Source of the DNA: a virus
IMG/VR virus record: IMGVR_UViG_3300030104_004797
Location: 1 to 34,612 of that record
Direction: 5' to 3' (one strand)
DNA length: 34,612 nt
Shown here: one piece after another, positions 1 through 34,612 of the stretch
Position numbering within the stretch: the stretch's first letter is position 1
How the letters are laid out: every line of letters starts with the position of its first letter
The notes under the pieces: generated by a model
The model's database searches: none
The model's input: only the letters and a program-made list of their open reading frames with translations
What the model was told of the DNA's origin: nothing
Made by a program: the position numbers and the translations under genes

Positions 1-150
1 GGCCATGACGCCAGGAAAAAAGAAACCCGTCAAATGGGTGTGTTCTAGATGCAACACGACCAACTCGGGCATCGATACGAACTGTATGTACTGCCAGGCC
101 CCGAACCCCGATAACGATGAAGCATACTAATCTGACGATCGCGCTCGTCT
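1..150. repeat. Terminal direct repeat, left copy
   Basis: Bases 1-150 are repeated at 34463-34612 with one difference, C at 73 against T at 34535. The difference falls in an Ile codon of the small zinc-finger gene and is synonymous. The repeat shows that the sequence closes into a circle of 34,462 bp. It could be an assembly overlap of a circular or circularly permuted genome, or a true terminal redundancy. A mismatch inside an assembly overlap points to strain variation in the source population. Confidence 0.95.
5..130 (+). CDS. RanBP2-type zinc-finger mini-protein (left copy)
   Basis: This 41-residue protein has a basic N-terminus (MTPGKKKPVK) followed by a zinc finger spaced W-x-C-x2-C-x3-N-x6-C-x2-C. 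That is exactly the RanBP2-type spacing, including the Asn that in eukaryotic members contacts single-stranded RNA. Its stop overlaps the downstream spanin-like gene by 14 bases. In the circular genome its ATG overlaps the TGA of the preceding zinc-ribbon gene (ATGA). Its role is unknown; the position in a lysis cassette may simply reflect transcriptional hitch-hiking. It is the same gene as 34467-34592. Confidence 0.75.
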   Translation: MTPGKKKPVKWVCSRCNTTNSGIDTNCMYCQAPNPDNDEAY

Positions 151-758
151 TGGTCGCCTGCGCTTTGTTTGTGCGTGGGTGCCAGCACTCCGAAGCGCGG
201 TCGATATGGAAGATGCAAGCAGAGCGGGCAGCGTCTGAGGTAGACAGCCTGACCGAACAGCTCGTCGCGACACAAACAAACAACGACTCGCTGCGGGCGG
301 TGATTGCGACGACGGATTCGGCTTACACAGCAGACTCGATAGGCTGGCACATCGAGCGCCGTACTTGGGAGCAGCAGACCCTCTCAATCACCTCAACGTA
401 TGACGGCCTTAACGCCCGTCTGCGGGCTCTCGGCGATGAGTCGGTCGCCATACTCGCGGACTCACTCAGCGCAGCGCACGACGCGACTGTGGAGGCGTAT
501 GAGGCTCGCATAAACACCTACCAGCAGGAGACGACGTCGTTGCGTGTCCGGGTCGGCGATTTGCAGTCGTTAGTCGGTGGATTGGAGCTAGAGCTGGACA
601 CGCAGCGCCGGATCACGACGTCACAGAAACTCCAGATCGAGGCGTGGGAAAAAGTTGCAAACCCGCCCTGGCACAAGAAGATCGGTCGCGCGATTCCGTC
701 GCTTGGGGCAGGGGCGACTCTAGCTGTGCTCGGGTTGGTAGCAGCCGGGGCGCTGTAA
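117..758 (+). CDS. Candidate unimolecular spanin (lipoprotein with C-terminal membrane segment)
   Basis: The 213-residue product starts with a short hydrophobic signal ending in a lipobox, LVAC at residues 12-15. A long, polar, heptad-rich coiled-coil region follows, and a hydrophobic segment at about 193-213 (ending GATLAVLGLVAAGAL) closes the protein. N-terminal outer-membrane lipidation plus a C-terminal inner-membrane anchor is the topology of one-piece spanins, which fuse the two membranes in the last lysis step of phages of Gram-negative hosts. The gene follows holin-like and peptidase genes across the circle junction, which fits. It is longer than the classic u-spanin of phage T1 and more coiled-coil-rich, so an i-spanin or another membrane-tethered protein remains possible. 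Confidence 0.55.
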   Translation: MKHTNLTIALVLVACALFVRGCQHSEARSIWKMQAERAASEVDSLTEQLVATQTNNDSLRAVIATTDSAYTADSIGWHIERRTWEQQTLSITSTYDGLNARLRALGDESVAILADSLSAAHDATVEAYEARINTYQQETTSLRVRVGDLQSLVGGLELELDTQRRITTSQKLQIEAWEKVANPPWHKKIGRAIPSLGAGATLAVLGLVAAGAL

Positions 759-761
759 GCA

Positions 762-2024
762 ATGGCTGGCGGGAAAATCTGGGAACAGATCGAGGACGAC
801 TTCATTCTCAGAATGGTCGCTCTTGGTCGGACAAACCCTCAGATCCATGCTGGGTATGTCGCGAAATTTGGAAACCGACGGACACAGGCAGCACTGCGAA
901 AGCGCAGGGCAGACCTGGCGAGTGCTGACCCGATGCCCGAGGCCGACGATAAGGTACGGTACGCCGAAGACGACGACGCGCTGCACGTCACCGTCGTATC
1001 GGTTGGCAAGATCAAGACGATTGAAGACTTGCGGGAAGCTGCCGAGGTCGATCTAGAGGTTTGGGATGAGTTCAAAGCAGACGTGCGAAATCGATATGCA
1101 CCGATGAAGAACGCAGATGGCGACATCGTCGCAGTTGAAATCCGCTACATCAAAATCGAATACCGCAGGACCGCTCAGAGCCGTTTCGACCTAACGCCTG
1201 CGATCGTCAAGATCGCTAGACCAGTAACGCGCCAGCCAGGAACCGCGACCGGGGATGTGTCGGTCCACTTCGGCGACAAGCATATCCCGTTCGACTCGCC
1301 AAAAAACACGTCGATCCTCCATCAAATTCTGGAGATCACAGATCCAAGCGTTGTGGTCGATCATGGCGACACGCTCGATTGTGAGGCGATCTCACGGTTC
1401 CCCAAAGACCCGACCGACCGAACGACGCTCAAAGACGAGATCGAGCTGGGCATCAAGCATTTTGGCGAGGTCAGCTCATTGGTGAGCGAGTCCTGCCGCA
1501 AGGTGTGGCTGGAGGGCAACCACGAAGAACGCAAACGACGCATCGTCTGGGACTTGGCAGATAAGCGCGCTTACGGCGAACTCATCACGTTGCCGCACGT
1601 CATGGCCGCGCTTGAGTGGAGCAATTTGCTCGGGCTTGAGTCGCTAGGCTGGGAAGATTACCCGTACATCTCGACCGGGGAAAAGAAGAACTGGATCGCT
1701 TTATATGACAGGGTCATATGCAAGCACGGCGCGTCCAGTTCGGGCGATGTCGCTAAGAAAGAATATGAGAAGTACGGCAAAAGCGGACTCTCAGGCCATC
1801 TCCACCGTCAGCAGGTCCACAGTCGTCGCGACTGGAACGGCCAGCACCAATGGCACACGTTGGGGATGCTCGGCGAGATCCGCGATTCCTATGTGGACCA
1901 CGCAAACTGGCAGGCAGGGCTAATGGTGGTGCAATGGTCCCCGCGCAAAGACCGCTGGGCGTTTGAACCAATTCAGATCATCAACGGAGAGTGCTGGTTT
2001 CGAGGGATGCACCTCAAGGGTTAA
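762..2024 (+). CDS. HTH-metallophosphoesterase (calcineurin-like)
   Basis: 420 residues. The C-terminal two thirds carry the metal-site motifs of calcineurin-like phosphoesterases in order: GDKH (about 170-173), HGDTLD (about 201-206), GNHE (about 251-254), KHG (about 321) and GHLH (about 345-348). Residues 5-50 look like a helix-turn-helix or SANT-like DNA-binding domain rich in basic residues, suggesting a nucleic-acid substrate. The ATG lies 3 bases after the spanin-like stop. The gene ends convergently with the leftward gene at 2021, sharing TTAA. Related phage proteins are usually annotated as putative DNA-repair or nucleotide phosphoesterases. The actual substrate cannot be read from sequence. 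Confidence 0.85.
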   Translation: MAGGKIWEQIEDDFILRMVALGRTNPQIHAGYVAKFGNRRTQAALRKRRADLASADPMPEADDKVRYAEDDDALHVTVVSVGKIKTIEDLREAAEVDLEVWDEFKADVRNRYAPMKNADGDIVAVEIRYIKIEYRRTAQSRFDLTPAIVKIARPVTRQPGTATGDVSVHFGDKHIPFDSPKNTSILHQILEITDPSVVVDHGDTLDCEAISRFPKDPTDRTTLKDEIELGIKHFGEVSSLVSESCRKVWLEGNHEERKRRIVWDLADKRAYGELITLPHVMAALEWSNLLGLESLGWEDYPYISTGEKKNWIALYDRVICKHGASSSGDVAKKEYEKYGKSGLSGHLHRQQVHSRRDWNGQHQWHTLGMLGEIRDSYVDHANWQAGLMVVQWSPRKDRWAFEPIQIINGECWFRGMHLKG

Positions 2025-2506
2025 CCAGCGCCACCCTCCATCAGCTTAAGGCTGCACTGTAGCGACCCGCGCCGTTGGCTGAGTGACCACGCCAACTCCG
2101 AGCAGCTCCACCACTGAAGAATCCCGAGGTCTTGAGCAACACCGAACAGCGGCACTGATGCTTCGCGCCACACGCCGAGCATGGAGTCGGGATCGTCGCG
2201 ATCAGCTAGTACGACTGCCTGAAGATCAATCGCGTTAAAGTCAGCGATGATAAACCCGCCCTCTGGGAGTCCCATAAACGACTTCATTATCCTGTAGCAG
2301 TAAACCTTGTCGCCTTGTGCGCGCTTCGCAGCCGATACAAGGCCCATCGTTGTATAACATGGGGCGGATGCGGTGGGCGTCTCAGGTCTGCTAAGTATCG
2401 GAGTGGTGTACGTCGGAGGCTGGTCAAGCCAACCCTTACGCGCGTGGTCTGTGGTGTTATTGCAGCATTCCCTTACGCAAGTATCGTCGTGCTTCTTATC
2501 AGCCAC
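2021..2506 (-). CDS. Hypothetical protein downstream of the repressor
   Basis: 161 residues from a GTG start that overlaps the repressor stop by 8 bases. A GGAGG-type ribosome site sits just upstream inside the repressor gene, so the two are probably translationally coupled. The N-terminus is Cys/His-containing (DDTCVRECCNN). The middle has a hydrophobic beta-like stretch (GGFIIADFNAIDLQAVVLAD), and the C-terminus is Trp- and Ser-rich. I recognise no family. Being co-transcribed with the repressor from the lysogeny promoter makes it a candidate lysogenic-conversion or superinfection-exclusion gene, which is inference only. Confidence 0.6.
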   Translation of the reverse strand: MADKKHDDTCVRECCNNTTDHARKGWLDQPPTYTTPILSRPETPTASAPCYTTMGLVSAAKRAQGDKVYCYRIMKSFMGLPEGGFIIADFNAIDLQAVVLADRDDPDSMLGVWREASVPLFGVAQDLGILQWWSCSELAWSLSQRRGSLQCSLKLMEGGAG

Positions 2507-3059
2507 CTTTTGTCCCCTCCCCGAGTGCTTGCGCCTCTTCTCCGAACTTCGCGGTCTTTGCTTTTTCTGCGAGCTTTCTTGCCGCTATCGTTTCCTCGTC
2601 GGTCAATTCAGACATCGGCGTGAGTTCAAACCGCTCAATCGCGGCTAGCCTGCGTTCAATGTCGGACAGCGACGCATTTGCTTGCTTGGCTGTGGCGAGA
2701 GTCTCCTGGAGCGCGAGCTGGTCGCTCTGACCCTTGTCATAGCCGACGCCAACCTGGAGCGCAGTAAGCTGGTCCGGGCTGACTTGACCGGACGCCACAT
2801 CAACCACGACATCGAGCCGTTGGGCTAGATCAGAGCGATCGCCGGACTTCATAGAGCCTTGGCCTGTAATGAGCCAGTGCCCGTCGATGTCGAGAGCTTC
2901 GACAAACTTGGCGACGATGTCTGGGTTGGGCAGGACTTTGCTTTTCCATCGTGTCACCTGTGCTGGGGACACCCCCATCGCCTTTGCAATGTCTTTCTGT
3001 TCTCGCCGATCCGCTGCCAGTGCCATCGTAAGTCGCTTGTGGAAGGTCGATTGACTCAT
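2499..3059 (-). CDS. XRE-family repressor (CI-like, no peptidase domain)
   Basis: 186 residues. Residues 6-65 form an XRE helix-turn-helix (QKDIAKAMGVSPAQVTRWK). The rest is alpha-helical and coiled-coil-like. No S24/LexA-type Ser-Lys cleavage domain is visible, so induction is probably not by RecA-stimulated self-cleavage. I chose the ATG at 3059 because the HTH begins right after it. The frame stays open further upstream across the divergent promoter, but that extension would be encoded opposite the rightward gene. A candidate ribosome site AAGGA lies 12 bases upstream. This is the likely lysogeny repressor. Confidence 0.8.
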   Translation of the reverse strand: MSQSTFHKRLTMALAADRREQKDIAKAMGVSPAQVTRWKSKVLPNPDIVAKFVEALDIDGHWLITGQGSMKSGDRSDLAQRLDVVVDVASGQVSPDQLTALQVGVGYDKGQSDQLALQETLATAKQANASLSDIERRLAAIERFELTPMSELTDEETIAARKLAEKAKTAKFGEEAQALGEGTKGG

Positions 3060-3077
3060 CTGTTTTGTGGTCCTTGC

Positions 3078-3108
3078 ATTATTTAGGCGGTGGGGTTCCA
3101 TTTGTCTA
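3078..3108 (-). promoter_or_regulatory. Candidate leftward repressor promoter
   Basis: Read leftward, TAGACA (3103-3108) and AATAAT (3078-3083) each match the sigma-70 consensus hexamers at 5 of 6 positions, with a 19-base spacer. TAAATA with a 17-base spacer is an alternative -10. The site would give a short leader before the repressor ATG at 3059. Its -35 box overlaps the -10 box of the rightward promoter. Confidence 0.4.
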
Positions 3109-3112
3109 CAAT
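3107..3112 (+). promoter_or_regulatory. Candidate rightward early -10 box (TACAAT)
   Basis: TACAAT matches TATAAT at 5 of 6 positions but has no good -35 box, as is common for activator-dependent or repressor-controlled phage promoters. Transcription would begin near 3119, just upstream of AAGAG (3121-3125) and the ATG at 3132. This favours 3132 over 3111 as the start of the first rightward gene. Confidence 0.35.
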
Positions 3113-3131
3113 GAAAACCCAAGAGACTGAT

Positions 3132-3314
3132 ATGTATTCCAGCCATCTCACGCGCCATGACACCGACTCTATCACGTATGACCCTGTCGTGTCTACCCGC
3201 TTTCCAAAACAGCTTACCAGCTACCTCAAACAGGCAACTGGACAGCGCGTATCGGAAATCGTGAGGCGGTTGCTGTATGCCGAGGTCGAGCGCCTTCGAG
3301 GGCTCGACGGATGA
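3132..3314 (+). CDS. Ribbon-helix-helix regulator (Cro-position gene)
   Basis: 60 residues from ATG 3132, preceded by AAGAG at 7 bases' distance; ATG 3111 would add 7 residues. The C-terminal half (VVSTRFPKQLTSYLKQ then SEIVRRLLYAEVERL) fits a CopG/Arc-type ribbon-helix-helix fold: a short basic strand followed by two helices. It is the first rightward gene and diverges from the repressor, the place of Cro or an early antirepressor in lambdoid layouts. It probably acts on the shared promoter region. Confidence 0.6.
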   Translation: MYSSHLTRHDTDSITYDPVVSTRFPKQLTSYLKQATGQRVSEIVRRLLYAEVERLRGLDG

Positions 3315-3399
3315 CGACTCTTTGGGCATCACTCGCGACACGATCTGTGAGATGTGTTCCATGAGAGGAAATATCACGCAAGTCGGTTGCGGAAACGCA

Positions 3400-3420
3400 C
3401 CTGTTAAGCACCAAAACAGG
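3400..3420. repeat. Small inverted repeat in the gap after the RHH gene
   Basis: CCTGTT and AACAGG are separated by 9 bases within the 146-base gap 3315-3460. It could be an operator half-site pair or a weak hairpin. I see no gene or clear promoter elsewhere in the gap. Confidence 0.3.
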
Positions 3421-3460
3421 CAATCCACGAAACGCACTCACAACTCGGGGGGAGATTTGA

Positions 3461-3916
3461 GTGACGATATACGACAAGAAGCAAGTACAGCGGTTGATGG
3501 CGGGGTTCGCGCACAAGGACGCGAATCCGAACTCAAAGAAGGCCGCAGCGAGATATGGCCTGGATGTTTCGACTCTGAGGCGCTACTCGCGTGGTCAAGG
3601 TACTCCGCTCATACGGCTGGAATCCTATCTGACATCGTCGCAGCATCCGCATCGAATAGCAGCCGCGATGTTGAGGGCAGCGGACGAGACGCAAATCAAA
3701 GGGATGTCGCAGACGGAACTGCTGGACCAGTTGGAGTGGCCTGCGACCGACCCGTCGACATGGGCGTGGGCCGACCTAGCTCTGCAATGGGAGCGGAAAG
3801 CAACGACAGCGATACGCCAGAGCGCGATTCTGGTGGAGCTGGCGAAGCGGAGAGTCCCGGTCTCCGACGCATTACGACAGAGGTGGTCCAGTGGAGTTTC
3901 TCGGACGACCCCGTAG
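3461..3916 (+). CDS. Early HTH-like protein
   Basis: 151 residues from GTG 3461, with a strong GGGGGGAG ribosome site about 7 bases upstream. Residues 1-45 look like a helix-turn-helix (KKAAARYGLDVSTLRRYSRGQ), so a DNA-binding early regulator is plausible. The remainder is helical with a Trp-rich segment (EWPATDPSTWAWADLALQWE). It sits where lambdoid phages carry cII-type regulators. The other frame across the same bases (3277-4095) is open but reads as Ser/Arg/Gly-rich shadow until its last 50 codons. Confidence 0.6.
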   Translation: MTIYDKKQVQRLMAGFAHKDANPNSKKAAARYGLDVSTLRRYSRGQGTPLIRLESYLTSSQHPHRIAAAMLRAADETQIKGMSQTELLDQLEWPATDPSTWAWADLALQWERKATTAIRQSAILVELAKRRVPVSDALRQRWSSGVSRTTP

Positions 3917-3933
3917 TTCGGTTTAAGGAAGCG

Positions 3934-4095
3934 ATGGCCGCGCACGAAACGGAACGCCGCAACGGTGCGCCTGCCGACCACTGGTACGACGTCGCGCTAC
4001 ACGCGGCGCGCTGCATCCCGCACGACGAGTTCCCCGGAGATCCATTCGCTCAGTACAAGAACAGCGAACGGTACAAGGGGAGCATCGCACAATGA
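3934..4095 (+). CDS. Small hypothetical early protein
   Basis: 53 residues (MAAHETERRNGAPADHWYDV at the start). ATG 3934 is preceded by AAGGAA, three bases away, and lies 17 bases after the upstream stop. A GTG at 3883 would extend it by 17 residues into the upstream gene. The protein is acidic and His-rich (ARCIPHDEF), with no family recognised. The stop overlaps the next ATG (ATGA), indicating coupled translation. Confidence 0.45.
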   Translation: MAAHETERRNGAPADHWYDVALHAARCIPHDEFPGDPFAQYKNSERYKGSIAQ

Positions 4096-4190
4096 TGAAA
4101 AAGCTGTGGGAACGGGAACCAATCCTAGCGATGGCGATGGAGCTTGTGGCAGTGCTCGTCGCGCTGGGTTTTTTAGTTGCATTGCATTGA
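4092..4190 (+). CDS. Tiny single-span membrane protein
   Basis: 32 residues: a charged N-terminus (MMKKLWEREPI) and one hydrophobic span (MELVAVLVALGFLVALH). The ATG overlaps the upstream TGA by the ATGA pattern. It is one of several tiny membrane proteins in this phage placed by start-stop overlaps. The function is unknown. Confidence 0.5.
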   Translation: MMKKLWEREPILAMAMELVAVLVALGFLVALH

Positions 4191-4216
4191 CACATCACTC
4201 AACGGAGAAGCGCGAT

Positions 4217-4567
4217 ATGATCGCTACAGACGATTACACGCCGACGCCGTGGAATAGGCGAGGCGAGCGATGGCTCGAAACCATCGAGTATGACGATGGC
4301 TCGACTCAGGTGATTCGCCACGGCCCAGAAGACCCGGTCGACGACACTGAGTATTCAGAGCTGTTCCTTCAGCTCAAGGCCAGGCTCGCAGAGATGGACA
4401 TCGAGGCGCCGTCATTTTTTGCGGCGCTGAAGAAAGCGGAACAGGACATCAACCCCATCCAAGATGAGGCGATGGAGTTCTTGGAGAAGCACGGACCACC
4501 AGCTCACCTCAGACGCGACGATCGTGAGTGGCAAGACGAGTACGATTGGCGCACGGGGAGGTGGTAG
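4217..4567 (+). CDS. Hypothetical acidic early protein
   Basis: 116 residues from ATG 4217, with GGAG 9 bases upstream. The protein is strongly acidic, Trp/Tyr-rich and predicted soluble. It begins MIATDDYTPTPWNRRGERWL and ends REWQDEYDWRTGRW. I recognise no domain. It directly precedes the annealing protein, one base apart, so it may be a recombination accessory or a host-takeover protein. Confidence 0.6.
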   Translation: MIATDDYTPTPWNRRGERWLETIEYDDGSTQVIRHGPEDPVDDTEYSELFLQLKARLAEMDIEAPSFFAALKKAEQDINPIQDEAMEFLEKHGPPAHLRRDDREWQDEYDWRTGRW

Positions 4568-4568
4568 G

Positions 4569-5078
4569 ATGGGACGCTTCAATCTGGACGATTACGTCGA
4601 GGTTAAGGATCGCATACCGCTTTTTCTCGCGGAGCATCCCGACGGGCGCATCGTGACGACGCTGGTGCATTTCGATTTCGCATCAACCCCAGCCGTATGC
4701 GTGGTCCGCGCAGAGTTATATCGCGACCACGACGCGACAGAGCCGATGGCAACCGGCCTGGCCTATGAGCGCGAGACGGGGATGGTGAACAAGACGTCCT
4801 TTATAGAGAACTGCGAAACGAGTGCCATTGGACGCGCGTGCGCGAACGCGAACTACACGGGCAACGGGCAACGCCCTTCCCGACAAGAGATGGAAAAGGT
4901 CGAGCGCGTGAACGCCGAAGTCGAAACGCTGATCGGCGAACTCGACGCGCTCAAGAGGAAGGTGAAGGACGAGACGTTGAGAGAGGCGGCAGTAAAAGCG
5001 ATTGAGAAAGCTGATCCCGCCCAGCTCCGCAAAGGAATCGCAGTTCTCACGGCCCATATCGAGGAGAAAGCGGCATGA
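4569..5078 (+). CDS. ERF/Sak3-like single-strand annealing protein (putative)
   Basis: 169 residues. The N-terminal 115 residues follow the pattern of a phage family often placed with ERF-like annealing proteins: an opening MGRFNLDDY, a beta-rich core, the conserved segment TSFIENCETSAIGRACANAN (about 76-95), and a charged helical C-terminus. These proteins anneal complementary single strands in phage recombination. The next gene encodes an SSB-like protein with an acidic tail and overlaps by ATGA, which supports a recombination module. The ATG follows the upstream TAG by one base. The assignment rests on the remembered motif. Confidence 0.6.
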   Translation: MGRFNLDDYVEVKDRIPLFLAEHPDGRIVTTLVHFDFASTPAVCVVRAELYRDHDATEPMATGLAYERETGMVNKTSFIENCETSAIGRACANANYTGNGQRPSRQEMEKVERVNAEVETLIGELDALKRKVKDETLREAAVKAIEKADPAQLRKGIAVLTAHIEEKAA

Positions 5079-5398
5079 TGGAAGTGAACGGAAAGGTCAT
5101 CCAAGTCCTTGAGCTACAGTCAGGCCAGGGCAAAAACGGTGAGTGGAGGCGTCAGGAGTTCATCGTCGACATCACCGAAGGTAAGTGGACCAAGCACCTC
5201 GCATTGCAGATGTGGGGGGACAAAATCGTGCCGCTCAACGTAGGCGATACGATCAACGCGCAAGTCGGCGCGAAGTCGCGCGAGTACAACAGCAGATGGT
5301 ATACCGACCTCACGGTTGTTTCGCTCGTAAAAAGCGAGGCTGCTCCTAAGCCCACCGGCATAACAGCATCCGATATGGATGACGGGTTGCCGTTTTGA
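5075..5398 (+). CDS. DUF3127-type OB-fold single-strand DNA-binding protein
   Basis: 107 residues. It opens with the DUF3127-like pattern MEVNGKVIQVLELQSGQGK, continues with QEFIVDI, LQMWGDKI and the segment SREYNSRWYTDLTV, as expected of a single OB fold. It ends DMDDGLPF, closely resembling the acidic SSB C-terminal tip that recruits replication and repair partners. It probably coats single-stranded DNA for the adjacent annealing protein and for replication. The start overlaps the upstream stop by ATGA. Confidence 0.8.
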   Translation: MMEVNGKVIQVLELQSGQGKNGEWRRQEFIVDITEGKWTKHLALQMWGDKIVPLNVGDTINAQVGAKSREYNSRWYTDLTVVSLVKSEAAPKPTGITASDMDDGLPF

Positions 5399-5658
5399 TT
5401 GCGCGGAACGGGCCGAAGGAAGGGAGTCAGTGCCACACGGTGCTGCATTTCATCCAGCGGCACGGAGGGATCACTCCAGCCGACGCCATACAGTTCGGTT
5501 GCTACCGGCTCGCGGCTAGGGTGAAGGATCTGCGCGACATGGGTTACAACATCGTAACAAAGGACACGAAGCACGACGGCGGCACTCATGCTCGATATGA
5601 GTTCGACCGCAGCGACTACCAGCGCGAGGTCGCTGGGCAGATGTCCTTTTTCGGGTAG
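5395..5658 (+). CDS. Small winged-helix/HTH protein
   Basis: 87 residues from a TTG overlapping the upstream TGA. HGGITPADAIQFGCYRLAARVKDLRDMGYNI is a compact HTH (here cut by key residues: ITPADA, YRLAARV, DLRDMGYNI) of a type common in phage early operons. The C-terminal end MSFFG is a short hydrophobic tip. It is likely a DNA-binding accessory in replication or transcription. A start further inside would cut into the HTH, so the TTG is preferred. Confidence 0.65.
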   Translation: MIARNGPKEGSQCHTVLHFIQRHGGITPADAIQFGCYRLAARVKDLRDMGYNIVTKDTKHDGGTHARYEFDRSDYQREVAGQMSFFG

Positions 5659-5668
5659 GGGGCGCTCA

Positions 5669-5863
5669 ATGCAATACGTCCCACAAGCTGAGTTTTTGAG
5701 GCGAGGCGAGCTGCTGGCCCGACTCGGGATCTCACGAAAGACACTCTATAACTGGGTGCGAGACGGCTTCTTCCCGAAGCCTATCAAGCGCGGGGCCGTG
5801 CAACTATGGACCGAAGCTGATCTGGCTGAATGGGCGCAGAGCGCGAGGGGGGATGATGAGTAG
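5669..5863 (+). CDS. AlpA/MerR-like HTH protein, candidate excisionase
   Basis: 64 residues from ATG 5669 with a G-rich ribosome site (GGGGG) 8 bases upstream. The protein is nearly all an AlpA-type winged HTH: RRGELLARLGISRKTLYNW, then GFFPKPIK and a DLAEWAQ wing. Such proteins serve as excisionases or transcription activators of integrase in temperate phages. It lies in the early operon some 2.5 kb upstream of attP, so a recombination directionality factor is a reasonable but unproven role. Confidence 0.65.
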   Translation: MQYVPQAEFLRRGELLARLGISRKTLYNWVRDGFFPKPIKRGAVQLWTEADLAEWAQSARGDDE

Positions 5864-6215
5864 ACTGCCCTTCGCTACCGGCAAGCAGGCAATGGCTCTG
5901 CGTCGGACGAGGCTGCGCTCGAGGCCAAGACCGCCGGGCGAGTTTCTCCGCGTCTATGGAGGCCAAGAGCGAGTGCGCTGGCAAAAGGGGCGTCACTGCG
6001 ATTTCTGCGGTGCGACACCCCCAACAGAGATGGCGCATATCACGAACGGCGGCATGGGGAGGAAGGCTGACGCTCAGTTCACTGTCTCTGCCTGCCGGAG
6101 TTGCCACCACGAACTCGATCACGGCATCGGGAAGAAGGGGATGGAGCGGAGGCACGGCATCAGCCTGCGCGAGCTCGCCAAGAAAGTCGACGACGAATAC
6201 CACCTACCGTTTTGA
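5853..6215 (+). CDS. HNH-like zinc-binding nuclease-related protein
   Basis: 120 residues; the start overlaps the upstream gene by 11 bases. A basic N-terminus (residues 10-30, several RxR) precedes a CDFCG knuckle at about 49-53. An AHI histidine motif, GGMGRK and a second knuckle CRSCHHELDHG (about 80-90) follow. This resembles phage HNH/DUF968-type proteins, which act as structure-specific or recombination nucleases. Whether the catalytic set is complete is uncertain. Confidence 0.6.
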   Translation: MMSRLPFATGKQAMALRRTRLRSRPRPPGEFLRVYGGQERVRWQKGRHCDFCGATPPTEMAHITNGGMGRKADAQFTVSACRSCHHELDHGIGKKGMERRHGISLRELAKKVDDEYHLPF

Positions 6216-6340
6216 TGCTCTCACCGTACTGGCACGGCGTCGTGATTGCGACGATCGCTATGGCGGTCGCGTCCTGGCCGGTGATTTACAGGCTTGGCAT
6301 CGAGAAAGGCCAGAGCCACTGGCGCGGTCCCAGACGATGA
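6215..6340 (+). CDS. Tiny single-span membrane protein
   Basis: 41 residues; the hydrophobic span GVVIATIAMAVASWPVIY is followed by a basic tail (HWRGPRR). The ATG shares one base with the upstream TGA (TGATG). It overlaps the next tiny membrane gene by four bases, forming a coupled pair. The function is unknown. Confidence 0.5.
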   Translation: MLSPYWHGVVIATIAMAVASWPVIYRLGIEKGQSHWRGPRR

Positions 6341-6423
6341 GGTGGCTGTGTCTTGGGTTTTTGGTCGGCTTATGCACAGGGCCGCTCTTATTGTACTACA
6401 TGGTCTGGAGTGATCAGCCGTGA
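6337..6423 (+). CDS. Tiny single-span membrane protein (28 residues)
   Basis: The product is MRWLCLGFLVGLCTGPLLLY plus eight residues: one Cys-containing hydrophobic span and a short tail. Both ends are locked by overlaps: ATGA with the upstream stop and GTGA with the next start. That regular coupling is the main support for such a short gene. Confidence 0.45.
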   Translation: MRWLCLGFLVGLCTGPLLLYYMVWSDQP

Positions 6424-7166
6424 CTGACCTCACAGACGAAGAGATCGAGGTCGCGCATCGAGCGGCAGCTAGGTGGGGTTATACCGACGAGCCGTCGTTT
6501 GGCGACATCATCGACGAGCTCACGCCGGACTATGCTTGCAAAGGCGACGTGCAGCGCGGTTATGCGGTTGACGCCAATAAGGTGCCATGCCGAGATCGAG
6601 CACAGATTGAGCGGTGGCATCGCGTCAAGAACTATGCAATCACGCTAGTCCCGGAGGAATTGCGCGACGGTCGACCGCTTCACCAACGGGTGTCAGGCGA
6701 TCCCACAAAGCCGTCAAAGAAGCGCCGGAAGTTGTGCCCGGCCTGTAGCATCAATTACATGAGCGCCTCGGCTAAGACCTGTCGACCATGCGCCGCTTCT
6801 GAAATTAAGAAGTGTGAGCGAGACGGATGCGAGGAACCAAGCCATGAGCCGCGCGGCAAGTTCTGTAGCCGTAAGTGCCAGCGGATCGCGCAGAAGGCCG
6901 CAGCGAAGCCTGAGTGCAAACGCGATGGATGCAACGAACGGGTTAAGCAGCGTCAGTCCAAATATTGCAGCCATGAGTGCTGGACTCGACACCTTCGCAG
7001 CTCAAGAATCAAACGCGAGTGCTACAAGTGTTCTGACGAGTTTGTTACCGACTACACCTCAGACCAACGCTACTGCAAAGCGTGTCGAGGCCGAAACAAG
7101 AAAACCGTCGGAGCGACCCACGACTACGGGTTCGCGTATGAGCATCTGCCCCGGAGGTTGGGTTGA
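6420..7166 (+). CDS. Multi-zinc-knuckle protein
   Basis: 248 residues from a GTG overlapping the upstream TGA. The N-terminal 100 residues are a soluble domain with an HTH-like acidic start. From about residue 100 there are repeated Cys pairs: CPAC, CRPC, then two similar CERDGC/CKRDGC units each followed by FCSRKC/YCSHEC, then CYKC and CKAC. This suggests at least three zinc modules, the middle two clearly internal duplicates. Nucleic-acid binding is likely; no precise family is recognised. GGAGG near its end serves the next gene. Confidence 0.65.
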   Translation: MTDLTDEEIEVAHRAAARWGYTDEPSFGDIIDELTPDYACKGDVQRGYAVDANKVPCRDRAQIERWHRVKNYAITLVPEELRDGRPLHQRVSGDPTKPSKKRRKLCPACSINYMSASAKTCRPCAASEIKKCERDGCEEPSHEPRGKFCSRKCQRIAQKAAAKPECKRDGCNERVKQRQSKYCSHECWTRHLRSSRIKRECYKCSDEFVTDYTSDQRYCKACRGRNKKTVGATHDYGFAYEHLPRRLG

Positions 7167-7501
7167 TGGGCAAGCTCTCAAGGACGAAAGGTCACGCATG
7201 GGAGCGCAGGGTTGCCCGCGACCTAACCGAAGCGTCCGGTAACTGCTACAAACGCAACCTGACCGAAGCCCGAGAGGGCAACTCAGGCGACGTCCTGGCC
7301 TCGAGTTCCACGGGCGACGATATGCCGATCGCTGCAATCCACCGCACAGGTCGAGGTGGCGAAAAGCTCGCGGTCCTGCGCTGGGAAGATTTCATGGAGC
7401 TCGCAAGCGCAGTTCCTGGTTACACGTTCGTCGTGCAAGCCAAGTGTGGGGCGCGACCCGACATCTATGGCGCAGTTAGAGAGGCGGTGGAGGGGAGGTG
7501 A
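7166..7501 (+). CDS. PDDEXK-type nuclease (Holliday-junction-resolvase-like)
   Basis: 111 residues from ATG 7166, with GGAGG 9 bases upstream; a TTG at 7163 is an alternative. The opening KGHAWERRVARDLTEA supplies the Glu of a PDDEXK site. EGNSGDV supplies the Asp, and VVQAKCG the Q-x-K strand; the C-terminal helix contains GARPDIYGAVREA. This is the order seen in small phage resolvase-like nucleases. It sits in the recombination operon and its stop overlaps the methyltransferase start. Confidence 0.75.
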   Translation: MGKLSRTKGHAWERRVARDLTEASGNCYKRNLTEAREGNSGDVLASSSTGDDMPIAAIHRTGRGGEKLAVLRWEDFMELASAVPGYTFVVQAKCGARPDIYGAVREAVEGR

Positions 7502-8202
7502 AGGTTGGAAGCCTGTTCTCAGGGATTGGTGGCCTCGAGTTGGGGTTAGAGCGCGCAGGTATGCAGGTGGTTTGGCAAGTCGAGAGCGACCCGTTCTGTA
7601 TCAAAGTGTTGGAGAAGCATTGGCCCAGTGTTCGGAGGTTTGCAGATGTTAAGGATGTCGGAAAAGAGGAACTTGAAGCCTGCGACCTCATTTGCGGGGG
7701 ATTTCCATGCCAGCCAGTGTCAAACGCTGGGGCGAAGCTCGCGCAGGACGACGAAAGGTGGCTGTGGCCGGAGTTTGCCAGAATTATTGGCGAGCTACGA
7801 CCACGCTACGCGCTCATGGAAAACGTCGCAGGGCTCCTTGTTCGAGGGATGGGAGACGTTCTTGGAGACTTGGCCGCGCTCGGGTACGATGCGGAGTGGC
7901 AAGTGCTACCGGCAGCAGCCTTTGGTGCGCGACATCGGAGAGATCGCGCATTCATTTTGGCCTACTCCGACAGCTACCGATTGGAAGGGAGGCTCGGATC
8001 TACCCAGGGGCGACGGCATGAGCCGGTCTTCCGATCTGCGCCATCTGATCCGCGCGCTCTACGGTGGGACATCACCGCATCCCCGTTTTTACGAGCAACT
8101 GATGGGCTTCCCAACCGGGTGGACAGAATTAAATCGCTAGGCAACGCAGTCGTGCCACAGGTGTCCGAATGGATCGGCAAGCGCATCATGGAGGCTCGAT
8201 GA
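7498..8202 (+). CDS. C5-cytosine DNA methyltransferase (early-operon copy)
   Basis: 234 residues from a GTG overlapping the upstream TGA. Motifs in order: I (FSGIGGLELGLERAG, 7-21), IV with the catalytic Cys (GGFPCQPVS, Cys71), VI (MENVAG), VIII (GARHRRDR) and X (SLGNAVVPQV). The region between VIII and X, where the target-recognition domain lies, is only about 50 residues, so this is a minimal enzyme. Probable role: methylating phage DNA to evade host restriction. Bases 7646-8140 also hold a second well-formed coding frame, discussed separately. Confidence 0.85.
   Translation: MKVGSLFSGIGGLELGLERAGMQVVWQVESDPFCIKVLEKHWPSVRRFADVKDVGKEELEACDLICGGFPCQPVSNAGAKLAQDDERWLWPEFARIIGELRPRYALMENVAGLLVRGMGDVLGDLAALGYDAEWQVLPAAAFGARHRRDRAFILAYSDSYRLEGRLGSTQGRRHEPVFRSAPSDPRALRWDITASPFLRATDGLPNRVDRIKSLGNAVVPQVSEWIGKRIMEAR
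7646..8140 (+). CDS. Overlapping-frame protein inside the methyltransferase gene
   Basis: 164 residues in the +1 frame relative to the methyltransferase. ATG 7646 has a strong GGAGG site (7634-7638) 7 bases upstream. The frame lacks stops for 495 bases and contains segments I recognise from free-standing phage and metagenome proteins: AGDFHASQC, ATRSWKTSQGSLFEGWE, ETWPRSGTMRSG, FWPTPTATDWKGG and EQLMGFPTGWTEL. Each aligns base for base with a methyltransferase motif in the other frame (IV, VI, the post-VI helix, VIII, pre-X). This suggests a protein family overprinted on C5 methyltransferases. Function unknown. It could also be that database relatives are mis-framed methyltransferases. Confidence 0.5.
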   Translation: MLRMSEKRNLKPATSFAGDFHASQCQTLGRSSRRTTKGGCGRSLPELLASYDHATRSWKTSQGSLFEGWETFLETWPRSGTMRSGKCYRQQPLVRDIGEIAHSFWPTPTATDWKGGSDLPRGDGMSRSSDLRHLIRALYGGTSPHPRFYEQLMGFPTGWTELNR

Positions 8203-8247
8203 GCGCACATATATATATAGACGCAGATCGGGGCATTGCCCGGACAG

Positions 8248-8274
8248 AAAGTGTGCCACAAGTGTGCCACATAC
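8248..8274 (+). repeat. Left arm-type repeat of attP
   Basis: A 27-base stretch containing two tandem copies of AGTGTGCCACA (8250-8260 and 8261-8271). It is identical to 8507-8533 and in the same orientation. The two copies are in different reading frames relative to the open frame here, so protein coding cannot explain their identity. Together they bracket the tRNA-like core, as arm sites for the integrase N-terminal domain do. Confidence 0.8.
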
Positions 8275-8339
8275 CGACTATGTTGATGCCACGAGGCGCA
8301 GTAAAGCCAACAGATAGGCCAGATAGGGCACAGGACACG

Positions 8340-8388
8340 CACCTGCTTTGGGAGCAGGGGGTCCCCAGTTCGAATCTGGGCGCCCCGA
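8340..8388 (+). other. attP: attP core: 3' half of tRNA-Pro(TGG)
   Basis: The sequence folds as the 3' part of a tRNA. The anticodon stem is CCTGC/GCAGG (8342-8346, 8354-8358) with loop TTTGGGA, anticodon TGG. The T-arm CCCAG-TTCGAAT-CTGGG spans 8364-8380, and the acceptor strand CGCCCCG is at 8381-8387 with discriminator A8388. No matching 5' half and no encoded CCA are present. Tyrosine integrases commonly recombine in tRNA 3' ends, so this is the phage attachment core. The host attB is predicted to be a tRNA-Pro(TGG) gene with this 3' half. A T-run follows at 8394-8399. Confidence 0.88.
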
Positions 8389-8506
8389 CTGAGTTTTTTG
8401 AGAAGGATGAAGGTGGAAAGCCCTGTAATGGCTTAGTTGGGATGGGTAAGTCGGGGTTAGCGTGGGTTTCGGTGTTGCGGGACGAGTCTGGCGGTTACAC
8501 CTTTGC

Positions 8507-8533
8507 AAAGTGTGCCACAAGTGTGCCACATAC
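8507..8533 (+). repeat. Right arm-type repeat of attP
   Basis: Second identical copy of the 27-base double AGTGTGCCACA repeat (units at 8509-8519 and 8520-8530), just upstream of the preferred integrase start. The stretch 8203-8555 between methyltransferase and integrase is therefore explained as attP: left arm, tRNA core, right arm. An ATATATATATA tract sits at about 8208-8218. Confidence 0.8.
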
Positions 8534-8555
8534 ACTCCAAAGCTCGAGAATTGCT

Positions 8556-9779
8556 GTGCCGTCTGTACCGTATAGCTTCAAAGCGATTGAAGCCTTGCCG
8601 TTACCGTTGCCGCCAAAACGCGCTGAAATGTGGAGCGTCGGGGGTCAAAGGAGTCTGTACGTGCGCGTGTACAGCACTGGCGTTAAGGCTTGGGTGTTTC
8701 GCTACAAGGTCAGAGGTCGCGAGCGAAAGATGAACATTGGCGAGTTCCCAGGTATGGGGCTTCGCGAGGCCAGAGATTGCTGCACCGTACTTCGGGCACA
8801 GCTTCGTGAGGGCATAGACCCAGCCGGTGACGTTAGGGAGCGCGAGGGTACGTTTGGCGAGCTCTGCGCGGTGTACCTGCAAGCAGTCGAGCGCGGAAGC
8901 CAGAAGCTCGCAGACTCCACCCTGGCCGAACGACGTCGGATCTATGAGTCGGCTGACCTTGACCCCATACGCAGGACACCGCCTGCCGACCTCACGGCAG
9001 AAGATGTCGCCCGAGTTTTAGATCGGTTTGAGAAGCGCGACTCGATGGTGATGCTAAACAGGGCACAGCAGGCGATCTCTGCGGTGTTTGCTTGGGCAGT
9101 GGCCCGCAGGCGCTATGGGCTGACGTCGAACCCTGTGCGCGCGCTACCACGGCGCACAAAGGAATACAGCAAGCGTCGCTATCTGTCGGAGTCAGAGATC
9201 GCTGTGCTATGGCGCGACCTTGACCCAGACGGTCGACCGGCGTCGATCAGCCCAACCACACCACTGATTCGCGCTGTGCTGCGTCTGACGCTGTTAACTG
9301 GGCAACGTCCCGGCGAAGTGCGTCGCATCGAGCGGGGACATATCACGGGATCGACGTGGACGATGCCGCCAGGCTATCGCAAAGGCGTCGGTGGTAGAGC
9401 TTCAGACGAACACCGAGTCCACCTCAACGAGCTGGCGTTAATTGAGCTGGACGACATCAAGGCGCGGGGTCGGTTTATGTTTCCGGCTTATACAGAGCAA
9501 CTCAAGCCGATTTCGCACCAAGCGATATCGAGGCCGGTTCGACGGATATGGCAGCGTCTAGGGATGCAGCCGTTCACGCCACACGACTTAAGACGGACAG
9601 CGATGACGCACTGGACCGACTTAGGTCTGGTCAGAGATTGGACGGTTGGCGAGAAGATGGTGGGGCACCAGCTCCCAAAGATACGGCAGACTTACGATCG
9701 ATCAGAGCAATGGGACGAGCGGGTCGAAGCGTTCGATGCTTGGGGTCGGAAGGTCGCGGAAATAGTAGGGCCGAGGTGA
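8556..9779 (+). CDS. int: Tyrosine integrase (P4-type)
   Basis: 407 residues from GTG 8556. The N-terminus (FKAIEALPLPLPPKRAEMW) matches the DUF4102-type arm-binding domain of P4-like integrases. A core-binding helical domain follows, then the catalytic set: Arg in TGQRPGEV (about 251), HDLRR (His343, Arg346), His371 in GHQLP and the Tyr380 nucleophile in TYDRS. The frame is open upstream to 8169, but that part runs through attP, so starts at 8199 or 8442 are less likely. It integrates the phage at tRNA-Pro. Confidence 0.9.
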   Translation: MPSVPYSFKAIEALPLPLPPKRAEMWSVGGQRSLYVRVYSTGVKAWVFRYKVRGRERKMNIGEFPGMGLREARDCCTVLRAQLREGIDPAGDVREREGTFGELCAVYLQAVERGSQKLADSTLAERRRIYESADLDPIRRTPPADLTAEDVARVLDRFEKRDSMVMLNRAQQAISAVFAWAVARRRYGLTSNPVRALPRRTKEYSKRRYLSESEIAVLWRDLDPDGRPASISPTTPLIRAVLRLTLLTGQRPGEVRRIERGHITGSTWTMPPGYRKGVGGRASDEHRVHLNELALIELDDIKARGRFMFPAYTEQLKPISHQAISRPVRRIWQRLGMQPFTPHDLRRTAMTHWTDLGLVRDWTVGEKMVGHQLPKIRQTYDRSEQWDERVEAFDAWGRKVAEIVGPR

Positions 9780-9848
9780 TGGTTTTTTTTACACATACAG
9801 TTGATCGATCAGCCAGTTAGGAACACTAAAAACGCAATAGAGGACGAG

Positions 9849-10730
9849 ATGGCGAAGCTACCGTATTTCAAGTTCTACCCAAGCGATTTCATGGGCTCGG
9901 GTAAGGTCGCAATGATGAGCCCGTGCGAGGTGGGCATATACATCAAGCTGCTCTGCGTATGCTGGCAGGAGGGCTCGCTACCCGACGACCCTGTGCGGCT
10001 GGGCAGGCTAACCGGAGCAACCGTCGAGGAGATGCAGTCGGCTTGGCCCTCAGTCCGCGATTGCTTCGAGGTACACCAAGGTCGACTGACGCACTCAAGG
10101 CTGGAAAAAGAGCGCGACGCAGCCGCCAACCGAAGCACGAAAGCCAAACGAGCTGCTGCTGCGAGGTATGCTCCAAGCAATGCTCCAAGCAATGCCCCAA
10201 GCACTGCGGGGAGCACTGCTCAGGGGGGTGCTCAAACCCTGCCATACTCAGAAGCTCATAGTTCAGAAGCTCAAAAGACAGAAGATAAAAAAACAACGGG
10301 CGCTGACGCGCCGAATAAGGTTGTTACCTACACAAAAGGTGAACTGCTGGCAGAGGCTGAGTCTGTGCTCGGCTTGGGCAAGCTGAATAACACCGACAAG
10401 CTGGCTAACGCTCGCATCTTGAACAGTTGGCTCTACTCCGGTGAAAGCCGAACCGCCGAGGATGTGTACGCAGCGATTCACGGCGCTGCGATGATGCGGG
10501 ACAAGGATTTGATCGGCTGGGACTCCGCAGCTCCCGGCACTCCGATGACGCTGAAAGCTCTAAACGGAGCGATGACCCTGACCTATCTCGGCGATGGCAA
10601 AGTCCAGCAGACACTCTGGTTCGCCGCCATCGATCATTTCAGAAAGCACGACCCACTCAACCGTCCGTCGAAAGCTAGGGGCACTACGCTCGCTTCGATC
10701 GGAGAACTGATCGGCCAGGTGTCCGCATGA
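9849..10730 (+). CDS. DUF1376-type replication initiator
   Basis: 293 residues from ATG 9849, with AGAGG 5 bases upstream; an earlier ATT/ATG reading to 9801 lacks a site. Residues 1-95 (LPYFKFYPSDFMGSGKVAMM, GIYIKLLCVCWQ) match the DUF1376/YdaU winged-helix domain of phage replication proteins. A low-complexity linker follows (about 108-150, repeated APSN, then SEA/KKT), and then a helical C-terminal domain. The linker DNA contains tandem repeats and an A-rich tract that look like an internal origin. The protein likely binds the origin and recruits host helicase; no separate helicase-loader gene is seen. Confidence 0.7.
   Translation: MAKLPYFKFYPSDFMGSGKVAMMSPCEVGIYIKLLCVCWQEGSLPDDPVRLGRLTGATVEEMQSAWPSVRDCFEVHQGRLTHSRLEKERDAAANRSTKAKRAAAARYAPSNAPSNAPSTAGSTAQGGAQTLPYSEAHSSEAQKTEDKKTTGADAPNKVVTYTKGELLAEAESVLGLGKLNNTDKLANARILNSWLYSGESRTAEDVYAAIHGAAMMRDKDLIGWDSAAPGTPMTLKALNGAMTLTYLGDGKVQQTLWFAAIDHFRKHDPLNRPSKARGTTLASIGELIGQVSA
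10169..10296 (+). other. Candidate replication origin inside the initiator gene
   Basis: Three tandem 12-base units close to TGCTCCAAGCAA lie at 10169-10204, the last one degenerate. They are followed by two copies of TCAGAAGCTCA (10248-10258, 10263-10273) and then a purine/A-rich tract with a run of seven A (about 10272-10296). Iterons plus an AT-rich unwinding element within the coding region for an initiator linker is the arrangement of the lambda origin in gene O. This role is inferred from layout. Confidence 0.5.
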
Positions 10731-10900
10731 TGATGCGGATCATTTTTGACTTAGTGGTCGTGGTAGTGATTGTCGCAGTGTTGGCAGGCGTGATCCTGTA
10801 CTTCGGGGGGCGAACGGTTTTGACGCTTTGCGAGAGCCTCAAGAGGCCCAGAGCGGACGCGGGTTCGAGTCCCGCCGCCTCCATCGAGCACCAACGTTAA
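10727..10900 (+). CDS. Small membrane protein overlapping the tmRNA-like element
   Basis: 57 residues starting at one of three consecutive ATGs; the first overlaps the upstream TGA (ATGA). Residues 5-28 are a strong membrane span (IIFDLVVVVVIVAVLAGVIL). The C-terminal half (from GGRTVLTLCESLK on) is read from bases that form the tRNA-like structure at 10806-10883. It shows the GSSPAAS signature typical of T-arms read as protein. The membrane part looks real; the tail may be a by-product of the RNA. Confidence 0.45.
   Translation: MMMRIIFDLVVVVVIVAVLAGVILYFGGRTVLTLCESLKRPRADAGSSPAASIEHQR
10806..10883 (+). ncRNA. Mini-tmRNA-like tRNA-like domain (putative)
   Basis: The 5' acceptor strand GGGGGCG (10806-10812) pairs with CGCCTCC (10876-10882); the third pair is G.U, and A10883 is in the discriminator place. 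AACGGTTTTGAC (10813-10824) matches the D-loop region of tmRNA 5' ends. A hairpin follows: GCTTTG (10825-10830) with CAGAGC (10849-10854), enclosing GCCT/AGGC. The linker GGAC leads into a canonical T-arm, GCGGG-TTCGAGT-CCCGC (10859-10875). This is the tRNA-like domain of tmRNA without tag frame or pseudoknots. G3.U70 plus A73 is the alanyl-tRNA synthetase identity set. CCA is not encoded. It could be a functional mimic or a relic. Confidence 0.6.
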
Positions 10901-10913
10901 AAGAGGAACGACT

Positions 10914-11264
10914 ATGACAGAGACAATGCTTTTTAGTGTGCTATGGCGCAGTGCTGTTTTACGGCATGGACGCGCTGAGTGGGGAAGCACTTTGCGTTTA
11001 GTCTTGCTTGTAATTGGTGGAGTGGTGCTGGATGAAAAAGGCACCGTAGAGATATCAATGCAAAGAATCGCCCAGTACTCTGGACTGACACCTGACACCG
11101 TTCAGAGGCGGCTGGCTAAGGCCTTTGCGAGCGGCACGGTTCGCGGCTGGTTAACGCGCAGGAAAATGAGAAATCAATACGGGCATCGATCTTACGTCTA
11201 CCAGTGCCACATCCCTGCGGACATAGACTTACGCCGCCTGTGGTTCGAGGATGATGGGTTTTAG
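10914..11264 (+). CDS. Winged-helix replication/regulatory protein
   Basis: 116 residues from ATG 10914 with AGAGGA 7 bases upstream. The N-terminal helix region is followed by an HTH, VEISMQRIAQYSGLTPDTVQRRL (key: MQRIAQYSGLTPDTV), and a basic wing (RGWLTRRKMRNQYGHRSYVY). The pattern resembles wHTH domains of phage replication proteins that test for a start block and then convert a host response. Its position after the DUF1376 initiator suggests the second replication protein or a late regulator; the exact role is unclear. Confidence 0.55.
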   Translation: MTETMLFSVLWRSAVLRHGRAEWGSTLRLVLLVIGGVVLDEKGTVEISMQRIAQYSGLTPDTVQRRLAKAFASGTVRGWLTRRKMRNQYGHRSYVYQCHIPADIDLRRLWFEDDGF

Positions 11265-11281
11265 AATTGACGCATAATGCT

Positions 11282-11300
11282 ATTGACTTGACCTGTCAAT
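11282..11300. promoter_or_regulatory. Inverted repeat ahead of the packaging genes
   Basis: ATTGAC (11282-11287) and GTCAAT (11295-11300) are separated by 7 bases that contain another TTGAC. The three TTGAC boxes (11267, 11284, 11288) look like -35 elements, but I find no convincing -10 at normal spacing. It may be an operator or activator-dependent late promoter in the 84-base gap before terS. Confidence 0.35.
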
Positions 11301-11348
11301 CAACCGACCACAACTTTGGACGGTCTAGCGGGAACCTAACGAGAGCAC

Positions 11349-11720
11349 ATGGCCCGACCGTCAGCTCACACGCCAGAAGTAGCCGCCGAGATATGCGACC
11401 GCATAGCCGGTGGAGAGTCGCTGCGTCGAATATGCGAGGACGAGCATCTGCCCTCGATGTCGACTGTCTGCTTATGGGTGGTCGATAACCGAGAGCAGTT
11501 TTCGGAGCAGTACGCGAGAGCGCGACGAGCGCAGGGCACGTTGATGGCTGACCAGATCGCGGAGATCGCTGACACCGGCTCAGGCGACACAGCAAGGGAT
11601 CGACTGCGAGTCGACACCCGCAAATGGTATCTGAGCAAGGTGTTGCCGAAGCTCTACGGCGATAAGGTTGAGGTCGAGCACTCGGGCACCCCAGAAATCG
11701 TTGTCCGTGTCATCGATTAA
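11349..11720 (+). CDS. terS: Terminase small subunit
   Basis: 123 residues. The N-terminal HTH (VAAEICDRIAGGESLRRICE) recognises the packaging site. The central helix (QYARARRAQGTLMADQIAEI) and the C-terminal segment RVDTRKWYLSKVLPKLYGDK are the hallmark of the phage terminase small subunit family with an RxxTRKW motif. It forms a ring that recruits the large subunit to phage DNA. Its stop shares one base with the TerL ATG (TAATG). Confidence 0.85.
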   Translation: MARPSAHTPEVAAEICDRIAGGESLRRICEDEHLPSMSTVCLWVVDNREQFSEQYARARRAQGTLMADQIAEIADTGSGDTARDRLRVDTRKWYLSKVLPKLYGDKVEVEHSGTPEIVVRVID

Positions 11721-12955
11721 TGCCGGAGTTCGAGCTACAGGGGCTCCAGGGCGAGATATATCGCGACCCGTCACGCTTCCGCGTAGTGGTAGCCGGTCGT
11801 CGCTCAGGCAAGACGTTTGGCGAGTGCCTGGAGCTGTACACCTGTGCAGCGAACAAGACCGGCGCTCGATGCTGGTATATCGCACCGACCTATCGCATGG
11901 CGCGGGACATTGCATGGCCGACCCTCAAGTCGATCGTGGACCGTGGACACTTGGCAAAGGCTCCCAATGAGAGCCAGCTACGCATGGAACTGACGAACGG
12001 CGCTGAGATCGCGCTTAAAGGCGCAGACGATCCCGACCGGCTTCGTGGTCCAGGGCTCGACTTCGTTGCGCTCGACGAGTTCGCATGGATCAACCCAGCG
12101 GCATGGGACGTCCTGCGCCCAGCGTTATCCGATCGACAGGGCAGGGCTCTATTCACGACGACGCCTGCGGGCTTTAACTGGGCTTACGACACGTTCCTAA
12201 AAGGGCAGGACGGCGGGGAGGACGGTTGGCGATCCTGGCAGTTCACGACGGCACAGGCAGGCATTGTCGCAGGGGACGAGGTTGATGCGGCAAAGCGCGA
12301 GCTGGACCCTCGGATATTCCGGCAGGAGTATGAGGCCAGCTTCGAGACGCTACAGGGTCAGGTATACAGCAACTTCGACCGTGAGCTGAACGTCTCGGCT
12401 GACATCAAGGACACAGGCGGCGAGATCCTTATCGGCCAGGACTTCAACGTCAACCCGATGGCGTCGGTCGTCGCTGTCCGAGCTGGTGACGAGTGCCACA
12501 TCATCGACGCGCTTGAGGTTCCATCCTCAAACACCGAGGAAATCGCTGCCGAGTACGCTACTAGGTATGCCGGTCGGAAGGTCGTCGTCTGTCCCGATCC
12601 GTCGGGTGTCCAGCGTCGGAGCTCGGCTCCAGTAGGGCAGACCGACTTTACGATACTGAAGCGCGCTGGGTTTGATGTACGATCGCCAAAGGCTGCACCG
12701 CCGATCGTCGACCGAGTCAACAACGTTCAGGCCATGCTACTCAACGGCGAAGGCCGAAGACGTCTCAAGATCCATCCTCGGGCTCATGCGCTGATTCGCT
12801 CGCTTGAGGGGCTGACCTACAAAGATGGGACCAGCCAGCCAGACAAGACGCTGGGCCTCGACCACTTGGTCGATGCGCTCGGCTATCTGCTATGGCAGGA
12901 GTTCAACACGCTGCGGGGGGCTAAACCAACTACCGAACGATTCCGAGTAATCTGA
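11720..12955 (+). CDS. terL: Terminase large subunit
   Basis: 411 residues. The ATPase has Walker A GRRSGKT (about 27-33), Walker B VALDEFAW (about 115-122) and coupling motif TTTPAG (about 146-151). The RNase H-like nuclease has GQDFNVNP (about 239-246), CPDPSG (about 292-297) and DHLVDALGY (about 380-388), supplying the metal-binding acidic residues. It packages DNA into the prohead and cuts it. The length is typical for a compact siphovirus TerL. Confidence 0.95.
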   Translation: MPEFELQGLQGEIYRDPSRFRVVVAGRRSGKTFGECLELYTCAANKTGARCWYIAPTYRMARDIAWPTLKSIVDRGHLAKAPNESQLRMELTNGAEIALKGADDPDRLRGPGLDFVALDEFAWINPAAWDVLRPALSDRQGRALFTTTPAGFNWAYDTFLKGQDGGEDGWRSWQFTTAQAGIVAGDEVDAAKRELDPRIFRQEYEASFETLQGQVYSNFDRELNVSADIKDTGGEILIGQDFNVNPMASVVAVRAGDECHIIDALEVPSSNTEEIAAEYATRYAGRKVVVCPDPSGVQRRSSAPVGQTDFTILKRAGFDVRSPKAAPPIVDRVNNVQAMLLNGEGRRRLKIHPRAHALIRSLEGLTYKDGTSQPDKTLGLDHLVDALGYLLWQEFNTLRGAKPTTERFRVI

Positions 12956-12956
12956 T

Positions 12957-14420
12957 ATGCCGATCTCTAATGACCTAAAAGACGCCATCAAACACGCCGA
13001 GGGTGTGCGCTACATCAAGATCGATGGCGCAGGGTTTGGTAACGACCCGACCAACCCCGACTACCAGAGCGAGTCGTATGTCGACCAGATGCCCGACGTG
13101 TCTCTGTGCCGCGAGGTCTACGGTGGCACCAAGACGATGCGCGAGTGCGCTGAGACATATCTGCCCCAGGGAGTGCATGAGCACGACGACGAGTACAAAG
13201 AGCGTCTGAACCGCGCGACGTTGTATCCTGCGTTCGAGCGCACGGTCCACGGGCTGGTCGGTATGATCCTGCGGAAAGACCCGATGTTCGAGGAAGGTGC
13301 CCCGGACGTCGTACTTGAGGACGCCAAGAACGTCGACCTGGCCGGTCGGCCCTTGTCTGTGTTTGCTCGCGACCTGGCGATCGACGCGATGATCGACGGC
13401 CATGCGTGGGCGCTGGTCGAGTATCCTCGCATTACCGAGTACAACACGCCTGCCAGTTTAGCTGACGAGCGTGAGCGAGGACTCAGGCCGTACTGGTGCG
13501 CGATCAAGAAAGCTGACGCGCTGAACTGGCGCTACGAGATGCGTGACGGTCGCCCTGTGTTGACGATGTTTGTGTACCGCGAGTCGGTCGTCGAGCCTGT
13601 CGGTGCGTTCGGTGAGGAAGTGAAGGAACGTGTCCGAGTGCTAACGCCTGGCGCGTTTGAGGTGTGGGAGCGCGCCGACGGGCAAGGCCAAAGCCAGTGG
13701 ACGCTCATCGATGAGGGTGCGACGTCGCTTGGGTACATCCCGGTCGCGCCGTTCTATACGAACCGCACGGGGCACTTCGAGTCAAAGCCACCGCTGCTCG
13801 GGCTCGCATACGAGAACGTGAACCACTGGCAGACCCGCAGCGATAGGCAGTACGCGCTCAAATTTGCAGGCTCACCGTTTCCGGTGTTCAGTGGAGCAGA
13901 CCCGCAGAACGTCGAGTGGGGGATGTCCAGGGCTCTGTTCCTCCCGGACTCCGACGCCAACGCGCAGCTCCTCGAATCGTCTGGAGCGTCGCTGCAAGCC
14001 AGCCGCGAAGAACTACAAGACATAGAGGCGCGCATGGCTTCGCTCGGCCTCCAGATGCTCGTCCGCGAGACGCGAGCCGCCGAAACGGCCCAGGCCAAGC
14101 TGATTGATAAAGCCGAGTCAGACTCAGCCCTGTCGGTCATCTCTCGGGGGCTTGAAGGTTTTCTGAATGATCTACTGGAGATCCACGCGACGTATCGCAA
14201 CATCGAGCCAGCTCGGTTGACCGTAAACCGCGATTTCAACAGTCAGCAAATGGAGCCAAGTCTGATCCGCGAGATCCGGGGCATGGTCGCAGACGGCCAG
14301 CTCCCGATGGAGGATATGTGGTCGCTGCTACAGGCGGGCGAGCTATTGCCGCCGACGTTTGATGTTGAACTGGCACAGGAGCGGTTGCTGGGCGACGCTC
14401 CCGCACTGCTCGGGGGATAG
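12957..14420 (+). CDS. Portal protein (DUF4055-like)
   Basis: 487 residues, starting one base after the TerL stop. The N-terminal part (VSLCREVYGGTKTMRECAE, AETYLPQG) and the middle segment FERTVHGLVGMILRKDPMF are typical of DUF4055-type portals. An alpha-helical wing/stem region and a C-terminal crown with SLIREIRGMVADGQLPMEDM follow. The position between TerL and MuF genes supports the portal ring role, the channel for DNA at the capsid vertex. Confidence 0.85.
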   Translation: MPISNDLKDAIKHAEGVRYIKIDGAGFGNDPTNPDYQSESYVDQMPDVSLCREVYGGTKTMRECAETYLPQGVHEHDDEYKERLNRATLYPAFERTVHGLVGMILRKDPMFEEGAPDVVLEDAKNVDLAGRPLSVFARDLAIDAMIDGHAWALVEYPRITEYNTPASLADERERGLRPYWCAIKKADALNWRYEMRDGRPVLTMFVYRESVVEPVGAFGEEVKERVRVLTPGAFEVWERADGQGQSQWTLIDEGATSLGYIPVAPFYTNRTGHFESKPPLLGLAYENVNHWQTRSDRQYALKFAGSPFPVFSGADPQNVEWGMSRALFLPDSDANAQLLESSGASLQASREELQDIEARMASLGLQMLVRETRAAETAQAKLIDKAESDSALSVISRGLEGFLNDLLEIHATYRNIEPARLTVNRDFNSQQMEPSLIREIRGMVADGQLPMEDMWSLLQAGELLPPTFDVELAQERLLGDAPALLGG

Positions 14421-14423
14421 AGC

Positions 14424-14819
14424 GTGTCGGTTGAGATCAAGGACAAGATGCCAGCGAGCATAAGCGGACTTGTACTCGAGCACATCGAAGCGCGTCTGTA
14501 TTTGGTGCCGTCTTGGTGTCATAAGCTCTATGCGCGCTATGACGCCGAACTCAAGGACGTGGCGACTATCCTGGGCAAGCCTGAGTACCGAGAGGCGCTG
14601 CTGACGTTCGGGCCTCGGATTGTGGACGGCCTCAACGGAAACGAACTCGATCTCGTCATTGTTCACGAACTCCTGCATCTGCACCAAGAGATGGCGCGCG
14701 ACGTGTTTTACGAAGCCCTGGAGTTCATCCCCGAGGGACCGTTCCGTGAGACATTTCGTAACCGCTATGACTACGCGAATGAGGGCGCTGTGTGCGACCT
14801 AACGCGGGCGGTCGCGTGA
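14424..14819 (+). CDS. Small zinc metallopeptidase-like protein (HELLH)
   Basis: 131 residues from GTG 14424. The zincin motif HELLH lies at residues 81-85 in a hydrophobic context (DLVIVHELLHLHQ). A third ligand may be Glu in YANEGAVCDL near the end. The fold appears minimal. A peptidase between portal and MuF could act in head maturation, but head proteases are usually not of this type; a cell-wall or host-target role after ejection is also possible. It is distinct from the zincin domain at the MuF C-terminus. Confidence 0.65.
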   Translation: MSVEIKDKMPASISGLVLEHIEARLYLVPSWCHKLYARYDAELKDVATILGKPEYREALLTFGPRIVDGLNGNELDLVIVHELLHLHQEMARDVFYEALEFIPEGPFRETFRNRYDYANEGAVCDLTRAVA

Positions 14820-15010
14820 TGAGCTGGCTCTTGTATATCCTGGGCTGCGTCACAGCGCATATCGCTAACAGAGCGACCAGCGTCTCAACCCGCATCAATC
14901 TCCACCAAGCGACAAATGCGATGCTGGTGATCGTGTGGCCGGTTGTCGCGTCTTATATCCTGTTCGACGCGGTGTGGAACACGGTCGCCAACTGGCAGAA
15001 CCGTGGCTGA
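14819..15010 (+). CDS. Small membrane protein in the head operon
   Basis: 63 residues from ATG 14819, which shares a base with the upstream TGA. Two hydrophobic segments are visible: WLLYILGCVTAHIAN and AMLVIVWPVVASYILFDAV. It overlaps the MuF start by 8 bases. It has no recognised family. A membrane protein between two metallopeptidase-encoding genes may help deliver or restrain them. Confidence 0.5.
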   Translation: MSWLLYILGCVTAHIANRATSVSTRINLHQATNAMLVIVWPVVASYILFDAVWNTVANWQNRG

Positions 15011-16796
15011 AGATCCGACCGCCATCGCGATCCGCAACCTGGTCACGTTGCGGCGACTGTCGAACGGCCTCGCCAAAGAGATGCGCTCTGAGGTTAGGGG
15101 CTTAATCGACGAGTACGTCTCACTGATCGCAAAGCTAGACCCGACGGCAGTCGTTCGCGACTCGTACCGACGAGCGCGAGTCGAAAAGGTGCTAAAGGAG
15201 ATCAATAGCTTAAACGCTGAAAGATATCCGCAGATCAGACGAGTGTTGGAAACCACCACCGCGCAGATTGGGGCGCAGCAGGCTGAGTGGGCGACCAACT
15301 CATTGCAACGCACTATCGGCTCGGTCAGGGTGTCCACTAAAGGTGGGCTCGGGGTGCCGTACTTTCGCAGCATAATGAAGACCGACCCGTTCGACGGCGA
15401 CACGCTCAAGATGTGGGTCAAGCGGCACGAAGTAGCGACCGTCAACGCTGTGCGCCAACAGATCCAGCTCGGGATGGCTCAGTCTGAGACGTTGGGCGAC
15501 ATTGTAAGGCGCATCAGAGGGCGTTCGGCAGGCGGTGGACGGTTCACGGGCGGCGTACTGGCTACGAGCACCAAGCAGGCCGAGGGGATCGCCAGAACCG
15601 CGATCACGCATATCGCCAACAGAGGCCACCTCGCCGCCTATGAGCAAAACGCAGACGTGCTCAAAGGGGTCGAGTTTACGGCCACGCTCGACAGCCGCAC
15701 CACAGAAATCTGCGCTCGATGGGACGGCACAGTCTTTAGCTTAGACGACCCGAAAAAACAGACGCCGCCGCTGCACTTCAACTGTCGGAGCGTATTGGTG
15801 CCCGCAGTGGATTGGGAAGGGCTCGGCATCGAACCGCCACCCGAAGGCAAGCGGGCAAGTGCTGGTGGGCCAGTGCCCAGCTCAACGACTTACGAGCAAT
15901 GGTTCGGCAACCAACCAGCACAGACGCAGAACTCAATCATCGGCGTCGCGCGAGCGGGTTTGTTTAGGGCTGGTCAGATCACATTCCGCGACATGATCGG
16001 CAAAGACAACCGGGTGCTGACACTGGCTGAGTTGCCAGCACTAAGGGCCCCCGTTCAATCACTAGCAACAACGCCAGTGTTTGAAACACGCAAAGAGGCC
16101 GAAGCGTGGGCAGTGGAGAATCTAGTCAAAGCACCAGAAAGATATGGCAAAGCAGCAATCTCTTATCGGGGGCTATCGATAGCATCGGCCAACGAGATTA
16201 ATGCGCGAGTTGCCAAAATGTTGGCCGCGACCCCGACGTCGCCGCGCTTAAATGCAATCAGAGCGCGCAGTATGCCGAAAAAACAATGGGCGGCACGTTA
16301 CGAAACAAACGGGCAAGTCTTGGAGATAAACACGGCATGGGCAAAAACGCCGGACGCAGTCACCGATTTTGTAAAAGCTGACCAAGTAGTAAACGAAAGG
16401 GCACGGGAAGCTGTAAAAGCGTTAAAGGGCAAGACTCTAACCGCGCGACAGGAGAGACTGCTCGCAAAAGCAGAAGAAGCTCTCAAATACAAACGAAGCT
16501 GGGTCGGTAACGACCTAGACGGTCTTATTACTCACGAAATGGGGCATCACATACACAACAACGGCGCGACAATTTTAGGAATTGAGCGCAAAGAGTTCAG
16601 GGAGCTGTGGACCGAAGCCACCAAACAAGCCGCGCAGGAAAAATATCGATACAACATATCGAGCTATGCGTTTAGGAATCCAATGGTAGTAAGGGAGGAA
16701 GTGTTTGCAGAATCGGTGGCGTTGTTCGTGCAAGGAAATACCGCCGACATCCCGCCCAAAATGTTGAGCCTATTAAATAGGATTTTTGAAACATGA
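15003..16796 (+). CDS. MuF minor head protein with C-terminal zincin toxin-like domain
   Basis: 597 residues from GTG 15003. The N-terminal helical part leads to the Phage_Mu_F domain (about 195-275): ARTAITHIANRGHLAAYE, CARWDGTVF (Cys237) and PPLHFNCRSVL. After about residue 300 the sequence becomes unlike head proteins. It is Lys/Ala-rich and ends in a metallopeptidase domain with HEMGHH at 511-516 and a downstream EEVFAES supplying a probable third ligand. MuF proteins with exchangeable C-terminal enzyme domains are known as polymorphic toxins of temperate phages. The bases from about 16060 are A-richer than the neighbours, suggesting a recently acquired domain. Confidence 0.8.
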   Translation: MAEDPTAIAIRNLVTLRRLSNGLAKEMRSEVRGLIDEYVSLIAKLDPTAVVRDSYRRARVEKVLKEINSLNAERYPQIRRVLETTTAQIGAQQAEWATNSLQRTIGSVRVSTKGGLGVPYFRSIMKTDPFDGDTLKMWVKRHEVATVNAVRQQIQLGMAQSETLGDIVRRIRGRSAGGGRFTGGVLATSTKQAEGIARTAITHIANRGHLAAYEQNADVLKGVEFTATLDSRTTEICARWDGTVFSLDDPKKQTPPLHFNCRSVLVPAVDWEGLGIEPPPEGKRASAGGPVPSSTTYEQWFGNQPAQTQNSIIGVARAGLFRAGQITFRDMIGKDNRVLTLAELPALRAPVQSLATTPVFETRKEAEAWAVENLVKAPERYGKAAISYRGLSIASANEINARVAKMLAATPTSPRLNAIRARSMPKKQWAARYETNGQVLEINTAWAKTPDAVTDFVKADQVVNERAREAVKALKGKTLTARQERLLAKAEEALKYKRSWVGNDLDGLITHEMGHHIHNNGATILGIERKEFRELWTEATKQAAQEKYRYNISSYAFRNPMVVREEVFAESVALFVQGNTADIPPKMLSLLNRIFET

Positions 16797-16993
16797 GCTT
16801 TGTTCTTTATTGCGAATCGTGCGCGCACTACGTCGGTCTGGGGGCGTGTGTCGCGTTTCCTGACGGTATACCGCTCGAAATCATCGCAGGGGAAAAACAG
16901 CACAACAAACCGATGGCTGGTGACGGTGGTTATCGCTACAAAGAAGCCGACAAAGCGTCCGAGCCATTGGCTGATGAAATAGTGAAACGATGA
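16793..16993 (+). CDS. MuF-linked small Cys protein (candidate partner/immunity)
   Basis: 66 residues; the ATG overlaps the MuF stop (ATGA). It has CESCAHYVGLGACVAF with three Cys, then a GIPLEIIAGEKQHNKPMAGD segment of a type I remember downstream of MuF genes in other phages. It is short and soluble. Direct coupling to a toxin-like domain makes it a candidate antidote, but its recurrence next to MuF proteins without toxin domains would argue for a structural or chaperone role. Confidence 0.6.
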   Translation: MSFVLYCESCAHYVGLGACVAFPDGIPLEIIAGEKQHNKPMAGDGGYRYKEADKASEPLADEIVKR

Positions 16994-17067
16994 GCGGACA
17001 CCACCGACTGCCCGTATAGATGCGAAACAGGCACCCAAACCTTCTGACGAATGACTAACTTCCCCGT

Positions 17068-17331
17068 ATGTATGATCCAGCAGACCTCCACTGGGCCGAG
17101 CAGATGCAGGCGCGAGCGCGCGACATCGGCAAGATTGTCGGCACATACCATGAGGGGCTCATCGAGCAGGGTGTACCAAAGCCCGAAGCGTGGGCTCTCG
17201 CTCAACGCATGGAACAGCGACTCTGGCAAGAGCGCATATTCGAGCCGGACGAAGCGTTCCGCGAGGTCCGTCGATTGCTGTCCGAGCTGCGGACAGACCT
17301 TACCGAGAACGATCCACCTCTCGACCCGTGA
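17068..17331 (+). CDS. Small helical protein in the head operon
   Basis: 87 residues, nearly all alpha-helical (ADLHWAEQMQARARDIGKIV; EAWALAQRMEQRLWQERIF). There is no Shine-Dalgarno box, and ATG 17068 is 74 bases after the previous gene. I know no family. It may be the N-terminal partner of the HTH frame that follows, since that frame lacks its own start before the HTH. Confidence 0.55.
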   Translation: MYDPADLHWAEQMQARARDIGKIVGTYHEGLIEQGVPKPEAWALAQRMEQRLWQERIFEPDEAFREVRRLLSELRTDLTENDPPLDP

Positions 17332-17365
17332 ACGCCAGGTCGTCGATCTAGTCGGCGCGCAGGGC

Positions 17366-17512
17366 ATGACCTACCCGCAAGCGGCTGAACAGCTCGGCAT
17401 CGCTCCGCAGACCGTGTCGACCTACGCTCAGATGATCCGCGACCGATTCGGGACCGGCAAACCGCGCGTCGTCCTGGCGCTGGTCGCCCAGCAGTCAGAG
17501 AACGCAGAATGA
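17366..17512 (+). CDS. LuxR-type HTH protein, start unresolved
   Basis: From ATG 17366 the product has 48 residues (MTYPQAAEQLGIAPQTVSTY onward). The GerE/LuxR HTH clearly begins earlier in the same frame at 17318 (LSTRERQVVDLV), upstream of the only local start codon and overlapping the end of the previous gene in another frame. Either translation slips from the 17068 gene into this frame, or an unusual start is used, or the assembly has an indel. A CCPSCGQ knuckle just before, in the same frame, could be part of the protein. The likely role is DNA binding or packaging-site recognition. Confidence 0.45.
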   Translation: MTYPQAAEQLGIAPQTVSTYAQMIRDRFGTGKPRVVLALVAQQSENAE

Positions 17513-17805
17513 TGCAGGACTCCACGTTCTCGAAATCAACCGGGGTCAAGCTGACCGTCGGTGCGGTGATCAGTCTGATGATGGGAGCTGTGTGGGTTGA
17601 TCGTCGGTTTGGCGCACTAGAGACTCAGAGCGTCAGCCAAAGCACCGACATCGAAACGCTGACTCGCCGGCAGCAGACCTACATCGAGCGGCGCACTAAC
17701 CAGCACGACGAGTTCACCGACGAGATCCAGGCGATGAACGAACGCCTAGACCGGCTGTGCGAGGCCCTAGCCAGCCGCGAGTCTGAGGTCATCTGCAACG
17801 ACTAG
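17509..17805 (+). CDS. Membrane-anchored coiled-coil protein
   Basis: 98 residues; the ATG overlaps the upstream TGA. A membrane span (VKLTVGAVISLMMGAVWV, about 13-30) is followed by a polar coiled coil (FGALETQSVSQSTDIETLTRR, NERLDRLCEALASRE). The topology resembles an inner-membrane spanin or a small phage membrane scaffold. It is far from the main lysis cassette, so the function is open. Confidence 0.6.
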   Translation: MMQDSTFSKSTGVKLTVGAVISLMMGAVWVDRRFGALETQSVSQSTDIETLTRRQQTYIERRTNQHDEFTDEIQAMNERLDRLCEALASRESEVICND

Positions 17806-17813
17806 CGGCGCAC

Positions 17814-18167
17814 CTATGCTCCATGTGGCGCGCATGAGTCTGCCCCAAGCATGACCTGTTCAAGAAAGTCATCAACCCGCTTCCGACCTCTCCCCGAATC
17901 ACAGCCACGGCTCAGATCGGATATAAGCGCACTGATATCAAAAATAGTGCCCGACCATTCCGCTCCGAACTGTTTCTCAAGGGTGTCGTATCGTCGGTCC
18001 GCTAAACGCATGGTGGTAAACGTCTCATACCAACTCCACTCAGCTACGCAGACCCCATCCGGCTTCGTGATCGTGCGATAGGTGCGATGAAGGCCGATTT
18101 TAGCATCCCAAAGGAGGGGGTCTGGCTTTTCAAGTTTGCTGTGTAATAGGTAATAACTCACGCTCAT
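17814..18167 (-). CDS. Hypothetical protein, end of leftward cassette
   Basis: 117 residues; start codon overlaps the upstream stop (ATGA). It begins MSVSYYLLHSKLEKPDPLLW and contains aromatic-rich strands (VAEWSWYETFTTMRLADRRY), then a helical, basic C-terminus. No known family. It is the last gene of the accessory cassette, and converges with the head gene ending at 17805, only 8 bases away. Confidence 0.55.
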   Translation of the reverse strand: MSVSYYLLHSKLEKPDPLLWDAKIGLHRTYRTITKPDGVCVAEWSWYETFTTMRLADRRYDTLEKQFGAEWSGTIFDISALISDLSRGCDSGRGRKRVDDFLEQVMLGADSCAPHGA

Positions 18168-18361
18168 CGCTCCTGTGTAGGGTCAGAGTGTTGCGTATCC
18201 CTAGCGAGGCACCGAATCGCCATAGTCGCCTCTGGGCCAATCTGTCGTTCGCCTCGCTCCCGCCTCGCGACTGTGTTAGCGGAAATGCCAAGCGCCTCGC
18301 CTAGCTGAGTCTGGGTCATCCCCATCTTGAGGCGAAGCGCCTTGTAATCAGTCGGTGTCAT
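18164..18361 (-). CDS. Small XRE-type regulator of the accessory cassette
   Basis: 65 residues, nearly all a Cro/C1-type HTH: YKALRLKMGMTQTQLGEALG, then ISANTVARRERGERQIGPEA. Such single-domain proteins act as dimeric repressors. It lies inside the leftward cassette whose promoter holds a perfect 15-bp palindrome between its -35 and -10 boxes, so self-repression is the simplest model. It is separate from the lysogeny repressor at 2499-3059. Confidence 0.75.
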   Translation of the reverse strand: MTPTDYKALRLKMGMTQTQLGEALGISANTVARRERGERQIGPEATMAIRCLARDTQHSDPTQER

Positions 18362-18565
18362 CTATCTTCCCCTCTTAACCACCCAGAGATTTCGCCAATC
18401 GCTTAGGCCGAGTTTGTCGTAGACCTCTTCGGCGCTGTACAATTTTAGACAGGTGCCACATACGGGCGATCCGAAGAAATACTCAGTATCGCTAACCCGC
18501 TCGTCGCATGACGCCTTGCAGATGTCGCAGTTCATTTCGACGTATTCAGATTCAGTCGTTGTCAT
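18362..18565 (-). CDS. Zinc-finger mini-protein of the accessory cassette
   Basis: 67 residues with CDICKASC and CGTCLKL, a four-Cys zinc-binding pair (about 13-20 and 36-42), acidic flanks and a basic tail ending VVKRGR. Its ATG overlaps the methyltransferase stop (ATGA). No specific family. It may regulate or assist the neighbouring methyltransferase. Confidence 0.6.
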   Translation of the reverse strand: MTTTESEYVEMNCDICKASCDERVSDTEYFFGSPVCGTCLKLYSAEEVYDKLGLSDWRNLWVVKRGR

Positions 18566-19503
18566 GCTACCGCCTTAATCATCTCGGTGGCAAAGGCTGG
18601 CGGGATCGCGTTGCCAATACCTTTGATGCAGTCGCCTCTGGTCGCCTTCGCAGGCCACGCATAGGTGTCGGGGAAGCTCATGCTTCTCGCGTACTCCCGA
18701 ATTGTCAGGGGGCGGTAGTCAGCGCCGTCAACGAGCACCCAGTGGTCCTTCGTCGTGACGGTGCGGATCGGCTCATCAAGGCTAATCCCTTTGTGCCCCG
18801 TGACGTGCTGGCTCAGACATTGAGCGCCGTGCCGCTCCTGCGCCCATCCGATCCGGCGCTGGACGTTCGAGCTGGCATTAGCGATTGGTCGCCAGCCGGG
18901 AGCGTCCCACTCGATGTGAGGTCCGAACGCTGGCTCGATGGCGTCAGGCCGGTCCTCGGCAACCGTGGCTCCAACGCGAGAAGCGCAAACGACCAACCGA
19001 GTGCGACGCTGTGGGACTCCAAACCGCGACGCGGTAAAGACTCCCTCAGTGACAGTGTACCCCAAAAGCTCTAGAGCCTGCCGCCAGACCGGATAGAGCT
19101 GCCACCGAGTCATGTCCGGTACATTCTCGACGAGAACCGTCTCTGGGTTCGTAACCTCGGCGCAGTCGACCACGGCCCAGGCGCTCGCGCGCAACGCATC
19201 GTGGAAGTGGCGGCGCTTCGGCTGGCTCGCCCTTGAGTGCCCCTGACAAGCAGGAGACGCAAGCAGTAAATCATACTCTGGCAGCGCCGTCCAATCAGCT
19301 TGTCTGAGGTCTTGGCAGACGTGCTGTGCGCTCGGGTGATTTATTTCGTGCGCCTCAACCGCCAGCGGCCAGTGGTTCGCCGCGTACACCACATCGAGGC
19401 CCGCGTTCTCGGCGCCGAGGGTGAAGCCGCCCCAACCGGCGAACAGGTCAACACATCTCATTTTCCCCCCTAGTTCAGGTGTCGTTTTCTCAGTCGGTGT
19501 CAT
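18562..19503 (-). CDS. C5-cytosine DNA methyltransferase (accessory-cassette copy)
   Basis: 313 residues from ATG 19503 with GGAGG 5 bases upstream; the frame is open further up but without a better start. Motif I is DLFAGWGGFTLGAENAG (19-35); the catalytic loop is SPACQGHS with Cys86, in which an extra residue separates Pro from Cys compared with PCQ. VENVPD, RFGVPQRRTRLVV and GIGNAIPPAFA complete the set. A full target-recognition region lies between motifs VIII and IX/X. It is unrelated in detail to the early-operon enzyme and probably protects phage or prophage DNA against a different restriction system. Confidence 0.85.
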   Translation of the reverse strand: MTPTEKTTPELGGKMRCVDLFAGWGGFTLGAENAGLDVVYAANHWPLAVEAHEINHPSAQHVCQDLRQADWTALPEYDLLLASPACQGHSRASQPKRRHFHDALRASAWAVVDCAEVTNPETVLVENVPDMTRWQLYPVWRQALELLGYTVTEGVFTASRFGVPQRRTRLVVCASRVGATVAEDRPDAIEPAFGPHIEWDAPGWRPIANASSNVQRRIGWAQERHGAQCLSQHVTGHKGISLDEPIRTVTTKDHWVLVDGADYRPLTIREYARSMSFPDTYAWPAKATRGDCIKGIGNAIPPAFATEMIKAVA

Positions 19504-19504
19504 A

Positions 19505-19894
19505 TCAGCCTCCGGGGGTTGAGCGGTTGCGGCGAGCGTCGACGATGCGGTCGTACACAGCTTCGGCGTCAGGAGAGCCACCCCATGCGTAATCGTCACC
19601 GCCTGCCCGTTGGCGGCGCAGCTCAACGTAGAACGGGCGGTGGGCTTCGATGTAGGCCCTGCCAGCTTCAGTAAGCACAAAAAACTCGTTCTCGTAGGTG
19701 AGGTTAAACGCGACGAGCAAGCCACGACGCGCAAGAGCCTTCCAGTTGGGGACGTTCGTGCTGCGGTAGAGTTCGCGGCCAGTAACGAACTGGCTGTGCC
19801 GCATGAATACGTCCACTAACCAGTTAACCTGTCTCTCTGTTGGTGCGCGGTCAGCCATGTCGGCAGGGATTAGTGAAGTAGTCGGAAAAGCCAT
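19505..19894 (-). CDS. Hypothetical winged-helix-like protein
   Basis: 129 residues from ATG 19894, with AGGAA 7 bases upstream. ERQVNWLVDVFMRHSQFVTG, RELYRSTNVPNWKALARRG and EFFVLTEAGRAYIEAHRP read like a winged helix with a wing. The C-terminal tail is disordered and basic (DARRNRSTPGG). It lies one base from the methyltransferase start, so is expressed with it. Confidence 0.6.
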   Translation of the reverse strand: MAFPTTSLIPADMADRAPTERQVNWLVDVFMRHSQFVTGRELYRSTNVPNWKALARRGLLVAFNLTYENEFFVLTEAGRAYIEAHRPFYVELRRQRAGGDDYAWGGSPDAEAVYDRIVDARRNRSTPGG

Positions 19895-19909
19895 CGTCGT
19901 GTTCCTGTG

Positions 19910-20152
19910 TTAAGCGTTCTTGATGTGACGGATATCAACTTGGTGCTCGTAGTCTTCGTAAAAGATTTCGAGTTTTTTTTGCAGGGTGCTCCAGCGAGCG
20001 ACTTCAGACCGATCTCCAATCCAAAAGTCCTTATCCAAATTCCCCGCATTAACCGCCGTGCGAATCATGTACATCGCTTGAGCCAGCATTTCGACCTCGG
20101 GGATACGCAGTGCCAGCCGGTGCTCACCTTTGATTTTGACCGTGGAAGCCAT
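19910..20152 (-). CDS. First gene of the accessory cassette, hypothetical
   Basis: 80 residues from ATG 20152, chosen because GGAG lies 6 bases upstream; ATGs at 20158 and 20164 would add 2 or 4 residues and leave no proper ribosome site. Sequence: MASTVKIKGEHRLALRIPEV, then a helix (EMLAQAMYMIRTAVNA) and an acidic, aromatic end. No family recognised. As the first gene after a regulated promoter it may be an effector or co-regulator. Confidence 0.55.
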   Translation of the reverse strand: MASTVKIKGEHRLALRIPEVEMLAQAMYMIRTAVNAGNLDKDFWIGDRSEVARWSTLQKKLEIFYEDYEHQVDIRHIKNA

Positions 20153-20188
20153 TGTCATCTCCATCTGCCGTGTTAGTAGGATACGACC

Positions 20189-20217
20189 ATAATACTATAC
20201 CGGCGGTATACACGCAA
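20189..20217 (-). promoter_or_regulatory. Leftward promoter with palindromic operator in the spacer
   Basis: Read leftward, TTGCGT (20212-20217) and TATTAT (20189-20194) are spaced by exactly 17 bases. The spacer contains a perfect palindrome, TATACCG-G-CGGTATA (20196-20210). Binding there would directly block RNA polymerase. Transcription would start about 18-20 bases ahead of the gene at 20164/20152. The gap 20165-20347 otherwise contains only a strong ribosome site (GGGAGG, about 20332-20337) for the scaffold gene. Confidence 0.7.
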
Positions 20218-20347
20218 CACATATAAGAGAACTCTGATACCAGATCGCTCAATCACCCCCGATCTTTCCGTCGAGGTATAGGGGGAGAACCGCTCCTTTT
20301 GTTTTCGGAAAGCGTCGGGCTGACGCAGTCGCGGGAGGCGACACGAT

Positions 20348-21100
20348 ATGACACTGAAGGCGGTGCTGGATTCGCTCGATGGAGTTCCAGAGGAACTGCA
20401 TGAGCACTATGAGCAGGACGGAGAAGTCTTCCGCATCCGGGTCGACGGTTACGACGACACGGGGCTCAAGGCGACTCTGAAGGATTTGAAGGGCAAGAAT
20501 GACCGGCTGCGGGAAAGGCTCGCGACGGTGCCCGACAATTTCGACGTGGCAGAGCTAGAGGAACTCAGGAAGCTGCGGCAGACGGTCCAGGACGAACAGG
20601 CCAAAGCCGCAGGCGATTGGGACAAGCTCAAGGGCGACATGGAAGCCCGACACGGGAAAGAGTTGGAGTCCGTCAAAAGCAACAACGCGACACTGGCTTC
20701 CCAGCTCGAACAGATCATCAAGAAGGATGCGGCAACTGCTGCACTGGCTGACGCCGGGGCAAGAGTCACCGCGATGCTGCCGCACGTTCTGGACCGCGTC
20801 TCAGTCGTTACTGAGGACGGAAACAGACGGGCGGTCGCGACAGGACTCGATGGCGAGCCCACCGATATCTCTGGCCTTGTCTCGCAGATGCGAGAGGCCG
20901 GGGAAGATTGGGACTGGGGCTTTCAGTCGAGTGGAGCGGCTGGCGGGGGTTCCGCTAGTCGAGGTGGCGCGGGTCGCGCCGGTCAGGTCCGCACTAAGGC
21001 AGACCTGGGTGACGCACAATCACACGCCGGACGGTTGGCTCGGAGCGCCTACATCAAAGAGCATGGAGTGGACGCCTTCAAAGAGCTACCAAACGGCTAA
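20348..21100 (+). CDS. Capsid scaffold protein
   Basis: 250 residues. A short N-terminal domain (HYEQDGEVFRIRVDGYDD) is followed by a long coiled coil (about 45-135: LKDLKGKNDRLRERL, VAELEELRKLRQTVQDE). A Gly-rich hinge and a basic C-terminus complete it. This architecture and the position directly before the major capsid gene are typical of phage scaffolding proteins that shape the prohead and then leave. Confidence 0.8.
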   Translation: MTLKAVLDSLDGVPEELHEHYEQDGEVFRIRVDGYDDTGLKATLKDLKGKNDRLRERLATVPDNFDVAELEELRKLRQTVQDEQAKAAGDWDKLKGDMEARHGKELESVKSNNATLASQLEQIIKKDAATAALADAGARVTAMLPHVLDRVSVVTEDGNRRAVATGLDGEPTDISGLVSQMREAGEDWDWGFQSSGAAGGGSASRGGAGRAGQVRTKADLGDAQSHAGRLARSAYIKEHGVDAFKELPNG

Positions 21101-21119
21101 ACCCGCGAGGTAGTAAAAC

Positions 21120-22100
21120 ATGGCAACAGGAAAAGCCTCGGACTTCACCATTTATAATGAAGAGGTCCAAGGGGCATTCATCGAAACCATCCAGCAGCAC
21201 GTTGACGTCTGGAACGCTGCGTCTGCTGGTACACTTCGGATGCGTACCGCCGACAGCTTAGGTGACTATGCGCGCGAGACGTTCTTCGACGTGATCGGCT
21301 CTCTAGTGAGCCGCAGAGACACGACATCTGTGTCGGCTGCAACCGATCTCGCTCCGACATCGGACGAGTTCATCGGTGTGAAGAGGAATTACAAGGTAGG
21401 CCCCGTCGCCAATACCTTAGATAGCTGGCGCAAGATCGGGAAAGACCAGGGGTCGCTTTCCATCGTTGTGGGTCAGCAGATGGCTAAGGCCGTCCCGCAG
21501 GCCATGCTTGAAGCAGCTCTGATGGCGCTTGAAGGCAAGCTCGACTCCGTTGCTGCCCTGGAGGAAACTGACACAGGCGCAACGATTACGACCGAGGGTC
21601 TGGTTGACTGCCTAGCAAAGCAGGGCGACGCAGCGCAGAACATCGCAGCGTTCGTCATGCACTCGAAGGTCTATTACAACCTGCTCAACGATCAGATCGG
21701 CGACGCGGTGTACCGCGCCAACGGTGTGTCCATCATGCAGGGAGTCCCGGCGACGCTCGGTCGTCCGGTCGTCATCACTGACTCGGCTTCGCTTGTCGAG
21801 ACAGACGGCGTGTCGTCAGGTGTCGATGCGTACTCAACGCTCGCGCTGTTCCCTGGAGCAGCCGACATCACGATCTCTGAGCCCCCAACGGTTGTGACCG
21901 ACCTAGTGACCGGCCTGGAGAACATCGTGTACCGCTTCCAAGGCGAAGGGGCGTACAACGTCCGTCTGCGTGGTTGCGAGTGGGACATCGCCAACGGTGG
22001 CGCTAACCCTGCCGATGCAGCTCTTAAGACGGCAACGAACTGGGACACAGTGGTAGCTGACAATAAGCTGCTGCCCGGTGCAATTCTGAAGACTCGCTAA
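21120..22100 (+). CDS. Major capsid protein
   Basis: 326 residues, first ATG after an AGG ribosome site. It has a beta-rich HK97-like layout: N-arm (DFTIYNEEVQGAFIETIQQH), spine helix (QQMAKAVPQAMLEAALMALE), and the A-domain strand pair (VMHSKVYYNLLNDQIGDAVY, ATLGRPVVITDSA). The gene lies between scaffold and connector genes, as expected of the coat protein. Confidence 0.85.
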   Translation: MATGKASDFTIYNEEVQGAFIETIQQHVDVWNAASAGTLRMRTADSLGDYARETFFDVIGSLVSRRDTTSVSAATDLAPTSDEFIGVKRNYKVGPVANTLDSWRKIGKDQGSLSIVVGQQMAKAVPQAMLEAALMALEGKLDSVAALEETDTGATITTEGLVDCLAKQGDAAQNIAAFVMHSKVYYNLLNDQIGDAVYRANGVSIMQGVPATLGRPVVITDSASLVETDGVSSGVDAYSTLALFPGAADITISEPPTVVTDLVTGLENIVYRFQGEGAYNVRLRGCEWDIANGGANPADAALKTATNWDTVVADNKLLPGAILKTR

Positions 22101-22117
22101 GGGTTTTCTCTGAGCAC

Positions 22118-22143
22118 GGGGGTGGGGCTTCGGCCCTGCCCCC
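22118..22143 (+). terminator. UUCG-capped hairpin after the capsid gene
   Basis: An 11-bp stem, GGGGGTGGGGC paired with GCCCTGCCCCC (two G.U pairs), closed by the very stable C(TTCG)G tetraloop, lies in the 58-base gap after the capsid gene. No U-tract follows, so it may be an attenuator or a 3'-end protector for the abundant capsid transcript. Confidence 0.65.
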
Positions 22144-22158
22144 TACAGGGGACGGACG

Positions 22159-22668
22159 ATGCCAAGTATCGACTCGACGGTAGGTGGAGCAAGCTCCAAC
22201 TCGTACGCAACTGTTAGTGATGCCGACACCTATTTCAACGAGCGTGTCGGTGGCACTGAGTGGGCTGGAAGTACAGACCAGAAAGAGCGCGCCCTTATCA
22301 CTGCGACCCGCAGGCTCGATCAAGAGAGCTATGAAGGTCTGAAGGTGTCAGAGGGCCAGGCGCTCAAGTGGCCGAGGTACTGGGCAGACAATGAGGACGG
22401 GACGGAGTACGCTGAGAACGCGATCCCGACGATCGTCAAATACGCCTGTTATGAGCTGGCGCTCCAGTTCGAGATTGATCGCGGCGACTCCAAGACACCG
22501 CTGCTCGATACCGGACTTGAGGAGTACACCGAGGCCGAGGTCGGCTCGCTGAAGATGACGCGAAACCGCTCGTTCAGCGCAGGCCAGCTCCCGGCGACCG
22601 TTCAAAGGCTTCTCAGGCCCGTTATAACGACCGCAGGCAACTCTCGGCGCGTCGGCGCGGCATACTAG
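22159..22668 (+). CDS. Head-tail adaptor (DnaT-like connector)
   Basis: 169 residues. SSNSYATVSDADTYFNERVG at the start and ERALITATRRLDQESYEGLK followed by QALKWPRYW is the phage DnaT-like/head-tail adaptor signature. The C-terminus is beta/loop with basic tips. It sits immediately after the capsid gene, where the first connector ring protein is encoded; it docks on the portal. Confidence 0.75.
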   Translation: MPSIDSTVGGASSNSYATVSDADTYFNERVGGTEWAGSTDQKERALITATRRLDQESYEGLKVSEGQALKWPRYWADNEDGTEYAENAIPTIVKYACYELALQFEIDRGDSKTPLLDTGLEEYTEAEVGSLKMTRNRSFSAGQLPATVQRLLRPVITTAGNSRRVGAAY

Positions 22669-23025
22669 ATGGCTACGCTCGATGCGGGCTTTAGAGGGCT
22701 TGCACGGTCGCTGTCCAGTGCGTTTGGCACCGACATCACGATCACCTATGTGACCGCCGGATCGTTCAATCCGACGACCCAGACCGCGACGCCTTCAACT
22801 TCGACGAGCGCAGTCCCCGCAGTCATCTCGCAGTTTGACCTACTAGAGATCAACGGGCTGGTCGAGGCAGGCGACGTAAAGGTCGACGTGCCAGCTCTGG
22901 GCATCACCGAACCGAAAGCTGACGACACCGTCACGATCGGCTCTGACGTCTTCCAGGTCGTGTCGGTGCGTACAACGTACTCTGGCGACCAGGCGGCTCT
23001 CTACGAGCTACAGGTGCGACGATGA
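22669..23025 (+). CDS. Head-closure/neck protein
   Basis: 118 residues starting directly at the base after the upstream stop. A short N-terminal helix and then a beta-barrel (DITITYVTAGSFNPTTQTA, DLLEINGLVEAGDVKVDVPA, VFQVVSVRTTYSGDQAALYE) match the head-closure (SPP1 gp16-like) family by pattern and position. It stoppers the connector after packaging. It overlaps the next gene by ATGA. Confidence 0.7.
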   Translation: MATLDAGFRGLARSLSSAFGTDITITYVTAGSFNPTTQTATPSTSTSAVPAVISQFDLLEINGLVEAGDVKVDVPALGITEPKADDTVTIGSDVFQVVSVRTTYSGDQAALYELQVRR

Positions 23026-23507
23026 GCAGCCTCGACCCGCGCAACATGAAGCGCAACGCAGATCGCCTTATTGATGCGCGTATTAACCAGCTCGGCAGAG
23101 CTGCGGGATTCGAGTTAGGGAAAAGGCTGATGAAAATGACTCCGGTCGACACAGGCCGCGCTCGCGCCAACTGGAACGCATCGGTCAACAGCCCGGACTA
23201 CAGCACGACCGGCTCTTTTAGCAAAAAGTATGACAAAGAACACAAGCACACGGGCTTCGCAGAAGCGAAAATACAAACCGCAATCCGAGGGCTAAAGTTT
23301 TTTACTGGCGACACGTTCTACATGAGCAACGCGCTGCCGTATATCGGGCGACTAGATAGCGGGACGTGGAGTAGTCAGGCACCGCCACCAGGCATCGTCG
23401 CTCCGGTGCTCGCAGAAATGAAGCCAGTGATTCAGCAAATCGCCGGAAAGGTCAGGTCAAAGAGTTTCGGCAGAAAGAGATTTAAGAGGTTCAAGACCGA
23501 TGGCTAG
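23022..23507 (+). CDS. HK97 gp10-like neck/tail-completion protein
   Basis: 161 residues. LMKMTPVDTGRARANWNASV near residue 40 is the signature TPVDTGRARxNW of HK97 gp10-like proteins. The middle contains SNALPYIGRLDSG, also diagnostic, and the C-terminus is basic (SFGRKRFKRF). It joins the tail to the head. Confidence 0.85.
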   Translation: MSSLDPRNMKRNADRLIDARINQLGRAAGFELGKRLMKMTPVDTGRARANWNASVNSPDYSTTGSFSKKYDKEHKHTGFAEAKIQTAIRGLKFFTGDTFYMSNALPYIGRLDSGTWSSQAPPPGIVAPVLAEMKPVIQQIAGKVRSKSFGRKRFKRFKTDG

Positions 23508-23925
23508 TGCGGTGAAGGCTGCGGCTGGCGCGATCTACTCGCACCTCTCTTCGAACATTACGTCGATCGCGAGCGGTTGGAGCGCAAACACCAACGTCGC
23601 ATGGCCTGGCGTCGATTACGATCCGGCTGCGGAGTGGGTACGCCCGACGATCGTGTGGGGCGAGGGCATACCGTCCTCAATGGGCTCATCCGGCACCAAC
23701 ATCGTGACCGGCGTCTTAATTCTTCAGTTGTTTGATCGCCCTGGTTCTGGCTACGGAACCCTCAACGGTTACGCAGACAACGCGCGCAATTTGTTTGATC
23801 GAGCATCGCCTGGGTCAAGCGTTGAGTTTCTCGCGGCGAGCGGGCCGCGCCAAGTCAATCAAGACGACACCCGCTGGCTACAAGTAAACCTCTCCATCCC
23901 CTTTGTACTTGAGGACGCATCATGA
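23500..23925 (+). CDS. Tail terminator (DUF4128-like)
   Basis: 141 residues overlapping the upstream gene by 8 bases. A helical N-terminus, then strands (WVRPTIVWGEGIPSS, TGVLILQLFDRPGSGYGTL), a helix (YADNARNLFDRAS) and a final strand (RWLQVNLSIPFVLED) form the alpha/beta fold of tail terminators. It caps the tail tube at the head-proximal end. Confidence 0.75.
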   Translation: MASAVKAAAGAIYSHLSSNITSIASGWSANTNVAWPGVDYDPAAEWVRPTIVWGEGIPSSMGSSGTNIVTGVLILQLFDRPGSGYGTLNGYADNARNLFDRASPGSSVEFLAASGPRQVNQDDTRWLQVNLSIPFVLEDAS

Positions 23926-24347
23926 TTATCAAAGACTGCGATATCACAGTCGACTCGCTTGATATGTCAACATATCTGCGAGCGTTGACCTTTTCAGAAG
24001 AAGTCGAGCAGCAGGACGCAACGCGCCACGGCGACAGCGCGCGTTCGTTCGAGGCTGGGCTTCGCACAGGCACCGTGACCGCACAGTTCCGGCAAGACTT
24101 CGCCGACAACACCGTCGACGAGAAGCTGTCCGATCTACTAGCGGACACAGACGGCTTTACGGTCGTTATCAAGCCCACCAGTGCCGCTGTCGGTGCCGCG
24201 AACCCGTCGTACACCGCAACGATGAACCTCGAAAGCTACGAGCGGTTCGATGGTTCTGATGTCGGGTCGGAAGGGCTATGCACCGCGACGTTTGTGCTGG
24301 CTCGGACGACTGGCGATAACGCTGGCTTTGCTCGCGCAGTTTCCTAA
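23922..24347 (+). CDS. Major tail tube protein
   Basis: 141 residues overlapping the upstream stop (ATGA). It is beta-rich: CDITVDSLDMSTYLRALTFS, RTGTVTAQFRQDFADN, TVVIKPTSAAVGAANPSYTA and SEGLCTATFVLARTTG. It fits the tail-tube fold by pattern and lies right before the frameshifted chaperones and the tape measure. It forms the tail tube. Confidence 0.8.
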   Translation: MIIKDCDITVDSLDMSTYLRALTFSEEVEQQDATRHGDSARSFEAGLRTGTVTAQFRQDFADNTVDEKLSDLLADTDGFTVVIKPTSAAVGAANPSYTATMNLESYERFDGSDVGSEGLCTATFVLARTTGDNAGFARAVS

Positions 24348-24369
24348 GAACTAGGGAGGGGGAGAGCAC

Positions 24370-24678
24370 ATGAGTGCTAGAGATGCACTGTTCGGGGCAA
24401 CACTGCCCGAGGAGACGGTAGAGGTGGGTGGTGAGTCTGTGACTGTTCGCGGGCTCACCACCGCAGGCCGTGACGTGATCGAGTTGGCTGTTCGTTCTGG
24501 CGAGTCATTTCGCCCTGCGATTCTGAGGGCAACGTGCTACCTGGACGGCAGTCCGCTGTTCGGTGAGGACGACGAGGTGTCAGAGATCCCGGCACACGTC
24601 GCGGAACCCTTGGTCAACGCAGCGGTGCGGGTGTCAGCGATGACAGTGGAAGAAACGGAGGAACTTGAGGGAAACTGA
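24370..24678 (+). CDS. Tail assembly chaperone G
   Basis: 102 residues: EETVEVGGESVTVRGLTTAG, then a helical, acidic end (VEETEELEGN). It has the compact fold of lambda gpG-like chaperones that bind the tape-measure protein. The gene ends in a slippery heptamer one codon before its TGA, giving a longer G/GT product by -1 frameshift. Confidence 0.8.
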   Translation: MSARDALFGATLPEETVEVGGESVTVRGLTTAGRDVIELAVRSGESFRPAILRATCYLDGSPLFGEDDEVSEIPAHVAEPLVNAAVRVSAMTVEETEELEGN

Positions 24679-24872
24679 GATCGAACCCCGAGCGCCAGTT
24701 CCGATTTAGGCTGGCGCGTGATCTCGGGATGACGTTGGGGCAGTTAGAAGCACAGATGAGCAACCGCGAACTGTTCGAGTGGATGTTCTTCTACCGGATA
24801 GAACACGAGACACAAAAGGAAGCCATGTTGGATGCCCAGCTAGAAGCAAAGCACAAAAGCAGGAGCCGATAG
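24370..24872 (+). CDS. Tail assembly chaperone GT (programmed -1 frameshift product)
   Basis: Slippage on G-GGA-AAC (24669-24675) moves the ribosome back one base, and reading continues CTG AGA TCG to the TAG at 24870-24872. The fusion is 167 residues. The added 65 residues (NPERQFRFRLARDLGMTLGQ, SNRELFEWMFFYRIE) are the T-domain type seen in lambda GT-like proteins, with no start codon of their own at the join. GT recruits tail-tube subunits to the chaperoned tape measure. Confidence 0.9.
24669..24675 (+). promoter_or_regulatory. GGGAAAC slippery site for -1 frameshift
   Basis: X-XXY-YYZ heptamer G-GGA-AAC in the correct zero-frame phasing, immediately before the G stop codon TGA at 24676-24678. 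The lambda G-T site is GGGAAAG, one base different. Confidence 0.9.
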
Positions 24873-24873
24873 C

Positions 24874-26448
24874 ATGGCTGGCATGGGCACCGTAGCTGCA
24901 ATCAGCGTCGCGCTTGATCTCGATAAGAGTCGCTACGACCGCAAGATGAAAGCGGCTCAGAGCGACGGCGAAAAAGCCAAGCTCAAATTGGAGCGCGTGT
25001 TCAGTCGTGTTGCCCTGGGCGGTGCTGCTGCTGCGGGTATCGTTGCCGCCGCTAACGCGCTCGGAAAAATGGCCGAGGCTGGCGGTCGCGCTTTAACCAT
25101 CCAAGCTGCGTTTAACCGCGCGACAGGCGACGGCGTTGGTGCGATCCAGAGTATGCGCGCAGCGACGATGGGCCTTGTGTCCGATACCGAGCTAATGACG
25201 CAGGCGAACATGGCCCTCACGCTTGGCTCGGCGAACAACGCGCAGCAGTTCTCTGAGCTTGCCAAGACCGCCCAGCAGCTCGGTCGCGCGTTAGGGCTCG
25301 ACACAGCGTTCGCACTGAACTCTCTGAACGTCGGTATCGCGCGACAGTCGCGGTTGGTGCTTGATAACCTCGGGCTGATCGTCTCAGTCGAACAAGCGAA
25401 CCTTAAATACGCCGCCGCGCTCGGTAAAACCGTGGCCCAGTTGACGGACCTAGAAAAGAAAGAAGCGTTCCGCATCGAAGCGATGGCGATGGCTCAGGAA
25501 AAACTGGAAGCGTTAGGCCCGACAACCCGAAACGCTGGTGATGCGTTTGTCGCGTTTAGAACCGAGGTCACTAATTCGTTTGATGCCTTAAAGAAAGGAG
25601 TCGCTGAATCCGACTTAGTGATGCGGTTTTTTGACGGCCTAGCGACAGAGATTGAGCGGGTGAGAGTTGGTTATTACGAGATGGAGAGAGTGCTAGAGCG
25701 AAGCCCACTAACGGGGCAGATGACGTGGGTTTCACGTCAAAAAGGCGACAAGGCTTTTGAAGAACAAGCAGGCAGGCAGTTAAATCGTGAACTGCTGGCA
25801 AATGCGCCAGACGTGTTAAACGCTGAGGCAGACGCAGAACGGGCGCGGATAGCCGAGGCAGAAAAAGCGCGCATCGCTGGCATAAACGCTGAGATTGAGC
25901 GGTTAACTGCCAGCATAGACCTCTCAAACGAGTTTCTGACAGAACATTATCACCAGCTCACAGGTCTGGCGACGACCGAGGAAATACTCAATCGCCAGAT
26001 GGAACTATTCAACGCAGAGATGGCTGAGTTCAGCAACGAGCTGATACAGATCAACCCGTCTCTCGATCACTTAAACCATCTCGCGACCGATTGGCAGGCC
26101 GTAGCGGCTGACGGCAGGCGAATGACCGATGAGTGGAAAGAGGCAATGGACCGCTTGGCTGCTTCATCGGCTCAAACCGGGAACGCGCTGGGTCAGTTTG
26201 GCCGTTTTGCGGGGATACTCGGTGGCGCAGCGAGCCTGTTCAGTTTCGGTGGCGCTGCTGGCGTCATCTCCAAGATCGCGTCCGGCATAGGCTTGGTGCA
26301 GCAGGTTGAAGGTATGGCTAGTCTTCGCGAGCAGCCCGGCAATCCGGTAGTGGTCAACATCAACGGCCCAGGACTCAACCAGCTCGTCGATACCATTACG
26401 GTCGAACAAGACCGCGCCAGTAACCTCAGACGCATCGAGAGGATCTAA
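24874..26448 (+). CDS. Tape-measure protein
   Basis: 524 residues, ATG one base after the GT stop. The N-terminal tape-measure signature is ISVALDLDKSRYDRKMKAAQ. Membrane-active segments are at about 47-65 (VALGGAAAAGIVAAANALGK) and 440-480 (FAGILGGAASLFSFGGAAGV). A long coiled coil fills the middle. It is short for a siphovirus, so the tail should be short too. It sets tail length and probably helps DNA cross the membrane. Confidence 0.9.
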   Translation: MAGMGTVAAISVALDLDKSRYDRKMKAAQSDGEKAKLKLERVFSRVALGGAAAAGIVAAANALGKMAEAGGRALTIQAAFNRATGDGVGAIQSMRAATMGLVSDTELMTQANMALTLGSANNAQQFSELAKTAQQLGRALGLDTAFALNSLNVGIARQSRLVLDNLGLIVSVEQANLKYAAALGKTVAQLTDLEKKEAFRIEAMAMAQEKLEALGPTTRNAGDAFVAFRTEVTNSFDALKKGVAESDLVMRFFDGLATEIERVRVGYYEMERVLERSPLTGQMTWVSRQKGDKAFEEQAGRQLNRELLANAPDVLNAEADAERARIAEAEKARIAGINAEIERLTASIDLSNEFLTEHYHQLTGLATTEEILNRQMELFNAEMAEFSNELIQINPSLDHLNHLATDWQAVAADGRRMTDEWKEAMDRLAASSAQTGNALGQFGRFAGILGGAASLFSFGGAAGVISKIASGIGLVQQVEGMASLREQPGNPVVVNINGPGLNQLVDTITVEQDRASNLRRIERI

Positions 26449-27269
26449 TGGCACACTTACTGGTCGAGAACTTTTTTAACACCCGACAGTTCACGTCGCA
26501 CACAGTTAACTCGTCCACTGTGACGAGTGATTTTACAGTTGACCGCATCGCAAACGCTCGACGTCACAGTCGCAACTATTGGACCCCGGACGGCTCAAAC
26601 GCTGCCCTGCACGTCGGCGTCGTCTGCGACCGCGTCCGCTCTGCCGATATGCTTTGCATCGACCGGAACTCAAACCTGGCTGGAGAAGCAGTCCGGCTGT
26701 GGGCATCCAGCGAGTCTGATTTCGCTACCTATGACGAGTACACGTTCACGGTCCCGAGTAAGACGTACACAGGCAACTACGCAAGCGACAAGCATCCCGT
26801 TCGAGCTGACGACGGCGCGATCGTGTATCGGTTCCCTGAGACGGCGGGCAGATATTGGCGCTTCACGGTCGACGCGATGGGAGCAGGCGAACGGCCTCGC
26901 ATCGGTGGCCTGTGGCTCGGTAAATCCTGGACACCGGCAATCACTCCGCTGCCGTGGGACGACGAGCCTAAGTGGTTAAGCGTACCAGAAGCGCGTCGGG
27001 GGATGCCGTCCGGTTATGTGGACCGAGGCCGACAGGGATCAATCAACATCATGCTGCGCGACGAGACTGAATGGAGCCAAGCTCGATGGCATATCCACTC
27101 GCTGTTTTGGTCCGGTTACTCAATGTGGTATGTGCCCGAGCTTGAGTACGCAGAGCGTTCCTGGCTGTCTTATGCCCCGGCGGGCTCATATGGCGCAGCT
27201 CAACGTGCTGGACGGCGTGGCCGCGACCTTGCCGTTCAAATGCTTGAACTCCAACCGACCAGGCTATGA
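26448..27269 (+). CDS. Distal tail/tip protein
   Basis: 273 residues; ATG overlaps the TMP stop (TAATG). It is beta-rich with an N-terminal ENFFNTRQFTSHTVNS and a central carbohydrate-binding-like region (LWASSESDFATYDEYTFTVP, YWRFTVDAMGAGERPRIGGL). A C-terminal domain (SVPEARRGMPSGYVDRGRQG) completes it. Position right after the tape measure fits a distal tail or baseplate-hub partner. Confidence 0.65.
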   Translation: MAHLLVENFFNTRQFTSHTVNSSTVTSDFTVDRIANARRHSRNYWTPDGSNAALHVGVVCDRVRSADMLCIDRNSNLAGEAVRLWASSESDFATYDEYTFTVPSKTYTGNYASDKHPVRADDGAIVYRFPETAGRYWRFTVDAMGAGERPRIGGLWLGKSWTPAITPLPWDDEPKWLSVPEARRGMPSGYVDRGRQGSINIMLRDETEWSQARWHIHSLFWSGYSMWYVPELEYAERSWLSYAPAGSYGAAQRAGRRGRDLAVQMLELQPTRL

Positions 27270-28528
27270 GCGATCTTCTTTTCTTTGCTGGCGGTGAATG
27301 TGTCTCCCGGCATGGCACGATTGTCTGGCGCGAGTCAGCAGCGCAGGACAACGCCTCGACGTTCACGCGAGCGCAGGCTGATGCGGCGGCTGTGCCGACC
27401 TATGTGGGAGGATCGGGGCGGGTAGTGCTTACCGACGCCAATATCCCGCGCGTGTCGTGGAATGACGGCACCCCGTCTCTCTTAGTAGAAAAAGCGCACG
27501 TCAATCTGCATCAGACGGATGCGGTGTCGTCTTGGACCGACAATCAAACCAGTGGCACGACGATCACATCAAGCGTGTCCGATCCTGCTGGCGGCACTGG
27601 AGCTTACAGAATTACCGGAGCGGCTGGAGCAGGGGCGAGGGGTCGATATGCGGGACTCAACTCGTTTACAGGCAATGGCGTAAAGTCGGCAGTGTTCGTA
27701 ATAAAAGAGCACACGATGCCAAGCTCGGGAGAGCAGGCCCTTGGCGTTTACGATGTGGGCGCGTCGGCGTGGAGGCTGTACCTAAACATCACGGGCTGGG
27801 TAACTGGCAAGCCGACAGTCACGGTCGACACCGGAACGCATCTCGGCAGTCGTTATATCGGGAACGGTTTCTGGGCGGTGTATGGTAAAACGACATCTGT
27901 TACCGCTGCCAACGCTCATCGGGCGTATGTCTACAGTAACGAGGCTGACAACTCAAACTCGCCCGCCATAGAGGTCTACCGCGTCAATGTGTACAACGAT
28001 GCTGCGCCTCGATACTCGCTCGTCAGCCAGAGCGGAGATCCAGCCGCCGAGACGTTCTACGCTGACTTTGTAGCACCACCGCAGGCCATGACGGTTTATG
28101 CCAAGTTTCCAGATGCAGGCTCGCTGGCTCTGGGGGCTACGCGAGGGATCGTCCATATCGGAGGAACATCCGCGACCAGCCAGGCCCGATTGCAGTTAGA
28201 AGTGCCAAGCACGACGGAGTATAAGATTGGCTATTCGGACGGCGACAGTGGCGTAGAATCGAGGCTCACGTCCTCGGCAGTGTGGGCTAGCGAGGTTGAG
28301 TTGCGAGGTGTCTTGAGTGCGACAGGGACAGTGCAAATCGGGCAGTCGCTAAACGGTGGTGCGGAAACCTTGGGTTCAGTGTCGGCAGCAGTGCCGCTCC
28401 CGAGCGCGTGGTCTGGGCAGCGCATTTACATTGGGTCGCGCGCGACAGTCAGCCAGGGCGTCGGCGTGTACCAAGCCATCAAGGTCGCCCGAGGCGAAAA
28501 GACGATGGCGCAGATGAGGGCGCTGTAA
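27266..28528 (+). CDS. Tail-tip protein with lectin-like domains
   Basis: 420 residues overlapping the upstream stop (ATGA). The N-terminal region has PSLLVEKAHVNLHQTDAVSS, a pattern common to phage head-binding/tail-fibre lectin-like domains. There are two beta-jelly-roll-like segments (about 85-240 and 245-410), the second with LamG-like features (TRGIVHIGGTSATSQARLQL; IYIGSRATVSQGVGVYQAIK). A receptor-binding or adhesin role is likely. Confidence 0.65.
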   Translation: MSDLLFFAGGECVSRHGTIVWRESAAQDNASTFTRAQADAAAVPTYVGGSGRVVLTDANIPRVSWNDGTPSLLVEKAHVNLHQTDAVSSWTDNQTSGTTITSSVSDPAGGTGAYRITGAAGAGARGRYAGLNSFTGNGVKSAVFVIKEHTMPSSGEQALGVYDVGASAWRLYLNITGWVTGKPTVTVDTGTHLGSRYIGNGFWAVYGKTTSVTAANAHRAYVYSNEADNSNSPAIEVYRVNVYNDAAPRYSLVSQSGDPAAETFYADFVAPPQAMTVYAKFPDAGSLALGATRGIVHIGGTSATSQARLQLEVPSTTEYKIGYSDGDSGVESRLTSSAVWASEVELRGVLSATGTVQIGQSLNGGAETLGSVSAAVPLPSAWSGQRIYIGSRATVSQGVGVYQAIKVARGEKTMAQMRAL

Positions 28529-28629
28529 TTGCTCGCCGCGTTCCCCCGTCCGAGCGTAGTGAGTTCTGTAGGCTTGCGAGGCTCTGACTCCCCCCTGAGC
28601 CGTGACTTCTGGGCGGGGGGCGCGGTCTA
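28529..28629. other. 101-base gap before the large tail protein
   Basis: It contains a run of C (28590-28595) and a run of G (28615-28620) able to pair with a 19-base loop. I see no gene, clear promoter or terminator in it. Confidence 0.4.
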
Positions 28630-31600
28630 ATGCGTTACGGTTGGAATGACGAACTCGCTAAATACGTTGAGTCTGTACCGCAGCGCGCTCGTCCCATCGT
28701 TGAGACGGTCATCACGACTGCGGCTGATATTAAGGATCGGAAGTCAGACTACTCCGGGGCCGATGCGACGGCAGCGTTCACGCTTTTTGATGATGGCGGT
28801 GTGCGACTTATCGGGTCGGGGACAAGTGCGCTGGCGGCTAATACCACGCGCGTTGCAGGGGCAGATTTAACGAACCTTCAACCGCCCACGGGTAGCGCGC
28901 TGGGCTGTGCCGTTGTCGAGCTGGGGTACACCACGGTCGTCGGGCAGCAGACAGAAATATTCGGAGCTACGGCGTATCTCGACCCGAAGACGTCAGGAAG
29001 CGGCCAAGAGGTCACGCACTGGTATGCGAACCTCTATCGTTTTGATGGCGTCTCAATTGATTCGGGACAAGAGGCGTGGTCATTGCAACCGATCGCCAGC
29101 GATTCAGTCGCAGCGGCAACATCTCCAGGCGATGTGACGTTTACGTTTGCCAAGGGTCAGGGCTTTCCGGCGTTTGGCGACCCGCCAGACTTAGAAGGCG
29201 CAAGTGTGGCGAGCGGGCTTCCGGCTGGCCCGAGTGTCGTTCTGATTGTGTGGGGTTTAAAGGGTAACGGCGAGATCGCGTCAAACACCTCATGGGACTG
29301 CGACGCTAACAACGCCTCGGTCGCGAGTGGCGACCATACCATCTACCGTTTTGACCTAACTGCGCTCGACACGACGTCAGATGTTGCGACGCTCCGGTAT
29401 ACCGCCGCAGCCGCGAGTGGTGTGCCTGCGATGTCTCTGACAGCCAACACTAGCTACACGTCGGCAACGATCTCATGGACGAACGCAGGCTCGCCCAGCA
29501 ACGAGCTTGACCTCGGCTCTGCTCCGAGCAGTGGCACAGACCTTGAGATGGTCCTGCAATACTCAGCGCCATCGACGACCACGGTCGTTGCACAAATCCG
29601 ACAACCGGATGCAGGCAGCGGAAGCCCTGGGTCGTGGTTCACCTTTGTGGACGGCGACGTTATCGGCGAGGACAGGTCAGGCGAAGAAGAAGGCAATGAC
29701 CTTAGTACGCTACCACGCCAGCAAACTTACGATCTACAAGTCGCGCTAAATACAACGACAGCGCGAACGCATACGCCGCGCTTGTTCCGTGTCGGTGTTC
29801 AAGAGATCACGCACGAAGTCGTCGACGGTTTGATAGACGTCAACGAGGCTGGGTGGGCAATCGATCCGATCACCTGTGAAGGCGAGATACCCACGCTTGA
29901 TGCGTTGCTGCATCGCGAGGGCGAGAAGGACTATCGGTCGTGGGCCGAGACGTTGTTCGCTGAAAACCATCTGAACGAGCTGGTCTTTCGGATATGGGTC
30001 GGGCACCCAGACCTAGCTCGGAAATACTGGCTCAAAATCGATGACTTTTTAGTCGGCGACTACAGTCCAGGGCCTAGCGGCATCTCTGTCCGGCTTGTGT
30101 CTCCGCTTCAGTATGTGCTGTTGCCGATCCCTGCCCATTCGGGCGGCAGTCGCACTCCGAAAGAATACGACGGCCAGACGCTTGAACAAGTATTTGACGA
30201 CATCATTAAGGTGCAGTGCGCTGTGCCGTTGCGGTATCAAGGGAACGCCCTCTGCGGATCAACGCAGGGTATCACCAGCGTCACCAAGACCGTCTCGGTT
30301 GAGACTCAAGCGATTGACGTTCTGCGCCAGATCAACTGGCTGAATGGTTCTGCGCTTATCAGTTCGCAGGGCGTGTTTAAAACGATGCCGCTGTTCTCCG
30401 ACCTGCCAGTCGACCCACAGACGCAGGCGTTTTTTGCATACGAAGACATCGCCGTCGAATCAATTGACACAGGGTTCGATCGCCGTGTTACAACCTTTGA
30501 CGTGCCTTACGGTTGGGACGGCAACAAGTACGCTGGCGAGAAGCAAGCGACACCCGGAGCGACCGTGCTCGCTCGACTTGGAAACACGGCGTTTGCTCAA
30601 GCCACCCAGCTCGACGACGGCACCGCTCGATGGATTGAAAACACGACGAACGCGACGACCGTCGGCAATCGCATCGTTGAGAACTTTCTAGCAGGGTTGA
30701 GCCAGGTCCGGTTCACGTCATCAACGGCGCGTCCGCAGCTTGAGCCTGGCGACACCTGTGTTATTGAGCAGGACATCTATGTAGGAATCGACCCGCGCTC
30801 GGGCAGGGCTCTGAGAGGCAGAGGGTGGTCGAAAGCTATGGTGACGCAATGCCATGACATCATGGGGCATGAGTTCACCGTCTGGGTGCCGTCATGGTTT
30901 GACACAATCGCCAGCACGACCGCGTTCAGTTGGAACTCGAACATGACGCCTGGCGGCAAGATGCTGTGGGAGTTTGAGGACGGGTTCGGAGAGGCCACGT
31001 CTGCGTTGTGGCGCGCAGAGCAGGGCACCCAAGCAGTAACGATCTCAGCGGGTGCGGGTCTGACAGGTGGTGGTAGCCTTGCTGCCAACCGGACAATCTC
31101 CATGAGCCGCTATGGGTTTGAGAGCCTGTCCGATCCCGATGGCGGTGGTGATAAGCTCCCGTTTTTTGATGACTCCCAAGACGGGTTCCAGTGGCTAACG
31201 CTAGGCACAGGGCTGTCGATTACCGACACGACGATTACAGCGACGGGCACCAACTTCAATGCTGGCACGGGGCTAATCGAAACTTCGGACACGTTCGCTG
31301 TGAAATACACAGCAAGCTCCAACCTTGTCGATGGCGCATCCGACTCAGGCGACATCGCGTCTGCTGATTTAATCTTGTACCGCCGCGACAGCGATGGCGT
31401 CGTTTACAAGGACACCGTTGGCGCGTTGCCGTTTACTAACAATGCAGGTGATATCACGGCGGTTACGGCTGGCACGGCGTTGAGCGGAGGAGGCACCACC
31501 GGCTCTGTCACGCTGAATGTTGACCACCTTGGATTTGAAGACCTAGCAGACCCAAATGCCGATCGCATCGCGTTCTGGGATGACAGTGCCAGCAAATTCG

Positions 31601-32586
31601 AGTGGCTTACGGTTGGCAGTGGTATGTCGATTAGTGGCACGACGATTACCGCTACTGGAACAACTACCACAGCGGGAACCGGACTGACGCTCTCAGGCAG
31701 CGAGTTCTCCGTTAAGTATGCGAGCGGGTCAAATTTGATCGACGGCGCAGGATCGGGCACAGCAGCAACTGCGGACTTGGTTCTGTTCTATGACAATGAC
31801 GACAACGTCGTCAAGAAAGACAGTCTCGCGAATATACTGGGCCTCGCTGGTGGTGATATTACGGGCGTCACGGCAGGGACAGGGTTGTCGGGTGGTGGCA
31901 CGTCTGGAACGGTCACGCTAAACGTCGAGGCATCGCAGACACAGATCACGTCCGTCGGTGCGTTAAACGCTGGCTCGATCACCAGTGGTTTCGGCAACAT
32001 CGATGTGGGCAGTTCTAATATCGACGGCGGGACCATCACGGCTGATACAGCCCTGGTCGGGACGCTTTCAACTGTCGCGCAGGGAAACATCACCTCCGTG
32101 GGTACTCTGACATCTATCACAACGTCTGGGAACCTGGATGTCGATGGCACAGCCAACCTTGATGTGGTGGACATTGATGGGGCTGTGGACATGGCAAGCA
32201 CCCTGACCATCGGCAGCACCACAACGATCGCTGGTCGCTTAGGGGTAGGGACGACATCACCCAGCTCGTACTACACGACCAACTTTGTGATCGCCAACAC
32301 CTCGTCCGGCGCGTCATCGGGGATGACGCTCGCTAATGCGAACAATGGGCAAGGCCGGATTGACTTTGCTGACGGGACATCTGGCGCGGCGCAATATCGC
32401 GGCACGATCTCGTATAGCCACGACGCCACTCCTGCGGATGGCTACATGAGGTTCGTAGCTGGAGGCAACGAAGCCCTGCGGCTTGGAAGCAACTATATCC
32501 TCATGGCTGGCATCCCAACGTCTGATCCGGGCGTCGCAAACAGCGTCTGGAACAGCTCTGGCACTCTCAAAATAAGTGCCGGTTAA
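28630..32586 (+). CDS. Large tail hub and fibre protein
   Basis: 1318 residues. The first ~400 contain fibronectin-like beta regions (SLTANTSYTSATISWTNAGS). Residues 400-760 are a tail-hub (gp27-like) part: EAGWAIDPITCEGEIPTLDA, LVFRIWVGHPDLARKYWLKI and PQLEPGDTCVIEQDIYVGID. From about 800 on are repeated Gly/Thr/Ser fibre modules (TAGTGLSGGG), and the last 130 residues are of the type seen at marine phage fibre ends (LGVGTTSPSS, GGNEALRLG). It is probably both the tip hub and the receptor-binding fibre. Confidence 0.75.
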   Translation: MRYGWNDELAKYVESVPQRARPIVETVITTAADIKDRKSDYSGADATAAFTLFDDGGVRLIGSGTSALAANTTRVAGADLTNLQPPTGSALGCAVVELGYTTVVGQQTEIFGATAYLDPKTSGSGQEVTHWYANLYRFDGVSIDSGQEAWSLQPIASDSVAAATSPGDVTFTFAKGQGFPAFGDPPDLEGASVASGLPAGPSVVLIVWGLKGNGEIASNTSWDCDANNASVASGDHTIYRFDLTALDTTSDVATLRYTAAAASGVPAMSLTANTSYTSATISWTNAGSPSNELDLGSAPSSGTDLEMVLQYSAPSTTTVVAQIRQPDAGSGSPGSWFTFVDGDVIGEDRSGEEEGNDLSTLPRQQTYDLQVALNTTTARTHTPRLFRVGVQEITHEVVDGLIDVNEAGWAIDPITCEGEIPTLDALLHREGEKDYRSWAETLFAENHLNELVFRIWVGHPDLARKYWLKIDDFLVGDYSPGPSGISVRLVSPLQYVLLPIPAHSGGSRTPKEYDGQTLEQVFDDIIKVQCAVPLRYQGNALCGSTQGITSVTKTVSVETQAIDVLRQINWLNGSALISSQGVFKTMPLFSDLPVDPQTQAFFAYEDIAVESIDTGFDRRVTTFDVPYGWDGNKYAGEKQATPGATVLARLGNTAFAQATQLDDGTARWIENTTNATTVGNRIVENFLAGLSQVRFTSSTARPQLEPGDTCVIEQDIYVGIDPRSGRALRGRGWSKAMVTQCHDIMGHEFTVWVPSWFDTIASTTAFSWNSNMTPGGKMLWEFEDGFGEATSALWRAEQGTQAVTISAGAGLTGGGSLAANRTISMSRYGFESLSDPDGGGDKLPFFDDSQDGFQWLTLGTGLSITDTTITATGTNFNAGTGLIETSDTFAVKYTASSNLVDGASDSGDIASADLILYRRDSDGVVYKDTVGALPFTNNAGDITAVTAGTALSGGGTTGSVTLNVDHLGFEDLADPNADRIAFWDDSASKFEWLTVGSGMSISGTTITATGTTTTAGTGLTLSGSEFSVKYASGSNLIDGAGSGTAATADLVLFYDNDDNVVKKDSLANILGLAGGDITGVTAGTGLSGGGTSGTVTLNVEASQTQITSVGALNAGSITSGFGNIDVGSSNIDGGTITADTALVGTLSTVAQGNITSVGTLTSITTSGNLDVDGTANLDVVDIDGAVDMASTLTIGSTTTIAGRLGVGTTSPSSYYTTNFVIANTSSGASSGMTLANANNGQGRIDFADGTSGAAQYRGTISYSHDATPADGYMRFVAGGNEALRLGSNYILMAGIPTSDPGVANSVWNSSGTLKISAG
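31036..31449 (+). repeat. Fibre module repeat, copy 1
   Basis: About 138 codons. It begins VTISAGAGLTGGG, continues with a GFESLSDPDGGGDKLPFFDD and DTTITATGTN pattern and ends in KDTVGALPFTNNAGD. Copy 2 (31450-31854) follows the same order of motifs, and a partial copy 3 starts at 31855. Confidence 0.75.
31450..31854 (+). repeat. Fibre module repeat, copy 2
   Basis: 135 codons: DITAVTAGTALSGGG, GFEDLADPNADRIAFWDD, GTTITATGTT and KDSLANILGLAGG. The third copy starts DITGVTAGTGLSGGG at 31855 and breaks off after about 20 codons. Repeated modules vary fibre length and can recombine. Confidence 0.75.
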
Positions 32587-32587
32587 T

Positions 32588-32971
32588 ATGACGCTGACCT
32601 GGGGTGTGGATACGATGGAAGTGACTTACGCAGAGGGCGCTCTGTCAGATGTAGTCACCTCGATTGCGTGGCGGTTAACTGCCATAGACGGCGAGTATGT
32701 CGACCCCGACGGACTCACCAGACCCTTGTCCGCGTCGACCGTCGGCTCTGTGGCAATTACACAGCCCGATCCCGATGATTTCACGCCGTATGCAGACATC
32801 ACTGAATCACAAGCTGTCGAGTGGGCGAAAGACGCGCTCGGCGAGGACCGGGTGGCATTTTTGGAAGCACAGGTCGGCGCAGAGGTAGAAGAACTAAAGA
32901 CACCAACCAGCGGGACTCCGGCTCTGCCGTGGGATAACACAGAAGATGACGACGATGAAGCAGACAGCTAA
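32588..32971 (+). CDS. Small tail/fibre accessory protein
   Basis: 127 residues from ATG 32588; a GTG at 32576 would overlap the upstream stop. The protein is acidic: MTLTWGVDTMEVTYAEGALS, then VVTSIAWRLTAIDGEYVDP, DITESQAVEWAKDALGEDRV and LPWDNTEDDDDEADS. I recall this pattern from small phage proteins next to tail fibres; function unknown. Confidence 0.6.
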   Translation: MTLTWGVDTMEVTYAEGALSDVVTSIAWRLTAIDGEYVDPDGLTRPLSASTVGSVAITQPDPDDFTPYADITESQAVEWAKDALGEDRVAFLEAQVGAEVEELKTPTSGTPALPWDNTEDDDDEADS

Positions 32972-33068
32972 AACGGTGCTGCCGTTTCTGACCGGAGCGT
33001 TGGCAGCGGTCGTAATGGCGGGAGCTGGGTGGGCGGTATTAAGACCAAAACCGCGCAGAAAGAGATAA
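32955..33068 (+). CDS. Small membrane protein with basic tail
   Basis: 37 residues: a single hydrophobic span (VLPFLTGALAAVVMAGAGWA) flanked by Lys/Thr upstream and a strongly basic tail (RPKPRRKR). ATG 32955 has AGAAG 9 bases upstream; ATG 32946 is an alternative. It overlaps the upstream gene. A small holin partner or other membrane function is possible. Confidence 0.45.
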   Translation: MKQTAKTVLPFLTGALAAVVMAGAGWAVLRPKPRRKR

Positions 33069-33090
33069 ACGAAAACCGGGGGGTTTAACC

Positions 33091-33438
33091 ATGACACATG
33101 AAGTCACGATGAAGGCAGGACAGTTATCAAGCGTGGGACAGAGCTTCCAGGCGCTGGAAGGCGCGAGGCCGGTGCAGCTCAGTTATAAGATTGGTAAGAT
33201 CATGCAGGAGGCTGATGCAGCGCACTCGATTATGGTTGAGACGCTCCAGCCTATGCTTGAGCCAGACGGCACCGTAGCCGAGGACAACGACACAGCGATC
33301 GCCGTGTTAAATGAGGACGTCACGCTCTCGGTGCCACAGGTCACGCTCGCAGAGCTTGAGGCCGCAGAGCTAACCGTCACCAATGACATCGCTTTGGTAT
33401 TTCTGACCTCGACCAACATCGTGACAGAGGACGTATAG
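33091..33438 (+). CDS. Hypothetical protein upstream of holins
   Basis: 115 residues from ATG 33091, with GGGGGG 8 bases upstream. It is soluble and acidic (AGQLSSVGQSFQALEGARPV, DAAHSIMVETLQPMLEPDG, VTLAELEAAELTVTNDIALV). No family. It could be a tail accessory protein or a lysis regulator. Confidence 0.6.
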   Translation: MTHEVTMKAGQLSSVGQSFQALEGARPVQLSYKIGKIMQEADAAHSIMVETLQPMLEPDGTVAEDNDTAIAVLNEDVTLSVPQVTLAELEAAELTVTNDIALVFLTSTNIVTEDV

Positions 33439-33447
33439 GCAAAAACC

Positions 33448-33741
33448 GTGAGCCCTTTTTCTTTGCTACCACACTTGCGCGATGTGTTAACCGCGACGGC
33501 AGACGTGGCAATTTCAACCCAGGTCAAACTGTTCTCAGGCGTGGCGGTCGGCACCGGCATGGCCTCATACGCGGGAGCTGTCCAGACAGTGCTCACACCA
33601 AATGACACACTGCTCCCGATTGGAGTGGTGATCGGGCTTTTTCTCGCCGCGATGACAGCCACTGCGAAGGTGGTGCGCCTAGTCGACGGCATCAACAGAC
33701 GCCTCGATGAGATCGAGGACCGGATGAGGGAGGGAAAATGA
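33448..33741 (+). CDS. Holin-like membrane protein 1
   Basis: 97 residues from GTG 33448. Two hydrophobic stretches (VAVGTGMASYAGAVQTV and LPIGVVIGLFLAAMTATAKV) are followed by a charged helical C-terminus (NRRLDEIEDRMREGK). Size, topology and position before the peptidase gene fit a class II holin. It overlaps the next membrane gene by ATGA. Confidence 0.65.
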   Translation: MSPFSLLPHLRDVLTATADVAISTQVKLFSGVAVGTGMASYAGAVQTVLTPNDTLLPIGVVIGLFLAAMTATAKVVRLVDGINRRLDEIEDRMREGK

Positions 33742-33965
33742 GTAGCAAACACTGGAAAACAGTCGACACGATTCGGATGACCTTGGCCGTGCTCGCGATT
33801 GCTGGTGGCGGTTACATGATCGAATCCGGCGACGATGGCACAATCTCCGATTTAACCGCAGCGGCTCTCGTAGTGGTTGGGATCATGGGCGTATTTCCAA
33901 AGAGCCGCAGCTTCTTCAGCAAACTGATCGACGTGATCCCCGGTCTGCCGAACCGGGAGGACTGA
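33738..33965 (+). CDS. Holin-like membrane protein 2
   Basis: 75 residues. Two spans (TLAVLAIAGGGYMIES and TAAALVVVGIMGVF), a basic C-terminus. The start overlaps holin-like protein 1 and its stop overlaps the peptidase start. It may be the true holin with the other as antiholin, or the reverse. Confidence 0.65.
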   Translation: MSSKHWKTVDTIRMTLAVLAIAGGGYMIESGDDGTISDLTAAALVVVGIMGVFPKSRSFFSKLIDVIPGLPNRED

Positions 33966-34291
33966 TGCAATTCAAAAGCGGAGTAGTCTGGACGTCCGAC
34001 GTGCATCCGAGCCTGTGGTTCGCTCGCGCCGTGCTGGACTCGGTATCGGAAAAAGTCGCAGGGCGGCAGGCCATCGTAACGTCAGTTGAGGACGGGACGC
34101 ACTCAAAGACGAGCCTGCACTATGAAGGCCGAGCGATTGACTTGAGAACGCGCGACCTAGAAGCAGGCGTGATCCACGACTATGCCAGCGAGCTGCGGAG
34201 TGCGCTGGGGCCAGGATGGGATGTCGTCGTCGAATCGACGCACATCCATATCGAGTGGGATCGCCGCAACGACGTCGCCGTTGACGAGTGA
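33965..34291 (+). CDS. M15-type peptidase endolysin
   Basis: 108 residues. Zinc ligands of peptidase M15/hedgehog-type enzymes are present: His52 and Asp59 in SLHYEGRAIDLRT, and His93 or His95 in THIHIEWD. It likely cleaves peptidoglycan cross-links (endopeptidase or carboxypeptidase). There is no signal peptide and no wall-binding domain, so it depends on the holin. The start shares one base with the holin-like stop. Confidence 0.85.
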   Translation: MQFKSGVVWTSDVHPSLWFARAVLDSVSEKVAGRQAIVTSVEDGTHSKTSLHYEGRAIDLRTRDLEAGVIHDYASELRSALGPGWDVVVESTHIHIEWDRRNDVAVDE

Positions 34292-34470
34292 TCGATCTGC
34301 GGCGTTGCCCAAGGTGCGACGAGCCTGTCGTGCTAGGGGAGTCCTATTGCTGGTATTGCGGGGCAACGCTCGACGTCCGGCAACCGGACAAGCTCTGCCC
34401 ATCGTGCGGGATACCAAGTCGCATCGCTCGGGCGATCAACGCCTATCTCAAGACAGTACGTCGGCCATGA
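34288..34470 (+). CDS. Double zinc-ribbon protein
   Basis: 60 residues from a GTG overlapping the peptidase TGA. CPRC...CWYC forms one zinc ribbon; CPSC begins a second, shorter Cys pair with no partner pair before the basic C-terminus (AINAYLKTVRRP). The stop overlaps the next zinc-finger gene (ATGA). No specific family. Confidence 0.65.
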   Translation: MIDLRRCPRCDEPVVLGESYCWYCGATLDVRQPDKLCPSCGIPSRIARAINAYLKTVRRP

Positions 34471-34592
34471 CGCCAGGAAAAAAGAAACCCGTCAAATGGG
34501 TGTGTTCTAGATGCAACACGACCAACTCGGGCATTGATACGAACTGTATGTACTGCCAGGCCCCGAACCCCGATAACGATGAAGCATACTAA
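34467..34592 (+). CDS. RanBP2-type zinc-finger mini-protein (right copy)
   Basis: Same gene as 5-130, repeated in the end overlap; the only difference is a synonymous T at 34535. In the circular genome it is a single gene, coupled by ATGA to the zinc-ribbon gene before it and overlapping the spanin-like gene after it. Confidence 0.75.
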   Translation: MTPGKKKPVKWVCSRCNTTNSGIDTNCMYCQAPNPDNDEAY

Positions 34593-34612
34593 TCTGACGA
34601 TCGCGCTCGTCT
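34579..34612 (+). CDS. Spanin-like gene, cut at the window end
   Basis: First 34 bases of the gene that is complete at 117-758. It is truncated only because the linear window ends here. Confidence 0.9.
   Translation, partial: MKHTNLTIALV

Follow-up and report, generated by a model that had tools for sequence, protein, structure and literature searches.

A compact tmRNA without a tag reading frame in a temperate phage: member of a widespread RNA family and probable competitor of host trans-translation

What might a phage gain from a stretch of 78 bases that carries both ends of a tmRNA, the RNA that rescues stuck ribosomes, and nothing of the part that is translated? The DNA in question (the window, 34,612 nucleotides of an IMG/VR virus record) belongs to a temperate phage, with a tyrosine integrase of the Arm-DNA-bind_3 type (8169-9779, phrog_1) and terminase genes. 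A sequence-only reading had described positions 10806-10883 as a tmRNA-like tRNA domain lacking an mRNA part, and had offered four explanations: an alanylated decoy, an inhibitor of trans-translation, an RNA-processing signal or the deletion relic of a tmRNA gene. We suggest that the element is a phage gene for a tmRNA consisting of the tRNA-like domain only (TLD-only, hereafter mini-tmRNA), and that it probably inhibits host trans-translation by competition.

The assignment to tmRNA was confirmed with Infernal. A cmscan search of Rfam 15 gave a single match in the whole window, tmRNA (RF00023) at 10806-10883, scoring 66.5 bits (gathering score 47; E = 5.3e-24). The match runs from model position 1 to 374 and skips 302 of the 374 positions in the middle; pseudoknots PK1-PK4 were not found in the element. 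A reading frame for a tag is missing as well, together with its resume codon and stop: only 30 nt lie between GAC and GGAC, and no frame of this linker has a GCN codon followed by a stop. A covariance model built from 13 compact family sequences, with the window left out, matched the element at 68.9 bits (E = 4e-15, 0.88 Mb searched). On control loci (full-length tmRNAs, tmRNA fragments and tRNAs) the same model gave at most 42 bits, except for one further mini-tmRNA at 62, and on 297 genomes of one bacterial phylum nothing exceeded 43 bits, which is the range of full tmRNAs. ARAGORN reported no tRNA, no tmRNA and no tag at the element. A permuted tmRNA was considered and rejected, since the pieces stand in standard order and no match to the permuted model RF04321 above the gathering score was found in the window; that model matched 7 of 14 other phage loci.

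All parts of the element lie on the plus strand. The 5' acceptor strand GGGGGCG (10806-10812) forms seven standard pairs with 10876-10882, and the 3' strand CGCCUCC (CGCCTCC in the DNA) together with the discriminator A73 (10883) occupies 10876-10883; the pair G3.U70 is G10808.U10880. A D-loop-like region, AACGGUUUUGA (10813-10823), was assigned by alignment to the tmRNA consensus, and the T-arm GCGGG-UUCGAGU-CCCGC (10859-10875) by Rfam alignment and folding. Thus the tRNA-like domain features of tmRNA that had been read from the sequence (acceptor with G3.U70, A73, D-loop-like region, T-arm) are all present. The D-stem and anticodon arm of an ordinary tRNA are missing, and in their place are the 11-nt unpaired D region and a 7-bp stem, P2, formed by CGCUUUG (10824-10830) and CAGAGCG (10849-10855). 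The earlier description of the junction as one hairpin needs correcting: the linker consists of the tmRNA stem P2, followed by an internal loop and, at its tip, a small hairpin, and this layout is found family-wide. In the window the inner loop CGAGA, the hairpin GCCU-CAAG-AGGC and a final C cover 10831-10848 (family consensus NAARNCCNCANGNGG), the 4-bp terminal hairpin that caps P2 being at 10836-10847. The folding energy of 10806-10883 is unremarkable (z = -1.28), so that the evidence for the element is homology and covariation, and it is on these that a chance fold was rejected.

Relatives were sought among viral contigs with a broad pattern in which acceptor, P2 and linker may be any sequence and the sole constraints are the D-loop-like GGNTTNGAC, GGAC and the core of the T-loop. 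At least 119 contigs matched; with identical copies discarded, they yielded at least 81 different compact sequences. A stricter pattern matched 21 viral contigs. Pattern scans and the covariance model made without the window together define a mostly unannotated family of compact RNAs in unrelated phages, with at least 85 distinct members, almost all of them 77-80 nt long. The survey favours sequences that contain the fixed words of the D-loop and the T-loop, and most contigs in it are fragments. Even shorter variants of 63-66 nt were seen in three records (L188 4085-4147, L192 5245-5309 and L193 324-389, the last on the minus strand), with P2 closed by a tiny loop, a T-stem one base shorter, G3.U70 and an encoded CCA.

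The D-loop varies in length among members, which led RNAalifold on a MAFFT alignment into a wrong register, and covariation was therefore counted on a model-guided alignment, controlled by sliding the structure and by shuffling. Of the 87 distinct rows in this alignment, two are ordinary tRNAs. Here 97.1% of the paired cells are base-paired, compared with 67% after shuffling and 40-52% for slid structures; the covariation score is 0.695 (control 0.130), and two-sided changes occur in 565 cells where 170 are expected. Both partners have changed in every one of the 8 P2 pairs, in acceptor pairs 4-7 and in two T-stem pairs; these are the compensatory changes in relatives that the earlier reading had proposed to look for. 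Because this alignment was fitted to the structure, P2 was also examined without any alignment, using the fixed GAC and GGAC as anchors: it averages 7.0 consecutive pairs, but 1.8 once its strands are exchanged between sequences.

The acceptor bases, which the broad pattern did not constrain, show a different regime at the end of the stem. Pairs 4-6 take nearly every standard pair in the family, while among the 85 distinct members found G1-C72 and G2-C71 are present in all, A73 likewise in all, and G3.U70 in 84. These positions make up the classical identity set of alanyl-tRNA synthetase (AlaRS), and their near-invariance is most naturally read as selection, either for alanylation or for some other factor that recognises these bases. 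The sole member with G3-C70 (L190 7289-7367, minus strand) has a T-stem region one base short and would not be expected to be an alanine acceptor. The tip of the molecule is also conserved: in most members CCNCANGNGG comes after an internal loop AARN. Two ideas about this inner part were rejected: a miniature frame for a tag of two amino acids, as linkers have no conserved resume or stop codon, and an origin of the hairpin in the first part of the coding domain of tmRNA, for which comparison with full-length viral tmRNAs gave no convincing match. At the 3' end, C74 directly follows A73 in nearly all members, mostly as ACNN. CCA is encoded in 13 of the 81 distinct compact sequences (ACCA), and the window has TCG after A73 (ATCG); as it is so rarely encoded, the CCA-adding enzyme of the host would be needed.

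In the window, the element lies between a gene for a DUF1376, primosomal-like replication protein (9801-10730, plus strand; PF07120, E 8.6e-12; phrog_9327) and a gene with a weak match to an O-like replication initiation protein (10914-11264, plus strand; phrog_391, E 9.8e-5). The whole element is overlapped by an ORF of 57 aa (10727-10900, plus strand) that encodes a predicted membrane helix and then reads through the RNA gene. Selection on its 3' half as protein is improbable: stop-free frames are kept inconsistently among members and the contexts differ, so that protein-level conservation was rejected, and what is conserved is the RNA, across reading frames and gene neighbourhoods. Other members are found between prohead protease and major capsid genes (in L200, L205 and L225, among others), before a DnaB-like helicase gene (L216), after an exonuclease gene (the L122 group), and within the tRNA arrays of the cultured Streptomyces phages LuckySocke, pSt2308, BRock and Shaeky, whose records show no annotation at the element; BLAST added copies in GiJojo and Alone3. 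That the neighbouring genes vary from phage to phage argues for action in trans. Searches with the 116-aa protein and with the DUF1376 protein found no relatives that share the window's own neighbourhood. The locus L143 (1-1113, compared with window 11265-15285) is 96% identical to the window from the terminase region on; its left arm is unrelated to that of the window and has no mini-tmRNA, with a sharp mosaic boundary at window 11265.

Phage tmRNAs reduced to the TLD are already known as a kind. The mycobacteriophage DS6A, the only phage named with such an RNA in PMC4131195 and PMC11915505, has a TLD-only tmRNA (tmRNA Website id 11587) that, by its description, resembles the window element in lacking a tag frame, in comprising little more than a TLD with both acceptor strands in standard order, and in being carried by a phage. 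DS6A infects Mycobacterium and integrates at tRNA-Lys (PMC10865867), whereas the probable attP of the window phage is at tRNA-Pro. With canonical one-piece tmRNA (ssrA, RF00023, including full-length phage copies) the element shares the acceptor with G3.U70 and A73, the D-loop-like region, the T-arm and P2, but it has 78 nt instead of about 350-400 and neither tag frame nor pseudoknots. In permuted two-piece tmRNAs (RF04321, RF01849-RF01851) the acceptor piece has the same T-arm; there, however, the pieces are reversed and the coding piece is present. The CDS-less tmRNAs of mitochondria and plastids (about 65 nt in Mallomonadaceae plastids), according to PMC11915505, have kept the tRNA-like domain and lost the mRNA part, as in the window. 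They are thought to aid rescue in the organelle, while the window element is a phage gene whose bacterial host presumably has a full tmRNA of its own.

How might such an RNA act? In the proposed mechanism, tRNA processing enzymes would cut an RNA of about 78 nt out of the phage transcript, the CCA-adding enzyme of the host would complete its 3' end, and host AlaRS would charge it with alanine by way of G1-C72, G2-C71, G3.U70 and A73. Through the D-loop-like region and the T-arm the mini-tmRNA would bind host SmpB and EF-Tu and, having neither tag frame nor resume codon, would compete with host tmRNA for SmpB and stalled ribosomes, so that trans-translation is dampened during infection, to the presumed benefit of the phage. 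An SmpB gene was found in none of 21 viral records, many of them fragments (the window and 20 with family members or related loci), which points to use of the SmpB of the host. An RNA like that of DS6A is reported to inhibit tmRNA strongly in E. coli whether or not it can be charged, with titration of SmpB as a possible cause (Mao et al. 2009, as cited in PMC4131195 and PMC11915505). On present sequence evidence, an alanylated decoy or inhibitor of trans-translation thus appears to be the best fit among the four explanations first offered.

Three observations sit less easily with competitive inhibition. For the inhibition that has been reported charging is dispensable, yet the alanine identity set hardly varies in the family, which hints that alanylation matters and raises the question of why the set is kept. 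CCA is encoded neither in the window nor in most relatives. Finally, in one phage record (L203, 123,582 b) a mini-tmRNA (46486-46567; L203 1769-1847) occurs alongside a full-length tmRNA (77588-77979, 94 bits), a combination not easily accounted for by simple inhibition; many tRNA-like matches are found in the same record.

Since the identity set is more invariant than a pure SmpB sponge needs, rescue without tagging is kept as a live rival, albeit a rather doubtful one. Here the alanylated mini-tmRNA, together with host SmpB, would accept the nascent chain and clear the stalled ribosome by hydrolysis or drop-off, releasing phage proteins untagged. Mitochondrial tmRNAs without a tag frame are nonetheless conserved with SmpB, and CDS-less plastid forms of about 65 nt exist (PMC11915505), which lends the idea some plausibility; with no stop or resume codon in the RNA, however, another factor would be needed for release, and the similar RNA treated in PMC4131195 is reported as an inhibitor and not as a rescuer. 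A broader form of the idea may be entertained tentatively, namely that these RNAs are a distinct and widespread class of phage regulatory RNA for which alanylation is required, the RNA with host SmpB taking nascent chains from stalled ribosomes untagged and the conserved inner purine loop and CNNG hairpin serving as a further functional module. If true, mini-tmRNAs would be agents of tag-less phage rescue rather than simple SmpB sponges.

It is unlikely that the RNA is instead a decoy for some other host factor directed at tRNA or tmRNA, such as AlaRS or an RNA-cleaving defence protein. Conservation of the alanine identity elements would agree with this, as would that of the purine-rich inner loop and CNNG-type hairpin, which are dispensable for a minimal TLD, but the retention of the tmRNA-specific D-loop region together with P2 points to SmpB, and no link to defence was found. 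A cis-acting signal, in which the tRNA-like fold would attract RNase P and the enzymes of tRNA 3' processing, so that a polycistronic phage mRNA is cleaved between two genes (tRNA punctuation), is less likely than a decoy or inhibitor and on the whole quite improbable. Its appeal lies in the position of the element, which in the window and at many loci fills a short gap between same-strand genes, and whose first G in the L122 group completes the stop codon of the upstream gene; any tRNA-like fold would do for this purpose, however, and the invariant G3.U70 and A73, the tmRNA-specific D-loop region, the varied flanking genes and the copies within tRNA arrays are left unexplained.

That the element is a functionless deletion relic or attachment-site debris is very improbable and was rejected: phages do often carry 3' fragments of ssrA or tRNA genes as attP, and the first T-arm scan gave many such fragments as well as full tmRNAs, but here both halves are present and paired, at least 85 distinct copies keep covarying stems with almost invariant G3.U70 and A73, and a separate 3' half of a tRNA-Pro(UGG)-like gene, from anticodon arm to acceptor end (8340-8389, plus strand, inside the N-terminal coding region of the integrase), is probably the attP core, judging from its sequence, and is unrelated to the mini-tmRNA. 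The earlier statement that the element is not a simple attachment-site fragment thus stands.

New with respect to the literature found are the window member, the size and spread of the family, the conserved inner hairpin and the unannotated copies in cultured Streptomyces phages. Where DS6A had been a lone curiosity, there is now a family with 85 or more distinct RNAs in unrelated phages, cultured Streptomyces phages included; a family of this size implies that phages may commonly control the trans-translation of their hosts, a proposition that can now be tested. ARAGORN names none of the mini-tmRNAs as such in the loci tested, and a published count of phage tmRNAs relied on ARAGORN (PMC9004378), so that the family has probably been undercounted. 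In BRock (L307 2475-3100) this program proposes a doubtful tmRNA of 626 nt with a tag, starting near the mini-tmRNA, which could mislead annotation.

Permuted tmRNAs, too, occur in phage records without tmRNA annotation. RF04321 matches of 82-137 bits were found in six (L309 and L312-L316) from the phages Pseudomonas PA_L9, Xanthomonas Rb1, Stenotrophomonas DLP_6, Alcaligenes QDWS595, Bordetella PHB04 and Synechococcus S-CRM01. In Tunturiibacter phage Tunturi_4 (L311 821-1582), an RF-1-domain gene, annotated as a peptide chain release factor domain and possibly ArfB-like, directly precedes an unannotated permuted tmRNA, which places two ribosome-rescue genes side by side in one phage.
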